Source: Virgibacillus dokdonensis (GTDB lineage Bacteria > Bacillota > Bacilli > Bacillales > Amphibacillaceae). From it: a stretch of 64,000 nucleotides of DNA. Positions within the stretch are counted from its first letter, which is position 1; every line of letters starts with the position of its first letter. The notes beneath the pieces are model-generated. The model was not told the DNA's origin, searched no databases, and was given only the letters and a program-made list of their open reading frames with translations. The position numbers and the translations under genes were made by a program. The stretch lies in assembly GCF_900166595.1 (NCBI RefSeq), contig NZ_LT745763.1:3034986-3098985 (forward strand), written 5' to 3'. Shown here piece after piece: positions 1-64,000 of this stretch.

Positions 1-859
1 ATCTCTTATTTTTCACTGCTAGAGCAATCGAACCTTTAACTGCTTGTTCATCATCAAGTTTCGGTGGAACAATTAATTCATCTACATCGTTCACTTCCAA
101 ATAGTCGTTTAACAACTTCATAAACTGCTCGCGAACCATTGCATAAAGCCTTTCCTGTTTCAATACTCCGCCACCAATAACCATTTTCTCTGGGGAGAGA
201 ATAACATAGATATTCATTAGCCCTTGCGCTAAATAATACGCTTCTATCTCCCATACCTCATCAAGATGTGTAAGTAAATTTGCTTTTCTACCATATCGTT
301 TTTCAATCGCCGTCCCAGAAGCAAGCCCTTCCAAGCATGACCTATGACTCGGACAACTACCTACAAAAGTGTCGTTTGGGTGTTGCTTTAGTAACATATG
401 TCCCATTTCTGGATGATTTTTTCCTTGAAACACTTTCCCTTCCCCAACAAATCCTGCTCCAATTCCAGTTCCTACCGTCATGTATAAACAGCTCTCCGCA
501 TGCTTACCAGCACCGTAGTAATACTCACCCAGACAAGCTGTATTCACATCCGTATCCAAATATACAGGAATATTGTATTCGCTTTGCAATTTTTCAAGAA
601 GCGGATAGTAACGCCATTTTGTTTTCGGGGTATTTAAAATGGAGCCATATGTTTTGCTGTTCTTATTCAAATCAACAGGCCCAAACGTACCTACACCCAA
701 CGCTTCCATCTCAAATGAAGAAAAGAACTGTTTTGCTGAAGCTAGTGTATCCTCTGGAGAAACAGTTGGAAAGCTCGTCTTTTGAAGAATGTTTCCATTT
801 TCATCGCCAACCGCACAAACGAATTTTGTACCACCTGCTTCAATTGCTCCAATTAACAT
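1..859 (-). CDS. scrK: ROK-family fructokinase (3' end outside window)
   Basis: Cytoplasmic sugar kinase that phosphorylates fructose, here probably the fructose released by the neighbouring sucrose-6-phosphate hydrolase. The visible 286 codons start MLIGAIEAGGTKFVCAVGDE, the ATP-binding phosphate-1 loop of ROK kinases. The zinc-binding segment CPSHRSCLEGLASGTAIEKR lies near residue 170, and the C-terminal stretch has SPEKMVIGGGVL, typical of YdhR/GmuE-type fructokinases. The ATG follows GGAGGTAGATGTTT. Only the last few residues are missing, since the family is about 290-300 residues. It is the third gene of a scrA-scrB-scrK operon. Family assignment is confident; the substrate is inferred from context. 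Confidence 0.9.
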   Translation of the reverse strand, partial: MLIGAIEAGGTKFVCAVGDENGNILQKTSFPTVSPEDTLASAKQFFSSFEMEALGVGTFGPVDLNKNSKTYGSILNTPKTKWRYYPLLEKLQSEYNIPVYLDTDVNTACLGEYYYGAGKHAESCLYMTVGTGIGAGFVGEGKVFQGKNHPEMGHMLLKQHPNDTFVGSCPSHRSCLEGLASGTAIEKRYGRKANLLTHLDEVWEIEAYYLAQGLMNIYVILSPEKMVIGGGVLKQERLYAMVREQFMKLLNDYLEVNDVDELIVPPKLDDEQAVKGSIALAVKNKR

Positions 860-925
860 AAACATCTACCTCCTATAAGCGGGGAAAAGCAACATTTTTT
901 TCTTAATTTTATCTCCATTTCATGT

Positions 926-2377
926 CTAAATATCCATAACTCGACGTACATCCCATTTTTTCACATCAAGCTTTATTTCACCGTCCGCTGTAAACAGAAC
1001 ATTCTCTTCGTTCTCATCGTCAAATACTCGAGAAGTAAACACTTCCTCTCCTTGATTTAGAAAAATTTCTATAGAGGACGTATCTTTTAAAATAAGTATG
1101 TCGCTTAGGGTATCTAATTTGCAGTGTCTGCTTTCCATAGTCTGATAACTTGTAAAGCTTTTTCGTTTAAAAGTGAAAACTTTTAATAACGAATCATATA
1201 TAATTTGAGACCCAGCTATTTGTATATTTAAACAGGATTGCTTCATATCTTCCACAGTTAAATATACAGCAAATGCCTTGTCAACGCATAATGATAACAA
1301 TTGTTGCGCATTTAATACAACTTCATTAAAACGAACTTCGTTTTCCAGTAACTGTTGAAACTCTTCCACAGGATATTGTAGCAATGTTCCATTTTTCCAA
1401 TCCAATTGACGCGGAACGGTCAAAGCATGGACCCACCCATTATTTGCTGTAGGAAGCTGGGAAGACCCTTCCTCGGCATTTCCCATCCACCCAATCAATA
1501 TCCTTCTCCCCTCCTGATCTTGCATCGTCTGAGGGGCATAAAAATCAAAACCTCGATCCAATTCCACAAAAGCATCATGCTCAAAAGACATCGTTTTTTT
1601 CTCTATCTCCCCAGCAAAGTACCCAGATTGATAAATATTTTGATATTGAAAGCCTTGTGCAGGTATTCCTTGTGGGCAAACGAGCAGAATATCTTTATTT
1701 CCTAATCGAAACAAATCAGGGCATTCCCACATATAACCGAAGTGGTCTAACCCTTGATGTCCGTTACCAGTTAACGTTCCTGCAAATGTCCAATTCCATA
1801 AATCAGCAGAACGACATAACACAACCTCTCCATTTTTCGCCTCTGTTTGTGCACCAAGCACCATCCACCAGGATTCATTCATATAGAATACTTTTGGATC
1901 ACGAAAATGAGCAGTGTAACCGTCTGGAACTTGAATAATTGGTCCCTTTTTTTCAAAATGGATTCCATCATTCGATATTGCCAAACACTGATAAGATTGC
2001 CGATTTCCTTCATTATCCCTCACATTCCCCGTATAAAAAACGTACAGTCGATTCTGGTATACAACAGCACTTCCAGAATAACATCCATTTTGGTCATACC
2101 ATTGATCAGGGAGTAAAGCAACAGGTACTTCTTGCCAATGAATAAGGTCTTTAGATATAGAATGCCCCCAACATTTCACACCATGCTCAACAGCAAAAGG
2201 ATTCCACTGATAAAAAATATGATATTTTCCTTTAAAAAAGACAAAACCGTTCGGATCATTTAATAGTCCTACTGAAGGCATTAAATGGTAATGCAAACGA
2301 TAGCGATCTCTTGCTATTAAAGGTTGGTTTTTCTCCATTTGTTTACATACCATATCTTTTGTTACGTTATTATTCAT
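926..2377 (-). CDS. scrB: Sucrose-6-phosphate hydrolase (GH32 invertase)
   Basis: Hydrolyses sucrose-6-phosphate, made by the PTS permease upstream, to glucose-6-phosphate and fructose in the cytoplasm. The 483-residue product has the GH32 five-blade signatures in order: LLNDPNG near residue 40 (nucleophile Asp), FRDPKV near 159 (transition-state Asp) and MWECPDLF near 218 (acid/base Glu). A beta-sandwich C-terminal domain follows. There is no signal peptide, so it is intracellular. The ATG is preceded by TAGGAGTTTAGAAT. It lies 108 bp after scrA and 66 bp before the fructokinase, all on one strand, which fits one sucrose operon. Confidence 0.95.
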   Translation of the reverse strand: MNNNVTKDMVCKQMEKNQPLIARDRYRLHYHLMPSVGLLNDPNGFVFFKGKYHIFYQWNPFAVEHGVKCWGHSISKDLIHWQEVPVALLPDQWYDQNGCYSGSAVVYQNRLYVFYTGNVRDNEGNRQSYQCLAISNDGIHFEKKGPIIQVPDGYTAHFRDPKVFYMNESWWMVLGAQTEAKNGEVVLCRSADLWNWTFAGTLTGNGHQGLDHFGYMWECPDLFRLGNKDILLVCPQGIPAQGFQYQNIYQSGYFAGEIEKKTMSFEHDAFVELDRGFDFYAPQTMQDQEGRRILIGWMGNAEEGSSQLPTANNGWVHALTVPRQLDWKNGTLLQYPVEEFQQLLENEVRFNEVVLNAQQLLSLCVDKAFAVYLTVEDMKQSCLNIQIAGSQIIYDSLLKVFTFKRKSFTSYQTMESRHCKLDTLSDILILKDTSSIEIFLNQGEEVFTSRVFDDENEENVLFTADGEIKLDVKKWDVRRVMDI

Positions 2378-2485
2378 ATTCTAAACTCCTAAACTTATAT
2401 ATGATACAAAGAAACTTCAATCTATAAGTGCTCCCTTTCAAAATTAGAGTAAAGCAGGAATCACTTATTTTAATTTTGATAGCCT

Positions 2486-3883
2486 TTATCCATTGTTTTT
2501 CAATTGCTTATCGGAAAATCCAAATAACCAAGTTAGCGCAAATGCTACTCCAACTGCAATGATATTCACAAGTAAATAGGATAGAATTTGCCCATCCAAA
2601 TACAATAATGTACCTGGAATTATGGTAATAGCCATTCCAGTCCCTTTTAATTCTAACAACATAGCGGAAAAACCTCCTACGCCACCACCAATTAACCCCA
2701 TAATAAATGGTTTTACATAGCGTAAATTCACCCCAAATATAGCTGGTTCCGTTATACCTAAGAAGGCAGATAATGAAGATGGAAAAGCTAAAGCTTTCAA
2801 TTTCTTTGATTTTGTTTTTAAACCAACTGCAAGTGCTGCACCACCTTGCGCAGCAATAGAAGCGGTAATAATGGCATTAAATGGATTACTTCCTACATCC
2901 TCTAACAGTTTTATTTCTAAAAGATTAAAAATATGGTGAACACCCGTAATGACAATAATTTGGTGCAAAAAACCGATAAGCAAACCAGCTAACCCAAATG
3001 GTAAATTTAAAACAGCAAGTGTACCATCTAAAATATAATTTTCTACCACATGGAAAATGGGTCCAATGATAAACAGAGCTGCACCTATCATTATAAGTAA
3101 CGTTAAAAACGGCGTTATAATTAAATCCAATGCTTCCGGCACACGCTTACGAATTGCACGCTCCAATTTAGCTCCAATAATTCCAGCAATAAACGCTGGA
3201 AGTACCGATCCTTGATAACCTACTACAGGTATAAAGCCAAAAAACAGTAATGGTTCAGCACCTTCTGCAACTCCCCAAGCATTTGGTAACGAGGGGCTAA
3301 CAAGCATTAGTCCAAGTACAATTCCTATAATCGGTGTACCGCCAAATACACGAAACGTGGACCAAGCAACGAGTGCTGGTAAAAAGATAAAAGCCGTGTC
3401 CGTTAATATTTGCGTAAACAAGATAAAATTATTAGGAATATCTGCTGGAACGAATCCGAATAAAGCTAAAATTTTCTCCTGCATAAGTAACCCACGTAGC
3501 CCCATAAATAAACCTGTTGCTACAAGTACTGGAATAATGGGTACAAACACGTCTCCTAATGTACGAATTGCACGTTGTAACTTATTTCCGCTCTTGCTAG
3601 CTTTCTTCGTTTGCTCCTGTTTATTAATCGTAGAAACATGAAGCTTCTCTACTTCTTCATAAATTTGATTTACTGTACCAGTTCCAAAAATAATTTGAAA
3701 CTGTCCAGAATGAAAAAATGCCCCTTTCACTTTTGCTATGGTTTCCACCTGTTCACGGTCAACTTTGTCCTCATCCATCACCAGTAAACGTAACCTAGTT
3801 GCACAATGTGCGATCGATGAAATATTCTCTTTCCCACCAACAGCTTCCAACAGTGCTTCAGCTATTTGTTTGTTATCTAACAT
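2486..3883 (-). CDS. scrA: PTS sucrose-specific EIIBC permease
   Basis: Takes up sucrose and phosphorylates it to sucrose-6-phosphate at the membrane. The EIIB domain (about residues 1-75) carries phospho-acceptor Cys27 in SIAHCATRLRLL. From about residue 85 the hydrophobic EIIC domain follows, with the family motif GITEPAIFGVN. No EIIA domain is fused, so a separate EIIA (glucose type) must donate phosphate. I chose the ATG at 3883 because it sits behind AGGAGGGATAAA; the longer reading upstream runs into the operator. 465 residues, normal for the sucrose/trehalose subfamily. First gene of the sucrose operon. Confidence 0.94.
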   Translation of the reverse strand: MLDNKQIAEALLEAVGGKENISSIAHCATRLRLLVMDEDKVDREQVETIAKVKGAFFHSGQFQIIFGTGTVNQIYEEVEKLHVSTINKQEQTKKASKSGNKLQRAIRTLGDVFVPIIPVLVATGLFMGLRGLLMQEKILALFGFVPADIPNNFILFTQILTDTAFIFLPALVAWSTFRVFGGTPIIGIVLGLMLVSPSLPNAWGVAEGAEPLLFFGFIPVVGYQGSVLPAFIAGIIGAKLERAIRKRVPEALDLIITPFLTLLIMIGAALFIIGPIFHVVENYILDGTLAVLNLPFGLAGLLIGFLHQIIVITGVHHIFNLLEIKLLEDVGSNPFNAIITASIAAQGGAALAVGLKTKSKKLKALAFPSSLSAFLGITEPAIFGVNLRYVKPFIMGLIGGGVGGFSAMLLELKGTGMAITIIPGTLLYLDGQILSYLLVNIIAVGVAFALTWLFGFSDKQLKNNG

Positions 3884-3900
3884 TTTATCCCTCCTAATTT

Positions 3901-3918
3901 TGTGGTATCGATCCCACA
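3901..3918. promoter_or_regulatory. LacI-type operator O1 at scrA
   Basis: TGTGGTATCGATCCCACA is an 18-bp near-palindrome centred on ATCGAT, 17 bp upstream of the scrA start codon. This is the form bound by LacI-family regulators. Its exact reverse complement recurs at 4136-4153. Binding by the adjacent ScrR is an inference. Confidence 0.75.
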
Positions 3919-3973
3919 AAGCAGATATAATATTGCAACGCTTCACCTTCGCATAAGTGAAATTTTCAATAGA

Positions 3974-4064
3974 ATAACTTGACCTTGGGGCAAATCTTAT
4001 GGCGGAAAAACGCCCTAGTTTTTCCGCTATACCCCTAAAGTTTCTATACTTTCCTATAGTGGAA
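3974..4064 (+). repeat. ~90-bp dispersed repeat (family R1), copy 1
   Basis: AACTTGACCTTGGGGCAAAT, then TTATGGCGG, an inverted-repeat core, and TTTCTATACTTTCCTATAG. Related copies occur at about 7500, 26280, 30600, 36380, 36655, 53103 and 61116. The element lies between the two operators of the scr promoter region. Confidence 0.6.
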
Positions 4065-4135
4065 CAAACGAATATTGACTATTCCCTCTCTATTCTTAAA
4101 GAGGGATTTAAAGATAAAACGGTGCATGATTCCAT

Positions 4136-4153
4136 TGTGGGATCGATACCACA
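4136..4153. promoter_or_regulatory. LacI-type operator O2
   Basis: TGTGGGATCGATACCACA is the exact reverse complement of the operator at 3901-3918, 235 bp away in the scrR-scrA gap. Two sites at this spacing suggest cooperative or looped repression of the sucrose operon. That is inferred, not shown. Confidence 0.7.
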
Positions 4154-4165
4154 CCGCATAAAAAT

Positions 4166-4185
4166 AGGTGAAATCGATTTCACCT
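4166..4185 (-). terminator. Palindromic terminator after scrR (or third ATCGAT operator)
   Basis: AGGTGAAATCGATTTCACCT is a perfect 20-bp palindrome directly after the scrR stop. On the minus strand it is followed by ATTTTTAT, so it can fold as a terminator hairpin with a TCGA loop. It shares the ATCGAT centre of the two operators, so a protein-binding role is also possible. Confidence 0.55.
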
Positions 4186-4188
4186 TTA

Positions 4189-5172
4189 TCATACACTATC
4201 TCTAGATAGAAGTCTATAGTCTAATACAAATTTCTTTTGATAATCTTCACCTTGAATAAAAGCTAGTAGCTGTTTAGCCGCTTCTTCTCCTGCTGTTTCG
4301 TTTTTGTAATCCACTGTCGTCAAAGGCGGATCGACATATTGAGATAGTTCAGAAGCACCAATGCCTGCAATGGCAATATCTTTAGGTATCTCCATACCAA
4401 TCCGTTTTACATAACTCATCGCCCCGATTGCAAGTCTGTCTGTAACAGCAAAAATCGCTGTTGGTCGCTGTTTGGAATCCTCTATAATTTTCTTCATCGC
4501 TTTACAACCAGAATCAATATCAAACACACCTTTTTGCACCCAAGCTTCTTCAATAGGCAAGTCGTGGGATTTCATTTCATCGTAAAAACCTTTTTTACGA
4601 AAACAGCCTACAGCCTGATCTGTTTCATCCACGCCAATAAATCCAATTTGTGTATGTCCTTTATCAACTAAAAAAGCTGTCACGTCTCTGGCAACATGAT
4701 AATCATCATACGTCACGCATATCACATTTTCTGCTTCCTGACCTACCATTACAAATGGAAGGTTCATGCTTTTTATTTTTTGCGTGAGCTCTGGTTCTGT
4801 GTTAGTCGCTATTAATACAATACCATCTACTTGTCTAACAAGGAGATCCAAATATTCAAGTTCCTTCTCCTTATCATGATCCGTATTCGCAAGTAAGATT
4901 TGGTATCCGTGCTTAGATAATTCCCTTCCCAGACCTGTTACAACTCTGCTTGGCGTTTCCGTTTGTATGGTTGGTAAAATAACTCCAATTACTTTTGTTT
5001 GCTTTGTTCGCAAAGATTTAGCATACCCACTCGGTACATAACCCGTTTCCTCAATTACTTTTTCTACTCTTTTTCTAGCCTCTTCACTCACATAGCCTGA
5101 ATTATTTAGCACACGAGAAACCGTTGACCTTGACACATTTGCCATTGTTGCAATATCCTTAATCGTTACCAA
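4189..5172 (-). CDS. scrR: LacI-family transcriptional repressor of the sucrose genes
   Basis: DNA-binding regulator. Residues 1-50 form the LacI helix-turn-helix (MVTIKDIATMANVSRSTVSR, then VLNNSGYVSEEAR). The hinge YAKSLRTKQTKVIGV leads to a periplasmic-binding-protein-like effector domain (residues 60-325) with DPPLTTVDY near the end. 327 residues, the usual length. It lies directly upstream of the sucrose PTS operon on the same strand, and LacI-type operators flank that promoter. Control of scrA-scrB-scrK is inferred from this position. The effector is unknown, probably a sucrose-derived sugar phosphate or fructose. Confidence 0.88.
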   Translation of the reverse strand: MVTIKDIATMANVSRSTVSRVLNNSGYVSEEARKRVEKVIEETGYVPSGYAKSLRTKQTKVIGVILPTIQTETPSRVVTGLGRELSKHGYQILLANTDHDKEKELEYLDLLVRQVDGIVLIATNTEPELTQKIKSMNLPFVMVGQEAENVICVTYDDYHVARDVTAFLVDKGHTQIGFIGVDETDQAVGCFRKKGFYDEMKSHDLPIEEAWVQKGVFDIDSGCKAMKKIIEDSKQRPTAIFAVTDRLAIGAMSYVKRIGMEIPKDIAIAGIGASELSQYVDPPLTTVDYKNETAGEEAAKQLLAFIQGEDYQKKFVLDYRLLSRDSV

Positions 5173-5234
5173 ATAGCTATCCTCCCTACAGCAGTTCTGT
5201 TTACATTGTTTTTAATCTTTATGGCTTTAGAAAA

Positions 5235-5259
5235 ACACTACTTTTCTTTCCTGTAGTGT
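5235..5259 (-). terminator. Rho-independent terminator after the 228-residue ORF
   Basis: On the minus strand ACACTAC pairs with GTAGTGT across an 11-nt loop, followed by TTTTTC. It starts 22 bp past the stop at 5281. Confidence 0.7.
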
Positions 5260-5280
5260 AAAAAAATATCCGCACCTTCT

Positions 5281-5967
5281 TTAACGATAGACGTTACCAC
5301 TTTCAATAAAATACCATTTCCCCTGACTTCTTCCGACTACTCCACTTAGTTGCCAGCCTTCCTCACATAAATCTGTTATTTTCTTTGGTACGGACAATGG
5401 TCCAATTACCTTATTCCCACCAAACATTGGTTGTAGCCACAGCTTCCCGCTTTCAATGTGGTCAATATAAAAGTACCCTTCCTCTTCTTCTTCATACATT
5501 ACTTGTGGTGATTTTTTTGTTTCCTCGTAAATAAGATCGGATACTTTTTCAACGGTAGGCAAATTACTCGCCTCTGAGAAATATTCTTTCAGTTCTGCAT
5601 AAACAGCTTGATGAATATATTGATTATCATATAACCATTTGACTAACTTTTTCATAACACGAAATGCTTTTTTCATAAAATCTTCACTACTCATCACTTT
5701 ACGGATAATAAAGTAATCTAAAAACTCGCCAAAAACTTTACTTGACAATTGTTCTGCTCCAAATATACGCGTAAAGCTTTCCATATCCTCTTCTATCTCT
5801 TTCTCCCAACACTCCAAATTCGCATCATCTAAATAGTTATGCGCGTAATCATTTAAGTAGATTCTAAATAACGACACCACACTTTCATAATCACGAAATG
5901 TTTTCGGTTTTAACCGTTGTTTCTGTTCATTTAAGAATTCTTCCAAAATAGCATTAATAGAAATCAT
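5281..5967 (-). CDS. Hypothetical protein with integrase-type SAM-like N-terminus
   Basis: 228 residues, not recognised as a named family. The N-terminal half (ILEEFLNEQKQRLKPKTFRD, then YESVVSLFRIYLNDYAHNYL) looks like the helical core-binding domain of tyrosine recombinases. No catalytic domain with R-K-H-R-H-Y follows. The C-terminal third (from about residue 160: GYFYIDHIESGKLWLQPMFG) looks like a small beta-domain. There is no signal peptide or membrane segment. It has its own terminator and a start behind TTAGGAGGCTAAAA. A stand-alone DNA-binding role is possible but unproven. Confidence 0.7.
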   Translation of the reverse strand: MISINAILEEFLNEQKQRLKPKTFRDYESVVSLFRIYLNDYAHNYLDDANLECWEKEIEEDMESFTRIFGAEQLSSKVFGEFLDYFIIRKVMSSEDFMKKAFRVMKKLVKWLYDNQYIHQAVYAELKEYFSEASNLPTVEKVSDLIYEETKKSPQVMYEEEEEGYFYIDHIESGKLWLQPMFGGNKVIGPLSVPKKITDLCEEGWQLSGVVGRSQGKWYFIESGNVYR

Positions 5968-6320
5968 TTTTAGCCTCCTAATTTTAATGACATACCTTTG
6001 TCAGCCTTATGTTCTCCCCCTCGTCAAGTGGTTGTAAAACACCTATACAAAAGATTTTACAGGAAAATAGCTTGCTGGTAAAACATACAACAAAAAACCT
6101 CTTTAACAAAAGGTTGTCCATCTATAAAGAAGAGAAAACAAACGTTGAAACTACATTTTGGATGGATGCTGGATTACTGCAAAGGTTAACAGTAGAATCT
6201 GCCATTTTAGGAATATATATTATGAGGGCGTTAATTAATAAGTAGAAGACAATTAACATAGCAGTCATTGTGTCAAAAATTTTAAATTCTAGCAACCGGA
6301 AAAATATTCCCCCCTGTATG
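5968..6320. other. Intergenic, no convincing gene
   Basis: 353 bp between two minus-strand genes. An open frame on the plus strand has no ribosome binding site and no recognisable composition. I see nothing functional apart from the upstream region of the 228-residue gene. Confidence 0.5.
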
Positions 6321-6761
6321 CTACTTTAAATCAGCCTCTAGTTCTATTGTTACATTTCCTTGTATAGCTCTTGAGATCATACAGCTTTTCTCCGCTTTTT
6401 CAACAAGCTTTTGCAGCTGAATTCTTTGTTCTTCGGTCGCTTCTACCTTTAGGGTAACCTTTGGTCGGTGAACAATTTTTTGATATGTAAATACACCTCG
6501 TGTAACATCAACAATTCCTTCTGAGTCTAAGCTCATTTCTTCTAAAGGAAGCGCAGCACGTTCAATCATGGCCGCAAGTGTAATAAGGTAACAAGTTGCC
6601 GCTGCCCCTAACAGCATCTCATCTGGATTCGTCCCAATACCCGGCCCATCCATTTCCGGGGGGATAGATACGTTAGTCCGTAAATTTCCTGATGCAATAT
6701 AACCGCTAGAATTTCTTCCACCAGGCCACGTTGCAGTTAAATGAAAACGATGTTCTGCCAT
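6321..6761 (-). CDS. OsmC/Ohr-family peroxiredoxin-like protein
   Basis: Predicted thiol-dependent peroxidase of the OsmC superfamily, cytoplasmic. The two reactive cysteines are visible: Cys57 in LGAAATCYLITLAA and Cys127 in AEKSCMISRAI. They are spaced as in OsmC/YhfA proteins, and the N-terminal strand region MAEHRFHLTATWPGGR is typical. 146 residues, normal for the family. I chose the ATG at 6761 because the further upstream ATG lies inside the ribosome binding site GGAGGTGATAAAA. Monocistronic. The natural substrate (lipid or organic hydroperoxide) cannot be told from sequence. Confidence 0.87.
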   Translation of the reverse strand: MAEHRFHLTATWPGGRNSSGYIASGNLRTNVSIPPEMDGPGIGTNPDEMLLGAAATCYLITLAAMIERAALPLEEMSLDSEGIVDVTRGVFTYQKIVHRPKVTLKVEATEEQRIQLQKLVEKAEKSCMISRAIQGNVTIELEADLK

Positions 6762-6824
6762 TTTTATCACCTCCATTAAAGAATAACAGAATACCCAAAT
6801 ACCTAAACTGGCTACCTCAGAATC

Positions 6825-6862
6825 TTTAAAGCTGAATCCATCGTTTCACTTATACTATAAAG
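6825..6862 (+). repeat. Partial R1-type repeat in the 6762-7159 gap
   Basis: AATCTTTAAAGCTGAATCCA followed by CTTATACTATAAAGCC matches the middle of the R1 family. Apart from the upstream region of the TM2 gene, I see nothing else in this 398-bp gap. Confidence 0.4.
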
Positions 6863-7159
6863 CCTAATATTTGCGTTGTCTATAGACAAAAATCAGAACA
6901 AAAGGATCGAATTGGTATCATTCGATTTTACAAATCATGCTTTGTTATTCTCGCTCATAAAAATGGAAGTGGTTATATTTTTACTGTTTAAATATTCTTT
7001 GATCTATATATAAGCTAGAGACATTTTTAAAGCACTTTTTCCTTCCTATACCTATAGTCCATTGCCTCTAAAAAAATGGAAAAACCCTAAAAATAATAGC
7101 TCATTTCATGATATAATGAATGGGCATTTATAAATGAAGTAATAAAAGGGGAGAGGAAT

Positions 7160-7477
7160 TTGGCATTAACAGATCACGAAAAACTACTCGTAAGCTCAGA
7201 ATTGAACCGAAAAGGTAAAAACATGCTTTTAGCGTATGTATTACTTATCTTCTTAGGTACCTTAGGTATACATCGATTCTACCTTGACAAAAAAGGGACT
7301 GCTATTACGCAACTTATACTCAGTGTTGTAGGTGGGCTTACAGCAATCATTCTTATTGGGTTTATCCCTCTTATTATCGTGGGCATATGGCTTTTCATCG
7401 ATCTATTCTTAGTTCCAGGTATGGTCGAAAAAGAAAATGAACGTATTGAGCAAGAAATCATTCGAAATTTACGTTAA
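7160..7477 (+). CDS. TM2-domain membrane protein
   Basis: 105-residue small membrane protein. The TM2 signature is clear: the first helix (LAYVLLIFLGTLGIHRFYLD) ends in the GxHRFYL motif, then a second hydrophobic hairpin ILSVVGGLTAIILIGFIPLI and a third hydrophobic stretch. A basic/acidic C-terminal tail is probably cytoplasmic. Starts at TTG behind GGGGAGAGGAAT; no ATG fits the ribosome binding site. Monocistronic. TM2 proteins have no firmly known enzymatic role, so I assign none. Confidence 0.85.
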   Translation: MALTDHEKLLVSSELNRKGKNMLLAYVLLIFLGTLGIHRFYLDKKGTAITQLILSVVGGLTAIILIGFIPLIIVGIWLFIDLFLVPGMVEKENERIEQEIIRNLR

Positions 7478-7499
7478 ATGATGTCATTCATTTACATTT

Positions 7500-7590
7500 C
7501 ATAAAACTTGGCTATCGCCAAAATCTTTATGACAATAAAGCGTCAAAACTCTAAAAAATTCATGCTTTCCTATAGTTAAATAAAGGTGAA
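7500..7590 (+). repeat. R1 repeat, copy 2, in the 7478-7881 gap
   Basis: AAAACTTGGCTATCGCCAAA, then ATGCTTTCCTATAGTTAAA. It follows the TM2 gene. The rest of the 400-bp gap holds only the terminator near 7800. Confidence 0.55.
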
Positions 7591-7801
7591 CGGCAATCCA
7601 AGCCGTCTCCTTTATTTTTCTTTTACCCGACTCTCTTTGAAACTTTGAAAAAACATCTTTATCTCCAAATCTTTTCAGCTTGAATAGAAACTCGCCTGTA
7701 CGTGCAATGCCTATTCTAATAGATGAGTTTTTGCAAGTACAATCCATGATGACCTACAATACGGTAAACACTACAACCTTAAAAATTACTATAGAGTAAA
7801 C

Positions 7802-7838
7802 AAAGCCACCCGCATTAAAACTACGGATGGCTTTATTC
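7802..7838. terminator. Bidirectional terminator downstream of the formate-dehydrogenase-like gene
   Basis: AAAGCCACCCG and, after an 11-nt loop region, CGGATGGCTTT form a hairpin with T-rich sequence on the plus side and TTTGTTTAC on the minus side. Confidence 0.65.
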
Positions 7839-7881
7839 CTTTATTTATCACCATTTATTAACGCTGTTCTTTCTTAGAAAC

Positions 7882-8907
7882 TTAGTTTTGGGTTTGATAG
7901 CTTTTATTTGCTACCTTATGATCGGCAACAATTAGATAGGTTTCTTCAATTGGATTATTTTCCATAAAGCTTGTTAATATTTCAAAAACACCTTTTTGTA
8001 TTCTCCCCTGAGCCTCTACAGTCATACCTGAATAATGAACAGTAAGACCTGTTTGTTCAAGAGAACGCCAAGGATGGTTCTTTGGTGCCGGTTGTGGATA
8101 CCAAACGTCACCACCATAACGAACCTTACCACGATTAACTGCCTCTGCAATAGCATTTCGTTCTACAATTCCACCTCTAGCGCAATTCACAAGTACAGCA
8201 CTATCTTTCAAGTTACAAATGACGTCTTTATCAAATTTATTTTTCGTATCCTTTGTTAACGGTGATTGAATAATAATTACATCAGATGTTTTTACTAAAA
8301 TATCAAAATCAACATATTTAATTCCTAGCTTCTCTTCTATATCTTCTTTACGATAAGGATCATTATATTGTAAATGTACCTCAAATGGCTTTAATCTCTC
8401 TGCCGTTAATTGGCCAATACGACCAAATCCAAAAATACCAATTGTTTTACCAAACATGTCATGTGCTTTAGCACCTACTTTAGGTAAATCCCACTCTCCT
8501 TCTTCAGCTTGTCTATGTCCTTCTTCATAATTTCTTAGTAGCAACAGTGCTTCCATAACGTTTTGCTCCGCTACACTTACATTATTACTCCCAGGTATTT
8601 CGGCTACTGTAATCCCTTTGTCTATAGCAGCATCAAGATCGACATGGTCTGATCCAATTCCAGCAGTAATAGCTAGCTTTAAGTTTTTCGCTTTATTTGC
8701 CCTTTCTTTCGTAATATAAGCTGGAAGAAATGGTGATGAAATGACTACATCCACATCTTCAATGTAATCGTCCACTTCTTTATCACTGGTAACAATCGTT
8801 AATTTATGCTCTGTATTCTTTAGGAATTCATCTAGCCCCAATGTCTTTTCTTTGGATAATAATTGTGTAGCAGTTGTAGCTTCTGGAAAAAGTGCTAGGA
8901 TCTTCAT
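7882..8907 (-). CDS. NAD-dependent formate dehydrogenase-like D-2-hydroxyacid dehydrogenase
   Basis: Metal-free NAD-dependent dehydrogenase of the D-isomer 2-hydroxyacid family; likely oxidises formate to CO2. Motifs specific to formate dehydrogenases are present: SSPFLPAYITKER, TAGIGSDHVDLDAA, PGSNNVSVAEQN, the Rossmann loop GIFGFGRIGQL, NCARGGIV (catalytic Arg), and GGDVWYPQPAPKNHPWR. The catalytic His is in LTVHYSGMTVEAQ. 341 residues, slightly shorter than the 350-400 typical of bacterial enzymes. ATG with GGGGGAGTTACAC upstream. Stand-alone gene. Not a molybdenum formate dehydrogenase; activity with other 2-hydroxyacids cannot be excluded. Confidence 0.85.
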   Translation of the reverse strand: MKILALFPEATTATQLLSKEKTLGLDEFLKNTEHKLTIVTSDKEVDDYIEDVDVVISSPFLPAYITKERANKAKNLKLAITAGIGSDHVDLDAAIDKGITVAEIPGSNNVSVAEQNVMEALLLLRNYEEGHRQAEEGEWDLPKVGAKAHDMFGKTIGIFGFGRIGQLTAERLKPFEVHLQYNDPYRKEDIEEKLGIKYVDFDILVKTSDVIIIQSPLTKDTKNKFDKDVICNLKDSAVLVNCARGGIVERNAIAEAVNRGKVRYGGDVWYPQPAPKNHPWRSLEQTGLTVHYSGMTVEAQGRIQKGVFEILTSFMENNPIEETYLIVADHKVANKSYQTQN

Positions 8908-9639
8908 GTGTAACTCCCCCTCGTATATATTGTATAATTTGATCCATATGTTAGATTTACCACTTTTTTACTTTTATTAAACATTTTCATTCAAATGTAC
9001 CATTCCATACTACTCTACTCACTATTTTCCTTCTACATACTTTAGGAAATCTCAATAAAGAACAGAAAAAATCTTTAAATTGTATATGTTTTTTATAAAA
9101 AAATGTAATTATATGTAAAAATATAAGTATATATAACTATTTAATAATAAAAAACAGTTCTATTTACCTAAAAAAAGTGGTTGACTCACCTTTTTATTCC
9201 ATTGTATATTAATTTTGAACAATAAAAAGATAAAGAAAGAAGTGAAATGAAGCTATAATGTGAAGTGTTATACAACATGATATTAACTTTTGGAATCGTT
9301 TAACTGGCAGGAATTTTTTAATCAGATGGGTTGATTTGGCTTGACCTCTCCTCTCCTTTCAAATGCAAGCATCCAAAGGTTAAATAACAAATGGAGGTGA
9401 AATAAAAATATTTTTTCTGAATAATGATACAAAACCAACTTTCATTGAACTAAAACGGTAATTAATTTCAGCACCTAAATTCAAGCACAAATAATTTGTG
9501 AAATTTATCACAATATAACTATGGGTTTGAAAGGTAAAAACCCCTGTAAGCCGAACGTTTGTTAGTAAATGATCGCTGCTACTAAACTAACATTTTACAT
9601 CAATTCAAGAAACACTGAACTTAGAAAGGAGCGTTTTTT
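8908..9639. other. AT-rich upstream region of the Nhe-like toxin operon
   Basis: About 730 bp without a gene. GGAGGTGAAATAAAA at about 9390 looks like a ribosome binding site, but no start codon or frame follows it. I found no clear PlcR box (TATGNANNNNTNCATA), which controls nhe in B. cereus. Probable long leader and promoter region of the toxin operon. Confidence 0.5.
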
Positions 9640-10764
9640 ATGAAGAAAAAAATACTATCATGTTTAATGATTCTAGTTGTTCTATTTACTGTCTTTATAC
9701 CCCAAAGCGCATTTGCAGAATCAAAAGAGAGTTTGCGGAGCGTGACTTTTTCCAATTGGATAAGGACATTAGGTTCTCAATACCCACTGCTTCAAGCTTA
9801 TGGATTAGTAATTTTAAAGCAGCCAGATCTAAACGTCAAAAACATGAGTAGCTTATCAAATAACCAGTATATAGCAAGGAATAACGTTCGTGAATGGCTA
9901 GATGAATACAGTTCAAAACTCATTTACATTAATGAAAATATGAATGGATTAACACAAAGAGTCGATTATTACTACGACCGCCTTTATGATTTATCGGAAC
10001 AAATAGATAGTAATGAACAGGCTAAAAATTCCTTTTTAAGTCGATATAACCGACTACAGAGAGTCATGGATGATGTACAATACAAAATGGAAAGAACCTC
10101 CATGAATTTACAAGCTTATCATGACCTATTAGAAGAAGATAGCAACAATTTTTCCAAAAAAGCAGATCAAGCAATTGCTTCATTGAACGGCGGAGATGGC
10201 AAAGCAACAACAATAAGATCAGCTATCAAAGCAAATATGGAAGATATTCAAAATGAACTAGTAAAAATACTCAATAACCCGGACGAAGTATATGACTTCT
10301 CTTTTAAACTAGGTACAGAGATTTACAACACGGTGAAAACGGGAGCGGAAACCAAAACGGTAGATGTAGCGTCTATTGAAGCTTTAGGAAAAACATTAAT
10401 GAGTTCCGAAGATCTGGATACAAAAGAATCTTATTCTACTATTCGCCAAAAACATAAAACCGTTACTTCATTAATGAAACAGCTATCGGAAATTGAACAT
10501 CAAGCAACAGAGGTTACCATTACAGAAGATCAACTATTTGGATTTTCTTCCATGGTTGAACGCCAAATCACTATCTTTAATTATATAGTAAATGAATTTA
10601 CTGAACTAAATCATATTATGGGCAATTTAAAAGAAGATATTATAGAAGGCAACATTACTCCATCTGAAATAAAGCGACAACTTAGATATTACAAAGATAT
10701 AATGGATGAAATAGATAAGCAAACAGGACAATTTGAAGAATTTACTACATCAGTTAAATACTAA
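9640..10764 (+). CDS. nheA: NheA-like enterotoxin component (ClyA/Hbl/Nhe superfamily)
   Basis: Secreted subunit of a predicted three-part alpha-helical pore-forming toxin. A signal peptide (residues 1-26, cleavage after AFA) precedes a long mostly helical protein of 374 residues. LGSQYPLLQAYGLVILKQPD and ARNNVREWLDEYSSKLI are recognisably close to remembered B. cereus NheA sequence, and the C-terminal EIDKQTGQFEEFTTSV also matches the NheA tail. As in NheA there is no long hydrophobic hairpin. ATG behind AGAAAGGAGCG. First gene of the cluster, 26 bp before the NheB-like gene. Haemolytic or cytotoxic activity is inferred from family only. Confidence 0.88.
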   Translation: MKKKILSCLMILVVLFTVFIPQSAFAESKESLRSVTFSNWIRTLGSQYPLLQAYGLVILKQPDLNVKNMSSLSNNQYIARNNVREWLDEYSSKLIYINENMNGLTQRVDYYYDRLYDLSEQIDSNEQAKNSFLSRYNRLQRVMDDVQYKMERTSMNLQAYHDLLEEDSNNFSKKADQAIASLNGGDGKATTIRSAIKANMEDIQNELVKILNNPDEVYDFSFKLGTEIYNTVKTGAETKTVDVASIEALGKTLMSSEDLDTKESYSTIRQKHKTVTSLMKQLSEIEHQATEVTITEDQLFGFSSMVERQITIFNYIVNEFTELNHIMGNLKEDIIEGNITPSEIKRQLRYYKDIMDEIDKQTGQFEEFTTSVKY

Positions 10765-10790
10765 TCATTTTGTGTTAGGAGGGAATACGA

Positions 10791-11990
10791 ATGGCAAAAA
10801 AATTTTTAAAACCTATTTTACAAGTAGCAGTGGCAACAACATTAATATTTAGTAGCGTTGCTCCTTCCTACGCTTCTGCTAGTGTAGCTGAAAATAATCA
10901 CCAAGCAGACAAAGTTAGTGACTTAGCCAATCAATATAAAAAATATGAACTAGGGCCAGAAGGACTAAGACAAGCACTCGAGACAACAGGATCTAATGCG
11001 CTGGTTATGGATTTATATGCTTTGACAGTTTTAAAACAGCCAGATATCAAGTTTACTAATGTTGTTATCATCGACAATAACTTACAAAATAAAATCATAT
11101 CTGATCAAAGTATTGCAAGAGAGAATGCAAAAGTATGGTTAGATCAATTAAAACCACAATTAATTAAAACGAATGAAAATATTATAAATTATGATAATCG
11201 TTTCGAAGGGTACTATGATAAGCTAATAGAAGCCGCAGAAAACAAAGATAAAGATGCCTTAGAAGCTAGAATAAAAAGACTATCGAGGAGCGTTTCCAAA
11301 AACAAACAAGAAGTCGACCAATTAATTGTCGATTTAAAAGAATACAGACAAAAATTACAGTCTGATACACAAAATTTAAAAGAAGATACAAATAGGCTTT
11401 CCTCTATTTTAACGGGCGAAGATGCAGGTATACCGCTTTTAAAACAACAAATTGAATCTTACCATGATGCGATTAGTAAATATAACAAAGTATTAATAGC
11501 CTCTTCTGTCTCTACATCATTAGGACCTATAGCTATTGCAGGAGGAATCGCTGTAATTGCTACAGGCGCAGGAACGCCACTTGGTGTTGCTCTTATAGCA
11601 GGCGGAACTGGACTAACTGGTGGAGGAATTACGGGTATTGTATTAGCCAAACAAGGAATTGATGAAGCAGAGTCAGAAATTAAATCTATAACCAAAGAAT
11701 TAACAGATACAGAAATTCAATTAGCGTTAGCAACAGGAATAAAACAACAGACGAATAATTTAACCAAGACGATTGATCTAGCAATTGACTCTTTACAAAA
11801 CATTTCAACGCAGTGGAGTACGATGGATGCAAAATATAGAAGTTTACTTAGCGATATTGATTTTATGAGTCCTGAAGACCTTGATCTTATTAAGGAAGAC
11901 TTATCTATTGCTAAAATGAGTTGGAGTAATATTCGAGACTATGCGCAAAAATTATATGTAGAAGAAATTAAAGTTGTCGATAATCAATAA
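10791..11990 (+). CDS. nheB: NheB-like enterotoxin component
   Basis: Secreted pore-forming subunit, 399 residues. Signal peptide of about 29 residues ending near YASA. LGPEGLRQALETTGSNALVM and DLYALTVLKQPDI closely match NheB. The membrane-active hydrophobic hairpin is intact (residues about 240-285: SLGPIAIAGGIAVIATGAGT, then a glycine-rich second strand). This supports a subunit that inserts into membranes together with the NheC-like partner. The C-terminus has YAQKLYVEEIKVVD, also NheB-like. Strong ribosome binding site TTAGGAGGGAATACGA. Transcribed with the NheA-like gene; an inverted repeat follows the stop. Confidence 0.9.
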   Translation: MAKKFLKPILQVAVATTLIFSSVAPSYASASVAENNHQADKVSDLANQYKKYELGPEGLRQALETTGSNALVMDLYALTVLKQPDIKFTNVVIIDNNLQNKIISDQSIARENAKVWLDQLKPQLIKTNENIINYDNRFEGYYDKLIEAAENKDKDALEARIKRLSRSVSKNKQEVDQLIVDLKEYRQKLQSDTQNLKEDTNRLSSILTGEDAGIPLLKQQIESYHDAISKYNKVLIASSVSTSLGPIAIAGGIAVIATGAGTPLGVALIAGGTGLTGGGITGIVLAKQGIDEAESEIKSITKELTDTEIQLALATGIKQQTNNLTKTIDLAIDSLQNISTQWSTMDAKYRSLLSDIDFMSPEDLDLIKEDLSIAKMSWSNIRDYAQKLYVEEIKVVDNQ

Positions 11991-12014
11991 AATGCAACTT
12001 AGGATATAAAATGA

Positions 12015-12061
12015 ACCAACAATCAGTCTAGGAGTTCATCCCTCCTTCACTGATTGTTGGT
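12015..12061 (+). terminator. 13-bp inverted repeat between nheB- and nheC-like genes
   Basis: ACCAACAATCAGT (12015-12027) pairs perfectly with ACTGATTGTTGGT (12049-12061) across a 21-nt loop, without a strong U-tract. From memory, the B. cereus nheB-nheC gap also carries a 13-bp inverted repeat thought to lower nheC expression. A partial terminator or processing hairpin is the likely role. Confidence 0.65.
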
Positions 12062-12120
12062 AGCTTAAACTTTTGCTTATACTTTAAAATCTAAAGAACG
12101 CTAACAAAACACGCAGTTCA

Positions 12121-12165
12121 TGCTGTAATCTTCCACTTAGATTAACCTAAAGGCAGATTACAGCA
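12121..12165 (+). repeat. Second inverted repeat before the nheC-like gene
   Basis: TGCTGTAATCT (12121-12131) and AGATTACAGCA (12155-12165) are an 11-bp perfect inverted repeat with a 23-nt loop, 30 bp upstream of the nheC-like start. Function unknown; possible operator or RNA hairpin. Confidence 0.5.
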
Positions 12166-12194
12166 CGTTATATTCGGAATAACAGGTGATAAAT

Positions 12195-13253
12195 ATGCAA
12201 ACCAAAGTAATGAAACAAATATTTATTTGCTCCATCATAACAACTTTTTTAGTAACCTATTCGTTACCACAAACAATGATTTATGCAGCTGAACAAACAG
12301 AAACAATGAAACCCGATTCAGAAAAGATAATAAAGAATTTAGAAGAATTGGCTACTAGTATAGCGAGTATAGACTCCTATGCAACAACTATCCAAAACGA
12401 ACCAAAACCCAATTTAACAAATTTAAATGCTGTAAGTGACAAATTAAAACGTAACATAAACAATCATTTTGCCGATGCTAAAAACAACGCTACGTATTGG
12501 ACAAGTAGTTTAAAGCCTTCCATGAACACATTTCTAGAAAGTATTGGACATTTTAACGATGTATTTCAAGAAAGGCATTCTACATTATTAGCTGCTTTGG
12601 AGAATAATGACAAAGAAAAGATACGTGCTGAGGTAGAACGGCTTAATGATAATATTGTAAGACAAAGCGAAAACGCAGAAAGATTAGTTAAAAATTTAAC
12701 CCAATTTCGAGATAATGTAACGAAGGATACACAACGTTTCAAGAACAATTCTAATCAATTAGAAGTCCAAACCATATCATCTTCACAGGCTGATATACCT
12801 CTTTTAAAGAGAAAAATTAATTATTATAATGATGTCATTGATAATACTGATTATAGAATAGCGGCTGGTTCATTAGCGTGCGCTTCCCTGATTGGCTGTA
12901 TTTGGGGAGGAATTGAGATTGATAACGCTACAAGTGATAAACGAGATGCAGAATATCAAATAGACAAACTTAAAGCAAAAATAGATGGGATTGAGAAAGA
13001 AATAGCTACGATAACAGACATACAAAGTAAACTAACAAATATGGTTCAAAAAATTGATACAGCTATCGATTCCATCCAAAATTTAACAAATTACTGGTAC
13101 CTCATGAACTCTAAATACCAAAACTTGCTGGACGATGTCCGTATATTAAATCCAGGAGAGTTAGATCTTTTAAGAGAGGATATGCAAATTGTAAGTAGAA
13201 GTTGGGAGCAAATTAAACAGTTTGCCAAAAACCTAGCTCAAGCATTAAAATAA
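12195..13253 (+). CDS. nheC: NheC-like enterotoxin component
   Basis: Secreted third subunit, 352 residues, with a signal peptide of about 29 residues ending at IYA. It is the most diverged of the three but follows NheC/NheB architecture: SIASIDSYATTIQN, an ADIPLLKRKINYYNDVI segment before a short hydrophobic hairpin (AAGSLACASLIGCIWGG, about 17 residues, shorter than in NheB), and a helical tail with IQNLTNYWYLMNSKYQNLL and EDMQIVSRSWEQIK. The ATG at 12195 was chosen because the GTG 9 bp upstream lies within the ribosome binding site AGGTGA. Separated from the NheB-like gene by 204 bp with two inverted repeats, so it is probably expressed at a lower level. Confidence 0.83.
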   Translation: MQTKVMKQIFICSIITTFLVTYSLPQTMIYAAEQTETMKPDSEKIIKNLEELATSIASIDSYATTIQNEPKPNLTNLNAVSDKLKRNINNHFADAKNNATYWTSSLKPSMNTFLESIGHFNDVFQERHSTLLAALENNDKEKIRAEVERLNDNIVRQSENAERLVKNLTQFRDNVTKDTQRFKNNSNQLEVQTISSSQADIPLLKRKINYYNDVIDNTDYRIAAGSLACASLIGCIWGGIEIDNATSDKRDAEYQIDKLKAKIDGIEKEIATITDIQSKLTNMVQKIDTAIDSIQNLTNYWYLMNSKYQNLLDDVRILNPGELDLLREDMQIVSRSWEQIKQFAKNLAQALK

Positions 13254-13318
13254 TACAATAGCACGATACACGTTTATTCCTATTAAAATATTTGATGTCA
13301 CTTTTATTACACATAAAC

Positions 13319-13339
13319 AGTGAGGGTTTTTCCCTCACT
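13319..13339 (+). terminator. Hairpin after the nheC-like gene
   Basis: AGTGAGGG-TTTTT-CCCTCACT, an 8-bp perfect stem with a T5 loop and no downstream U-run. Terminator-like, or part of the leader of the next gene. Confidence 0.4.
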
Positions 13340-13379
13340 TCAAAGTGGCGAAAAACAGAATGAAAGGAGAAAAACACAT

Positions 13380-13601
13380 ATGACATTTGAAGAAGTATTA
13401 CCTGAATTAAAATCTGGTAAGAAAGTGATTCGTAGTGGATGGAATGGCGCCGAAGTATATGTAAAGCTCGTTGAAGAAAGTAAGCACGATGGTGAAAAGC
13501 TTCATCCATACTTTTTAATCAATGTCTCTGGAGAAGGCTATACCATGTTCACCCCTACTGTATGTGATATTCTTGCTGACGACTGGACCATCATTGAATA
13601 A
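13380..13601 (+). CDS. DUF2829 / Tad2-like small protein
   Basis: 73 residues. MTFEEVLPELKSGKKVIRSG-WNG and the C-terminal TVCDILADDWTIIE are the conserved ends of the DUF2829 family. In phages that family includes Tad2, a protein that sequesters the Thoeris immune signal. ATG preceded by GAAAGGAGAAAAACACAT; a longer frame upstream has no ribosome binding site. It is compact with no membrane segment. Here it stands alone between the toxin operon and an SDR gene, with no phage genes in the window, so a host housekeeping or captured-phage origin is equally possible. The family match is from motif memory. Confidence 0.75.
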   Translation: MTFEEVLPELKSGKKVIRSGWNGAEVYVKLVEESKHDGEKLHPYFLINVSGEGYTMFTPTVCDILADDWTIIE

Positions 13602-13625
13602 TATGAATGTTTTTGGAGGTTGTAT

Positions 13626-14381
13626 ATGAAGTTTGATGAATATACAGGACAAACTGTTTTTATCACTGGTGGCGCTTCGGGTATAGGAAAAGCGCAAGCT
13701 GTCTGTTTTCTAAGAAATGGCGCTAATGTATTTGTCTTCGATAAAGAGAAAAAAAACGTAGCAGAAATGGAAGAACAATATAGCGGACAATTCACCTATG
13801 CGTTAGGAAGTGTTACGGATAAAGCGTCTGTCCAAAGAGCTGTGCAACACGCATTACATAAATTTGAACGCATTGATATTTTACTAAATACAGCGGGGAT
13901 ACTGGATGGATATGTAACTACATTAGAAACAGAAGAATGGTTATGGGATAAGGTTATGGACACAAATGTAAAAGGAACCTACCTTGTAACCAACGTCGTA
14001 CTTCCTTATATGCTTCAGCAAGAAAGCGGAGTTATCATCAACATGTCATCCATTGCAGGCTTTGTTGCTGGTGGCGGTGGTGCTGCGTATACTGCTTCTA
14101 AGCATGCCATTATAGGTTATACCAAACAATTGGATTATGACTATTGCAGAAAAGGAATTCGAGCTAACGCGATTGCACCAGGTGCGATTAAAACGCCAAT
14201 GAACAAAGCGGATTTTTCTGGAGATGGAAAAATCGCCGAATGGGTAGCGAATCAGACACCTGCTGGGAGATGGGCAGACCCCATAGAAGTAGGCGAGCTC
14301 ACGCTTTTTTTAGCAAGTAGGGCTGCTGATTATATGCATGGTGTCGTTATTCCTATTGACGGCGGATGGACCAATAAATAA
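13626..14381 (+). CDS. SDR-family oxidoreductase (FabG-like)
   Basis: NAD(P)-dependent short-chain dehydrogenase/reductase, 251 residues, cytoplasmic. Classical SDR motifs: VFITGGASGIGKAQA (dinucleotide-binding TGxxxGIG), LLNTAGILDG (NNAG equivalent), INMSSIAGF (catalytic Ser), YTASKHA (catalytic YxxxK) and IAPGAIKTPM. The C-terminus PIDGGWTNK is typical of FabG-like members. ATG after GGAGGTTGTAT, 24 bp after the DUF2829 gene, so the two may be cotranscribed. The substrate cannot be told from sequence. Confidence 0.88.
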   Translation: MKFDEYTGQTVFITGGASGIGKAQAVCFLRNGANVFVFDKEKKNVAEMEEQYSGQFTYALGSVTDKASVQRAVQHALHKFERIDILLNTAGILDGYVTTLETEEWLWDKVMDTNVKGTYLVTNVVLPYMLQQESGVIINMSSIAGFVAGGGGAAYTASKHAIIGYTKQLDYDYCRKGIRANAIAPGAIKTPMNKADFSGDGKIAEWVANQTPAGRWADPIEVGELTLFLASRAADYMHGVVIPIDGGWTNK

Positions 14382-14389
14382 TTCTATTA

Positions 14390-14418
14390 TTGCGCAAGCT
14401 GTTTCGTTCTAATATAAT
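14390..14418 (+). promoter_or_regulatory. SigA-type promoter of queT
   Basis: TTGCGC (-35, 14390-14395), 17-bp spacer, TATAAT (-10, 14413-14418), just ahead of the riboswitch leader. Confidence 0.7.
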
Positions 14419-14443
14419 AGTGTAGCAAACATAACAAAGATGT

Positions 14444-14510
14444 ACTGCAACACTTCCTTCTTTGGTTGCAGTTATTACTAAAATAGCTAGATGCTATTTT
14501 ACAAAGGAGA
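14444..14510 (+). ncRNA. preQ1-II-like riboswitch (COG4708 motif) in the queT leader
   Basis: Stem ACTGCAAC/GTTGCAGT (14444-14451 with 14465-14472) encloses loop ACTTCCTTCTTTG. After linker TATTACT a second hairpin AAAATAGC/GCTATTTT (14480-14500) follows, then CAAAGGAG. The loop segment CTTCTTTG (14457-14464) is complementary to CAAAGGAG (14502-14509), forming an 8-bp pseudoknot (one G-U) that would hide the ribosome binding site of queT. This matches the preQ1-II layout as I recall it from Streptococcus and its usual downstream gene, queT (COG4708). Translational repression by preQ1 is inferred. Confidence 0.75.
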
Positions 14511-14517
14511 AATATAA

Positions 14518-15027
14518 ATGCATAAGTTAATATCTCAAACATCTTCACCAACGATGATCTCCGAGCTAACTAAAATTGCCATTATTAGTTCCCTCTATGT
14601 GATTGTTACCATTTCTCTCGCTCCAATAAGTTTTGGTGCTATTCAGTTTCGTTTATCTGAAATGTTTAATTTTCTAGCATTGTATCATAAGCGTTACGTT
14701 ATTGCCGTCACTTTCGGAGTTGTTATTGCCAATTTCATGTCCCCTACTTGGTTCTTTGATGTTCCAATTGGTAGCATTTCTACTTTTCTTGTGTTAATTT
14801 TTTGTAGACATGTAACCCAACAAATGAAAAATGACATACTAAAAATAGCTACAACAGCTATTATTTTTGCTGTCTCCATGTTCACAGTTGCAACACAATT
14901 AACGCTCCTATTTGACTTGCCTTTCTTTTATACATGGTTAACCGTCGGCATCGGGGAACTATTATCCATGACGATTGGTGGAATAGTGATATACTGGTTA
15001 GCAAAGAGAGTAGATTTCACAAAATAA
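14518..15027 (+). CDS. queT: QueT-family queuosine precursor transporter
   Basis: Substrate-binding membrane (S) subunit for uptake of a queuosine precursor such as preQ1, probably energised by a shared ECF module encoded elsewhere. 169 residues with about five hydrophobic helices. Family-typical segments include FGAIQFRLSEMFNFLALYH, ANFMSPTWFFDVPIGSIST and a C-terminal GELLSMTIGG. ATG after AAAGGAGAAATATAA, whose SD is part of the riboswitch pseudoknot. Monocistronic, with its own promoter and terminator. Confidence 0.9.
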   Translation: MHKLISQTSSPTMISELTKIAIISSLYVIVTISLAPISFGAIQFRLSEMFNFLALYHKRYVIAVTFGVVIANFMSPTWFFDVPIGSISTFLVLIFCRHVTQQMKNDILKIATTAIIFAVSMFTVATQLTLLFDLPFFYTWLTVGIGELLSMTIGGIVIYWLAKRVDFTK

Positions 15028-15047
15028 TAGGTAGCTAAGTTTCTCTC

Positions 15048-15080
15048 AAACAAGCCTTCCTAAGTGAACGGCTTGTTTTT
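15048..15080 (+). terminator. Rho-independent terminator of queT
   Basis: CAAGCC and GGCTTG form a 6-bp stem, extended by A-T pairs, followed by TTTTTTAT. Confidence 0.8.
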
Positions 15081-15301
15081 TATTTCACCCTAATTATTCA
15101 TTCTAAAAATAGGCGCAGAAAAAATTTAAAAGGATGATATCTAACAAAAATACGCTAGCTCCATAATTTATTCTATCTGTAAAATTTTGATTCGTTGTAA
15201 TACCTTCCAGAAAAAAGCTTAGTACACAAAGCTAGACGATAGTTTGAGGTGCAAATTTTGTCCTGTTTTAACCAACCTACTAGCAACTTTAAACATTGAT
15301 A

Positions 15302-15402
15302 ATAACTTATCATAGGGCAATGGAGTGAAGTCGCTATTCGGTTATTTCGTTATACTTAAGCACCTAATTTTTATACTTTCTTATCTTGAAACTAAGGCTC
15401 GG
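15302..15402 (-). repeat. Degenerate copy of the ~220-bp repeat (family R2) in the 15028-15506 gap
   Basis: CTTATCATAGGGC, TGAAGTCG, ATTCGGTTATTTCGTTAT and TTTTTATACTTTCTTATCTT follow the order of the full copy at 63074-63290, with an internal deletion. AAGGCTCGG, the sequence from the other end of the element, comes directly after it. The rest of the 479-bp gap holds the queT terminator and the upstream region of the TetR gene. Confidence 0.5.
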
Positions 15403-15506
15403 AGCGTCTTTATTCTCACATCATTGTGTTGACAACAAAAGGACTAATGTATATCATATGACTAAATAAACAATTTTAGTCACACAGTACATAAGGAGGT
15501 ATAAAT

Positions 15507-16106
15507 TTGGCTACCGCTTTCTCCAACAACGAAAAAGAAATAATTAGAGGAAAACTGCAACAGGCTGCAAAGGAATGCCTCGGGAAGTATGGCGTTAGGA
15601 AAACGACCGTCGATCACCTTGTCCAAATAGCTGGCATATCAAAGGGTGCCTTTTATAAATTTTATCCCAAGAAAGAAATCCTGTTTTTTTACGTCTTAGA
15701 AGACTATCAAAAATCACTCATGAAAGAATTAGCAAACAGACTTGAGAAAGAGCTTACCATAGGAGTGGAGCAGTTCACTAATTTCATTTTTCAGTTATAT
15801 CAAAATGTAAAACAATCTTTTCTGATGAATCTTATTCAACAGCAAGAATTAGAGTACCTCATGAGAAAAATCCCGCCAGACATCATAATGAACCACCACT
15901 CATTAGATGCTATGTTTATGGAGCAAGTTTTTTCTTATATAAAGATAAAAGACCATGTAAATAAGCGTGTTGTCGCAGCTTCATTAAGATCGATTTTCAT
16001 GAGCATGATGTACATGGAAGAAATCGGTGAGCAAGAATTTGATGAAGTTCTAAAGCTTTTAATTAAGGGAATCGCTCTGCAAATTATAGAGGAGGTTGAG
16101 ACATGA
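15507..16106 (+). CDS. TetR-family transcriptional regulator
   Basis: 199 residues. The N-terminal TetR helix-turn-helix is clear (KECLGKYGVRKTTVDHLVQI, then AGISKGAFYKFYPKKEILFF), followed by a helical ligand/dimerisation domain. The TTG start is chosen because it sits behind AAGGAGGTATAAAT, with no ATG in position. It overlaps the following ABC ATPase by 4 bp (ATGA), so it is the first gene of a regulator-exporter operon and probably controls it in response to the exported compound. Confidence 0.88.
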   Translation: MATAFSNNEKEIIRGKLQQAAKECLGKYGVRKTTVDHLVQIAGISKGAFYKFYPKKEILFFYVLEDYQKSLMKELANRLEKELTIGVEQFTNFIFQLYQNVKQSFLMNLIQQQELEYLMRKIPPDIIMNHHSLDAMFMEQVFSYIKIKDHVNKRVVAASLRSIFMSMMYMEEIGEQEFDEVLKLLIKGIALQIIEEVET

Positions 16107-17038
16107 ATGACGTTATTTATACAGAAAATCTAACAAAAGCATATGGGCAAACCTTTGCAGTTAATAACGTTGATTTATCTGTTGCGAAAGGCGAAATCTA
16201 TGGTTTTTTAGGTTTAAACGGTGCTGGAAAAACGACAACTATCCAAATGCTATTAGGTATGATCACACCTACTTCTGGAAAATGCTACCTCAATGGAGAA
16301 AAAGTTCATTCTAAAAATAAGGACATTTGGCGTCATGTCGGTTATATGGTGGAAACACCCTATTCCTATCCAGAGTTAACGGTAAGAGAAAACCTTGACG
16401 TTATCTGCAAACTAAGAGGGATTAGAGACAAAAGTTGTGTCGATTGGATCATTAAAAACTTAAAATTAGAAGCCTACACTGCTAAAAAAACAAAACAACT
16501 ATCTATGGGAAATAACCAAAGACTTGGAATAGCAAAAGCGCTACTTCACCATCCTCCTATTTTAATATTAGATGAGCCGACGAACGGATTAGACCCTGCT
16601 GGCATCGTTGAAGTTCGTCAACTTCTGAAGGAATTAGCCCAAAACAGAGGCGTAACCATTCTCATATCTAGCCATAAGTTGGATGAAATTTCAAAAATAG
16701 CTACAAATATAGCCATTATACATCAAGGGATGCTAATCAAAAAAATATCTGGTGAACAACTGGAAAAACAGTTGCACAAAACTTTGCTACTAGATGGAAA
16801 AAATAGGTTAGCAATCAAACACACTCTATTGACAGCAGGTTATAAGGTTTCTACGGATAATGAAGAAAACTCACCACTTCAAATGAAGGAAGCAAATGCA
16901 GTACATGACCCTGGGCAAATTGCTACATTACTTGTAAATGCTGGGCACCCACCAACATTACTAAAAGTAGTAGAAGAGGATTTAGAAATGTATTTTCTAA
17001 GAACCATTCGAGAATTTGGAGGCGATCAACATGAATAA
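16103..17038 (+). CDS. ABC transporter ATP-binding protein (BcrA-like)
   Basis: ATPase subunit of an ABC exporter, 311 residues, at the inner face of the membrane. Walker A GLNGAGKTTT near residue 40, signature QLSMGNNQRLGIAKALL (family LSGGQ replaced by LSMGN, as in BcrA-type ATPases), Walker B ILILDEPTNGLDPAG and H-loop ISSHKLDEI. A long C-terminal extension is normal for drug/bacteriocin-type ABC-2 systems. Overlaps the TetR gene and, by 8 bp, the permease. Substrate unknown; resistance to a peptide antibiotic is plausible. Confidence 0.9.
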   Translation: MNDVIYTENLTKAYGQTFAVNNVDLSVAKGEIYGFLGLNGAGKTTTIQMLLGMITPTSGKCYLNGEKVHSKNKDIWRHVGYMVETPYSYPELTVRENLDVICKLRGIRDKSCVDWIIKNLKLEAYTAKKTKQLSMGNNQRLGIAKALLHHPPILILDEPTNGLDPAGIVEVRQLLKELAQNRGVTILISSHKLDEISKIATNIAIIHQGMLIKKISGEQLEKQLHKTLLLDGKNRLAIKHTLLTAGYKVSTDNEENSPLQMKEANAVHDPGQIATLLVNAGHPPTLLKVVEEDLEMYFLRTIREFGGDQHE

Positions 17039-17813
17039 ACTTTTCGTCAGCATTTCCGTTGAATTTAAAAAGTTATTTCACTCAAAAATCCCTTTAATAA
17101 CTTTGCTTACATTTATGCTCATACCTTTTATTGGTGGTTTTTTCATGTTCGTGTTAAAGCATCCGGATTTTGCTGAAAGCCTTGGTTTTATTTCTACCAA
17201 AGCACAAATAATGGGGTCAGCGGATTGGTCCTCTTATCTTAGCTTACTTGCACAAGCAATTTCCATTGGCGGATTAATTATTTTTGGTTTTATTATAAGT
17301 TGGATCTATGGCAGAGAATACTCCGATCGAACGATAAAAGATTTATTAGCACTACCACTATCTAGAAGTACCATTGTATTGGCAAAGTTTTTAACAGCCT
17401 TTATTTGGTGTCTTATCTTATCTTTATTTGTTTTATTGGTTGGACTACTTGTAGGAATGATGCTTGATTTACCGCAAGGATCAAAGGAAATAGTAACTCA
17501 AGGCATCATCGTCTTTGGTCTTTGTGCCACATTGACCGTACTTCTTTCTACACCAGTCGCTTTTGTTGCAAGTATTGGTCGCGGATACTTATCCCCCCTT
17601 GGATTTATGATTTTCACACTCATCTTAGCACAAATAGTTGCAGTAGCAGGATACGGTGCGTATTTCCCTTGGTCTATCCCAGCCCTTGCTAGTGGAGCAG
17701 CTGGCAACAAAGCATATATCGTTGAAGAAATCAGTTTAATTATTTTACTTTTCACTAGTGCGTTTGGATTGCTAAGTACGATGCTTTGGTGGCGATTAGC
17801 AGATCAATGCTGA
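17031..17813 (+). CDS. ABC-2 type permease
   Basis: Membrane subunit partner of the preceding ATPase, 260 residues with about six hydrophobic helices (for example PLITLLTFMLIPFIGGFFM and SIGGLIIFGFIISWIYGREY). The segment GREYSDRTIKDLLALPLSR is the conserved ABC-2 coupling region. I chose the ATG at 17031, preceded by GGAGGCGATCAAC. The product is of normal length. No further gene follows in the operon. Confidence 0.88.
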   Translation: MNKLFVSISVEFKKLFHSKIPLITLLTFMLIPFIGGFFMFVLKHPDFAESLGFISTKAQIMGSADWSSYLSLLAQAISIGGLIIFGFIISWIYGREYSDRTIKDLLALPLSRSTIVLAKFLTAFIWCLILSLFVLLVGLLVGMMLDLPQGSKEIVTQGIIVFGLCATLTVLLSTPVAFVASIGRGYLSPLGFMIFTLILAQIVAVAGYGAYFPWSIPALASGAAGNKAYIVEEISLIILLFTSAFGLLSTMLWWRLADQC

Positions 17814-17892
17814 TAAAAACGCTTCTTTGACAACTGTGCTTATGTAAATACGTAGAAAAACTTAACTTATCGCTAAATCTTATGAGATAAAG

Positions 17893-18017
17893 AAATCACG
17901 GTAAGGAGACGAACAGTGATGATTTATCTTAGGAAAATGAAGTTAAGTCACCTAAGGGGTGGGTGGGGAGCAGACATGGCTATTAAATTAATTCCTTATC
18001 CCAAGGACCTTATTTTA
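17893..18017 (-). repeat. Diverged R2 repeat interrupted by the IS element
   Basis: GAAATCACGGTAAGGAGACG, ATGATTTATCTTAGG, TGAAGTTAAGTCACCTA, GCAGACATGGCT and CCTTATCCCA follow the R2 order seen at 63074-63290. The repeat would continue TTTTATACTTT-CTTATCTC, and exactly there the IS lies; the rest resumes at 19427 (ATACTTTGTATAAGATAAAC). A partial R1-like sequence (AACTTAACTTATCGCTAAAT) abuts it at about 17858. Confidence 0.6.
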
Positions 18018-18025
18018 TACTTTGT

Positions 18026-19426
18026 CACTAGCGTTGCATTAATTAAATCTGATGATTAAAAATACTAAAAATGTTCAAAAATTAGTGTTCATACAACAAA
18101 AAAATCCTTTACAATGGAAGTACAGGTGGTTCCTGTCCAAATCCAAAAGTAAAGGATAACTGCATGGACAAGAATACACTAAAATCATCATTTGGTAAAT
18201 GGGTTTCACCTATAAATACGAAAAAACTATATGAACAAGTAGAAGAAAATAAACAAGATTACTACACAAAAAAACTGACAACGGAAGCGTATATAAAGTT
18301 GCTGTTACTTGCTCAATTACAAGGATTTGAGAGCTTGGAAGAGATGAGCGATGCACTAATAGATGGTGAACTTCAGAAAGTATTGGGGTTTGAATCGATT
18401 AGCCCATCGCAACTTTCAAGGAAGAACAATGAAATGAATCCAGCCATCCTTTCCCATTTATTCTTTGATCTTGCATACAAAATCAAAGGTCTCCAATTTA
18501 AAAATGGGAAATACATGCCATTAAAAATCATTGATTCTAGCACGCTTCCATTAAACTTAACGAATCATAAGTGGGCGAAATTCCGTAAAACAAAAGCAGG
18601 AGTTAAGCTACATTTACGACTTGTATTTATGGATAAGGGCACCGTCTATCCTGAAAAAACTGTGATTACAACAGCCAAAGAACATGACAGAAATCAACTG
18701 GAAGTTCTCGTAGATGACAAAGAAGCCATGTATGTGTTTGACCGTGGATATGTTGACTATGAACGATTTGACCGAATGACGGATGAAGGCTACTTTTTCG
18801 TGTCCAGACTAAAGAAAAACGCCGTCATTCGTGAAGTAGAATCATTTTCTGTACCTAAAGATGCTACAGCTTTATCCGACAAGATGGTTTACATCGGTTC
18901 GACGCAAAATCGCACAGAGAATGTATTCCGTCTACTTGAAGTAGTGGATACAAAGGGGAACATTTTGCGATTAATTACTAACCGTTTCGATCTAAATTCC
19001 GAAGAGATTAGTGAAATTTACCGTCAACGGTGGGCCATAGAGCTATTTTTCAAATGGCTCAAACAGCATGTAGAGATCAAACACTTTTATGGTATGAGCG
19101 AAACTGCCATTCAAAATCAAATCTTCCTTGCGCTCATTGCTTACTGTTTACATGTACTTATCCAGTTAGAGATGAGGAGTAAGAAGTCCTTACTCCGAAT
19201 TAGCCGCTGGTTAAATAAAGTGCTGTGGAAACCTGCGTACATCTGGATCCGCAGATTTGACGATAGATCTATTCCGTAAATACATACACTGTCGTTGTTG
19301 CTAACAGTTTAATTGTATAATTTTTCCAAATGGACAGCCCACCTTTGCTTAGGTAATGTCTTATTGGCAAAAAATCTTGTGCAAATGATTACTGAATTTT
19401 CAAACTAATTTTATGCAACGCTAGTG
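18026..19426 (+). mobile_element. Complete IS4-family insertion sequence (1401 bp)
   Basis: The ends CACTAGCGTTGCAT and ATGCAACGCTAGTG form 14-bp perfect terminal inverted repeats. Both sides are flanked by the 9-bp direct repeat ATACTTTGT (18017-18025 and 19427-19435), a target-site duplication. One intact transposase gene inside. The size and 9-bp duplication fit IS4-family elements. Confidence 0.92.
18164..19279 (+). CDS. IS4-family transposase
   Basis: 371-residue DDE transposase. Catalytic residues are visible in LKIIDSSTLPLNL (first Asp, near residue 125), MYVFDRGYVDYERF (second Asp, near 192) and the YREK signature YRQRWAIELFFKWLKQH (Glu near 294). The reading frame is intact with no stop or frameshift, so the element may be active. 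A weak ribosome binding site, AAAGGATAACTGC, precedes the ATG. It closely resembles IS4Bsu1-type transposases of Bacillus. Confidence 0.93.
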   Translation: MDKNTLKSSFGKWVSPINTKKLYEQVEENKQDYYTKKLTTEAYIKLLLLAQLQGFESLEEMSDALIDGELQKVLGFESISPSQLSRKNNEMNPAILSHLFFDLAYKIKGLQFKNGKYMPLKIIDSSTLPLNLTNHKWAKFRKTKAGVKLHLRLVFMDKGTVYPEKTVITTAKEHDRNQLEVLVDDKEAMYVFDRGYVDYERFDRMTDEGYFFVSRLKKNAVIREVESFSVPKDATALSDKMVYIGSTQNRTENVFRLLEVVDTKGNILRLITNRFDLNSEEISEIYRQRWAIELFFKWLKQHVEIKHFYGMSETAIQNQIFLALIAYCLHVLIQLEMRSKKSLLRISRWLNKVLWKPAYIWIRRFDDRSIP

Positions 19427-19682
19427 ATACTTTGTATAAGATAAACTCTATTTACACTTATTTAACCATTGATTTTAGACATTTTTTAAGAATCTAAAAG
19501 TTATAAAGAAAAAGTTTTTTATGATAGTTAGTGGTCTAAATGGGAACCATTGTAATTTCTTGTTTCTAAACAGTCGCTCAAAACCAATTTAAGGTACTGT
19601 TTTATCTCTTATTTAAAGTTTTCAATTACGTTAACTCTCTAATAGGAAATCTTACAGTACCAAATATTAACGTTAAAAAACC

Positions 19683-20402
19683 TTATTGCTTAGATTCTGA
19701 TTTTTTCTTTTTTTCCTCCTCTTTCACTCTTTCCGCCTGTATTAATAACCTTTCTCTGTCTGTTGGATACGGGTGACAGGTGAATAAAGTAGCTAAATCC
19801 CGATTTTTTTGAATTTCAAGTGGGTCCGTTTCATCAGGAGCAACCACTTGTTGACTGTACACACGATAAGTTAACGTATCGGTCATAGTATGGATATAGA
19901 AAATGTCACCATCGTTTAATTCATCGACATTACGAAACATGGCTTTCGTTCCCATACCTCGGTGCCCCGCTAAGACGGTATGATTGCTCTCACCACCAAC
20001 TGGCAATGATGAGCCTTCAATTTGCCCAATCCCTTTATCAAGGGTTTCTTCTGTAGCTCCTAAAAAAATTGGAATCATCTCTCCAAGTTTTGGAATTTCG
20101 ATAGCCGCAAACACTTCATCGTCGTCTATTCCAAGACAATTTTTAAATTCAGCCAGCTTTTCTTCATTATCAAGAAATGGATCACGAAAACCTGAACTAT
20201 CATAAAAGATTTCTTTATTACATGCAGAAGCTTTTTCCATAAGCTTGTTTATTTCCTCTTCGGGTTTTTCTTCTAAGTCAGCCTGAAATTGATCAACTTG
20301 TTGTTTTTGTAAGTAACTGTTGACGAGTTTGGCTGCATGCGGATATAAAAAAATCAGAATACCTGCTACAAATAATAAGATGATTGCTTTTTTTCCCTTC
20401 AT
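19683..20402 (-). CDS. Class C sortase (pilus type), second copy
   Basis: Membrane-anchored transpeptidase that joins LPXTG pilin subunits, 239 residues. An N-terminal anchor (residues 4-22) is followed by the class C lid motif DPFLDNEEK, HTVLAGHRGMG (catalytic His), TLFTCHPYPTD (catalytic Cys in TLxTC) and RERLLIQAER (catalytic Arg). Its start overlaps the end of the upstream sortase by 4 bp. The C-terminus lacks the second membrane helix present in its neighbour and ends in a charged KEEEKKKKSESK tail. One of the two enzymes may polymerise and the other add the tip or anchor; which does which is unclear. Confidence 0.88.
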   Translation of the reverse strand: MKGKKAIILLFVAGILIFLYPHAAKLVNSYLQKQQVDQFQADLEEKPEEEINKLMEKASACNKEIFYDSSGFRDPFLDNEEKLAEFKNCLGIDDDEVFAAIEIPKLGEMIPIFLGATEETLDKGIGQIEGSSLPVGGESNHTVLAGHRGMGTKAMFRNVDELNDGDIFYIHTMTDTLTYRVYSQQVVAPDETDPLEIQKNRDLATLFTCHPYPTDRERLLIQAERVKEEEKKKKSESKQ

Positions 20403-21241
20403 GAGCCTTCCACCTTATTCTTTTTTTTACGACGTTTCAACCACCAAACAAGAATTAAAATTACTAATAGGCCTGCACCACCTGCAATATACCAATAGTT
20501 AAACGTATCGGTTACTTCTTCTGTTTCTTTCGCCTTTGATTCATCATAGGGTACTCGCTTTCCTTTCACTAGCATCCGGTGAGTATTCAACATATAAGGT
20601 TCACATGTTAATAATGTCATGTATTCTTCATTATCTTCTGTCTGTAGCCACTGCGTTTCATGTGGAAGAACAATTTCTACATCATACACTTCATAAGCAT
20701 ATTTTTCGTTCAACACATTAACATAGAATTGATCTCCTTTGCCAAGCTCATCTAAATTACGAAATAATTTCGCACTAGGCAGACCTCGATGAGCGGTGAG
20801 TACGCTGTGAGTCCCTTTTTCTCCTGTAGGTAAGGAAGAATTCTCCATATGCCCCACACCACGTGATAATACATCTTCCCCAGTGCCATGATAAATAGGC
20901 AGGTTTGAACCTATTTTAGGAATCTCGATACTTCCAATTGCTGGGTCAATATTTAGTGCATCGTAATAACTTTTATTTCCAGCTGCCTTATTTCCCTCCG
21001 CCCCTTCTTCTGAGAAAGGATCAACAAAATCGACTTCGGAATTCTCCAATTTTTTATTATGTTCAGCTGCTTTCTTTTTTTCTTGTTTAATTTCCTCTTC
21101 ATCCATGTTTTCAACTGTCTCAGCATATTCTTTTACTACAGATTGATGTACTTGTGTCGATAAAATGTTACTTATTATAGGATAGGAAAAGACACCCAAT
21201 CCAACTAAAAATATGATAATAATTATTACTCGCTTCATCAT
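20399..21241 (-). CDS. Class C sortase (pilin polymerase)
   Basis: 280 residues with membrane segments at both ends (residues 3-22 and about 248-268), the usual class C layout. Lid DPFSEEGAEG, His in SVLTAHRGLPS, Cys in TLLTCEPYMLNT, and Arg in THRMLVKG. Transcribed after the backbone pilin with a terminator-like hairpin between them, and overlapping the second sortase. It probably forms the isopeptide bonds between the YPK-motif lysine of one pilin and the LPTTG threonine of the next. Confidence 0.9.
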   Translation of the reverse strand: MMKRVIIIIIFLVGLGVFSYPIISNILSTQVHQSVVKEYAETVENMDEEEIKQEKKKAAEHNKKLENSEVDFVDPFSEEGAEGNKAAGNKSYYDALNIDPAIGSIEIPKIGSNLPIYHGTGEDVLSRGVGHMENSSLPTGEKGTHSVLTAHRGLPSAKLFRNLDELGKGDQFYVNVLNEKYAYEVYDVEIVLPHETQWLQTEDNEEYMTLLTCEPYMLNTHRMLVKGKRVPYDESKAKETEEVTDTFNYWYIAGGAGLLVILILVWWLKRRKKKNKVEGS

Positions 21242-21371
21242 TTTCCCTTCCTATCGTAAATAAATTTTATACTATTGAATGTATTTCACTACAATGGAAA
21301 TTATGTTTAGCTTATAGATCAAAAAAAATTAAAAAAAATGATTATTCCTTAGAAAAATATGTAACATGGAA

Positions 21372-21402
21372 AATAGGAGAAAGAATAATTCTCTCTCCTA
21401 TT
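21372..21402 (-). terminator. Terminator between backbone pilin and sortases
   Basis: AATAGGAGA pairs with TCTCCTATT across a 13-nt loop 16 bp after the pilin stop, with TTTCC downstream on the minus strand. Read-through may set the pilin-to-sortase ratio. Confidence 0.6.
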
Positions 21403-21417
21403 CAACCATTCTTCTAA

Positions 21418-23274
21418 CTAAGCAATAGCTTCTAGCTTTCTACGACGGAAATATAGTGCAAGCGCCATTCCCATTAACGTTAAACCAATAAGTGTGAAAA
21501 TAATCGTTCCAATACCACCTGTTGTTGGTAGTTCCCAAAGTGACTTCGAGTTTTCAACTTCATAACTCAACTCTTTATTATTTTCTACTTTTACTTCTAC
21601 AGGTTTTGATAGTAAACGATATGGCTTTTCTTCACCATTTTCTGTAGTATACGTGGGTGCTTTTGTTTCATGAAGCTGATACGTTCCTGGTGTGAGACCA
21701 GTAATAGAGAATGTACCATCTTCTCCAGTTACTAAGTTTTCTAATTTGCCATTGAATGCTTCTCCGTTTACTTTAACGACTTCTCCAGCATTAGATGTGT
21801 CAATGACATTACCATCCATATCTGTTAATTTAAACTCTGCACCTTTTAGTTTTACATTGTTATCAGAAGCATCCACTTTAATAACGTCTATACCACCTTC
21901 TGTAGGTACTACTACTGGTGGTTCTTCTGGATTTGGTGGTTCTATTGGTTCTCCTGGTTCATTTGGTTCATCTGGATCTTCTGGATCGTATGGCTCGTAT
22001 GGGTCAGGATTGTCTGGATCAGCTGGTCTTGTGTAAGATCCTTTATTGTTATTGAAATGAAGATCAGCCGTATTTTCAATGCCGATTTCGCCTTCTTTTA
22101 ATTCGGCATCCGGTTTAATTTTTGCTGTAAACGTAATTTTAACGTCCTCACCAGGGGTTAATTGACTCGGATCTTTAATTTCCCAAATTAATGTTTGGCC
22201 TTTTTGCTTAAAATCAACATTGGATTTATTTGTACCTTCAATCTTCCATCCACCATCAATACTACCTTCAGAAACAAACTCTAGACGTTCATCTAAAGTA
22301 TCTGTCACACCAAGTGCTTTATATTTGTTAATATCTTTTGGTGTTTTAATTGTAAGGTTGTACTTATATTCTTTATTACGATCAAAATCCAATTTCTTTT
22401 CGCCATTAGCATCCTTGTCAATTTCAGGAGTATTATAGTTTGTTACTACTCCATTTTCATCGACAATTCCATCGACTGTCGTCCACTCTACTACTATATC
22501 TTGTAAATTTTCTCCAGCTTTTTTAACTTCAAATGGAATTCTGGTTGTATTTAATGCATATCCTTCTGGAGCTTTCGTCTCTTGGAAATAATACTTTCCT
22601 TGTGCTAAACCATCCACTTTAATTTTTCCAGCTTCATTTGTTGTTAGTTCCCCAATCTCATTTCCTTCTTTATCTACAGCAAGGGTACCGTCTTCGTTAT
22701 ATAAGATAAAACTTACACCTGGTAGTGGATTTCCATCTTCATCCTTTTTCACTATTTCCACAGCAGAACGAACGGTTTCATTTTTTGGATATACATGGAC
22801 ATCGTAATTTAATGTAGTGCGATCTTTGTTCGTCATTGGGATATCAACAAAAAATGGATCTGGATTTAAAATAACATTTGCAGGTCCATCTGTTTCAGTA
22901 ACTTCATAACGACCTAGCTCTAATTCATCTGCTTTGGTGAAAACGACTATTCCATCTTCGCCAGTTTGTTTTTCAATCGTTTTTCCATCAGCTACCTCTG
23001 TCCACTTATCTGTTTCCGAATTATATTGATGTGTTTGTTTTAACGTAAATGTTACCCCTTCAACTGGATCTCCTTCTGCATTTTGGCCAGGTAAACCTGT
23101 TCCATCTTCACCAGGTGCTGTTCCAGGTTCTTGTTCGAACTTATGAATTGTTAATGACGGATTGTCCTCATCCCCTTTTATTTCCTTGGCAAATGCTGCC
23201 TGTGGAAGTAACAAGGATACAATTAAAGTAAAGATTAATGCGATGTTTATTTTCTTTTTTTTCGTTACGTTCAT
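21418..23274 (-). CDS. SpaA-type backbone (major) pilin with LPTTG anchor
   Basis: 618-residue secreted surface protein. Signal peptide (about residues 1-29, ending AFA) and pilin motif VHVYPKNET near residue 160, whose Lys is the likely linkage site. Two CNA-B type repeats carry E-box motifs YYFQETKAPEGYAL and YQLHETKAP, which support internal isopeptide bonds. A D2-type fimbrial domain spans the middle (YKYNLTIKTPKDINKYK), followed by a Pro/Asp/Glu-rich spacer (DPDNPDPYEPYDPEDPDEP). At the end ELPTTGGIGT, a hydrophobic helix and RRRK form the sortase sorting signal. The gene sits between the tip adhesin and two sortases. Confidence 0.92.
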   Translation of the reverse strand: MNVTKKKKINIALIFTLIVSLLLPQAAFAKEIKGDEDNPSLTIHKFEQEPGTAPGEDGTGLPGQNAEGDPVEGVTFTLKQTHQYNSETDKWTEVADGKTIEKQTGEDGIVVFTKADELELGRYEVTETDGPANVILNPDPFFVDIPMTNKDRTTLNYDVHVYPKNETVRSAVEIVKKDEDGNPLPGVSFILYNEDGTLAVDKEGNEIGELTTNEAGKIKVDGLAQGKYYFQETKAPEGYALNTTRIPFEVKKAGENLQDIVVEWTTVDGIVDENGVVTNYNTPEIDKDANGEKKLDFDRNKEYKYNLTIKTPKDINKYKALGVTDTLDERLEFVSEGSIDGGWKIEGTNKSNVDFKQKGQTLIWEIKDPSQLTPGEDVKITFTAKIKPDAELKEGEIGIENTADLHFNNNKGSYTRPADPDNPDPYEPYDPEDPDEPNEPGEPIEPPNPEEPPVVVPTEGGIDVIKVDASDNNVKLKGAEFKLTDMDGNVIDTSNAGEVVKVNGEAFNGKLENLVTGEDGTFSITGLTPGTYQLHETKAPTYTTENGEEKPYRLLSKPVEVKVENNKELSYEVENSKSLWELPTTGGIGTIIFTLIGLTLMGMALALYFRRRKLEAIA

Positions 23275-23358
23275 TTAACTTCTCCTCTCATTAATCACAC
23301 ATGAATAATCTTATTTTGATGTTTATAAACATATATAGCTTTAAAATACATCATTACC

Positions 23359-26097
23359 TTAAAGCGTATTTTCCGTAGATGTTATTTGTTCTTTGGATGT
23401 TTGATCTCTTCTTTTTTTTCGTATAAACAGGAGAATGGCTACTAACATTAGCCCAACACCCGATCCATAAAATAGTAACGTTCCAATCCCACCAGTGTCT
23501 GGCAAAATCCAACCGTTTTTACTATTTTCTACTTCAATCTCTTCATGAAGGTTTTCGGCAGAAATTTCTACATGGATAGGATTATTTAGCAAACGGTAAC
23601 CTTCTGGAGCCTTTGTTTCTGTTAGTTCATACTCCCCCCACGACAATTCTTTAAATTCTGCTATACCCGCTTCATTCGTTTCTTGAGATTCTACTATTTC
23701 TCCATTAGCATTTTTTAATTCAAAAGTCGCTCCTTGTAAAGTTTCACCGTTTTCATCCACTTTTTGAACCGTTAATGTTCCGAGTTCTTGCTTGTATATA
23801 TAACGGACAGTCTGCGGATCTTTTTGGAACTTTCCAGTTGCCGGAGCACCTTCCTCGTCTACTTTTACAAATGTATATCCTGAAATATCCTTTTGCTTCG
23901 TCGTGTATGTGTCACCAAGTTTACCAGTGAAAATTTCATTGGAGGCTATCTTATTGCCTTCTTCATCCACATATTCTGCAGTGACATCACCAGCAATCAG
24001 ATCCGTTTCTTTCACGTAACCAAACCAAACCTTTTCTATTGGATTATCTGCTTTTAAACTTACACGTGTTGGGTTTTCACCTACATGCAATGTATAATCA
24101 GTCACATCATTTGCTGTTACTTGATACGTTTCATTAAACTTTAATTCTTGCTGATCATTTTCTTGATGGGCTTCTTCATAAAATTGCTCTGCTAAGGATG
24201 GATCAGAAACGACATTACCATTCTGGTCAATCGGATCTCCGTCCACATTTACACGATAACCCTTTTTAATAATTTTTCCTTTATCAATTCCTGCTTCTGG
24301 AATTGGAAATGGTTTTGTTTGCGGGTCGCCATTTGGATCCGTATAATTTAGCGGTGTATCTTTGTTCGTTGGATATCGTTCATTTCCTTTTGGGTTTTTA
24401 TCCCAATCAATAGTCACCTTGTACTTTAACGTGTACGTTTCATTCTCCTTAATATCACCTATATCCCAAGTAAACGTTTCTTTTGCTTCATTCCAATTTA
24501 CTTCTCCATGACTTGCTGAAAAGTTTTTGCCACTGTAACTGCCATCTTTTACGAGGTTGAACATGTCTCCCATTGGGTCAGTTACAACACTATTACTTGC
24601 TGCATAGTGCGACAAATCTGCACTAATTTCAGTAAAAATCTGTTGTAATTCATCTTCCGTTCCTTCATAGTAACCTCTGTTTTGGCTATTTTTTAATACA
24701 TATATTGCTTCTTCGTAATCGCCCACATCTATGCCGATGGAATATATATCGTTGCCAGAAGTCATAATCTGAACTGCTTCAGAAAGAGTTGCAATTCCAT
24801 TTGTTCTGACTCTGAACCCATCAAGCCAATATGATTCCCATCCTAAGTAGTAAGATGCTCCAGAACCAATTAGTTCATTATAATTAAAATCAGAGAGCAT
24901 AAAGTTATATCTATTATTCGGCCATGTATACCCCTCTGCCTTCCCCGCTCTAAAACTAAAGGTCGGTTCACCATCACTTAAAAGGACAATCGTTTTTCTG
25001 TCTGCATTACTTCTATTCAGTAATTGTTTTGCTTTATGGAGACCTGCCTGGATATTCGTTGCTCCATCTGGTCCTCCAGTTACACGGATTCGTTCAATCG
25101 CCCTTTTCAATACTTGTTTTTCGCTATGGCCTTTAAAATCCACATGTCTGTCTGCTTCTGTACCAAACGGCACTAACGCTATTCTAGTCGTTGCATCTTC
25201 TGTTAAAAGATTTTCAACAAACTGTTGTGCAGCCTGTTTAGCTTTATGAACACGACTCCCATACATCGTATTAGAACGATCAAATAATAAAACAACATCT
25301 GATTTTTGTTTTAAATTTTTTCCTTGAGCCGTTAATTCTATCTCCCATTCTCCATACTCATCAGTTGATTTTGCCTCTTTTAATAACTTTAATGAGCCTG
25401 GATTTGGCCAGTTTGTATTTATTTTTGCCATATATTTTGCAGGTGTAGTATACGATGGATACTGCTGTTGCTGCCCCTGTTGTTTTATAGAATCTTTATT
25501 TTCAGCTTCTGGTTTTACTGCTTCTTTTTTATTTTTTTCTTTTTCTTCATTCTTTTCTTTTTCTACTTTATTTTCCGATGTTTCTTTGTTCTGTTTTTTC
25601 TTCTCAGGTTTCGAACTATCCGGTACTTCCTTTACTTGAAATGAATAATCCTCTTCGAATACTACATTTCCATCTAACTTTCCAGTAATAGCTAAAGCGT
25701 TATGAGATTGTTCCAGATTACTTAAAACAAACGCTATTTGTTGCTCGGGTACACCTTTTTCCCCTTTAAGCGTTAACACGTGTTTTTTAGCATTGTAATC
25801 TAAAGTAGCTCCTTGTTGTATAGAACGCGTCTTTTCCTCATCATACGTAGCCCCTTTTGGCAGTTTGATTTCAAGCATACGAAATGTGGAAAATTCCGCC
25901 TGAACTTGCACAACTACACCCTCTGTAGTTGCCTCCTGATTTGTAAGAATATCTAAGTACGGATCTTTATCGTCTACCTCACCTCCAACTATTGTAGATG
26001 TAAACCCTTGTAGCACGAGTACCATAACAATAAAAAACAAAACTACTTTTTTACGAAGAGTTTTTAGTATCAATCTGTTCCCTTCCCTCCTTTCCAT
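23359..26097 (-). CDS. VWA-domain pilus tip adhesin with LPDTG anchor
   Basis: 912-residue surface protein, predicted pilus tip or minor pilin. Signal-like hydrophobic N-terminus (residues 17-37). A charged low-complexity stretch (KKKQNKETSENKVEKEKNEE, about residues 160-205, ending in a glutamine run) precedes a von Willebrand A domain with MIDAS residues VVLLFDRSNTM and LLSDGEPTF. Farther on are a MucBP-like module (EYVDEEGNKI, YTFVKVDEEG) and a CNA-B domain with ELTETKAPEGYRLL. The sorting signal is ILPDTGGIGT, then a helix and RKKRR. First gene of the pilus operon. The ligand is unknown. Confidence 0.9.
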   Translation of the reverse strand: MERREGNRLILKTLRKKVVLFFIVMVLVLQGFTSTIVGGEVDDKDPYLDILTNQEATTEGVVVQVQAEFSTFRMLEIKLPKGATYDEEKTRSIQQGATLDYNAKKHVLTLKGEKGVPEQQIAFVLSNLEQSHNALAITGKLDGNVVFEEDYSFQVKEVPDSSKPEKKKQNKETSENKVEKEKNEEKEKNKKEAVKPEAENKDSIKQQGQQQQYPSYTTPAKYMAKINTNWPNPGSLKLLKEAKSTDEYGEWEIELTAQGKNLKQKSDVVLLFDRSNTMYGSRVHKAKQAAQQFVENLLTEDATTRIALVPFGTEADRHVDFKGHSEKQVLKRAIERIRVTGGPDGATNIQAGLHKAKQLLNRSNADRKTIVLLSDGEPTFSFRAGKAEGYTWPNNRYNFMLSDFNYNELIGSGASYYLGWESYWLDGFRVRTNGIATLSEAVQIMTSGNDIYSIGIDVGDYEEAIYVLKNSQNRGYYEGTEDELQQIFTEISADLSHYAASNSVVTDPMGDMFNLVKDGSYSGKNFSASHGEVNWNEAKETFTWDIGDIKENETYTLKYKVTIDWDKNPKGNERYPTNKDTPLNYTDPNGDPQTKPFPIPEAGIDKGKIIKKGYRVNVDGDPIDQNGNVVSDPSLAEQFYEEAHQENDQQELKFNETYQVTANDVTDYTLHVGENPTRVSLKADNPIEKVWFGYVKETDLIAGDVTAEYVDEEGNKIASNEIFTGKLGDTYTTKQKDISGYTFVKVDEEGAPATGKFQKDPQTVRYIYKQELGTLTVQKVDENGETLQGATFELKNANGEIVESQETNEAGIAEFKELSWGEYELTETKAPEGYRLLNNPIHVEISAENLHEEIEVENSKNGWILPDTGGIGTLLFYGSGVGLMLVAILLFIRKKRRDQTSKEQITSTENTL

Positions 26098-26184
26098 TCC
26101 TGAAATATTCTAAAGACTTGTTCTAAACAAATAGTAAACATTTCTAAATATTAAATCCTCTACACTTTCATCTCCATTTAAAAA

Positions 26185-26236
26185 ATAAGCGTTAAAAAGC
26201 CCTACCTAATGATAGGTAAGGCTTTTTAACGCTTAT
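26185..26236 (-). terminator. Long hairpin terminator downstream of the MFS gene
   Basis: ATAAGCGTTAAAAAGCC pairs with GGCTTTTTAACGCTTAT, with an inner TACC/GGTA stem. Lies between the MFS gene (end 26396) and the pilus operon. Confidence 0.75.
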
Positions 26237-26277
26237 GATTAATCTTTAATTTGAAAAATATGTTTCCGTATTGTAAA

Positions 26278-26372
26278 AAAAACTTAACTTATCGCCAAAT
26301 CTTTATAACGAAAACCGTAGTTTTGCTTATACTATAAACCCCAAAATTTTATGCTTTCCTATAATGTAAAGA
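26278..26372 (+). repeat. R1 repeat, copy 3
   Basis: AACTTAACTTATCGCCAAAT, GTAGTTTTGCTTATACTATA and ATGCTTTCCTATAATG match the R1 family end to end. Confidence 0.6.
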
Positions 26373-26395
26373 AAAAAATGTTTTTCAGGTAAAAG

Positions 26396-27655
26396 TTAAT
26401 TAATTGATCTTTTAAGGCCATATGTTTCTGGGGTAATATCATTAACTTTTGGGATTCGACGTAATTCTGATAAGATCAACCACACAAATGAAATGGAGAG
26501 CATACCGACACCTCCGATAGCAAATATAATTTGCCCACCGAAAACAGATCCTAGTGTACCACCAATTAAAAAACCTAGAGGCATCGTTATAGAAGACAAG
26601 CTTGTAATAACTGAAAAAACCCTTGCTAGTAGTGAACTTGGAATAATACGTTGCCCTGTTGCTGATAGTAGTACTTGTGTAGCACCAAGTGGTATCAGTG
26701 ATATTCCATACACAATGACAGCGGGTATATCCCATGGAAGAAATGCAGAACTTATCCAAAGTAAGGCACTAAACAAATAAGTTACAATCATCGTCTTGCC
26801 TAGTGGAAAAGCACCGACAACGGAGCTTAATAGTGCTCCAATTAAGAATCCAGCAGAAAATGCACCCATAAGAAATCCATAGGTAGTAGATCCTCCACGA
26901 AAATCTGCGTAGACAGGCATTACCGCCAAAGCGATACCGAAAGAAAAGTTAGCAATAATGGTAGCAATAAAAAACTTACTTATAATGGATTGAAAAACAT
27001 ACTGGAATCCTTCCTTTAGGTCTTTTCCATACTTTTGAAACGCCTCCGTCAGTTTTTGTTTTTCTTGTTTTTCTTTTTCATACGTTTTTAAGACGGGCAA
27101 TGTCCAAAATAAAAGCAGCGCCACCATAAAAACAATAGAATCTAACAAATAAATGCTAACAGCACCAACTATACTTATAAGTACTCCAGCAATGCCATTA
27201 AATGTCATATCAATACCCTGATTAGCAAAAGAAAAAAGAGAATTACCTTTCACCAACTCATTTTGCTTCAATAACTTTGGCAATGCAACCATTTGAGCTG
27301 GATACGAGAATTGTTGAATGCAAGATATAACTGGCATAATGATAAGTACCATCCAGACATTTAAATCTCCGGTGTAGTGAGCGATTGGTATAATAAGCAC
27401 AAGTATAATTTGACATACTTGTGTGATTATTAAAGTTTTTCGCAAAGACCAGCGATCGATAAATGGTCCAGCCAGAAATTGAAAAACATCCGGAATTCTT
27501 GTCAAAAACCCAGCTAATCCAGTATAAAACGCTGAATGACTTAACTCATACACCAACCACATTGCTGCAATAGCATACATACTATCACCAATATTTGAAA
27601 CGATCTTCCCTAAGAAAAGCTTGGTAAACGATTTGTTTTTTAAAAGTATCCACAT
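26396..27655 (-). CDS. MFS exporter of the E1-like/peptide locus
   Basis: 419-residue 12-helix major facilitator of the EntS/macrolide-efflux type: GKIVSNIGDSMYAIAAMWL in helix 1, then FLAGPFIDRWSLRKTLI (the MFS loop 2-3 motif). A charged central loop (LKTYEKEKQEKQKLTEAFQK) separates the halves. Last gene of a same-strand group: peptide, E1-like enzyme, acyltransferase, MFS. In microcin C, MccC is an MFS exporter of the finished compound, so export of a modified peptide with self-protection is a reasonable guess. The ribosome binding site is weak. Its specificity is unknown. Confidence 0.88.
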   Translation of the reverse strand: MWILLKNKSFTKLFLGKIVSNIGDSMYAIAAMWLVYELSHSAFYTGLAGFLTRIPDVFQFLAGPFIDRWSLRKTLIITQVCQIILVLIIPIAHYTGDLNVWMVLIIMPVISCIQQFSYPAQMVALPKLLKQNELVKGNSLFSFANQGIDMTFNGIAGVLISIVGAVSIYLLDSIVFMVALLLFWTLPVLKTYEKEKQEKQKLTEAFQKYGKDLKEGFQYVFQSIISKFFIATIIANFSFGIALAVMPVYADFRGGSTTYGFLMGAFSAGFLIGALLSSVVGAFPLGKTMIVTYLFSALLWISSAFLPWDIPAVIVYGISLIPLGATQVLLSATGQRIIPSSLLARVFSVITSLSSITMPLGFLIGGTLGSVFGGQIIFAIGGVGMLSISFVWLILSELRRIPKVNDITPETYGLKRSIN

Positions 27656-27859
27656 CGAAAAAACCCATTTCTACTAATAAAATGAACCTTCGATCAGTGG
27701 TATTTCCCCCCACTAACTGAAGTAAAACCATTACTAAAATTATAGTCTCCCTTAAAAAAGAAATAATATTTTTTAAGGACGATGAATTACTCCCCACTAC
27801 CCATGTTTTTATAAATAGAATATTTCATAGAGAATATCTTTTTATAAATCCAAGGTTGT

Positions 27860-28747
27860 CTACTCTATTAAATGATCCCAAAGCCATTGCTCAGGATTTT
27901 TAGCGATCCATTCTTCTCCTTGTGCAAATAAGTGTTGTAGAAAGGTGGACTGAGATAATGCGTTGGGATCAAGACTATCTCCAACCATGAAACGAACTTT
28001 GTTTTCCTCTTCATTCCAAATAGAACCCAGAGGATATACTTTTGCTGACAGACGCTTGGCAAGCACATAAACACCAATTGGTGCTTTAAATGTCCCACCT
28101 AAGAAGGGCACTTCCTCTTCTTCTTGATTAATACCATATGAAAACTCTGGGAAAATAATACCCGTTGCTCCCCTCATAATAGCTTTAGTAAATTTTAAAG
28201 GGCTTGTATGTGAAGGTACAGGAACCATATCTATGGAATCACTGTATGATGCTTCAAGATATGTAGACATCCATTGCTGAATGATATCTATTTCATCACT
28301 ATTTACGAGTATTGTTGTTTTATCGAAATAACGTGTAACTAACGGCATGGACATCGTATGCATACCCATATGAAATGGAGCAATGATAATACGATTTTTA
28401 GAATGAGCGGGTTCTATCGATTTTAATAATCGATCACTCTCCGGTTCAATGATCTGATCATATTGTTTGTTGTATAGGGACAAGGACAAGTAGGTCCAAG
28501 CAGATTTTCTTTTTTCTGCAAATAAACTATAAGCATGACTAATTTCCTCAGCGCTTTGGTTCAAAGCGGGAAATGACTTGATCACAGGTACATATTTCAA
28601 TGGATTTAGTGTATTCGAATTCATGTCTGTTTCAACAATGGTTTTCAAAAAAAGATCTGCTAATTGTTGCTCTTCTTTTTTTTGAAAGGGGATATTCTTT
28701 AAAATAGAGTGAAATTGCAACAAATTATTAAAGTTTAAGATTGACAT
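27860..28747 (-). CDS. LpxL/HtrB-type acyltransferase homologue
   Basis: 295 residues. Resembles the lipid A acyltransferase family (LpxL/HtrB): IIIAPFHMGMHTM near residue 126, GIIFPEFSYG, VPFLGGTFKAPIGVYVLAKR and the C-terminal NPEQWLWDHL, equivalent to the family PEQWLW. The classical HxxxxD/E catalytic pair is altered: His126 is present but Thr131 stands at the acid position (His130 precedes it). There is no N-terminal membrane helix. Gram-positives lack lipid A, so it presumably acylates something else, perhaps the product of the neighbouring peptide locus. Strong ribosome binding site AAGAAGGAGGTCATAAC. The gap before it holds an R2 repeat. Confidence 0.75.
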   Translation of the reverse strand: MSILNFNNLLQFHSILKNIPFQKKEEQQLADLFLKTIVETDMNSNTLNPLKYVPVIKSFPALNQSAEEISHAYSLFAEKRKSAWTYLSLSLYNKQYDQIIEPESDRLLKSIEPAHSKNRIIIAPFHMGMHTMSMPLVTRYFDKTTILVNSDEIDIIQQWMSTYLEASYSDSIDMVPVPSHTSPLKFTKAIMRGATGIIFPEFSYGINQEEEEVPFLGGTFKAPIGVYVLAKRLSAKVYPLGSIWNEEENKVRFMVGDSLDPNALSQSTFLQHLFAQGEEWIAKNPEQWLWDHLIE

Positions 28748-28767
28748 GTTATGACCTCCTTCTTTTT

Positions 28768-29042
28768 TTAAGAGATAAGAAAGTATAAAAGATGCTATGG
28801 GATAACCAAATAACCCAATGAGCCACGTTCAGCTCCATCGCCCTGCAACTAGGCAACTTCACGAATCGCCCTACGCTAAGTCATCATCGGTTCGTGCTAA
28901 TAGGAAGGAAGACTAAAAACGGGCTTGCCTTAGTGCATCGACATACCTCTGTTTTAGTGGCATGATTCCTAAAACTTTAGTTGATTCGCTCCACTCGCTA
29001 CGTTGCTAAACGGGCGCCCTGAGCCTTTGTTCACTAAAAGAA
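28768..29042 (+). repeat. R2 repeat (~275 bp, with an internal insertion)
   Basis: GAGATAAGAAAGTATAAAAG, GATAACCAAATAACCC, AGCCACGTTCAGCTCCATCG, ACTAAGT-type segments, TCATCATCGGTTCGT and CGTTGCTAAACGGGCGCCCT match the copies at 53216 and 63074 (the latter inverted). About 50 bp in the middle are unique to this copy. It fills the gap between the acyltransferase and E1-like genes. Confidence 0.75.
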
Positions 29043-29083
29043 ATTACATACACTTTACTATACACAGTCAAGCATACTTAAAC

Positions 29084-30172
29084 TTATTTCATAAAACTAG
29101 GATAGGACTTTGGTATATTCGCACACCAATCACAATTTTCATTACGTGAACCTGGTCTCCATTTGAATTTTCCAGTTTCTAAATCAAAATCACCCATTCC
29201 ATTCACAAGTAAAGGCCTTGTTAAATTAGTAATAACAGCTACTGTATCCGAGATGATAAAACTTACAAGAATTTGTATCAGCGGATTAAAAGAACCAGAA
29301 ATGCCACGGATATGTTGATAAACACTATGCATATCTTTTCTCTCCACCAGCGAATCGTAACATTTCCAACACCCAGTTACTCCCGGAATTACAGTTGTAC
29401 CTGTACTAGTAGAATGACCATGATAGCCACCTCCAACAATATGCGCAATATTGTTCTTTGTAAGATGGGGCGTGATCCAATCAGCTAATGTATCTACAGA
29501 AGGCTCATCGGCACATAATATAACAACCGAGCATGTTTTAAGTTTTTCTAAAATGTTTGCAGAAATATCTTGGGTGATAGGGTCATGCACAGTTTCTATT
29601 AACGTTCCATATCGATGATGTAATATATTTTTTAAAACGTTTACTTTCAATTCACCAACAGTGTTTTTAGGATACAATGATTGATGAGTTAAATTGTGAG
29701 TGCTTACATTATCATGATCAATTAGAATTAGGGAGGGAATTCCCATTGCCGCTAACTCATGAGCAACTCTGCTTCCAACGCCTCCCACACCAATGATTCC
29801 TACTCGGCTTGAACACCATGCTCGTTCACTGTCTAATAGCTGATCAAGCGAGGATGTTTGTGCAGCAAGATAACTCCACAATCTACTTTCTCCTGTTAAA
29901 TTCCAAGGTTGATTACCAGTTAACAAGATTTTATCATTTACTAGAGTTTGTAATGTTTCTACTAGCATTTCTTTTGTAATTTCATTTTGTTCTCCCCAAA
30001 CGAGAAGTTCTTCAAAATTTCGCGGCTGTTGTAAATAGGTTAAAAAATTTATAAATACACTCATACTTTCATATACAATGGTTTCTGAACGGTTTAACAA
30101 TCTACAGATAATTTGTCCCTGTTCCGTTTCTTCTACCTGAACATCAGGCTGTTTTAACCAATATGTCGACAC
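29084..30172 (-). CDS. E1-like adenylating enzyme, MccB/ThiF type
   Basis: Predicted to activate a peptide C-terminus with ATP. The N-terminal about 95 residues (TYWLKQPDVQVEETEQGQII onward) look like a winged-helix peptide-recognition (RRE) domain, as in MccB and PaaA. The Rossmann loop VGIIGVGGVGSRVAHELAA starts near residue 124, LILIDHDNVSTHNLTHQSLY is the ATP/Mg region, and two CxxC pairs (GCWKCYDS and CDWCANI) would bind zinc. The usual Arg of the SNLxRQ motif is replaced by His (NLTHQ). The GTG at 30172 follows GGGGGGATTGTA; an earlier TTG lies inside the hairpin. A 15-codon gene and hairpin lie just upstream, as in mccA-mccB. No YcaO partner is present. Confidence 0.8.
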   Translation of the reverse strand: MSTYWLKQPDVQVEETEQGQIICRLLNRSETIVYESMSVFINFLTYLQQPRNFEELLVWGEQNEITKEMLVETLQTLVNDKILLTGNQPWNLTGESRLWSYLAAQTSSLDQLLDSERAWCSSRVGIIGVGGVGSRVAHELAAMGIPSLILIDHDNVSTHNLTHQSLYPKNTVGELKVNVLKNILHHRYGTLIETVHDPITQDISANILEKLKTCSVVILCADEPSVDTLADWITPHLTKNNIAHIVGGGYHGHSTSTGTTVIPGVTGCWKCYDSLVERKDMHSVYQHIRGISGSFNPLIQILVSFIISDTVAVITNLTRPLLVNGMGDFDLETGKFKWRPGSRNENCDWCANIPKSYPSFMK

Positions 30173-30193
30173 TACAATCCCCCCGTAAAAAGA

Positions 30194-30226
30194 AGCCAAT
30201 TCATTTGTAGAATTGGCTTCTTCACT
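30194..30226 (-). terminator. Hairpin (attenuator) between the 15-codon gene and the E1-like gene
   Basis: On the minus strand AAGAAGCCAATTC, loop TACAAAT, GAATTGGCTTCTT, then TTTAC: a 13-bp stem with a short U-tract. It starts 5 bp after the small gene's stop and ends just upstream of the E1-like start, so most transcripts would contain only the peptide gene. Confidence 0.8.
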
Positions 30227-30230
30227 TTAA

Positions 30231-30278
30231 CTAGCATTTTTTTGTCCCAGAAGTATAGCGATCCACGCACTTAATCAT
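30231..30278 (-). CDS. Candidate precursor peptide, 15 residues (MIKCVDRYTSGTKKC)
   Basis: Very short ORF with unusually good expression signals. The ribosome binding site AAGGTGGTGG stands 5 nt before the ATG, a promoter TTGACT-17-TATAAT lies about 30 bp upstream, and a terminator-like hairpin follows directly. The product MIKCVDRYTSGTKKC is polar, with Cys at position 4 and at the C-terminus. Microcin C-type precursors are equally short and are followed by a hairpin and an E1-like gene, but they end in Asn. I infer that this is the substrate of the E1-like enzyme. It could instead be a leader or regulatory peptide. It is not known to me as a described family. Confidence 0.65.
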   Translation of the reverse strand: MIKCVDRYTSGTKKC

Positions 30279-30309
30279 TTCTACCACCACCTTGTTATTA
30301 TTCATAGAA

Positions 30310-30338
30310 ATTATAATATATTAGAAAAAAATAGTCAA
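30310..30338 (-). promoter_or_regulatory. Near-consensus SigA promoter of the 15-codon gene
   Basis: On the minus strand TTGACT (30338-30333), 17-nt spacer, TATAAT (30315-30310). The expected start of transcription leaves a leader of only about 25 nt. Confidence 0.85.
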
Positions 30339-30597
30339 ATTTGATTTTTTTGTTAATTTATCTTTAATTTTTAGATTTTTAACTTTACAATTATGAAAAA
30401 GATATTGTTTCAAATTGCTATACCGTTTAGCTGAATAACCACTTATTTACACCTATTAAACATTTTTCATATAGTAAAGACGGGTCCATAAGATAGTTTT
30501 AACCACGAATAAAACGATTCTTCACAGATTACATATCATTTTATTTTATGTTATACTCCTTTGCATTTTCTAAACATTTATTTAAAATGCCGTAGAA

Positions 30598-30665
30598 CAG
30601 CTTGACTATCGACAAGTTTTTATGGCGGTGGCTATTATTTTGTTTATACTATAAAACCTGAAAAC
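30598..30665 (+). repeat. R1 repeat, copy 4
   Basis: CTTGACTATCGACAAGTTTT, TATGGCGGTGGCTA and GTTTATACTATAAAACC; part of the R1 family, between the regulator gene and the peptide promoter. Confidence 0.5.
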
Positions 30666-30720
30666 AGTGTAAAAAAATAGAGAATTTGTGCTTCCTTTTC
30701 ATACTATTCCCCTCTGAACA

Positions 30721-31854
30721 TTAATGAGAAAATACTTTTCTGCCTGACTTCCATGAGTTGTACCATCCAACAATATCATTGTTTGGGAGCACTCCTACTT
30801 CAGTTTTTAAGTAGCTTTTCAAATATTCATACTGTTGATGCACATGCGCAGGATTGTTTTCAAGTGCATAAATTTTCATTAAAGCAAAATGAGCACTTTC
30901 TGTTTCTGGGATAATTTTACATATATAACTATACCATAGTTTTGCTTCAGCCATATTTTGATTCTTTTGATAAAATGCCGCAATCTCCAAAGCTTTCGTC
31001 AACCAAATCTGCTCCCAATAATATCGTTCTGACTCTGCCCACCAAAAGTCATATCCCTGTAGATATGCACCTCTGTATAAGAACAATACTTGAATATAAT
31101 TATTAACGGATGTTTCATTCAAAGATGGTAGCGTTTTAATTTGTTCTTTCCATTCTTCAAAATCTAAAATAATATTCTCTGTTTCTAAAACGTAGCCATC
31201 AGAAACATTTTGTAATCTCAAATGTCTATGATACTTTCTCAGTGTTTTTCTTACGTAATAAATTGTTGTATACAACAATGAATTGGCTCTTTCTAATGCT
31301 AGGTCAGGCCAAAGTAGCTCAATTAAAAATGATTTTCTGACCATTTTCCCTCTATGATGTAATAAATATAAAAATAATTCCGCTGCTTTTTTCGTTCTCC
31401 AGGCAACAAATTCACGTTTCCCTTTAACCGATTCAACCGAGAATTGACCGAGCACATTTACATAAAGTGGTGAATTTTTTTCAATTGTAGATGACTGTAA
31501 ATTATTATCTATTCGTTCAACTGTTTTTTTCAAACGTTCAGGTGGAATTGGCTTAACTAGATAATCGATTGCATTAAGCTCAAATGCCTTTACAGCATAT
31601 TTATCATAAGCAGTCACAAAAACAATAAGTAAGTTTGGCTTATCTTTTAAAACTTTTTCAGCCAAACGAATACCATTCATTTCCGGCAACCCTATATCTA
31701 AAAATATTACGTCCACGTCCTCTTTAAGAATAGTTTTATGTGCATGGATAGGATTAGTTATTTTACCAATAACATACATTTTACTAATCTTTTTGAGCTG
31801 TTGTTCCAAATAGTCTAAAGCCGATTGTTCATCATCCACAATAATAGCCTTCAT
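30721..31854 (-). CDS. SARP-type response regulator (receiver plus BTAD)
   Basis: Transcription regulator of 377 residues. Receiver domain (1-120) has acidic pair VDDE, phospho-acceptor Asp53 in IFLDIGLPEMNG, and DYLVKPI. An OmpR-type winged helix follows (about 135-220: VNVLGQFSVESVKGK, WRTKKAAELFLYLL, LIELLWPD), then a bacterial transcriptional activation domain of TPR-like helices (to the end). The ATG at 31854 follows GGAGGAATTATT. No histidine kinase is adjacent. SARP regulators often control specialised metabolites, and this one lies about 440 bp upstream of the peptide/E1 genes on the same strand. Control of that locus is an inference. Confidence 0.85.
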   Translation of the reverse strand: MKAIIVDDEQSALDYLEQQLKKISKMYVIGKITNPIHAHKTILKEDVDVIFLDIGLPEMNGIRLAEKVLKDKPNLLIVFVTAYDKYAVKAFELNAIDYLVKPIPPERLKKTVERIDNNLQSSTIEKNSPLYVNVLGQFSVESVKGKREFVAWRTKKAAELFLYLLHHRGKMVRKSFLIELLWPDLALERANSLLYTTIYYVRKTLRKYHRHLRLQNVSDGYVLETENIILDFEEWKEQIKTLPSLNETSVNNYIQVLFLYRGAYLQGYDFWWAESERYYWEQIWLTKALEIAAFYQKNQNMAEAKLWYSYICKIIPETESAHFALMKIYALENNPAHVHQQYEYLKSYLKTEVGVLPNNDIVGWYNSWKSGRKVFSH

Positions 31855-31929
31855 AATAATTCCTCCATCCATTCAAATTATTTTCACCATTTCCATACTT
31901 TATCAACGATTTCTAAACAAAAACTAAAA

Positions 31930-31943
31930 TGTAAGCGTTCAAC
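31930..31943 (+). promoter_or_regulatory. Near-cre site upstream of the SARP regulator
   Basis: TGTAAGCGTTCAAC fits the CcpA cre consensus TGWNANCGNTNWCA at 12 of 14 positions. Weak candidate, by inspection only. Confidence 0.3.
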
Positions 31944-32397
31944 CAGTTATATAGTCCTAGTTAAATAGCATTATTTACTAATTATATATACAAAAAATAG
32001 TTAATAAGGACCATATCGGTTTTAACAGCAAAACTTGTTCTAACAGCATTAAACTTTTTAAAAACATCCTGAACGAAGTAAGCAACTGTTGAAAAACATT
32101 TATAAAACTTGTCAACACTGAAGTAGTGGATGCGTTTTAAAAACTTCACTTGATAAATTACCTGTCATGAAAATAATATGCGAGAATGGATAAAGAATAT
32201 TATAATTTTTTAGATTTAAATTTGGTGAGATGAGATAGATTTTTAAAAAAATGAAGAATCCTGAGGGTAGAAATATATATAAAGGTTTTGTACAATTTTT
32301 AAATAATGATAGAATTTTACTAGCAACATATATAAGGCGAATATGCCGTATGAAACTGAAGCTTTATTATGGATACAGTTTCTAAAAACAACCTTGC

Positions 32398-32481
32398 TCA
32401 TCTGTTAATTTGGATGAATTGCCAAGGATGTCCACTAGAGGTTTTTCTTTTTATTACATTATTTTGAGCTTTCGACGTCAT
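32398..32481 (-). CDS. Candidate small peptide gene, 27 residues
   Basis: Begins MTSKAQNNVI and ends HPWQFIQINR. AGGAGG lies exactly 7 nt before the ATG, which is unlikely by chance in this AT-rich gap. A TATAAA box lies about 15 bp further upstream, with no convincing -35. The peptide is basic and hydrophilic in the first half, aromatic near the end, with no signal peptide or cysteines. It is the next same-strand gene upstream of the SARP regulator. It could be a signalling peptide, a second precursor, or a leader peptide. No family recognised. Confidence 0.45.
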   Translation of the reverse strand: MTSKAQNNVIKRKTSSGHPWQFIQINR

Positions 32482-32556
32482 TATCTTTCCTCCTAGGCAC
32501 ATTTATAATCCTTTACCCTAATAGGTGTTTATGGAAACTTTTAGTAAACTTAAATA

Positions 32557-32605
32557 AACGAAACATACAGTAAGAGTTTTCATCTAACTCCTACTGTATG
32601 TTTCG
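32557..32605. terminator. Strong bidirectional hairpin
   Basis: AACGAAACATACAGTA and TACTGTATGTTTCGTT, with an inner GAGTT/AACTC stem. Lies downstream of nothing obvious on the plus strand; on the minus strand it follows the aldehyde dehydrogenase. Confidence 0.6.
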
Positions 32606-32683
32606 TTAAACCCATTGAGCAACATTCGTACCATGAATATTACCATTTATATAGGCTTGTTTATGCTTTCTTATAGTAGAAAC

Positions 32684-32726
32684 AAAAAAACATCCAAACT
32701 TCGCTTATTACAAGTCTGGATGCTTT
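32684..32726 (-). terminator. Terminator of the CoA-acylating aldehyde dehydrogenase gene
   Basis: GCATCCAGACTT and AAGTTTGGATG pair with a 10-nt loop, followed by TTTTTTTG on the minus strand. Confidence 0.8.
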
Positions 32727-32738
32727 TCTACCATTTTA

Positions 32739-34091
32739 TTATTTATTATACGCAACTCGATTAATATTCATTAACTGACGAACACTTACGTTATCCGTAA
32801 TACTGCTTCCACCAATTGCACCACAGCCCAGTGTTAGGGATGGAGCTAGATTTGTAGAAAAACCAATTCCCCCAAATGTTCCCGGTGTATTAATCAAAAT
32901 ACGAGAGGCTTTCATACGTAAACCAAAATCTTCTACTAACTCATCATTTGTTGTGTGCAACATAGCTGTATGTCCTGCACCTTCATTTTCTAAAATGGTA
33001 TTACATGTTGTAACACCTTCATCCCAATCATTTACCGTGTACATTGCTAGAATTGGGGTTAACTTTTCACGTGAGTACGGATTATCAGGTCCTATTGTCG
33101 TTTCCTCTGAAATAAGCACACTTGTATCTGCAGGAATGATAATCCCACATAGATTAGCAACTTCTGTAACGGCTTTACCTACAATTTGTGGGTTCATGGT
33201 GCCATTTTCTCGCATGATAAAGTGAGATACTTTTTCTGATTCTTCCTGGTTCATAAAATAAGCTTTACGCTTTTTCAATTCCTTTACAACTTCTTCTTTT
33301 ATACCTTTCTCAACAATAATGGATTGTTCTGAAGCGCAAATCGTACCATTATCAAATGTCTTACTCGTAATAATCCGATCGATTGCTTCTTCGATATGAG
33401 CTGATTTTTCAATGAAAGCTGGACCGTTACCAGGCCCCACCCCAATTGCTGGGTTACCTGAAGAATAAGCAGCTTTTACCATTGGTCCACCACCAGTTGC
33501 CAAAATTAATGCTGTATCATCGTGTTGCATTAATGCTTGTGTTCCTTCTAAGCTTGGCGACTCAATTACTTGAACTAAACCTTTTGGTGCTCCAGCGTTC
33601 ACTGCTGCTTCTTCCACAACGCGTGCAGCTTCAACAATACAGTTGACAGCTTTTGGATGTGGTGATAATACAATGGCATTTCTTGTTTTTAATGCCACTA
33701 GTGTTTTAAAAATAACCGTAGATGTTGGATTGGTAACCGGTACAAGTGCTGCAATTACTCCCATTGGCACGCCTATTTCAATCACTTTATTCATTTCATC
33801 TCGATTAATAACGCCTACGGTTGGTTCATCTTTAATGCTCTCGTATACTTGCTCACTAGCGAATAAGTTTTTCGTCGTTTTATCTTTCACATTACCGAAT
33901 CCTGTTTCAGTATGTGCTTTATATGCTAAGTCCTCTGCAGCCTCTGTTAGTCGGACAGATATAGCCTTTACTATTTCATTGACTTGTTCTTGGGTGAAAC
34001 TGGCATATATATGCTGGGCGTGTTTCGCTTTTTGAATTAGCGTCTCTACCTCATATGTTTGTACAGTTTCTTGCACTAAATTTATTGCCAT
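32739..34091 (-). CDS. CoA-acylating aldehyde dehydrogenase (AdhE-N/EutE-like)
   Basis: Predicted to convert an aldehyde plus CoA and NAD to acyl-CoA. 450 residues, the ALDH domain alone without an alcohol dehydrogenase part. Family motifs: GVIAALVPVTNPTSTVIFK, VLSPHPKAVNC (cofactor-binding), ATGGGPMVKAAYSSG, GVGPGNGPAFIE and catalytic Cys in FDNGTICASEQS. The ATG at 34091 is better spaced (8 nt) from AAAAGGGG than the upstream ATG at 34100. Close to acetaldehyde and sulfoacetaldehyde acylating dehydrogenases, so the substrate is open. Divergent from an AraC-type regulator that may control it; a near-cre site lies in its upstream region. Confidence 0.87.
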   Translation of the reverse strand: MAINLVQETVQTYEVETLIQKAKHAQHIYASFTQEQVNEIVKAISVRLTEAAEDLAYKAHTETGFGNVKDKTTKNLFASEQVYESIKDEPTVGVINRDEMNKVIEIGVPMGVIAALVPVTNPTSTVIFKTLVALKTRNAIVLSPHPKAVNCIVEAARVVEEAAVNAGAPKGLVQVIESPSLEGTQALMQHDDTALILATGGGPMVKAAYSSGNPAIGVGPGNGPAFIEKSAHIEEAIDRIITSKTFDNGTICASEQSIIVEKGIKEEVVKELKKRKAYFMNQEESEKVSHFIMRENGTMNPQIVGKAVTEVANLCGIIIPADTSVLISEETTIGPDNPYSREKLTPILAMYTVNDWDEGVTTCNTILENEGAGHTAMLHTTNDELVEDFGLRMKASRILINTPGTFGGIGFSTNLAPSLTLGCGAIGGSSITDNVSVRQLMNINRVAYNK

Positions 34092-34131
34092 GTTTGACAT
34101 CCCCTTTTCAATTAATTTCTATACCTCTATG

Positions 34132-34145
34132 ATAAAGCGTTTACA
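34132..34145 (-). promoter_or_regulatory. Near-cre (CcpA) site upstream of the aldehyde dehydrogenase
   Basis: On the minus strand TGTAAACGCTTTAT matches the cre consensus except for its last two bases. Carbon catabolite control of the gene is inferred. The gap 34092-34391 shows nothing else clear. Confidence 0.45.
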
Positions 34146-34391
34146 AAAAAACTGTTAGGACTATTTATATTTATTTTTGGACAATTTTGATATTAGTTCA
34201 TTAATTCACAAATAGATGCATGTATAAACCTAAAATCACCTCCATTATCATGTTATACTTATAATAGAAGAGATATTTCATATTTACACCCCTTCACATT
34301 GTTCCCAAAAACATGTATTCTGTATGAATTAGCATGTAGAAGTAGAGTGTTTTGTTCTAAAGATCAGGAGAACCTATAGAGAGGTGATAGC

Positions 34392-35174
34392 ATGTGTCGT
34401 GTATTATTAGCTAGTCCCGAACACGCAGACCGTAAATTTCTAAAACAAATTTTTGCAGAACATTTTTTTAATGTCCTATTTCTTGACGATGCCTTATCTG
34501 CTGAAAAAGCATATGAACGTTCATTAGAACAACGACCTGATATGCTTATATTAGATGTCAGTGGATCGAGTGAAGAAATTTTTCAATATAAGATAAATAT
34601 CGTTAAACGCCACCCAAACGTGAAAGTTATTTTAATAGACAATGAGGAAAACTTTAAACATATTCAAACAGCAATTCGTTGTGGAGCAGTTGACTACTTG
34701 GTGAAGCCATTAAAAGTCGAAGAATGTAAATCTGCCATTCATCGGGCAATTTTGGCACTAAATCAAGTATCTTTATTAGACTATGAACGTAAATCTGTTA
34801 CCGATACCATTAAAGAAAGCGCCGCTCAAATGATGCAATACGTCCATGAACATTATTATGAAGAGATTAACTTGGATTCATTAGCAGCATTCATGCATTT
34901 AAATAAAAGTTATGTAAGCCGTTTTTTCAAAGAAACCGTCGGCATGTCTTTCGTAAGTTATTTACGACATTATCGGTTAGAACAAGCAAAAAAATTATTG
35001 CGCACATCCGATTTAACAGTCACAGAAGTTGCCGAACAAGTTGGCTATCTTGACTTAACCTATTTCAGTAGGATTTTTAAAAAAGAAAACAACCATACAC
35101 CCAATGAATATAAGCAAATTTTTCAAGGAGAACATGTGCCAGCTGATATTGCTTTTGCAGAGGGACATCATTGA
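34392..35174 (+). CDS. AraC-type response regulator (YesN-like)
   Basis: 260 residues. Receiver-like domain (1-125) with Asp55 in MLILDVSGSS and the Lys in DYLVKPLKVEE, then an AraC double helix-turn-helix (about 150-245: LAAFMHLNKSYVSRFFKETV and VTEVAEQVGYLDLTYFSRIF). The usual N-terminal acidic pair is missing (VLLASPEH), so phosphorylation may be weak or absent. ATG after GAGAGGTGATAGC. Divergently transcribed from the aldehyde dehydrogenase and likely its regulator. No sensor kinase nearby. Confidence 0.87.
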   Translation: MCRVLLASPEHADRKFLKQIFAEHFFNVLFLDDALSAEKAYERSLEQRPDMLILDVSGSSEEIFQYKINIVKRHPNVKVILIDNEENFKHIQTAIRCGAVDYLVKPLKVEECKSAIHRAILALNQVSLLDYERKSVTDTIKESAAQMMQYVHEHYYEEINLDSLAAFMHLNKSYVSRFFKETVGMSFVSYLRHYRLEQAKKLLRTSDLTVTEVAEQVGYLDLTYFSRIFKKENNHTPNEYKQIFQGEHVPADIAFAEGHH

Positions 35175-35486
35175 ATGATGGATGCCAGTTACACAGAAGA
35201 GACACAGCTATAGGACGTGTCTCTTGCTTTATTTAAATAGCCAACCATCCTCGTGTAAAAGGATAAATAAATCTGCATCCAGAAAAGTTCGACCAATACG
35301 CTAAGTAATGATTTCTAGTTGATGATCAATTCGATGATATAGCACTTTAAAAGCTAACTTCAAGGAGAAGTATGAAGCATTTTCTAAAGTCTATGAAAAG
35401 CTTAAAAGAAGAAAACAGTATCCATTGCTATAATAATATTATAGTTGGGTGAGTGGCCAAAAACCTCCGAGATAGAGAGGAGGCTC

Positions 35487-35582
35487 GTGATTACTGCAGA
35501 TATAGCAAATGTTATTATAGATTTTGCATCATTAGCCTTAACATTTCTAATGGTTGTAATTATGATCATGCAAAAAGAGTAA
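35487..35582 (+). CDS. Holin-like type I toxin peptide (TxpA/Hol_Tox-like)
   Basis: 31-residue single-span peptide, starting at GTG behind GAGAGGAGGCTC. It begins MITADIANVIIDF, then ASLALTFLMVVIMIM and ends QKE. This is the shape of small putative holin-like toxins of Gram-positive chromosomes, which depolarise membranes when overproduced and are held down by an antisense RNA. A terminator hairpin overlaps its 3' end. TATAAT at about 35428 is a possible promoter. Too short for routine gene calling; identification is by shape and context. Confidence 0.65.
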   Translation: MITADIANVIIDFASLALTFLMVVIMIMQKE

Positions 35583-35619
35583 TCACCCCTAGCTATCCGG
35601 CTGAGTGGGTGATTACCCT
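35579..35619 (+). terminator. Terminator of the small toxin gene
   Basis: GTAATCACCC and GGGTGATTAC form a 10-bp stem with an 18-nt loop, followed by CCTTTAAA. Confidence 0.7.
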
Positions 35620-35841
35620 TTAAATTCACTATTATAAAACGCTGAACGCTCTTCAAAGCGGACAACTATTTATTGACGTAGGGGTACAATCACCTGCGAC
35701 TTTCTTTATATACCCAAGTTATAATATAGTTATGCTTACTTATCAAAAACGGATAAAACACAGTATACTGTGCTTGAAGCATTGCCTTTTCAACAACATA
35801 GTCAACATTTAGTTCAGAAATAGCCCTTTCGCCACTCTGAA

Positions 35842-36351
35842 CTATTTTTCTTCCATCACATCCGCCGTATCTTCTTCGTCAGCAAATAGATCAATTATTT
35901 TCCCAAAAACGTATAGTAGAAAAACAAATACCAAGCCTATGATTGTAGCTCCAATAAAATTCGTATCTAGTCGTTCAGAATAGAGGTTAAACGCATTCAT
36001 ATACACACTAAAAACCGTTAAGAAAATAATCCATTCCTTCAAACTGCTAGGGCCAATGTCATCCAAAGAACGAAACTTTTTATCTTTTCGATCAATGAAT
36101 ATCGCAATTTCAATGATTGCTACCATGAATAAGCTTAACAGTGTGAAGCCTGTAAAAAACCAGAAGTTCCCCCAGAAGTCTTCATAAAAATGAAAATCAA
36201 TGAACGGTATTACTTGAGCAAGGTAAATGACAGCAAAGGAAATAACAAATGGTATGGCTATAAACAAAGTTGCTAAAATAATCACCATGACTAGTAATAG
36301 CATATTCGCCAAAATCAACCCGATATCTACTTTCTTTTTATTGTTTCCCAT
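35842..36351 (-). CDS. Four-helix membrane protein of unknown function
   Basis: 169 residues from the ATG at 36351, which is spaced 7 nt from AAAGGGG; the ATG at 36357 abuts the ribosome binding site. Hydrophobic helices at about 12-45, 60-80, 103-120 and 132-150; a charged loop DRKDKKFRSLDDIG and an acidic tail DEEDTADVMEEK are probably cytoplasmic. No family recognised and no operon partner. Convergent with the small toxin region. Confidence 0.75.
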   Translation of the reverse strand: MGNNKKKVDIGLILANMLLLVMVIILATLFIAIPFVISFAVIYLAQVIPFIDFHFYEDFWGNFWFFTGFTLLSLFMVAIIEIAIFIDRKDKKFRSLDDIGPSSLKEWIIFLTVFSVYMNAFNLYSERLDTNFIGATIIGLVFVFLLYVFGKIIDLFADEEDTADVMEEK

Positions 36352-36377
36352 ATTCATGCCCCTTTCATGAGAAAACT

Positions 36378-36440
36378 TTGAATATCGTAAAGTCTTATTG
36401 GCGATAGCTTACGTAGTTTTGCTTCCACTATAGGAAAGTT
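36378..36440 (+). repeat. R1 repeat, copy 5 (partial)
   Basis: TTATTGGCGATAGC, GTAGTTTTGC and CACTATAGGAAAG match the central part of R1. Confidence 0.45.
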
Positions 36441-36654
36441 AAGATATATCACAGAGCCCCTTGTTAGCTTAAGAATAACGGCGAAATCTTTCTGCATTTT
36501 AACTTATATCTGATACGTATTTACTAACTACTTTGTTTCGTGAAGTTTCATGTTCTCTTATATTCTTCCGCCGTTTAACTGGTTTGGACGTACTGACTTT
36601 ATTCCAATTAAAAAACAGTCTGTACAATGAGAAGAAACTTCTTCAACCTATCTC

Positions 36655-36762
36655 TGTATTAGGAAAACTTTGCTTGTCTCCAAGTTTTAGTAGTGAAAGC
36701 TGTAGTTTTTCTTATACTATAAACCTATAAACTTCTATACTTTCCTAAAGTATAAAAAAGCT
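36655..36762 (+). repeat. R1 repeat, copy 6
   Basis: AAAACTTTGCTTGTCTCCAA, GTAGTTTTTCTTATACTATA and TTCTATACTTTCCTAAAG. The gap 36352-37036 is otherwise without a supported gene; a degraded short frame at about 36800-36900 is noted among the rejected items. Confidence 0.55.
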
Positions 36763-36962
36763 TCTCCTTTGCTTAGAATACCAATTTTATAAAAGGTGGT
36801 GGGGCTACTTGCGACAATCCATTAAGAATCAACCAGATAAAATAAAGATATTGAGGTTGTAGCAACGATTATTAATGGTGAAAAAGTTTTTGATATCACT
36901 TTATCCTAGAAGTGAATTTTCCATCAGTGTGGGTTCTCTTTGATCCACACGGATAATTAAAC

Positions 36963-36990
36963 AAAGAAGCCACCATCGTAGGCAGGCTTC
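36963..36990 (-). terminator. Terminator of the PH-domain protein gene
   Basis: AGAAGCC and GGCTTCT with a 13-nt loop, followed by TTTGTTT on the minus strand. Confidence 0.65.
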
Positions 36991-37036
36991 TATGATGCTA
37001 CTTCTAAACGAAATCTACATTTCATATAAAACAAAG

Positions 37037-37651
37037 CTAATTCTGAATGTACGTATCAAATACTTCGCCAAAATCCTTTTGCGTATTTTCATCATATGTT
37101 GATGTATACCATTCAAATGCAAATTTAGTAGCTTCTTCAAATTCTTTGGATATCATTCCCTCTTGAAAACGGTTATCGTTAAATAAAGATTGAGAGACTT
37201 GTAAACTATCTTTAGCAAATTTTTTCTTCCGCTCATTCGAATCTTGTATTTGCGAAATGGTTACCAATGATTTGTATAAATCTGCAATTGCTTCGCCTTC
37301 TTTTTTACTAATATCAACAGAAATTGGCATCTTGCCAATGGAGAATTTAATTTCTAAATCCAAATCCACAGTACCTGCTGTTTCTACAGATACATCGCTA
37401 ATGGGATGTTGATAGTAATCATAACGATAAATGTTACGTTTACTACTTGATGCTTTTTCGCCATCAAGGTGAATTAACGCAAAGTTTGTAAAGCAATACT
37501 CATCTGATTTTGACTTAATGAGAAAGTGAATCTTCTCTCCTTTCTCATGTAAAATATAGTCATCTGACTCTGTCTTATCAAAATCCTCTGGAGAAATGAT
37601 TTTTCCGATATCGCTTAAACCTAAAGCATCGCTTGCAATTTTCTTAAACAT
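37037..37651 (-). CDS. Bacterial PH-domain protein (YvbH-like)
   Basis: 204 residues. The N-terminal half (about 1-120) looks like a bacterial pleckstrin-homology domain: FKKIASDALGLSDIGKIISP, EYCFTNFALIHLDGEKASS, YRYDYYQHPISDV. The second half (about 125-204) is helical, as in the oligomerisation region of B. subtilis YvbH. No signal peptide or membrane helix. The ATG at 37651 lies behind GAGGAGGCCAACAACG. Monocistronic. Function unknown in the family. Confidence 0.8.
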   Translation of the reverse strand: MFKKIASDALGLSDIGKIISPEDFDKTESDDYILHEKGEKIHFLIKSKSDEYCFTNFALIHLDGEKASSSKRNIYRYDYYQHPISDVSVETAGTVDLDLEIKFSIGKMPISVDISKKEGEAIADLYKSLVTISQIQDSNERKKKFAKDSLQVSQSLFNDNRFQEGMISKEFEEATKFAFEWYTSTYDENTQKDFGEVFDTYIQN

Positions 37652-37817
37652 CGTTGTTGGCCTCCTCAAAATTTGTCAAAGCACTATCTCTTTCATCATA
37701 ACTTATCCACACAGAAACAGAAACCTTTTTGGCAATATAGGAACGCATAAAATTATTATGGCTAAACAAAACAACGGCTTTCTAAGGGAGTTTGTCAAAA
37801 TCTACTTCTATAGAACA

Positions 37818-39032
37818 CTAAGATGCCACAAAGTAAGCTTTCAACCAGTCTGTATACGTTTTAATATTAGGAATATTAATTTGTTCCCACGGCAAATACT
37901 TCATGGCATGGGAAGTATTAAATAACACAACCTCATCATTGGAAGTAACCCATCCTCTCTCAACTAAACGTTGAAAGCCAGCCCATGTTGCTGCTCCTTC
38001 AGGCGATGAGGATATACCTTGCTTTCCAAATGATTGCTGAGACTGCTTAATTTCCTCTTGAGTTACTGCTATAGCTTTTCCACTTGACTCAGAAAGAATG
38101 GAAACAATTAATTCACCGTCAGGAGGGCTTGGGACGCGCATACCAGTAGGTGCCGAATCAACGTTTTCCGCTTGCGCTTTAAACTTCCTACCACTTTCAC
38201 ATGTATCAACAATTGGTTGGCACCCAGCTTCTTGTACGCTTACCATTCGAGGTAAATCTCCTTCAACAAGCCCTAATCGCTTTAATTGTTTAAATGCTCT
38301 CCACATACCTATTATTCCTGATCCTCCTCCTGTAGGATAAATAATAATGTCTGGCAATTTCCAGTTTAACTGTTCCGCTAATTCTAACCCCATTGTTTTC
38401 TTTCCCTCAGCTCTTCCTGGCTCTTTAAGTGTACCAACATTATGCCAACATTGATCAGCTTGTCCAACTGAAATAATCTTCCCTGCATCGTGAATCAACC
38501 CATCTACTAGAAAAGTGTTAGCGCCATATTGAACACATTCATCTACAATTAAACCTGGACAGTCGCTTGGTACAAATACATGTGATTCCATACCGGCATA
38601 ACTAGCATATGCTGCTAGCGCAGAAGCAGCGTTACCATTTGAATTAACAGCAACTTTCTTAATTCCATATTCCTTTGCAATAGACAAAGCTGCGGAGAAA
38701 CCTCTTGCTTTAAAACTCCCAGTTGGGTTCTGTTCTTCTCTTTTTACCCATAATCTTTTTGCAGGGAATTTTTTCTCAGCCTCTTTCATTCGTACAAGTG
38801 GTGTCCATCCTTCCCCTAAAGAAACAATATGCTTTTCGTCTTCTAACGGCAATAACTCCTTGTATCTCCACATCGTAGCAGATCTTTCTTTTAAGCTATC
38901 CTTTGTTAAAGTATGACCAACATGTTCCATATCATAATCTACTAAAAGTGTTCCTTCACATGTACATTTCGTTTCTTTAAGACTAAAAGCAGAAGTTTTC
39001 CCGCAATTACTACAGCTAAACCAAAACTTCAT
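37818..39032 (-). CDS. Threonine synthase-like PLP enzyme with zinc-ribbon N-terminus
   Basis: 404-residue fold-type II PLP enzyme. Residues 1-35 form a zinc ribbon (FSCSNCGKTSAF and CTCEGTLL). The PLP Lys lies in EEQNPTGSFKARG, with the phosphate-binding loop IYPTGGGSGIIG. SLGEGWTPLVRMKEAEKKF is typical of threonine synthase-like proteins. The ATG at 39032 follows GAGGAGGAACAATAAT. There are no thrB or hom genes beside it, so a lyase or synthase role other than threonine synthesis is possible. Monocistronic, upstream of the PH-domain gene on the same strand. Confidence 0.85.
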   Translation of the reverse strand: MKFWFSCSNCGKTSAFSLKETKCTCEGTLLVDYDMEHVGHTLTKDSLKERSATMWRYKELLPLEDEKHIVSLGEGWTPLVRMKEAEKKFPAKRLWVKREEQNPTGSFKARGFSAALSIAKEYGIKKVAVNSNGNAASALAAYASYAGMESHVFVPSDCPGLIVDECVQYGANTFLVDGLIHDAGKIISVGQADQCWHNVGTLKEPGRAEGKKTMGLELAEQLNWKLPDIIIYPTGGGSGIIGMWRAFKQLKRLGLVEGDLPRMVSVQEAGCQPIVDTCESGRKFKAQAENVDSAPTGMRVPSPPDGELIVSILSESSGKAIAVTQEEIKQSQQSFGKQGISSSPEGAATWAGFQRLVERGWVTSNDEVVLFNTSHAMKYLPWEQINIPNIKTYTDWLKAYFVAS

Positions 39033-39183
39033 ATTATTGTTCCTCCTCATTTTTATAAGGATCTTTTTGATTCGCTAATGCTATATTTCTAGTAATTGTT
39101 TTGTTTTTTAGTAGTGATTGTTACTCCTTTTTCTCAATAGCGAAACCAAATAGTAAACTAAGACAATTTTCTGTCATATAACT

Positions 39184-39576
39184 TTATACGCTTTGATTTT
39201 GTGGCCAATACAAATCATGCTCTTCCACTTCGGTTATTTTATTTTTCTCATCAACAAATACTACTTTTGGGTTTAATGATTTGATTTCTTCGTCAGTCAT
39301 TAACCCTAAGCTTAATATGATAACAATATCACCAGGTGAAAATAAGTGAGCTGGAGGACCATTTAAACAAATCCTACCTGATAATTCTGGAGCTGGTATA
39401 GCATAAGTTTTCCATCTAGTTGCATTTCGCAAGCTTGTGACTTGAACCATTTCATACGGTTTAATATTTGCTTCTTTCATTAGTTTAGAATCGATTGTAA
39501 TACTACCCACATAATCCAATTCAGCTTCTGTAACAGTTGCTCGATGAATCTTCCCTTTGCACATCATGCGATACAT
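39184..39576 (-). CDS. panD: Aspartate 1-decarboxylase
   Basis: Pyruvoyl enzyme making beta-alanine from aspartate for pantothenate and CoA. 130 residues. The self-cleavage site Gly24-Ser25 is exact in LDYVGSITID. MYRMMCKGKIHRATVTEA, RNATRWKTYAI and the active-site region LNGPPAHLFSPGD are canonical. The ATG at 39576 follows AAGGAGGGAATAATC. It stands alone without panB or panC. Confidence 0.94.
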   Translation of the reverse strand: MYRMMCKGKIHRATVTEAELDYVGSITIDSKLMKEANIKPYEMVQVTSLRNATRWKTYAIPAPELSGRICLNGPPAHLFSPGDIVIILSLGLMTDEEIKSLNPKVVFVDEKNKITEVEEHDLYWPQNQSV

Positions 39577-39623
39577 GATTATTCCCTCCTTTTCTTCATG
39601 GTACAATACTGTTTTTTATAAAT

Positions 39624-39875
39624 CTATAAAGTCATAACGTCCGAACCAGTTGATAATACTAGTAATAGTAGTATTATTTTAATTAATATTGCATATAATG
39701 GAAGCTTGATGGTATGCCAAGTTTTCATTATAGTAAAGCGTAAAATATTTTCTTTTAGTGCGTCTTCAAAAAGAAAAAACAGGCTTGGTTGATGTAACGG
39801 CGTGAGAGCAACTAGAATCACGATAGTACTAAGTGAAAAGCTTAACTGCTTTATAATTTTCTGCGTTGAAAGCAC
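39624..39875 (-). CDS. Doubtful small membrane ORF
   Basis: 83 residues from a GTG, with two hydrophobic stretches (SFSLSTIVILVALTPL and LYAILIKIILLLLVLS). No ribosome binding site and no family recognised. It may be chance coding in AT-rich sequence. The rest of 39577-40079 is the promoter region of the hexapeptide-repeat gene. Confidence 0.2.
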   Translation of the reverse strand: MLSTQKIIKQLSFSLSTIVILVALTPLHQPSLFFLFEDALKENILRFTIMKTWHTIKLPLYAILIKIILLLLVLSTGSDVMTL

Positions 39876-40079
39876 TTAGTCTTTTAAAAAATGGACAGAA
39901 ATGTTAAAATAAAAAAATAAATCGCATAATTTCTGTTTGCTCCATACTTCCACATAAAAATACTTATTCTCAAACTCTCCTTAGACTTAGGATATATAAT
40001 TACAAGAGATAGCATTTTGTTGGATTAAAACCCTAGCAGTTCTTATTTTTATTACTAAATCTTCCAAAGAGGTGATATA

Positions 40080-40595
40080 ATGATTATTCCATACAACCAA
40101 CACCATCCCTTTGTTCATGATAGCGTTTTCGTAGCACCAGGTGCATACTTAATTGGCGATGTAACTATTGGTGAAGAATCTACTATTTGGTTTAATACCG
40201 TCTTAAGAGGGGATGAGGATGCCATTACAATAGGGGAAAAGTGCAGTATTCAAGACAATTCTACTATCCATTTGTTTAAAAATTGTCCTGTGGTTGTAGA
40301 AGATGAGGTTACAGTGGGACATAATGTTATTTTACATGGTTGTAAAATAGGTAAAAGATCCATTATTGGAATGGGATCTACCATTCTAGATGATGTAGAA
40401 ATTGGCGAAGAATGCATCATAGGAGCAAATACCCTTATACCACAAGGTAAAAAAATACCTTCACGTTCCCTGGTAGTCGGATCTCCAGGTAAAATCGTTC
40501 GCGAAATAACTGCAAAGGATCTTGAGCTTATTCAATTATCCATTGATACATATGTACAAAAAGGGAAAGATTTCAAACAAATACTGAAAAAATAA
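40080..40595 (+). CDS. Gamma-carbonic anhydrase / PaaY-like hexapeptide protein
   Basis: 171-residue left-handed beta-helix protein with hexapeptide repeats (IGDVTIGEESTIWF, VGHNVILHGCKIGKR, IGMGSTILDDVEIGEECIIG). Metal-ligand histidines lie in NSTIHLF and VTVGHNVILHGC. It could act as a carbonic anhydrase or, like PaaY, as a thioesterase clearing dead-end CoA esters. The phenylacetate cluster begins 70 bp away, convergently. ATG after AAAGAGGTGATATA. Confidence 0.85.
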   Translation: MIIPYNQHHPFVHDSVFVAPGAYLIGDVTIGEESTIWFNTVLRGDEDAITIGEKCSIQDNSTIHLFKNCPVVVEDEVTVGHNVILHGCKIGKRSIIGMGSTILDDVEIGEECIIGANTLIPQGKKIPSRSLVVGSPGKIVREITAKDLELIQLSIDTYVQKGKDFKQILKK

Positions 40596-40666
40596 ACCAT
40601 TGCTGTTGGGAGGTATCCCCTCCCAATACATTATGCGTCAACTTAACACTATACCACGGTTAACTC

Positions 40667-41620
40667 CTACAAAAGTTTTTCCATACTAAGCTTTAATATC
40701 TGTTTGGCATCTCTTACCATCGTTTCTACTAATTCCTCTACAGTAGGACAATCATCAATCAAGCCGGCTATTTGTCCACCATTAATAAAACCATTATCCA
40801 AATCGCCTACTATCGCCCCTAATTTATGGTGATCTTCGGTTGTTTTCTCTATAAACAAATTAGGGTTCTCATGATTCATTTCGAGTTCTGCCAACTTATG
40901 AACAAAGTTTGTTTTCATTAATCTACGAATATGATGATATCTTCTTCCAACAATAATTGTTGATTCATCCGTAGCATGAATAATTTTCTGTTTATAATTA
41001 TCATGATAAGGTGATTCCTTCGTAGCAATAAAACGCGTTCCCATTTGTACACCTAGCGCCCCTAACGATAAAGCCGCCGCCAAACCTTTACCATCAGCAA
41101 TTCCTCCCGCTGCGACAACGGGTACACTTGCTTTTTCAACAACTTGGGGAATAAGTGTCATTGTAGTACTTTCATTTAGTGCATTAATACCAGCAGCCTC
41201 ATACCCTTCACAAACAATAATATCCACCCCAGCAGCTTCAGCTTTTTTGGCTTGGCTTACGGTGGAAGAGACACAGATAACCGTTATATCATGCTCTTTG
41301 AGCAATGAAACAAATGGTGCTGGGTTGCCTGCAGATAAAGAAACGACAGGAACCTTTAAGTCAATTAATTCCTGAATTAATTGTTCTGTATGCGGATGAA
41401 CAGATATAGGAACATTTACACAATAAGGCTTTGATGTTCTTTTCATCATTTCTTTTATTTTTGTTAAAACCTCTTCAACTGGCATATTCCCTACACCTAT
41501 TGTTCCTAAGCCACCAACATTCGAAATCGCTGCTGCAAGCCCAGGATCACTTATATTTCCCATCCCTCCCTGTAAAATAGGATAAGTAATATTTAGTCGT
41601 TCCGTTAACAAATTGCCCAA
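40667..41620 (-). CDS. Nitronate monooxygenase / FabK-like flavoprotein
   Basis: FMN-dependent TIM-barrel enzyme, 317 residues. NITYPILQGGMGNISDP at the N-terminus, VNVPISVHPHTEQ, VICEGYEAAGIN (family EGxEAGGH variant), VPVVAAGGIADGKGLAAAL and GVQMGTRFIATKES are family hallmarks. The TTG at 41620 follows AAGGAGGAGTAAA, made from the end of paaX, and overlaps its stop region. Last gene of the phenylacetate cluster. Its exact role there is not known; it may detoxify nitronates or act on a pathway intermediate. Confidence 0.85.
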   Translation of the reverse strand: MGNLLTERLNITYPILQGGMGNISDPGLAAAISNVGGLGTIGVGNMPVEEVLTKIKEMMKRTSKPYCVNVPISVHPHTEQLIQELIDLKVPVVSLSAGNPAPFVSLLKEHDITVICVSSTVSQAKKAEAAGVDIIVCEGYEAAGINALNESTTMTLIPQVVEKASVPVVAAGGIADGKGLAAALSLGALGVQMGTRFIATKESPYHDNYKQKIIHATDESTIIVGRRYHHIRRLMKTNFVHKLAELEMNHENPNLFIEKTTEDHHKLGAIVGDLDNGFINGGQIAGLIDDCPTVEELVETMVRDAKQILKLSMEKLL

Positions 41621-41621
41621 T

Positions 41622-42494
41622 TTACTCCTCCTTCGCAATGGTTTGTTTTTGCCTTGGACAGTTATCATATCCTGCTAAATAAATCGCTCTGAAAAAAGCA
41701 TTCGCTTTTGTTGCAAGAATTTGATAATACTCATTAAATAACTTCGCCGCACGTTCACCTAACCATTTCTCTGGCAATAATTCTTTTGGAATACCTGGAT
41801 CGACAAACAATGATTTCCGATAGTAATGAACAAGTAAAGTTCGTTCTACAAAGCAGTCTTGGTCACTCATTTGCCCATGTTCTATTTTCATGGCATTGGC
41901 AATCATTTTTTCCTCATACGCATGAATAAACTTTTCGTATAGCATATTTATATGATCTATATCCCAACAGCTGCGTATGATTTGTTTATTCGCTTGGAAA
42001 CCTTCATTTTTAGCTTCAAAAAAATAAACCTCTTCTTTAATACCGTATTTATCAATAATGTCATAAATTTGCTCTTTTAAATGATTCGGTGTAATCCAAA
42101 CGCCATTGGACAGTAAGCCAAAACCACTCCAAATCAATTCTTTACGCAATTCATCGCGAATATGCCTTCTTTCTTCAGGAATGGTGTACAGTAGCGTCCG
42201 CCATTTTCCATCCCACTCCGCAGGCTCCATTCTATAAATACGACTGGCCGCTTCTTCCATTCTTTTTTTTCCACGCTCGGTCAATGAATAATAACTTTTG
42301 TTTGCTTCCTTACGACTGACAACCCATCCCTGCTTACTCATTCTAGAAACAGCTGATCTTATAGACTGTTCATTATGGTCAAATGGCTCCAATAATTTAA
42401 TTAAGCTACCAACCCATATTTCATTACCGTAGTATCGAATATAGTCTCCAAATAACGTAAAAATCATTGAACGTGTGTTTGGTTTGCTTTGCAC
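41622..42494 (-). CDS. paaX: Phenylacetate-responsive repressor
   Basis: PaaX-family regulator, 290 residues; in known systems phenylacetyl-CoA releases it from DNA. The N-terminal winged helix has MIFTLFGDYIRYYGNEIWVG and SIRSAVSRMSKQGWVVSRK. The central region WRTLLYTIPEERRHIRDELR and GVWITPN are conserved in PaaX. The GTG at 42494 is better spaced from AAAGGATGA than the ATG at 42503. Located at the end of the operon it probably controls, next to the hydratase gene. Confidence 0.9.
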   Translation of the reverse strand: MQSKPNTRSMIFTLFGDYIRYYGNEIWVGSLIKLLEPFDHNEQSIRSAVSRMSKQGWVVSRKEANKSYYSLTERGKKRMEEAASRIYRMEPAEWDGKWRTLLYTIPEERRHIRDELRKELIWSGFGLLSNGVWITPNHLKEQIYDIIDKYGIKEEVYFFEAKNEGFQANKQIIRSCWDIDHINMLYEKFIHAYEEKMIANAMKIEHGQMSDQDCFVERTLLVHYYRKSLFVDPGIPKELLPEKWLGERAAKLFNEYYQILATKANAFFRAIYLAGYDNCPRQKQTIAKEE

Positions 42495-42571
42495 GATTAT
42501 CATCCTTTGCTAGTATGAAACTGTATTATCTTCTAAATAGAATATGGGAGGAACACGTTCAATGCCTCTAT

Positions 42572-43348
42572 TCATTCACCGATAAATTTAGGGGGTCTTT
42601 TTTCATAAAATGCGGTCAGCGCTTCGACCCGATCTTTCGTTGGAATCGTTAAGTGATATGCACTTTCTTCTATTTTTATCCCTGTTTTTAAATCCGTGTC
42701 CATCCCATGTTGAATAGCAAACTTTGCTTGCCGAATGGCGATTTGCGGCATACGCACGATAGACTTAACAAATAATTCACAGCTTTCAAAAAGTTCTTCT
42801 TGTTCCACTACTTTATGAACAAGACCATACTCCAAAGCTTCGTTAGCATAAATCTGTTTTGCCGTTAAAATAAATTCCATTGCTTTTGCTTGCCCTATTA
42901 ATCTAGGAAGTAGTTGCGTACCACCAGCACCAGGTATAATCCCCATACTTGTTTCTGTTAACCCCATTGTCGCATAAGAAACAGCTATGCGAAAGTCACA
43001 TGCAAGCGCAAGCTCCAACCCACCTCCCAAAGCATATCCATTTATTAACGCAATGGTCGGTTGAGGAAGATTGGCAACTTGTTCAAACACAGAGCTAATT
43101 TTTTTAACGTTACGAATAACTTCCTTGTTTCCTAATTGTCTACGTTCTTTTAAATCTGCTCCTGCACTAAAGGCCTTCTCACCACTACCTGTAATGACTA
43201 CCGCCCAAATATCGTGATTCATCGACAAATCTTCTATAACACGCTCTAACTCTAGTAATGTAGAATAATTAAAGCAATTTAACACTTCAGGTCGATTTAT
43301 CGTGACATAGGCAATTCGTTCTTTTGTCTTTAATAAAACGTTACTCAT
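42572..43348 (-). CDS. paaF: Enoyl-CoA hydratase of the phenylacetate pathway (PaaF-like)
   Basis: Crotonase, 258 residues, predicted to hydrate 2,3-dehydroadipyl-CoA. The oxyanion-hole segments are AFSAGADLKERRQ and ALGGGLELALACDFR (catalytic Glu), and TSMGIIPGAGGTQLLPRLIG contains the second active-site region. The C-terminus FYEKRPPKFIGE is typical. ATG after GGGGGAGAAAAA, 16 bp downstream of the thiolase stop. Assignment of PaaF rather than PaaG rests on similarity of the active-site loop and is moderate. Confidence 0.82.
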   Translation of the reverse strand: MSNVLLKTKERIAYVTINRPEVLNCFNYSTLLELERVIEDLSMNHDIWAVVITGSGEKAFSAGADLKERRQLGNKEVIRNVKKISSVFEQVANLPQPTIALINGYALGGGLELALACDFRIAVSYATMGLTETSMGIIPGAGGTQLLPRLIGQAKAMEFILTAKQIYANEALEYGLVHKVVEQEELFESCELFVKSIVRMPQIAIRQAKFAIQHGMDTDLKTGIKIEESAYHLTIPTKDRVEALTAFYEKRPPKFIGE

Positions 43349-43364
43349 TTTTTCTCCCCCTAAC

Positions 43365-44561
43365 TTACCATTTTTCAATAACTGTCGCAATTCCTTGCCC
43401 CACACCAATACACATTGTAGCAAGCGCATATTTACTATTACGACGGTTCATTTCATGTAATAAAGTCGTAAGAATTCTTGCTCCACTAGCTCCTAATGGG
43501 TGACCAAATGCAATTGAGCCTCCGTTAACATTAACTATTTCCGGATTTAATTCAAGTTGTTTCATACATGCAATCGACTGGGATGCAAACGCTTCATTCA
43601 ATTCAACTAAATCTACGTTTTCTATTTGTAGATTAGCTCGTTGCAATGCTTTTTTGGATGCTTCAATAGGGCCAATACCCATGATAGAAGGCTCTACCCC
43701 CGATGTTCCACTCGCTATGTAGCGTGCCATAGGCTCCGTACCTAATTGCTCCGCTTTTTCTTTGCTCATTAATAACAACGCCGATGCCCCGTCATTTATT
43801 CCAGATGCATTACCTGCTGTAACCGTCCCTCCACCAAATAATGGTTGTAAGCTAGCTAGTTTTTCTCGAGTTGTTGCGGGGCGTGGATGTTCATCTTTAT
43901 CGACAACCTTCTCTTCCCCTTTAAACATATACTTTACTGGAGTAAGTTCATCATAAAACTTATTTGTTTCTATTGCTGCTTTAGCTTTCATCTGACTAGC
44001 ATAAGCAAAATCATCTTGTTCTTCTCTTGTTATTTGAAATTGTTTTGCCACATTCTCTGCCGTTTGTGGCATGGAATCAGCACCATACATTGCTTCTAGC
44101 CTTGGATTAGTGAAACGCCAGCCAATCGTAGTATCTAGTAAAATCTTATTTCCCCGTTGAAAAGCGAATTCTGATTTAGGTAAAACATACGGTGCTCTTG
44201 TCATGCTCTCTGTTCCACCAGCAATATAAATATCCCCATCTCCAACCATTATTGCGCGTGCCGCCATATGAACAGCATCCATTCCTGAACCACAAAGGCG
44301 ATTTACGGTTGTACCAGTTACACGAACAGGGAGCCCAGCAAGTAGGAGAGCCATACGAGCAACGTTTCTATTTTCTTCCCCAGCACCATTTGCATTACCT
44401 AAAATCACTTCGTTAATGGCATCTATGGGTAACTTTGGCTGTCTATCAATGATCGCTTGAATGACAACCGACGCTAAATCATCTGGACGTACATATTTTA
44501 ATGAACCGTTGTATCTTCCTATTGCCGTCCTTACTGCATCAACGATAACCACTTCTTTCAC
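43365..44561 (-). CDS. paaJ: 3-oxoadipyl-CoA thiolase
   Basis: Thiolase, 398 residues, cleaving 3-oxoadipyl-CoA (and probably the C8 oxo-dehydro intermediate) to acetyl-CoA and shorter acyl-CoA. Catalytic residues: Cys in NRLCGSGMDAV, His in GGSIAFGHPLGASG and Cys in ALATMCIGVGQG. The stretch NVARMALLLAGLPV is like PcaF/PaaJ. Overlaps the upstream dehydrogenase by 4 bp, showing translational coupling. Confidence 0.9.
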   Translation of the reverse strand: MKEVVIVDAVRTAIGRYNGSLKYVRPDDLASVVIQAIIDRQPKLPIDAINEVILGNANGAGEENRNVARMALLLAGLPVRVTGTTVNRLCGSGMDAVHMAARAIMVGDGDIYIAGGTESMTRAPYVLPKSEFAFQRGNKILLDTTIGWRFTNPRLEAMYGADSMPQTAENVAKQFQITREEQDDFAYASQMKAKAAIETNKFYDELTPVKYMFKGEEKVVDKDEHPRPATTREKLASLQPLFGGGTVTAGNASGINDGASALLLMSKEKAEQLGTEPMARYIASGTSGVEPSIMGIGPIEASKKALQRANLQIENVDLVELNEAFASQSIACMKQLELNPEIVNVNGGSIAFGHPLGASGARILTTLLHEMNRRNSKYALATMCIGVGQGIATVIEKW

Positions 44562-45421
44562 CTCTCACTCCCTCCTTCATAGACATAGACACCTTTTCCT
44601 GTTTTTCTTCCTAATCGCCCTGCTTTTACATACTGTTCTAAAAGCGGTGCAGGACGGTATTTATCCCCTAACTTCTGATGTAAATACCGAAGATTATGAA
44701 GTCTTGTATCTAAACCAACTAAATCTCCTAATTCAAATGGTCCCATTGGATAATTCAATCCGAGTTTAATCGCTTTATCAATTTCTTCCGGGGTACCAAG
44801 TCCTTCCTGGAGCATATAAAATGCCTCATTGCCTACTAAGCAACTAATACGACTTGTAACAAACCCAGGAAATTCTTGAATTGTCACCGTTTCTTTACCC
44901 AGTTTTTCAGCAACGTTTTCTGCTATTTTTACTGCTTCATCACTTGTTTCCAAACCACGAACAATTTCAACTAATGGCATTTTATGAACTGGATTAAAAA
45001 AATGCATAGCAATAACGAAATCGGGTTTGGTTGTGTATGAAGCTATCTCCGTTGGACTCATGGTCGACGTATTTGTAGCAAATAAACAATTTCTTGGTGC
45101 ATGGCGATCAAGTATGGAAAAGATATCTTTTTTAATCTCTATTCTTTCCGGAACAGCCTCAATGATAATGATGGCATCTTTCACCGCTATTTCTAAATCT
45201 GTTTCATAACGAATGCTATCCTTTCCTGCTATCGCCTTTGCCTCTGTTATCTTTCCATTAGCTATTCCCTTTTCATACAATACATCTATCTCTTGTTTCG
45301 CTTTGACAAGGACTTCTTCTTTTACATCCACAAGCTTAACAAAATAACCACTTAATGAAGCAACATAAGCAATTCCCCTTCCCATTACCCCTGCGCCTAC
45401 AACCACAAAATATCCACGCAT
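44558..45421 (-). CDS. paaH: 3-hydroxyacyl-CoA dehydrogenase
   Basis: NAD-dependent oxidation of 3-hydroxyadipyl-CoA to 3-oxoadipyl-CoA. 287 residues. Rossmann loop VVVGAGVMGRGIAYVA, catalytic His region FVIAMHFFNPVHKMPLVEIV, NTSTMSPTEIAS, and C-terminal domain YPMGPFELGDLVGLD. Short single-domain type, as for PaaH/Hbd proteins. ATG after AGGAGAAGATTTC. Confidence 0.91.
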   Translation of the reverse strand: MRGYFVVVGAGVMGRGIAYVASLSGYFVKLVDVKEEVLVKAKQEIDVLYEKGIANGKITEAKAIAGKDSIRYETDLEIAVKDAIIIIEAVPERIEIKKDIFSILDRHAPRNCLFATNTSTMSPTEIASYTTKPDFVIAMHFFNPVHKMPLVEIVRGLETSDEAVKIAENVAEKLGKETVTIQEFPGFVTSRISCLVGNEAFYMLQEGLGTPEEIDKAIKLGLNYPMGPFELGDLVGLDTRLHNLRYLHQKLGDKYRPAPLLEQYVKAGRLGRKTGKGVYVYEGGSER

Positions 45422-45453
45422 CGAAATCTTCTCCTTTTCTGCTATTTGAAATA

Positions 45454-45492
45454 AAAAGCGAACTTTTCCCTAAAGGATATTCGTTCGCTTTT
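45454..45492. terminator. Internal hairpin between ALDH and paaH
   Basis: AAAAGCGAAC (45454-45463) and GTTCGCTTTT (45483-45492), 19-nt loop, T/A tracts on both sides. It may reduce expression of the downstream half of the cluster. Confidence 0.65.
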
Positions 45493-45515
45493 ATTCCAAG
45501 ACAGTACATATTATT

Positions 45516-47033
45516 CTATAGATTTAATGGATTTAACGGTTTTCTTCCTGCATAAGATAAAACACTTTTAGTTTCTGTATATAAATCTAGCGTCTCTATT
45601 CCTAGTTCACGACCAAATCCAGACTGTTTATATCCACCAAATGGAGTGCCAGGAAAAGCAGAAAACGGGCAGTTCACCATCACCACACCAGCCTGAATAC
45701 GATCAGACACACGCTTTATAAGACCTTGATCTTTCGCCCAAATAGCCGCAGCCAGACCGTATTTTGTATCATTAGCTAACTGAATCACTTCTTTTTCATC
45801 TGTAAATGTCATCACAACAACGACAGGACCAAAAACTTCCTCTTGCGCAATTTTCATATCATTTGTTACATTTGTTATTACGGTTGGTGCATACCAATAT
45901 CCTTCTGCAAAACCTTCTACTTTTAAGGGATGTCCCCCTGTTACAACGGTTGCACCCTCTTCCTTTGCTCCTTCTACATAACGATGGATCTTATCCAATT
46001 GTTGTTTACTAATAATCGCACCAACGTGAGACTTTTCTGACATCGGGTCATCTACAACTAGTTTCCTTGTCTTATCGAGAAAACTTTCCATAAATTCATC
46101 ATACATATCTTCATGGATAAATAAGCGCGATCTTGCTTCACACGATTGACCAGTGTTGTAAAAAATACCGAAAACAGACCCGTTAACCGCCGCCTCTAAA
46201 TCGGCATCTGGGAATACGATGTTGGGAGATTTTCCTCCCAACTCTAAGGTAACCCGCTTTAAGGTTTCCGAAGCTTTTGCCATAATATCCTTCCCTGTAT
46301 TTGTTTCTCCTGTAAAGGCAACCTTGTCAATGCCTTCATGTTTCGTTAAATAAGCGCCAATCGTTGCACCTGATCCTGTTACTACATTAACAACCCCTTC
46401 AGGTACACCCGCTTCTGCACAAATTTCTGCTAACAAAATTGCCGTAATTGGTGTTAAACTAGCGGGCTTTAATACAATAGAACAGCCTGTTGCAATGGCA
46501 GGTGCCACTTTCCAAGCAGCCATCATCATTGGGTAATTCCAAGGTATAATTTGCGCTGCTACACCGATCGGTTCTTTCTGCGTATAATTAAAAAACTGCC
46601 CCGGAACATTATTTACCGTGCCACAATGTCCAACAATTGCCCCAGCATAAAACTCGAAATCTTCTATTGCCTGCATAACTTGACCTTGAGCTGCGGAGAT
46701 GGTTTTACCACTATTCATAACTTCCATCTCAACTAATTGATGAAACCGCTCCCTCATAATCGAAGCAATGTTGTTTAATACGCGTGCGCGCTTTCCTACT
46801 GGATAACGCTTCCATTTACCATTATCAAAAGCTTCTCGAGCTGCTTCTACTGCTAAGTCTACATCTTCCAGATTTGCTTTTGGCACTTCAGCAATGACTT
46901 CACCTGTTGCAGGATTGTAAACCGTCGCCATTTCACCTGACTTAGCCTGTGTTGATTTTCCATTAATAACCATTTGGTATGTCTCACGCTTTAGCTCTTT
47001 CGCAAAAATTGGCTGTTCTGTTGTTTTTACCAT
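45516..47033 (-). CDS. NAD-dependent aldehyde dehydrogenase of the phenylacetate cluster
   Basis: 505 residues, ALDH superfamily. AAQIIPWNYPMMMAAWKVAP, VAFTGETNTGKDIM, catalytic Glu in RVTLELGGKSPN, catalytic Cys in YNTGQSCEARSR and EEVFGPVVVV are all intact. The ATG at 47033 follows AAAGGAGCGTTGGAA. No PaaZ fusion (ALDH plus ring-opening hydratase) is present in the cluster. This enzyme may oxidise the ring-opened semialdehyde, or it may feed phenylacetaldehyde into the pathway; sequence alone does not decide. Confidence 0.87.
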   Translation of the reverse strand: MVKTTEQPIFAKELKRETYQMVINGKSTQAKSGEMATVYNPATGEVIAEVPKANLEDVDLAVEAAREAFDNGKWKRYPVGKRARVLNNIASIMRERFHQLVEMEVMNSGKTISAAQGQVMQAIEDFEFYAGAIVGHCGTVNNVPGQFFNYTQKEPIGVAAQIIPWNYPMMMAAWKVAPAIATGCSIVLKPASLTPITAILLAEICAEAGVPEGVVNVVTGSGATIGAYLTKHEGIDKVAFTGETNTGKDIMAKASETLKRVTLELGGKSPNIVFPDADLEAAVNGSVFGIFYNTGQSCEARSRLFIHEDMYDEFMESFLDKTRKLVVDDPMSEKSHVGAIISKQQLDKIHRYVEGAKEEGATVVTGGHPLKVEGFAEGYWYAPTVITNVTNDMKIAQEEVFGPVVVVMTFTDEKEVIQLANDTKYGLAAAIWAKDQGLIKRVSDRIQAGVVMVNCPFSAFPGTPFGGYKQSGFGRELGIETLDLYTETKSVLSYAGRKPLNPLNL

Positions 47034-47049
47034 TTCCAACGCTCCTTTT

Positions 47050-47823
47050 TTAATATCCTTTATATTTAGGGGATCGTTTATCCAAAAAGGACTGAACCCC
47101 TTCTGCATAATCTTCTGTCTTACCAGCAATTTCTTGTCCAAACGCCTCATAATCTAGCATATTATTTAAGTTCGTTTCAAAGCTTTGGTACATGTAACGC
47201 TTGATTAACCCAATTGCTTTTGTAGGCATATGAGCCAAGCGATCAACAAATGAAGTCGTTTCTGCCTCTAACTGATCTGGTGGGACTACTTTTGTTACTA
47301 GACCAACCTCCTTCGCTTCTTTTGCCGTTAGCTTCTCACCTAAAATAGCTAATTCAAGGGCTTTTGCTAAACCGACGATACGAGGCAAATAATATAAATT
47401 TCCAGAGTCTGGAATTAACCCAATATGGATAAACGCCTCCATAAATGAAGCTTGTTCCGAAGCAATTCGAAAATCACACGCCAATGCCAAGCTTAACCCA
47501 GCACCTGCTGTTGCTCCATTAATAGAAGCAATAATTGGTTTTTCCACTCGAGCAAGCTCTTTCATCATCGGTTGGTAGCGGGATTTAATAATTTCCCCTA
47601 GTTGCATCTCAGGTTGTAGGCTGCTAATATCTTCTCCAGAACAGAATGCTTTTCCGACACCAGTAATAACAAGGGCACGTATTTTATGATCCTTTCCCAC
47701 GCTTTGAAATACTTCGATCATTTCTTGATTCATCGTACTTGTAAATGCATTTAATTTCTCAGGTCGATTCAAGGTTAGCCAAGCGACCTGATCCTTTTCT
47801 TCATAATGAATGGTCTGAAACAT
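47050..47823 (-). CDS. paaG: 1,2-epoxyphenylacetyl-CoA isomerase (PaaG-like)
   Basis: Crotonase-family isomerase, 257 residues, thought to convert the ring epoxide to the oxepin form. AFCSGEDISSLQPEM, GATAGAGLSLALACDFRIA (lacking the hydratase Glu, as in PaaG) and IGLIPDSGNLYYLPRIVGLA (the Asp of PaaG) separate it from the neighbouring hydratases. 16 bp upstream of the aldehyde dehydrogenase start. Good motif fit. Confidence 0.87.
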   Translation of the reverse strand: MFQTIHYEEKDQVAWLTLNRPEKLNAFTSTMNQEMIEVFQSVGKDHKIRALVITGVGKAFCSGEDISSLQPEMQLGEIIKSRYQPMMKELARVEKPIIASINGATAGAGLSLALACDFRIASEQASFMEAFIHIGLIPDSGNLYYLPRIVGLAKALELAILGEKLTAKEAKEVGLVTKVVPPDQLEAETTSFVDRLAHMPTKAIGLIKRYMYQSFETNLNNMLDYEAFGQEIAGKTEDYAEGVQSFLDKRSPKYKGY

Positions 47824-47834
47824 TTGCCCAACTC

Positions 47835-48623
47835 CTATTTCCCCTGAAAATGAGGCGATCGCTTTTCCATAAATGCCTGCATCCCTTCTTGTTGATCCTC
47901 AGAAGCAAAAAGCAAAGAAAAGTTTTTTCGTTCATATTGCATCGCTTCATTTTCAGTTACATTCTCTGCCCTTCTAACCGTATCTTTTATTAACCGTAAA
48001 GCCAAAGCCGGTTGCTTCTTTAATTTTTCAGCAAAATGTATCGTCTCTTGCATAAGAAGTTCATTTGGTACAACCCGATTCACCATTCCCCAATGTTTCG
48101 CTTCTTCTGCTTCCAAATGATTTCCACTCCATAGAAATTCTAATGCCTTTCTTTTCCCTATTAATTTCGTTAATTTCACACAACCTCCAGCACTCGGCAT
48201 AACACCAAGTTTCACTTCTGGAAATCCAAATTTACTATTTGCTGCTGCAAATATCATATCAGCACATAATGCAAGCTCAAATCCACCACCGAGGACAAAT
48301 CCGTGCACTGCAGCTATTACTGGTTTTTTTATTAATGCAATACGATCCCAATCAGCAAACTGATTTTTCAACTCCATGGAAACCGCATTTTCTCCCATCA
48401 TTTCTTTAATATCTGCTCCAGCAGCAAAAGATTTACCGGCGCCAAATAAAACAATGACTTTCACTTGCTCTGAATAATCAAATTCACATAATGCAGTTAA
48501 AATTTCTGCTACCATCGATTGATTAATAGCATTTAAAACTTTTGGGCGGTGCAACTCAATGTTTCCAATTTCGTTGTCCGTCCAAACTTTAATATATTGA
48601 TAGTTATTCAACTTCCTCACCAA
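47835..48623 (-). CDS. Enoyl-CoA hydratase/isomerase (second crotonase of the cluster)
   Basis: 262 residues. SFAAGADIKEMMGEN, VLGGGFELALCADMIF (catalytic Glu) and FPEVKLGVMPSAGGCVKL (second Glu) indicate a true hydratase. It may act as the oxepin-CoA ring-opening hydratase that PaaZ normally supplies, or as PaaF; both are inferences. The GTG start overlaps the EthD gene by 20 bp; the alternative TTG at 48614 abuts its ribosome binding site. Confidence 0.82.
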   Translation of the reverse strand: MVRKLNNYQYIKVWTDNEIGNIELHRPKVLNAINQSMVAEILTALCEFDYSEQVKVIVLFGAGKSFAAGADIKEMMGENAVSMELKNQFADWDRIALIKKPVIAAVHGFVLGGGFELALCADMIFAAANSKFGFPEVKLGVMPSAGGCVKLTKLIGKRKALEFLWSGNHLEAEEAKHWGMVNRVVPNELLMQETIHFAEKLKKQPALALRLIKDTVRRAENVTENEAMQYERKNFSLLFASEDQQEGMQAFMEKRSPHFQGK

Positions 48624-48906
48624 TCATCATCGTCACTAAATCCCCAGCGAATGACATCAAATCTTTTCCAGATGCTTTTGCTTCATCCGTTTTCATCGCC
48701 GCTTTTAATGCATCGTGATCGTCATAATACATTTCACATAACAGATAGTACTTACTTTCCCCACTAGGTGAACCTACAATTTTAGTAACTTCCATTTTAC
48801 GTAATCCAGGAATTTTTTTAGTGATGGGCGTATGAACATTCTGATAATGTTCATCAAAACTAACCTTATCCTCAGGGCGTTTATACAATGCTATTAATTT
48901 AACCAT
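48604..48906 (-). CDS. EthD-family small protein
   Basis: 100-residue ferredoxin-fold protein of the EthD/dimeric alpha-beta barrel family (MVKLIALYKRPEDKVSFDEH, then HTPITKKIPGLRKMEV). Overlaps paaD by 13 bp and the next hydratase by 20 bp, so it is part of the operon. Family members are found in ring-degradation clusters, but the reaction here is unknown. Confidence 0.83.
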   Translation of the reverse strand: MVKLIALYKRPEDKVSFDEHYQNVHTPITKKIPGLRKMEVTKIVGSPSGESKYYLLCEMYYDDHDALKAAMKTDEAKASGKDLMSFAGDLVTMMIGEEVE

Positions 48907-49433
48907 TTATTTTCCACTCCTTCAAATAAATTAGCAATGGGTTTCATTGCTTCAAATGGGTTTTTACACGCATTACAATAAAGAATACTTCGGCATGCTG
49001 TTGGTCCAAATATATTATCCATCGTTGTATACATGGAATGACAATAAGGGCATGGAATCTTCCAAGGTTCACCCGCAGTAAAAGAAGCAGGTGGGGGTGA
49101 AACTCCATTTTGTCTTAATTTTTCTTTCCCCGTTTCCGTAATGCGATCCGTTGTCCACGGAGGATGAAAACGAAATGTAACTTCAACCTCTAATTCATCG
49201 TTCCAATCTAACAAGCGCTTTTTCACTTTTTCTTTTACATCTGCTTGAATCATATTTAAAGCTGGACATCCACTAAATGTTGGTAATAGCTCCACTTGAA
49301 CAAAACCGTCCCTTTTCATTGCTATGTTTTCCAACATGCCTAATTCAACGATACTAATATACGGCATTTCTGGATCAGTTACTTGCTGTAATACTTGCTG
49401 TACTTCTTTCTTTAGAAGTAAGTTTTTCGTCAT
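48894..49433 (-). CDS. paaD: Phenylacetyl-CoA epoxidase assembly/subunit PaaD
   Basis: 179 residues. The N-terminal MIP18/DUF59-type domain has VLQQVTDPEMPYISIVELGM and FSGCPALNMIQADV; the C-terminal zinc ribbon has CPYCHSMYT and LYCNACKNPFEA. Needed in known systems for iron-centre assembly or function of the PaaABCE epoxidase. 24 bp after paaC. Confidence 0.92.
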   Translation of the reverse strand: MTKNLLLKKEVQQVLQQVTDPEMPYISIVELGMLENIAMKRDGFVQVELLPTFSGCPALNMIQADVKEKVKKRLLDWNDELEVEVTFRFHPPWTTDRITETGKEKLRQNGVSPPPASFTAGEPWKIPCPYCHSMYTTMDNIFGPTACRSILYCNACKNPFEAMKPIANLFEGVENKWLN

Positions 49434-49457
49434 CCTGTATCCCTCACTTCATCTTTA

Positions 49458-50249
49458 TTACCAAGAAACTGCTTGCTTATCACCTCCGTATACTTCACTC
49501 AACACTTCCAAAGCTTCCGTTAAATCTTCCGTATGTTCTCCATTGCGTCCATTTCCACTTTCCATGCCAAGAGATGTCTTGGGTGAAAATTGCATTTCAC
49601 CAAATGTATCACAAACTCTTCTTAACCATTCATTTCGCAATTTGTCTTCTTGCGCTATCAACTGATAATCACATATTTCTTTACCGTATCTACCTAAAGA
49701 GATTACTCCGTCAAACTCTTGCCAACATGAGTTGATAGCATTTTCCATACGATGACGGGCTTCTTTCGTACTCGCCATTAATTGTGTGAACCAAGTTTCC
49801 CAATGCATAGAATGGTAGTAATGCTCTGATGAGATTTTCTCTGCTACTTGTTTCAAAGGCTCATAACTAGAATGATATAGAGATTCTAAGCGAATTTGTT
49901 TCAACACACTGAACAAATAATGGCGAACTACCGTATTGGCCCAATCATAATTGGGATTTTTTAAATAATGGCCTAATCCGTTCTTCCGCTCTAAAAGAAT
50001 AGCATTTCGAAAGGATTCTGGCTCTCTACAATGTGATAACGTATCAACATCGCCCGCTCCTAATTCCTCTAACAATTGATAATACATGACCGCATGCCCC
50101 ATCATATCTTGATTGATGGATGAAAAAGCAACATCCTCCTCAATATGAGGCGCCATTCCGAGCCATTCCGAGCCACGATAGGCTAGAATGAAATTATCAT
50201 CTGCTAATTGATAAAGTAATTCACACAAAACCATATCTTCTCGTTGCAA
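49458..50249 (-). CDS. paaC: Phenylacetyl-CoA epoxidase structural subunit PaaC
   Basis: 263-residue ferritin-like subunit that pairs with PaaA. LADDNFILAYRGSEWLGMAP, EDVAFSSINQDMMGHAVMYY and YYHSMHWETWFTQL match PaaC. It lacks the full diiron ligand set and is structural. 5 bp after paaB. Confidence 0.92.
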   Translation of the reverse strand: MQREDMVLCELLYQLADDNFILAYRGSEWLGMAPHIEEDVAFSSINQDMMGHAVMYYQLLEELGAGDVDTLSHCREPESFRNAILLERKNGLGHYLKNPNYDWANTVVRHYLFSVLKQIRLESLYHSSYEPLKQVAEKISSEHYYHSMHWETWFTQLMASTKEARHRMENAINSCWQEFDGVISLGRYGKEICDYQLIAQEDKLRNEWLRRVCDTFGEMQFSPKTSLGMESGNGRNGEHTEDLTEALEVLSEVYGGDKQAVSW

Positions 50250-50254
50250 CTTCT

Positions 50255-50572
50255 TTATCCCTCCTTCACTTTTGTATCATGATTAAATTCTTTCCATTTC
50301 TTAGGGAGATCTACATAGCCACGAGTTTCCCGATAAGCTTTATTATCCATGAATTGAAAGGCTTCTCTTTCTTCTTGGGTCATCTTCCTAACTTCTTTTC
50401 GACTTACAACCCACAATTCTTTCACGGCTTCACGCCGAAAAAAATTTTCTTTCGCCATGATATAAGCCATTTCCTTGTTGGGTGCTGTTAAGCTAAATCG
50501 GTGTTCTAAAGGTAAGCCATCCCTTTTCCTGCTAAAAACTTCAAACGCTTCATAAAATTGTTCACTTGCCAT
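50255..50572 (-). CDS. paaB: Phenylacetyl-CoA epoxidase subunit PaaB
   Basis: 105 residues. FYEAFEVFSRKRDGLPLEHR, AYIMAKENFFRREAVKELWV and a C-terminal YVDLPKKWKEFN are the PaaB pattern. The ATG at 50572 follows GAGAGGAGTGCGATC. It bridges PaaA-PaaC dimers in the complex. Lies 17 bp downstream of paaA. Confidence 0.92.
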   Translation of the reverse strand: MASEQFYEAFEVFSRKRDGLPLEHRFSLTAPNKEMAYIMAKENFFRREAVKELWVVSRKEVRKMTQEEREAFQFMDNKAYRETRGYVDLPKKWKEFNHDTKVKEG

Positions 50573-50589
50573 GATCGCACTCCTCTCCG

Positions 50590-51570
50590 TCATCCAACAT
50601 GTTCACTTGCTTGTTCTTTGTATTGTTTTAACGCATCCCGAACCCATTGACTATTTACATAAGAATTCCTGCGTAAAGCTAGCCTTTCATCTGATTTTGG
50701 TCCATTCCCAGCTACTATTCTTTTAAATTTCTGCCAATCTGGCTCTGTATAACGCCACTCTTGTGTATCTTCATCAAAACGCAACTGTTCGTCTGGAATG
50801 CTTAATCCAAGTAATTGAATTTTTGGTACATATTTCCTTAAAAATTCTTGCCGTAATTGCTCATTTGTTTTTGTTCGAAGTTTATACTTTATACCAATAT
50901 CAACATTGGTGTGACCTGTTTCTTGCTTTGATTTCGGGCCAAAAAAGGTTAATAACGATTCCCACCAACGATGAAGTGCTTCCTGTAACATGGTTTTTTG
51001 TTTTTCCGTTCCACTAGCCAAAGCTAGTGTTAAGCTTTCCCCATGTTTCGCATGGAAGGATTCCTCCTGACAAATTCTTTTCAATGCTCTTCCATATGGT
51101 CCATAAGAAGTATTTAACATCATCGTTTGTGATAAAATAGCCGCTCCATCCACTAACCAAGCAATAATAGCTGCATCTCCCCATGATGGTGCAGGCATAT
51201 GAAAGACATTATGAAATTTAAGTCGCTTTGTAAATAAATCCTCCATAATATGGTCTCTTGTTTTCCCCAATGGTTGGATTAAATCTTCTACGACGCGTAA
51301 CAGCAACTGACCATGCCCCATTTCATCCTGAACTTTAGCCATAATAGCTAATTTTCGATGTAAAGTTGGCGCCTTAGGTACCCATTCTTTTTCAGGGAGT
51401 GCCCCCATAATTTCACTAATCCCATGCATCGAAATTAAACGTATCAATGCCTTTCTATATTCGTCTGGCATCCAATCTTCCGCCTCTATTTTTTCACCTT
51501 TTTCAATCCTTTCCATAAAATGATCATATTTTTCATCAGCTGTTAATTGGTGAAAAGGAGTTAAAACCAT
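50590..51570 (-). CDS. paaA: Phenylacetyl-CoA epoxidase catalytic subunit PaaA
   Basis: Diiron monooxygenase that epoxidises the ring of phenylacetyl-CoA. 326 residues, ferritin-like. Metal-ligand motifs are AKVQDEMGHGQLLLR and CQEESFHAKHGESL. PDEYRKALIRLISMHGISEI and DVGIKYKLRTK-type segments are conserved. The ATG at 51570 follows AGGAGGTTGCAAAAC. 14 bp after paaK. Its usual reductase PaaE is not found in the window. Confidence 0.94.
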   Translation of the reverse strand: MVLTPFHQLTADEKYDHFMERIEKGEKIEAEDWMPDEYRKALIRLISMHGISEIMGALPEKEWVPKAPTLHRKLAIMAKVQDEMGHGQLLLRVVEDLIQPLGKTRDHIMEDLFTKRLKFHNVFHMPAPSWGDAAIIAWLVDGAAILSQTMMLNTSYGPYGRALKRICQEESFHAKHGESLTLALASGTEKQKTMLQEALHRWWESLLTFFGPKSKQETGHTNVDIGIKYKLRTKTNEQLRQEFLRKYVPKIQLLGLSIPDEQLRFDEDTQEWRYTEPDWQKFKRIVAGNGPKSDERLALRRNSYVNSQWVRDALKQYKEQASEHVG

Positions 51571-51584
51571 GTTTTGCAACCTCC

Positions 51585-52907
51585 TTAAATTTTTATTCCG
51601 CTGTCTCTAACAACACGAATCGCTTTCCCCATCGACCGAGGGATCGTACCAGGATGTTCAATGCTCACATCTATACTAACGAGACATTTACTTTTTAATT
51701 GTTGAAAAACTTGATCAGAAAGCGCTTTTATTTTTTCGTGTTCTAAATTCCCATCTAATTGTCGGTACATCGTTTCATTGATCTCTACTTTTAACAACAC
51801 TTTATCTAATGAGCCTTGATTCACAACATAAAGCTGATAATGTGGTTCTAGCTCCTGCATCTCTAATAGAGCGCTCTCTATCTCCGTCGGGTAAACATTC
51901 ACGCCACGAACAATAAGCATATCATCAATTCTTCCTTTTACACGTGACATTCTCGTTGTTGTTCTGCCGCATATACAAGGTTCTTTCGTAATGGAAGCTA
52001 TATCACCAGTACGATAACGAATAATCGGAAAAGCTTCTTTGGTTAAACTAGTAAAAACAAGCTCCCCTTCTTCTCCTTCTCGTACGGGGTCCAACGTATC
52101 TGGATGAATGACCTCCACATAAAAATGATCATCAGCGACATGCAGACCAGATTGTGCTTGTAAACATTCACAGGAAATTCCAGGCCCCATCACTTCACTT
52201 AATCCATAAATGTCCATGGCTTTAATTCCCAATCTTTCTTCTAACTCTTTGCGCATTTTCTCTGACCAAGGTTCAGCACCAAATATTCCATATTGCAAGC
52301 TGGTTTTTAGGGGGTCTTTTCCTAATTGTTCCATTTTGTCAGCAATATTTAAAATATAGGAAGGAGTACCAACAATGACACTAGGCTTAAAATCTTCTAT
52401 TAATAACACTTGCCTTTCTGTATTTCCTCCTGAAACGGGAACGGTGGCCATTCCTAGTTTTTCTGATCCATAATGTAAACCAAGCCCACCAGTAAACAAA
52501 CCATAACCAAATGCATTTTGTAGAATACGATGCTTATTTCCTCCACAAGCAACAATTGCTCTAGCAACAATTTCCGCCCATACTTCCAAATCGTTTCTAG
52601 TGTATCCTACAACAGTCGGTTTCCCGCTTGTACCGCTAGAAGCATGGATTCTTTCAATTCCACTTATTGGTAATGCAAATAATTGGAATGGATAATTATC
52701 TCGCAGATCTTTCTTTTGCGTAAATGGTAATTTCTGAATATCTTCTAAGGATTGAATGTCGTTTGGGGTTAGATTTAATGCTGCAAATTTTTTATGATAA
52801 TAAGGGGTTTTATCGTAAACGGTTTGCACTGTTTTTTTAAGTCTTGATAATTGAAGTTTTTCCATACTTTCTCTAGGAAGCGTTTCCATTCTTTGGTTAT
52901 AAAACAT
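51585..52907 (-). CDS. paaK: Phenylacetate-CoA ligase
   Basis: Activates phenylacetate with ATP and CoA. 440 residues. RIHASSGTSGKPTVVGYTRN is the phosphate-binding loop, IYGLSEVMGPGISCEC the A5 region, FPIIRYRTGDIA and VKGRIDDMLIVRGVNVYPTE the hinge. First gene of the paa operon proper, downstream of the ferredoxin gene, with an R1 and an R2 repeat between. Confidence 0.94.
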   Translation of the reverse strand: MFYNQRMETLPRESMEKLQLSRLKKTVQTVYDKTPYYHKKFAALNLTPNDIQSLEDIQKLPFTQKKDLRDNYPFQLFALPISGIERIHASSGTSGKPTVVGYTRNDLEVWAEIVARAIVACGGNKHRILQNAFGYGLFTGGLGLHYGSEKLGMATVPVSGGNTERQVLLIEDFKPSVIVGTPSYILNIADKMEQLGKDPLKTSLQYGIFGAEPWSEKMRKELEERLGIKAMDIYGLSEVMGPGISCECLQAQSGLHVADDHFYVEVIHPDTLDPVREGEEGELVFTSLTKEAFPIIRYRTGDIASITKEPCICGRTTTRMSRVKGRIDDMLIVRGVNVYPTEIESALLEMQELEPHYQLYVVNQGSLDKVLLKVEINETMYRQLDGNLEHEKIKALSDQVFQQLKSKCLVSIDVSIEHPGTIPRSMGKAIRVVRDSGIKI

Positions 52908-53363
52908 GATTTCACCTACCTATTCATTGTATTTATGCAAATACTCTAGATGAAATTTACATTAGGAAACGGACTTTCCGCTAAAAAATCCGTAGCTACA
53001 TAAGTTTTTATCATTTTTCGCCGCACTTTATTTATAGTTGAAAAACATGACTTTTTACGAATTTCCTATGAAAAAAACGTTTTCATTTTACATATACTAT
53101 TAAAATAACTTCGCTATCGACAGATCAATATGGCGATAGGCGCCTTCATTTTGTTTATACGACAATCCATAAAAATGTGCTCCTTCCTACAGCGCCAAAA
53201 AAACTCTGTTTGTCTCAAGAGATAAGAAAGTATAAAAATTGGATGCTTTGGGATAAGGAAATAACTAAATAAGCCACGCCCGGCTCCAGCGCCCATCAAC
53301 TAAGTGACTTCACGAAATTCCCCTACGATAAGTCATCATTGGTTCGTAACCTCCCCATGGTTC
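52908..53363. repeat. Gap with R1 copy (53103-53165) and R2 copy (53216-53437)
   Basis: AACTTCGCTATCGACAGATC followed by TATGGCGATAGGCG is R1. GAGATAAGAAAGTATAAAAA, TGGGATAAGGAAATAACTAA, GCCACGCCCGGCTCCAGCGC and GCTAAACGGGCGCCCCGAGC form R2, which runs into the end of the ferredoxin gene. No gene is supported in this gap; presumably it also holds the paaK promoter. Confidence 0.7.
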
Positions 53364-53633
53364 CTAAAACTTCAGTTGCTTCGTTCCATTGGCTACGTTG
53401 CTAAACGGGCGCCCCGAGCCTTTGTTCATGTATTCCTTCTCTTTTTCAGGGACGTCTTCTTCTGCATATATAGCTTGAACTGGGCAAACTGGCTCACATG
53501 CTGCACAGTCTATGCATATGTCAGGATCTATGTAGTACATTTCATTTCCTGAATGAATCGCATCTACAGGACAAACTTCTACACACTCAGCAGACTTTTC
53601 AAAAGAGCAAGGAGATGTAATAACAAACGCCAT
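53364..53633 (-). CDS. 2[4Fe-4S] ferredoxin with repeat-derived C-terminus
   Basis: 89 residues. Cluster-binding cysteines lie in SAECVEVCPVDAI and CIDCAACEPVCPVQAI, with Cys9 in TSPCSFEKSAEC as in YfhL-type ferredoxins. After VPEKEKEYMN the sequence changes to KGSGRPFSNVANGTKQLKF, encoded by the end of an R2 repeat that also provides the stop. The original C-terminal residues have thus been replaced; the cluster-binding core is intact. It follows the ferredoxin reductase gene by 16 bp and probably carries electrons to the PaaABC epoxidase. Confidence 0.88.
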   Translation of the reverse strand: MAFVITSPCSFEKSAECVEVCPVDAIHSGNEMYYIDPDICIDCAACEPVCPVQAIYAEEDVPEKEKEYMNKGSGRPFSNVANGTKQLKF

Positions 53634-53649
53634 GTTCCTCTCTCCAATC

Positions 53650-54660
53650 TTAACTTTTCATTTTTTCCCACTTTTCAAATAAAGTTGTGCTATGTTGGGG
53701 TTGATGCCTAGATTTAGGGTCTATATACGTTTTAGCACTACTAATTGCAGTAACTGCATCACCAAATCCTGAAGCAATTAACTTCACTTTTCCGTAAAAG
53801 GTAACAACATCGCCAGCAGCATAAATACCTTGGATATTCGTATTCATAGCTGAATCTACTTGAATAGCATTTTTCACAAATTCTAGCCCCCAATTTTTAA
53901 TCGGACCTAAAGAAGATATAAAGCCGTAACTAGCGATTAATTCGTCTAACGGAATTTTCATCATTTCTGAGTCTTTTACGTTTTGGATAGTAATTTCTTC
54001 TATTTTTCCGTCGCCTACAATTTCATGTAATTGAAAGGGAGTAAATACGTCAACCTTAGAGTCAAACAGTTTAGAAACAGTATGTTCGTGGGCCCTGAAT
54101 TGCTCTCTTCGGTGAATAACTTTCACATTTTTCGCCGTTGGCTCAATCATCATTGCCCAATCTACCGCTGAATCTCCACCACCTAATATACAAACGTTTT
54201 TATCCTTATAACGATTTACATCTTGAACAAAATAGTGTAAGTTCTTTCCTTCGTATGTATGTGCATTTGCTAATTTTATTCGTCGAGGTTCAAAGGCTCC
54301 TATACCAGCAGTAATAAGAATTGTTTTTGAATAATGCACTTCTTTGTCTGTAGCAAGTTGAAAATATTGATTATTAACCTTCACTACATTTTCTACCGTT
54401 TGCTGTAATACAACATGGGGATTAAATTGCATTGCTTGTTCCGTTAGCTGATCAATTAATTCTTGTGCCTTCACTTTCGGATATGCCGCAACATCATGAA
54501 TGTACTTTTCAGGATATAATGCAGACAATTGCCCACCTAAATGAGGTAAACTTTCGATGATTTTCACTTTCATCTGTCGTAACCCCCCATAAAAAGCAGC
54601 AAATAAACCTATTGGCCCACCACCTATAATCGTTACATCATACATACATTCTTCTTTCAC
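53650..54660 (-). CDS. Ferredoxin-NADP reductase (YumC/TrxB-like)
   Basis: 336-residue FAD/NAD(P)-dependent flavoprotein. FAD site TIIGGGPIGLFAAFYGGLRQ, NADPH site CILGGGDSAVDWAMMI and C-terminal GIYAAGDVVTFYGKVKLIAS. The CxxC redox pair of thioredoxin reductase is absent (PTAKNVKVIHRRE follows directly), which places it with YumC-type ferredoxin reductases. GTG start behind GTGGAGGTGAAAAA. With the ferredoxin it stands upstream of paaK and probably replaces PaaE. Confidence 0.9.
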   Translation of the reverse strand: MKEECMYDVTIIGGGPIGLFAAFYGGLRQMKVKIIESLPHLGGQLSALYPEKYIHDVAAYPKVKAQELIDQLTEQAMQFNPHVVLQQTVENVVKVNNQYFQLATDKEVHYSKTILITAGIGAFEPRRIKLANAHTYEGKNLHYFVQDVNRYKDKNVCILGGGDSAVDWAMMIEPTAKNVKVIHRREQFRAHEHTVSKLFDSKVDVFTPFQLHEIVGDGKIEEITIQNVKDSEMMKIPLDELIASYGFISSLGPIKNWGLEFVKNAIQVDSAMNTNIQGIYAAGDVVTFYGKVKLIASGFGDAVTAISSAKTYIDPKSRHQPQHSTTLFEKWEKMKS

Positions 54661-55103
54661 TTTTTCACCTCCACTTATAAAAGCTCTCTTCCTATTTTAT
54701 CTAGAAGCTATTATTTCGCCCTACATCCATGATGGTTTTCTATAGCGTATGAAAGGTAAATATTTCTTCTCATCTATCAAGCATTTAAATAGACGATTTA
54801 TTTCATGATATATCTTTAGAGCAACTATTAGAACAATATTTTATATAACGTTTTATAAACGGCATATAAAATAACGTTATATAGATGGTATCATCAAAGA
54901 TTAAATTTTGTCAATATTTTATTTAATTTAATTATTTAAATATTTTATAAGTATCAAAGGGAACACAAATAAAACCCCTTTAAAAACGAAGGAGTTTTAT
55001 TTAAAATGCTTATTCTAGTTTACCTTTGTTACACTGAGTTAAGAAGTAAGGGAGGAGGTTTATTTTATCCCAAATATAAAGTGCTTTAAGACCGTTGTAA
55101 AAT
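54661..55103. other. AT-rich gap upstream of the ferredoxin reductase gene
   Basis: 443 bp with a terminator at 54966-55001 and AT-rich sequence containing AACGTTTTATAAACGGCATA and TAACGTTATATAGATGGTAT, similar short segments that may be regulator half-sites. No gene seen. Confidence 0.4.
54966..55001 (-). terminator. Terminator downstream of the aldolase/PTS operon
   Basis: AAATAAAAC-CCC and GGAG-TTTTATTT form an imperfect hairpin, with T-rich ends, after the aldolase stop at 55104. Confidence 0.6.
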
Positions 55104-55766
55104 TCACTTTAGCGTATCTTTAGGTTGGCCATAATCTTTAAATCTTTCTACCATCATCGTCATTTCCTCGTCGGCTAATATGATGGGATCACCAATTGCT
55201 TTGGACTGCCAGTACAACCTTGCACAAAATTCCAGTTGCTCTGTAATAGCATAAGCTTCTGCAAGAGAACTGCCAACTACATTAATACCATGATTTGCTA
55301 ATAAAACTGCTTTTCTATCTTTCATAGCTTCAAGTGCATTTTCAGCCAATTCCCTTGTGCCATATGTTGCGTATGCAGCACAACGAATATTTTTTCCTCC
55401 ACTGTGTGCAACAAGGTAATCGATAGCTGGTAAATCAACATTTAAGCAAGATATTGTTGTGGAATACAGAGCATGTGTATGAACCATTGCAGTTACATCG
55501 CATCTATTTTTATAAACAATGGAATGCATTTGAAATTCACTCGAAGGCTTTAACTCACCTTCCACCACATTACCATACAAATCCATAATAATAATATCTT
55601 GCTCCCTCAATTGATGATAATCGATTCCACTTGGTGTAATCCCCATTAGCCCAGCTTCTTTATCAAAGATACTAATATTCCCACCAGTTCCAACCGTTAA
55701 GCCAGCATCAATCAATTTCTTTCCATATGCAACAATTTGTTTTCGTTCTTCTTTTAAATATTTCAT
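55104..55766 (-). CDS. Class II aldolase, L-fuculose-phosphate type
   Basis: Zinc-dependent aldolase of the AraD/FucA family, 220 residues. GLTVGTGGNISIFDKEAGLM at the N-terminus, catalytic Glu in LKPSSEFQMHSIVYK, zinc His in AMVHTHALYSTT and VLLANHGINVVG. Probably splits a sugar phosphate formed by the galactitol-type PTS upstream into dihydroxyacetone phosphate and an aldehyde. Last gene of the operon. Confidence 0.88.
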   Translation of the reverse strand: MKYLKEERKQIVAYGKKLIDAGLTVGTGGNISIFDKEAGLMGITPSGIDYHQLREQDIIIMDLYGNVVEGELKPSSEFQMHSIVYKNRCDVTAMVHTHALYSTTISCLNVDLPAIDYLVAHSGGKNIRCAAYATYGTRELAENALEAMKDRKAVLLANHGINVVGSSLAEAYAITEQLEFCARLYWQSKAIGDPIILADEEMTMMVERFKDYGQPKDTLK

Positions 55767-55800
55767 TAGTAACCCTCCACATATATGTTATTTTACCTAG

Positions 55801-56004
55801 TTATTCTTTTTCATACCTTTGTTGAAGTAACCCTTTAAATGAGCTTGCTTTTTTAGGGTATCTTCTTCTGTGTAAATATTGAGCTATCATTGCTAAAATC
55901 ACAGCTAAGATAGTAGGAACTATCCATTTCGTAAACACGGAAATAATTAAACATAACGCCGAAAGAAAAATGCATATGTTTAGCAAAAGCTCTTGCTTAT
56001 TCAT
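55801..56004 (-). CDS. Small two-helix membrane protein
   Basis: 67 residues. Hydrophobic LLLNICIFLSALCLIISVFT and IVPTILAVILAMIAQYL, then a basic tail RRRYPKKASS. Overlaps the preceding aldolase by 8 bp, so it is translated with the operon. No known family; perhaps a partner of the transporter. Confidence 0.7.
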   Translation of the reverse strand: MNKQELLLNICIFLSALCLIISVFTKWIVPTILAVILAMIAQYLHRRRYPKKASSFKGLLQQRYEKE

Positions 56005-56644
56005 CTAAGTTATAGTTCAAAGATTTATTTTTAATCGTACAAATACCTAACTTATCAAATAATAACGCTTTTTCAGCAATGTATGCATTGTATTCCAAAC
56101 GTCCAAGATTATCATAAGCTTTTATTAAATTAGTATCCGTAATTAACACGCCATGCTTATTCAATAACATAACGTTTGTTATTGAATCTAAAGCTTTATT
56201 CTCCATATGATGTTTAACTGTATCCGCTAAATCTTTTGAAGTCGCAGGAGCAAAATCTAAACATGGTATATCGCCAAACTTTTGCGTTGATTCTGTTAAA
56301 TTAGGCATATCCATTCCCATTGTCGCAAACACCATTGATTTAAGTGCGTGTGCATGAAGTACACAGCCAATCTGTTGATTGTGTTTATAACATGCCATAT
56401 GCATATTAATTTCTCTTGTAATTTTCCCGTCACCTTCGACAATATTTTCATCCATATCTACCACTAAAACTTGGTATGGGGAAATATTACAATGGTATTC
56501 TTGAGACATATGGGTTGGTGTCATAATAATATGTTGATTATTCACCCTAACGCTAACATTGCCACCAGCTGTATTTGTCTCATAGCGAGAGAACATGTTT
56601 CTCACAATTTTAGCCAACTGTTCTCTTTCTCTTTGATACAACAA
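55997..56644 (-). CDS. Class II aldolase family protein (second copy)
   Basis: AraD/FucA-family enzyme, 215 residues from the TTG at 56644, which is spaced 8 nt from AAGGTGG; the GTG at 56656 lies in the ribosome binding site. SRYETNTAGGNVSVRVN, Glu in KITREINMHMACYKH, His pair in VLHAHALKSMV and LLNKHGVLITD are present. It differs enough from the 55104 gene to suggest a different substrate or an epimerase-like role in the same pathway. Confidence 0.84.
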   Translation of the reverse strand: MLYQREREQLAKIVRNMFSRYETNTAGGNVSVRVNNQHIIMTPTHMSQEYHCNISPYQVLVVDMDENIVEGDGKITREINMHMACYKHNQQIGCVLHAHALKSMVFATMGMDMPNLTESTQKFGDIPCLDFAPATSKDLADTVKHHMENKALDSITNVMLLNKHGVLITDTNLIKAYDNLGRLEYNAYIAEKALLFDKLGICTIKNKSLNYNLDE

Positions 56645-56748
56645 TCTTATCGCCACCTTATAATTGAGTGATTTTTACTTGTTGCTCTCATTTCATTGCC
56701 GCCTTCACATCAAACGTCGAATCCTATATAAATATAATTTAGTACTTT

Positions 56749-58098
56749 CTATCCTTGTGCCTTTAATTCTTCTGTTCTCTTCAACATTTCTTTTCGATAC
56801 AGGATAAAACCTAATACCCATACAGCAGCTAAAGCCAGTCCAATTATGCTAAAACTACCAAGCTCCGTTAAAATATACCGAAATACTGGGTACTCCACTG
56901 TACTCCAAGTAATTTGCTGACCCGCTTCTAATTCAACGGCTTTGGTTGAATGGGCTAAATCTGTCATAATATCAGCAAAATAGGTAGCAGCATACAGAAA
57001 TATTGGTGTAGTAATTGTACAGATTACTAACATCCGTAATAAGTTTCCACCTGTTACAATTAATGCGGGTACCGCTAATCCAATGTTTAAGATTCCCGCG
57101 AAAGGTAGAACTGCATTTGCTGGTAATATAAGAGCAAAGAATAACGTAATTGGAACTAAAATAGTCATTACTACCCATGCCTCACTAGATCCAGCTAGTA
57201 TTGGCCAATCAAGCCCAATAAAAATTTCTCTACCTTTAAAGCGTTTCTTCATATAATCATTAATTGCTTCTGACAATGGAGATAACGCTTGCATAAATAG
57301 TTTAGCTACCATCGGGAATAATGTTAGCGCAGCAGCTGCTTGCATAGACAAAATGAGTGAGTCAGCGATGGAATAACCAGCAGCCAATCCTAAAAGCAAC
57401 CCAATAATAAAACCCATTACATGATTTTCCGCAAAAATACCAATTTTGTCTCTTAAAGCATTGGCATCCATCTCTTTATTAAACACTTTAAATTTCCGTA
57501 ACATCCAATCAATTGGCATTAGTAATGTACCGATTAAAAAAAAGTTATGAGAACTTGTAACTCCCGGAATATTAGTCAATGTCTCAATTTGTTTTTGGTT
57601 CAAATCAGCAAATACCAATTCAAAAATGATTACTATAGCTGAACCAATAAGAGCGACATACATACTTCCTGTTACACCGTATATAAGCACAGCTGTAAAA
57701 ATCTTCCCCCATACGTTCCATAAGTCAACATTCAACGTTTTTGTCTTATTTATCAGTAGCATCACTCCATTAATAACAAGCTGAATAGGAAATAGAAGAA
57801 ATGCATATGGCCAAGCCCAAGACAATGAAGCGGCGGTCGTCCATCCCCCATCAACAGCAGTTAATTCAATGCCTGTTCTCTCTGCTAAAGCTTGCGCAGC
57901 TGGTGTTAAAGCATCAAGCATGAAGCCAATCACAAGATTCATTCCTAAAAAAGCTACACCTAAAGTAATGGCTGCACTTAAAGCATTTTTAAATTTCATT
58001 TTTACAAAAATACCAATTAATAACATAACTGCCGGAACAAATACAGAAGCACCTAAATCTAAAATATATGAAAATATTGTGTTTAGCAGTTCCACCAT
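56749..58098 (-). CDS. gatC: PTS EIIC, galactitol type
   Basis: Membrane permease, 449 residues, about ten hydrophobic helices. ILDLGASVFVPAVMLLIGIF and GWTTAASLSWAWPYAFLLFP are typical of the galactitol (Gat) EIIC family. Acts with the separately encoded EIIB and EIIA upstream. The sugar cannot be told from sequence; a hexitol or pentitol is likely given the aldolases. ATG after ACGAGGAGGTTAAATGGTGG region. Confidence 0.9.
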   Translation of the reverse strand: MVELLNTIFSYILDLGASVFVPAVMLLIGIFVKMKFKNALSAAITLGVAFLGMNLVIGFMLDALTPAAQALAERTGIELTAVDGGWTTAASLSWAWPYAFLLFPIQLVINGVMLLINKTKTLNVDLWNVWGKIFTAVLIYGVTGSMYVALIGSAIVIIFELVFADLNQKQIETLTNIPGVTSSHNFFLIGTLLMPIDWMLRKFKVFNKEMDANALRDKIGIFAENHVMGFIIGLLLGLAAGYSIADSLILSMQAAAALTLFPMVAKLFMQALSPLSEAINDYMKKRFKGREIFIGLDWPILAGSSEAWVVMTILVPITLFFALILPANAVLPFAGILNIGLAVPALIVTGGNLLRMLVICTITTPIFLYAATYFADIMTDLAHSTKAVELEAGQQITWSTVEYPVFRYILTELGSFSIIGLALAAVWVLGFILYRKEMLKRTEELKAQG

Positions 58099-58174
58099 TT
58101 AACCTCCTCGTATAGATAAAAGTTACTATAATTCGACCAGACTATTTCGTCTCTTCGATAAATTAAAACGCTAT

Positions 58175-58450
58175 TTACTTTAATGCATCTAGCAATTTTT
58201 GTGTTTCTTCTTCCATTCCCATACCGGTTAAAAAGGCTATTCCATTTAGAGTTGGAATATCATATTCTTCTGTATTTTTTGTAATTGAAATATACACATC
58301 GCTGGTCTTTATATACTGATCTAACGACTTAATATCAACTGCTTCTACACTTGCTCGAACACCTTTTTCTTCCAAAATTGACTTTACTTTTGATGCTACC
58401 GTCTGACTAGTCGCTACCCCTGAACCACAAGCTACAATTACTTTTTTCAT
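58175..58450 (-). CDS. gatB: PTS EIIB, galactitol type
   Basis: 91-residue phosphotransfer protein with phospho-acceptor Cys8 in KKVIVACGSGVATSQT. LDQYIKTSDVYISITKNTEE follows. Start overlaps the EIIA gene by 4 bp. Passes phosphate from EIIA to the sugar at EIIC. Confidence 0.92.
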   Translation of the reverse strand: MKKVIVACGSGVATSQTVASKVKSILEEKGVRASVEAVDIKSLDQYIKTSDVYISITKNTEEYDIPTLNGIAFLTGMGMEEETQKLLDALK

Positions 58451-58923
58451 TTTTCATCTCTCCTAAAATTGTTTTTTAAAAATGCAAGCATCTCTTTCTC
58501 ATTTGAAATAGATTGAAATGTATGAACAAATTGCTCATCCTTGAACTTATCAATAATCACTGAAAGTAGACCGACTTGTTTTGCTGGGTCCTTTATACCA
58601 AGCATAAATATGATATTTACTTCAAGCCACGTGTCCGTAGTTGCCATTTGCAAAAATTTCATTGGCTTGTTAGCCTTTACAACATATATAAATGGCTTTG
58701 TAATATGCTTTGTATCCGTATGTGGTATAGCTAACAATGCTTTTCCTGTAGACAATCCTGTTGGAAATTCTTTTTCTCTTTCGATGATTGCTTGATTAAA
58801 AGTATCCTCTACATAACCGTTTTTTATTAAATCATGACTAAGCGCTACAAACATATCATCCGACGAATGAAATTCAGTATTTAGTTTAATTAGTTCTTTC
58901 TGAAATAAAGTTTCGAAACCCAT
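58447..58923 (-). CDS. gatA: PTS EIIA, fructose/galactitol type
   Basis: 158 residues. Phospho-acceptor His68 in ALLAIPHTDTKHI. LSHDLIKNGYVEDTFNQAII is the usual EIIA-Fru/Gat pattern. ATG after GAGGAGCAGAAG. It overlaps the end of the PRD regulator gene by 38 bp, tying regulator and transporter into one operon. Confidence 0.92.
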   Translation of the reverse strand: MGFETLFQKELIKLNTEFHSSDDMFVALSHDLIKNGYVEDTFNQAIIEREKEFPTGLSTGKALLAIPHTDTKHITKPFIYVVKANKPMKFLQMATTDTWLEVNIIFMLGIKDPAKQVGLLSVIIDKFKDEQFVHTFQSISNEKEMLAFLKNNFRRDEK

Positions 58924-60940
58924 CTTCTGCTCCTCCTAGATTGTTAAGAATACTCTGGATGGTAAATATATTATCTTCCTTCATCATTTCACACATGACG
59001 TTTTTATCCATAAATAAATTGTTTAATCGAATTAAAGTTGGTACGTGATCATTATCAACAGAAGGAGCTAACGCTACAACTATCTTTACTTCTTCACCAG
59101 TAGGGGTAAATACTGGTTTTTTTAGAATATTAATTTGGAAGTCCTTTTTTTTCACCCCATATTCTGTTGCTGCATGAGGCAAATAAACATTCGCAGCAAT
59201 TAACATCTGCTCATAATTATGGTAGAAAATCGTTTTAGTTTTATTGATATATTTTTCTGTAATACTATTTCTTCTTAAAAGAGGTAACATGGAACGATCA
59301 ACAATTTCCTCCCAATTCACATCCTCTTTCATAATGCTTATATGGTCGATAGAAAATTTAAAGTGCTCCAATGAATTGTTCAAATAATCACAAGTTGTTT
59401 GATTTACTAAGACGGAACCAATTTTCTTAGAAACAACATCCAAATATTGTGTTGGAACGTAAGGTTGAATTAACTTTACCAGTGAATGCACGAATCTATT
59501 ACTATCACTTTTCATCTCATTTCGCACCTTACTTCTTAATTCCATCCTACTTTGGCTATCTAAAATTGGTGGAACAATAAAAGTGGTTCGATGATCATTA
59601 ATTGGAATCGTTGTAAAAATGAAATCAACCTCGTATCCACCTTTTTTAAACTGTCTAACTGCATAAGCACCAATAAAGTCTATTCCTGGAAACATGGATT
59701 GTAATGTCACTAATAATAGTTTAGATATGGATGTTCCGCTTGGACATAGCACTACAGCTTTAAAAATGGTTTCTGTCTCTTCTGTTTCATAGATCCAACT
59801 TAAGACAATCATGCATAGGTAAACAATTTCTTCTGTAGACATCTCCCTATGAATAATATCTTCAAAAGGTTTAACAGATTTTTTTACTATACGATAGATT
59901 TCTTGATATTGAGCTAAAAATTCTTTTGTTAGTGGGTTATTAATTTGAAAACCAAGCAAACTTCGGTAAATAGCAGGTCTCATATGAAGAAGTACTTTAT
60001 GCTTTAATTCTTTTCTACGATACATATTAATAGCCAAATTCACTTCAATATTGTCAATAAAATGATCCGTTGCTTGAGATACCTCGTCCCCATCTGTAAT
60101 AAATAGCGCTGACTCTACCATATTGGATGCTAATATTTGTAAGGATAAGTAAAGCAAATCGCTTTGTGTTAAATCATTATAATCCCAAAACATCTGCTGT
60201 ATTTCAGGAAACTCTACAGTGTTTTTAATATCATAGCTTTCTATTTTAAAGGACCAATTACGATTGAATTTGCTCGCCCTTTTTAAAACAAAGTGAATAA
60301 TATATGGAAGTTCATCTAATTGTTCATCGGTTAATGTTATACCGATTCTACTCTCTACTCGCTCCAGTCTTTTTTGCAACCGAAATATTTCTGAACTATC
60401 TACAAAATTCTTTTCTTCCAACAGTATTCGCCCTGCCGAGGACCGAAGCACGTTTTTCACTGCTGTTACTAATACATTTCTTATTGTAAACTCTGAACCT
60501 TTCATAAAATAACCTAACTTGCGAGAATAGTCCACTTCAATTCCTTTTAAACGTAAATTTTCTTTCAGTGGTTTCATATCATTTAATATCGTATTTTTAC
60601 TCACTAAGCATATGTCTGCTAATTCCAGTAAGGATAAATATTTTTTATCCACTGCTAATGCAATAAGAATCAAATGGTAGCGAATTTCAAATTCATGTTG
60701 ACTAAATAATTTTTCTCTATCTAGAAAAAATTTCTTATAGCAGATCATCTTACCAACTTCAGACATATAGACTACTTCATCACTTGAAATAATGACATCT
60801 TTTTTGAAAGATTGATTCATATCTTTCATTATGTTCATAACTTCATGCTTCGTAAATTGGAACTCGGTTATTAATTCATTGCATCCCACACTTTCTTTCA
60901 GTATTAGGTATTTAATAAATCTTCTTTTAACGCCTTCCAT
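58886..60940 (-). CDS. PRD-containing transcriptional activator (MtlR/LicR type)
   Basis: 684-residue regulator of PTS genes. N-terminal helix-turn-helix (LSLLELADICLVSKNTILND near residue 100), two PTS-regulation domains (about 180-400) with conserved histidines, an EIIB-like domain (KAVVLCPSGTSISKLLLV) and an EIIA-like domain (VYLPHAATEYGVKKKDF). Activity is normally set by phosphorylation from the PTS and HPr. Strong ribosome binding site AAAGGAGGTGAAAGG. First gene of the operon it likely activates. Confidence 0.9.
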   Translation of the reverse strand: MEGVKRRFIKYLILKESVGCNELITEFQFTKHEVMNIMKDMNQSFKKDVIISSDEVVYMSEVGKMICYKKFFLDREKLFSQHEFEIRYHLILIALAVDKKYLSLLELADICLVSKNTILNDMKPLKENLRLKGIEVDYSRKLGYFMKGSEFTIRNVLVTAVKNVLRSSAGRILLEEKNFVDSSEIFRLQKRLERVESRIGITLTDEQLDELPYIIHFVLKRASKFNRNWSFKIESYDIKNTVEFPEIQQMFWDYNDLTQSDLLYLSLQILASNMVESALFITDGDEVSQATDHFIDNIEVNLAINMYRRKELKHKVLLHMRPAIYRSLLGFQINNPLTKEFLAQYQEIYRIVKKSVKPFEDIIHREMSTEEIVYLCMIVLSWIYETEETETIFKAVVLCPSGTSISKLLLVTLQSMFPGIDFIGAYAVRQFKKGGYEVDFIFTTIPINDHRTTFIVPPILDSQSRMELRSKVRNEMKSDSNRFVHSLVKLIQPYVPTQYLDVVSKKIGSVLVNQTTCDYLNNSLEHFKFSIDHISIMKEDVNWEEIVDRSMLPLLRRNSITEKYINKTKTIFYHNYEQMLIAANVYLPHAATEYGVKKKDFQINILKKPVFTPTGEEVKIVVALAPSVDNDHVPTLIRLNNLFMDKNVMCEMMKEDNIFTIQSILNNLGGAEDGFRNFISERTN

Positions 60941-61015
60941 CCTTTCACCTCCTTTCCTCTAACAAAAGCGTACCATAAGAAATAAGTCTATTTTCGACAA
61001 TCTATCACAAAACAA

Positions 61016-61029
61016 TTAAAGCGCTTTCG
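61016..61029. promoter_or_regulatory. Candidate cre site upstream of the PRD/PTS operon
   Basis: TTAAAGCGCTTTCG is nearly palindromic around GCGC and matches the CcpA cre consensus at 12 of 14 positions, 76 bp upstream of the regulator start. Catabolite repression is inferred. Confidence 0.5.
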
Positions 61030-61115
61030 CTTCTTTTGTGATGAACCTCGTTTTCTTTTCGTTATATTTCCATTCATATAGTCACTGAAATACAAAAACA
61101 GTCTAAATATATTCT

Positions 61116-61206
61116 TAGAAAAACTTGGCTTATCGCCAAGCCTTATGGCGAAAGGCGTAGTTTTTCTTATACTATGAACCTTTACACTTTTATACTTTCC
61201 TATAGG
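61116..61206 (+). repeat. R1 repeat, copy 8 (best-preserved)
   Basis: AAAACTTGGCTTATCGCCAA, CTTATGGCGAAAGGCGTAG and TTTATACTTTCCTATAGGG. The inverted parts TATCGCCA and TGGCGA could form a stem. Confidence 0.65.
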
Positions 61207-61214
61207 GAAATTAA

Positions 61215-61262
61215 AACAGCGTCAACAAGGCAATCTTACTAAGCCTCGTTAACGCTGTTTCT
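61215..61262 (-). terminator. Terminator overlapping the end of the GNAT gene
   Basis: AACAGCGT/ACGCTGTT with inner AAC/GTT and GGC/GCC stems. It starts within the last codons of the acetyltransferase gene. Confidence 0.7.
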
Positions 61263-61706
61263 CTTCAATATCCATTTTATCCTATCATCTACTTCTTTTG
61301 TTTTGCGCATCCCTACTTTTTCCAGCACGCTTATGGATGGCAAATTTGTAACCAAGCATTCTGCATGAATTTGCTCTACAGAAGCGAAAGCAAAGGCCCA
61401 ATCTATAAGCGCTCCAACAGTTTCTGTCGCATATCCTTGATTACGAGCATCATCCATGATTCCATACCCAATTTCTACCGATCGTTCTATACCCGGTTTT
61501 CCTTTAAATCCAGCATTACCAATTAAAAGTGTATTCTCTTTATTACAAATCAACCACGGTCCCCAGCCCAATTGACTTTGATCTTCTTGCAACTTTTCTA
61601 TGTGTTGATAGATATGGTTACCAACACTTTGTTCTCGTTCTAAAACCATGTTTACGTTTTCCTCTGTACAAGGAACTAATAAAAGTCGTTTCGTTTCAAT
61701 TTTCAT
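61239..61706 (-). CDS. GNAT N-acetyltransferase (RimJ/RimL-like)
   Basis: 155 residues. IETKRLLLVPCTEENVNMVL at the N-terminus, EIGYGIMDDARNQGYATETV (acetyl-CoA loop, family EIGYxLxxxxxGxGYATE) and NLPSISVLEKVGMRK are characteristic. The ATG at 61706 follows TTGGAGGGAATC. Acceptor substrate unknown. 12 bp after the HAD gene, so probably cotranscribed. Confidence 0.86.
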   Translation of the reverse strand: MKIETKRLLLVPCTEENVNMVLEREQSVGNHIYQHIEKLQEDQSQLGWGPWLICNKENTLLIGNAGFKGKPGIERSVEIGYGIMDDARNQGYATETVGALIDWAFAFASVEQIHAECLVTNLPSISVLEKVGMRKTKEVDDRIKWILKRNSVNEA

Positions 61707-61738
61707 GATTCCCTCCAATAACAACAAAAGGAGCTAAA

Positions 61739-62383
61739 TTACGAATATACAAGTTGCATGACTTCATCTATTAGATGATCAGGTTTTTCTTCCGTCAATT
61801 GTTCTCTTTTATGACTCCCCCAAGTCACTCCACATGATGAAATAGCAGCAGCTTTAGCCATTTGTAAGTCATATATAGCATCTCCTACCATAACCGTCTC
61901 TTCCTTTTTTAAATGATACTGTTCAACGATGTTTAAAATACCGTCAGGATGCGGTTTATAATGAGATACTTTGTCTGATCCTATAATATCATGAAAATAA
62001 GTACCTATGTTTAAACTTTGTAGATTCCGTTTTAGTACATCTGTCTTTTTACTTGATAAAACAAATAACAATTTTTCCTCTAAAACCATTTTATGTAACA
62101 CTTCTGGTATATTCTTAAAAACGGTTAGTAAATCGCTTTCTAACTGTTTATACTGTTCACGGAAAGTTTGCAATAAAAGCTTATACTCATCTTTCAATAA
62201 CTCTCGATCTGCCATTTTTTTAAAAGATGTTTCAATTGGGATTCCCATATAGTGTTCGATAGTATCCGCAGACGGTATATGTAGTCGTAACGCTTTAAAA
62301 GCATTCTGTGTTGCTAATACACTGCATTGCTTTGAATCTGCCAAGGTTCCATCAAAATCAAATATAATATTTTTATAGTTCAA
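61739..62383 (-). CDS. HAD-family phosphatase (phosphoglycolate phosphatase-like)
   Basis: 214 residues. Motif I IIFDFDGTLADSKQ (nucleophile Asp), motif II LFVLSSKKTD, motif III HYKPHPDG and motif IV VMVGDAIYDLQMAK are all present; the cap domain lies between I and II. The TTG at 62383 sits behind AGAGGGGGGTGTACAAA. Substrate uncertain; resembles Gph/PpaX-type enzymes. Confidence 0.85.
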   Translation of the reverse strand: MNYKNIIFDFDGTLADSKQCSVLATQNAFKALRLHIPSADTIEHYMGIPIETSFKKMADRELLKDEYKLLLQTFREQYKQLESDLLTVFKNIPEVLHKMVLEEKLLFVLSSKKTDVLKRNLQSLNIGTYFHDIIGSDKVSHYKPHPDGILNIVEQYHLKKEETVMVGDAIYDLQMAKAAAISSCGVTWGSHKREQLTEEKPDHLIDEVMQLVYS

Positions 62384-62417
62384 TTTGTACACCCCCCTCT
62401 TCATCCATAAACCTCAG

Positions 62418-62986
62418 TTATTTGTTTGCCGTATATTTGTTACTCCCTGGACGTTGCTTTATGTTGTTCCAAGCTTTAATTGCATCTTCCCTACTTTTTC
62501 CTTTATTAGCCGGATCTGCAAAAAGTCACGAATAAATTGATTATATTCAAATTGTGGAGCAATCGTTTTCTTGTATGACGGATCTTTCTTTCATTCGCCC
62601 TCCTCATACCACGCTTGAACAACATCATGATACGTGTTACCGACATTTTCTTTAAAATAGTTTTGAATATACGTAGAGAAGTGAAAATTCGGGATAATTG
62701 TTTTAAAAAAAGCCCGCACATGCTGACTACAACGATGATTTTCCGTAATTACAGTATCTAAGCTTAATTCGTCTTTTGTTTTTGCTTTTTTAGTACCGCT
62801 TCTTTTTCGGATTGGCTTTTTTACCTCACCTGTACGCAAGAAAGTTTCAATGCGGTCTGTAAGTTCTAATTTCGATCCCGAAGTACGAATGCCATTTTGC
62901 TTACAAAATAATTGTAACTCTTCTTTTAACCAATAGTAGTCTTTGAAAGTTTGTACATGAATATCTTTCGTTAATGCTGGTCTCAA
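62418..62986 (-). pseudogene. Decayed SAP/DUF6434 protein gene
   Basis: The first 131 codons read MRPALTKDIHVQTFKDYYWL, then a SAP-like helix pair (LQLFCKQNGIRTSGSKLELT), and stop at TGA after YHDVVQAWYEEGE. Past that stop the same frame continues KKDPSYKKTIAPQFEYNQFI. One base missing in a T-run (near 62525) shifts it to the frame of ADPANKGKSREDAIKAWNNI, which ends at 62418. These segments together match the expected longer family protein. So there is one stop and one frameshift; a truncated product may still be made. Confidence 0.75.
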
Positions 62987-63073
62987 TTTTCCATCTCCTA
63001 ACGATTACATCTATTATAGAACATTCGTTGCTTTATATCCACCCGCTATAACAAATACAATTAGTATTAGAAC

Positions 63074-63290
63074 AAAGACTCGGGGCGCCCGTTTAGCAAC
63101 GTAGCGAGTGGAGCGAATCAACTGAAGTTTTAGAAATCACGGTGAGGCACGAACCCATGATGACTTATCGTAGGGCGGATTCATGAAGTCGCCTAGTTGC
63201 TGGGCGATGGAGCGGGACGTGGCTCATTCGGTTATTTGGTTATCCCATAGCATCAAATTTTTATACTTTCTTATCTCTTGAAAAATAAAG
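63074..63290 (-). repeat. R2 repeat, intact copy
   Basis: CTCGGGGCGCCCGTTTAGCA, GTAGCGAGTGGAGCGAATCA, TCACGGTGAGGCACGAACCC, TGATGACTTATCGTAGGGCG, CTGGGCGATGGAGC and TTATACTTTCTTATCTCTTG. Opposite orientation to the copies at 28768 and 53216. The 62987-63552 gap holds this repeat and the TPP leader. Confidence 0.75.
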
Positions 63291-63334
63291 TTGACTTTGT
63301 ATGACACTATGATATGCTTCAAGTATAGTATTTC

Positions 63335-63413
63335 TACTAGGGGAGCCCCACTGGCGGCTGAGACAACGACCCTTAGAACCTGATCTGGTTTGTACCAGCG
63401 GAGGGAAGTGGAA
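63335..63413 (+). ncRNA. TPP riboswitch (THI box) upstream of tenA
   Basis: Conserved pieces are in the right order: GGGGAGCC, GGCTGAGA, CCCTTAGAACCTGATCTGG and TACCAGCGGAGGGAAGTGG. TTGACT at about 63291 with TATGCT 16 bp later is a possible promoter. Expected to lower tenA expression when thiamine pyrophosphate is plentiful. Confidence 0.93.
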
Positions 63414-63552
63414 AACTACTTAACAGCGTTACCTGTTTCATTTTTATATGTATGGACAAAAAGTCCTTTTACACAGATAGGTTGCGTGTATTAAGTATAT
63501 CCCTTTCTTCCTCGAGCAATGAAAACATGTATGTATGAGGAGGAATTTTTTT

Positions 63553-64000
63553 ATGTCATTTACAGACACATTACGAGAAGTAACCGCAAAGAGTTGGGAG
63601 CAAAGTGTAAAACATCCATTTGTAAAAGGGATTGCCAAAGGTGATTTATCCCTAGACATTTTCAAGTATTATATTTTACAAGACATTTATTACTTGAAGC
63701 ACTATGGAAAAGTCCATGCCTTGGCAGCTACATTAGCTGAAGATTTTCAAGTAACAGCTATGCTAGCTGACAAAGCAAAAGGAACTGCACAAGCAGAGCT
63801 AACCGTTCATAAACAGCATGCAGAAATCTTAAACATCACAGATACAGATTGGGATCATTTCAAACCAGCCCCAACTGCTTACGCCTATACATCACACTTA
63901 TATCGCGCTGTAGCATCTGGAAGCCTAGGTCAAGCTATTGCAGCCATGTTGCCTTGTTATTGGTTATACGCAGATATCGGAAAAACGTACGAAAATGCAA
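63553..64000 (+). CDS. tenA: Aminopyrimidine aminohydrolase TenA (3' end outside window)
   Basis: Thiamine salvage enzyme (thiaminase II). The visible 149 residues start MSFTDTLREVTAKSWEQSVK. YYILQDIYYLKHYGKVHALA carries the substrate-binding Asp/Tyr, and AAMLPCYWLYADIGK contains the catalytic Cys near residue 137. ATG after GGAGGAATTTTTTT. Controlled by the TPP riboswitch 140 bp upstream; probably the first gene of a thi operon that continues beyond the window. Confidence 0.93.
   Translation, partial: MSFTDTLREVTAKSWEQSVKHPFVKGIAKGDLSLDIFKYYILQDIYYLKHYGKVHALAATLAEDFQVTAMLADKAKGTAQAELTVHKQHAEILNITDTDWDHFKPAPTAYAYTSHLYRAVASGSLGQAIAAMLPCYWLYADIGKTYENA

Follow-up and report, generated by a model that had tools for sequence, protein, structure and literature searches.

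A four-gene cassette of Virgibacillus dokdonensis pairs a Cys-ended mini-peptide with an MccB-like E1 enzyme and an acyltransferase homologue

The window, a stretch of 64,000 nucleotides from the genome of Virgibacillus dokdonensis, carries on its minus strand, between positions 26396 and 30338, a promoter-like site, a short open reading frame (ORF), a hairpin and genes for an E1-like enzyme, an acyltransferase homologue and an MFS protein. An earlier note, made from the letters of the DNA, had named these elements together with a ribosome-binding site, and all of them were found; the hairpin, which it gave as 13 bp, has 14 pairs. The features are as follows.

30310..30338, minus strand: promoter-like site TTGACT-17-TATAAT, from a site scan; same distance from the ORF in six of nine loci, as TATAAT or TATACT
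30284..30293, minus strand: ribosome-binding site AAGGTGGTGG, near-identical among the Virgibacillus and B. chungangensis loci
30231..30278 (including stop), minus strand: precursor ORF MIKCVDRYTSGTKKC, 15 codons; Cys end in all six distinct peptides of the eight acyltransferase-linked loci
30189..30223, minus strand: hairpin of 14 bp running into T's, in the interval between precursor and E1; fold z -5.3
29084..30169, minus strand: MccB-like E1 of the ThiF family, 361 aa from a GTG start, its N-terminal domain RRE-like
27860..28747, minus strand: acyltransferase homologue of LpxL/PatA fold (PF03279), 295 aa, with His126 and a PEFS motif
26396..27655, minus strand: predicted MFS exporter (PF05977), 419 aa

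The promoter-like site has 11 of 12 matches and is the best among 22 sites in 5 kb, but shuffled sequence gives a mean of 19.4 sites, and the promoter scan is therefore by itself no proof. The pattern TTGACT-17-TATAAT or TATACT lies 60-61 nt upstream of the ORF in all six Virgibacillus and B. chungangensis loci and was not found at the other three of the nine (L041, L043 and L071). None of 200 shuffles was as stable as the window hairpin (-19.9 kcal/mol), and the 55-nt fold downstream of the window ORF is the most stable among those of 30 Shine-Dalgarno-led short ORFs in the window; a terminator scanner did not include the hairpin (30223-30189) among its listed sites. In each of the seven loci that were folded, one per distinct peptide, a hairpin separates precursor and E1 (z -2.4 to -7.9). 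A response regulator/BTAD gene at 30721-31872 was considered as a member of the system and rejected: by inspection of ORF lists by eye, it is present in L003 and absent before the cassette in L004, L040, L045, L006, L041 and L043.

The order peptide, hairpin, E1, acyltransferase, MFS is kept in all eight loci linked to an LpxL-type gene, which hold six distinct peptides and come from Virgibacillus and three Bacillus lineages; the MFS gene follows the acyltransferase gene in every one, and the G223 locus has a variant of the order, with an acyl carrier protein (ACP) gene inserted upstream of the E1 gene. Each of the eight carries an ORF of 15-19 codons with a Shine-Dalgarno site, a hairpin after it and a final Cys, the C-terminus reading KKC in seven and NC in one. 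This is the outcome of a test set beforehand in the earlier note, namely that a short ORF with a conserved C-terminus should precede orthologous E1 genes. With the G617 locus, described below, the set grows to nine loci and seven distinct peptides, all ending in Cys. Within the window, the precursor ORF is the only one of 30 Shine-Dalgarno-led ORFs of 10-22 codons to end in Cys. A Cys-ended ORF was likewise found at all eight acyltransferase-linked E1 loci versus 2 of 41 E1 loci with no acyltransferase in the DNA covered. In this control tandem E1s were counted apart, the DNA before the E1 came to just 1.1-1.5 kb at many loci, and the Shine-Dalgarno rule was drawn up once the first peptides were known. 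The acyltransferase profile had no match in 11-16 kb from 18 genomes of this control. One control hit, the G617 peptide, was scored as such before its neighborhood was read and looks real; the other, MRFSWWYSFTRGFGC at L009, is separated by about 550 bases from the tandem E1 pair downstream of it and was taken as chance.

Codon comparisons bear on whether the peptide itself is maintained. The window and L004 peptides differ by six synonymous and five non-synonymous changes, the window and L005 peptides by seven and three (the L005 ORF also differs in length by one whole codon), and L004 and L040 by two and none; we count these close pairs as probable signs of constraint on the peptide. Non-synonymous changes are in excess in distant pairs, with six synonymous and eight non-synonymous between window and L006 and one and 10 between window and L041. 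The L005 peptide, MVKCVKRYTSGNNKKC, contains no Asp or Glu (the other six distinct peptides carry one to four acidic residues), and its C-terminal Cys carboxylate is therefore the sole group open to adenylation. The N-terminus and the last Cys are the only nucleophile positions that all seven peptides share; in the last five residues the L006 peptide is without Ser or Thr and the G223 peptide without Lys.

The best PDB sequence match of the window E1 is MccB, and the fold match spans both domains. Lys175 and Asp221, which align with the MccB Lys and Asp, are invariant in nine alignment rows, and His162 replaces the MccB Arg. The earlier note had singled out this His (NLTHQ) and two CxxC pairs. 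The His is invariant within the window E1 clade (9 of 9 rows), while the G223 and G617 enzymes read NLNRQ and NLERQ; the CxxC pairs are present in the window E1 and missing from that of L041 (row P0008). In keeping with ThiF-like (TLAT) RiPP loci in general, the RRE-E1 fusion has a transporter gene and a short, conserved precursor ORF as neighbors; judged by its fold and residues, the E1 would adenylate the precursor carboxylate. The association that the earlier note had set as refuting, with thiamine, molybdopterin or YcaO pathways, did not appear in any of the ORFs scanned with Pfam (18 in the window, six flanking L006 and four flanking L004), a set that yielded no YcaO gene.

The acyltransferase homologue has the PatA/LpxM fold and matches PF03279 at 43.8 bits (curated cut-off 22.3), the G223 homologue doing so at 47.0 bits; it is the sole PF03279 match in its genome at E <= 0.001. 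The conserved His126 is kept, and Thr stands at the acid position of HX4(D/E). None of 11 rows in the A3 alignment has Asp or Glu there (nine Thr, two Gln), and L041 has Ser, whereas four distinct readable homologues from G995 and G996, aligned with those rows, have Glu or Asp; three other rows of the alignment were off-frame ORFs. The protein also differs from LpxL, LpxM and PatA in that a PE(F/V)S motif takes the place of the PDQ-like motif and in that its gene adjoins that of a peptide-activating enzyme. The bacteria that host the cassette have no lipid A. Lacking the canonical acid, the homologue might have no activity, act in condensation or confer immunity. The MFS protein matches PF05977 at 91.4 bits and TIGR00900 at 173.8 bits, the latter under the TIGR00900 cut-off.

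Genes for acyl transfer accompany Cys-ended peptides at two more distant loci. In G223 the ACP gene (PF00550, 28 bits; cut-off 20.8) lies inside the operon, in the interval between hairpin and E1. In G617 a Cys-ended peptide and an E1 lie amid genes for an ACP-like protein, a ketosynthase and a holo-ACP synthase (AcpS), along with a GNAT gene; no LpxL-type gene was found within the 20 kb read. The G617 ACP-like gene scores 19.7 bits against PF00550 from a shorter start, just below the cut-off, and the ORF from a longer start has no Pfam match at E <= 0.001. The cassettes of the window clade contain no ACP gene. E1s from separate tree branches are linked to acyl-transfer genes, and the ACP genes of the two more distant loci strengthen the idea of acylation; the G223 and window E1s do not group in a weakly resolved tree, which gives no support to a single origin. 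An ACP-like ORF also lies near the E1 of L074 (G234), on the opposite strand, and an ACP near an E1 is therefore not unique. A motif search also turned up ORFs with DSLS in L013 and L076.

ThiF-like E1s carry out very different chemistries on short peptides, few of them worked out, according to excerpts of PMC12250964 and PMC12150305, and on the features compared the cassette appears to stand apart from microcin C (because of its Asn), the GRC RiPPs, enterofaecin and Ind. With microcin C (mccABC) it has in common a very short precursor, a hairpin between precursor and E1, an MccB-like E1 with a peptide clamp and an MFS exporter. Unlike microcin C, it adds a PF03279 homologue, and its precursors, of 15-19 residues, end in Cys, with an Asn end in none of the seven distinct peptides. 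The Asn side-chain amide forms the N-P bond of microcin C (PMC12250964, in part); the conserved C-terminal Cys therefore rules out this Asn-based reaction. The GRC RiPPs, in which GrcB forms a Glu-Cys thiolactone, resemble the cassette in a ThiF-like E1 and a Cys-ended precursor, but their precursor has 39 residues, and the L005 peptide, with no side-chain carboxylate, cannot form a thiolactone of this type. No radical SAM gene was present in the window cassette, the G223 operon, 14 more window ORFs or the flanking ORFs of L006 (six) and L004 (four). Enterofaecin (EnfB) and Ind (IndF) share the RRE-E1 fusion, which in these systems activates a C-terminal carboxylate; the cassette differs in having an acyltransferase homologue and a precursor shorter than EnfA (21 residues), and their C-terminal motifs, WWIVI and NWYFI, are absent from all cassette peptides. 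Finally, goadvionin-type acylated RiPPs join a ribosomal peptide to an acyl-ACP-derived chain by GNAT-type transfer to the N-terminus, whereas the cassette encodes an E1 together with an LpxL-type protein, and the Cys at the C-terminus of its peptide is conserved; a goadvionin-like GNAT route is nonetheless compatible with G617, which carries a GNAT gene.

We favor, with a probability of roughly 0.57, the view that the cassette is a variant ThiF-like RiPP pathway in which the E1 adenylates Cys, an acyl group is added from acyl-ACP and the product is exported by the MFS protein. The C-terminally activated, possibly acylated mini-peptide that the earlier note proposed is to this extent supported, with activation, acylation and product all inferred. 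By analogy with microcin C operons, and because of the hairpin and ribosome-binding site, a short transcript up to the hairpin would give an abundant peptide of 15 residues, and some transcription would continue into the enzyme genes. The E1 fold and residues suggest that the N-terminal clamp would grip the peptide and that ATP would be used to adenylate the alpha-carboxylate of the C-terminal Cys. A nucleophile would then take the activated end, and the Cys may be conserved since its own thiol takes part or since the E1 reads it; capture by a thiol of a C-terminal O-AMP made by MccB has precedent (PMC13255007, in part). The LpxL/PatA-type protein would put an acyl group on the peptide, fed by ACP, presumably the housekeeping ACP in the window clade and a dedicated one in G223; in G617 the ACP-like gene, ketosynthase and GNAT may fill the acylation role. 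The lost acid of HX4(D/E) would be in keeping with an acceptor that is a thiol or an amine and not a sugar hydroxyl. The MFS protein would export the product, perhaps an antimicrobial or signaling lipopeptide. Such a cassette is minimal, with four genes and a very short precursor, and if our reading is right it offers a compact, testable ribosomal-lipopeptide system and a new C-terminal E1 reaction. Rather improbable, in our judgment, is a version in which the E1 forms a peptidyl thioester on the phosphopantetheine of ACP and the LpxL-type protein (in G617 the ketosynthase) transfers or extends the peptidyl group, which would make the product a hybrid of ribosomal peptide and fatty acid through C-terminal loading, not N-acylation.

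The product might instead be a cyclic or amidated peptide that is never acylated, the E1 adenylating Cys15 and an internal group (Lys, the N-terminus or its own thiol) or a free amine closing on it, as modeled on EnfB, IndF and GrcB, with the acyltransferase homologue serving membrane adaptation or self-immunity. Cyclization and amidation are the usual outcomes for known ThiF-like RiPP enzymes (PMC12250964 and PMC12150305, in part), the catalytic dyad of the acyltransferase lacks its acid, and the acetyltransferase MccE gives a precedent for immunity (PMC12250964, in part). Yet the seven peptides offer no common nucleophile beyond the N-terminus and last Cys, and acyl transfer is what the ACP, ketosynthase and AcpS genes found with related Cys-ended peptides suggest, so we hold this alternative to be doubtful. 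We think it improbable to a greater degree that the cassette makes a peptide-nucleotide Trojan horse like microcin C, with the nucleotide left on the C-terminal Cys as a cysteinyl-adenylate mimic. Its layout is that of mccA, hairpin, mccB and mccC, and MccB is the closest solved relative of the E1 in sequence and fold, but the peptides lack the Asn whose side-chain amide the N-P bond needs (PMC12250964, in part), and the three cassette proteins match the ThiF, Lip_A_acyltrans and MFS families, with none of the MccD, MccE or MccF kinds among them. Least probable of all is a regulatory leader peptide, in which translation of the KKC codons would govern termination at the hairpin and hence the expression of unrelated enzymes. 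Attenuators do share this layout, in which a terminator-like hairpin comes after a short ORF, and the L041 leader, with the 3' arm of the hairpin blocked, folds better than its single-base shuffles (z -2.2); the other five of six loci show no such competing fold (z -0.3 to +1.3), the last residue is kept while the hairpin sequences differ, and E1s of such shape bind peptides.

The system is rare. The E1 protein matched in 32 of 295 related genomes at E <= 1e-10, mostly to distant E1s, and the E1 alignment at E <= 1e-25 matched in 3 of 398 phylum genomes and, at the level of the order, in 14 of 397, with the genome that holds the window among them. Within its family the G223 E1 was found in one of three genomes, G223 itself. 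The acyltransferase profile hit only G187 among the three genomes of its family and only B. chungangensis among 34 of its own, and none of 80 in the G294 family or seven in the G691 family. The locus comparison covers homologues other than P0005-P0007, P0010-P0014 and P0046-P0049, whose genomic context lay outside it. Carriage by mobile elements was rejected, as 15 viral-contig stretches fit the search pattern and none encodes an E1 relative; the acyltransferase had no match among the plasmids or phages searched, and the plasmid relatives of the E1 are all below 60% identity, none spanning 80% of the query. In titles and abstract openings of the open-licence literature we found no ThiF-like E1 paired with an LpxL-type acyltransferase. 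That genome mining has not described the cassette may be because E1 homologues are so rare: among 5.8 billion proteins, a word-limited search found eight at E 1e-10 or better.

The cassette lies on the minus strand of the window, and its parts follow one another just as the earlier note had described them: a promoter-like site, a ribosome binding site (RBS), a 15-codon ORF, a hairpin, and genes for an MccB-like, ThiF-family protein (E1), an LpxL-type acyltransferase (PF03279) and an MFS protein.

30338-30310, minus: promoter-like TTGACT-17-TATAAT site
30293-30284, minus: RBS
30278-30231, minus: 15-codon ORF, MIKCVDRYTSGTKKC
30223-30189, minus: hairpin
30169-29084, minus: ThiF-family protein (E1), 361 aa
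28747-27860, minus: PF03279 protein, 295 aa
27655-26396, minus: MFS protein, 419 aa

Dinucleotide shuffles of the hairpin fold much less stably than the hairpin itself (z -5.3), which is absent from the output of a terminator scan; a promoter scan of 5 kb returned 22 sites versus 19.4 in shuffles, no clear excess. The window contains 30 ORFs of 10-22 codons led by a Shine-Dalgarno site; of these, MIKCVDRYTSGTKKC is the only one that ends in Cys, and it is also the one with the most stable fold downstream. Positions 28764-29033, which separate the E1 gene from that of the acyltransferase, are occupied by a dispersed repeat; other copies lie near 53217-53428 and 63070-63285, and a partial one near 15314-15386. 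Because the E1 and acyltransferase genes overlap in Bacillus chungangensis, the repeat looks to have been inserted into the operon.

Against 5.8 billion proteins, a word-limited search yielded eight homologues of E1 at E <= 1e-10. Within the genus of the window, E1 was present at E 3e-191 or better in five of eight genomes (G000, G001, G002, G006 and G007), its own included, and was absent at that level from the other three. Named contigs with E1 come from Virgibacillus chiguensis, V. proomii, B. chungangensis and a record titled Roseburia sp. 1XD42-34. The organism name of this last record (locus L005, NZ_QWLJ01000002.1) looks wrong, the genome to which it appears to belong (G007) being placed in the genus of the window. 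More distant E1 proteins were found in genomes G187 (38-40% identity) and G223 (26-27% identity), and two homologues, P0008 and P0009, bear the organism names Bacillus sp. 2205SS5-2 and Bacillus sp. FJAT-27916, respectively.

The earlier note had proposed looking for a short ORF with a conserved C-terminus in front of orthologous E1 genes, and such an ORF was indeed found: a Cys-ended, Shine-Dalgarno-led ORF of 8-40 codons, within ~600 bases, is present at all eight acyltransferase-linked E1 loci. At the 41 E1 loci without the acyltransferase, any Shine-Dalgarno-led ORF of 8-40 codons was present in 14 and a Cys-ended one in two, as counted by a rule (8-40 codons, Shine-Dalgarno) that was fixed after the first peptides were known and at control loci many of which are short. 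The upstream ORFs are as follows.

Window and L003: MIKCVDRYTSGTKKC
L004 and L040: MVKCVSRITSDNKKC
L005 and L045: MVKCVKRYTSGNNKKC
L006: MVKHVKVYFADNKKC
L041: MVLVSTEKQGDTKKC
L043: MEFKLIEIKSEAKTCDANC

Codon differences between close pairs are to a fair extent synonymous (synonymous to non-synonymous, 6:5 for the window and L004, 7:3 for the window and L005, and 2:0 for L004 and L040), and those between distant pairs are not mainly so (6:8 for the window and L006 and 1:10 for the window and L041). The ORF of L005 differs in length by exactly one codon. A hairpin lies 3' of the ORF in all seven loci that were folded, one for each distinct peptide (z -2.4 to -7.9).

Beyond the observed gene order, conservation, folds and motifs of the cassette, we infer that the ORF is translated, that the carboxylate of its Cys is adenylated, and that acyl transfer and export take place. 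The best-supported of these steps, judged from the sequences, is the choice of the C-terminal carboxylate as the probable target. The L005 peptide contains neither Asp nor Glu, and therefore any E1 acting there could activate only the C-terminus. In PMC13255007, capture by a thiol of the C-terminal O-AMP formed by MccB is documented for an altered MccA, and in PMC6495379 a terminator between mccA and mccB is described as raising the mccA transcript above those of the enzyme genes. Our best explanation, to which we give a probability only somewhat better than even (about 0.57), is that E1 adenylates the C-terminal Cys, that acylation depends on acyl-ACP, and that the MFS protein exports the product. 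This value was lowered slightly, from 0.58, because the acid of the dyad is also lost from the acyltransferase of L041, where it is replaced by Ser, and because the ACP-like ORF of genome G617 is dependent on the choice of start.

The Cys-ended ORF of G617 is one of the two matches among the control loci, and its setting is suggestive. The order there is an ACP-like ORF, a ketosynthase (PF00109/PF02801), MVLEMVSIINRIELADKCC behind AAGGAGGTG, a hairpin and E1, followed by GNAT, MMPL, DUF1360, MFS and AcpS. With the shorter start the ACP-like ORF scores 19.7 bits against PF00550, under the cut-off of 20.8, and with the longer start it has no PF00550 match at E <= 0.001. The acyltransferase profile had no match in the 20 kb examined. 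In the tree, the E1 of G617 is the nearest outgroup to the clade of the window, on a long branch whose support (93/89) is not starred. In G223, a PF00550 ACP (28 bits) is located between the hairpin and E1. When both ACPs were used as queries against 37 loci, along with the ketosynthase and AcpS, only the query loci themselves were recovered at E <= 0.01. A motif search additionally gave ORFs in loci L013, L074 and L076, of which that in L074 resembles an ACP and lies on the strand opposite to E1. Besides the ACP-like ORF (MKVEVDFVAEE...), this stretch of genome G234 (L074 8885-14000, opposite strand to E1) holds an ABC transporter and genes that by eye look like YcaO and oxidase genes, and is possibly another ACP-linked peptide cluster.

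We compared the cassette with the microcin C, pantocin A, GRC and enterofaecin classes of PMC12250964 and with Ind (PMC12150305), none of which, as described in the sections consulted, has both an LpxL-type acyltransferase and a mini-precursor ending in Cys. LpxL, lipid and Virgibacillus all go unmentioned in the text of PMC12250964, and a search of open-licence papers, judged by title and the opening of the abstract, found no system combining a ThiF-like E1 with an LpxL-type acyltransferase. We file the cassette as a variant of the ThiF-like RiPP pathways, distinct from microcin C.

Finally, we note some further elements. In G187 a peptidase M3 gene is found 3' of the MFS gene (L041 4098-5798, minus strand), with a possible role in leader removal or immunity. 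A sortase-dependent pilus operon, encoding a VWA tip adhesin, a SpaA-type major pilin and two sortases, adjoins the cassette at 19683-26097 of the window, and a TPP riboswitch (RF00059, 72 bits) is located at 63329-63423.
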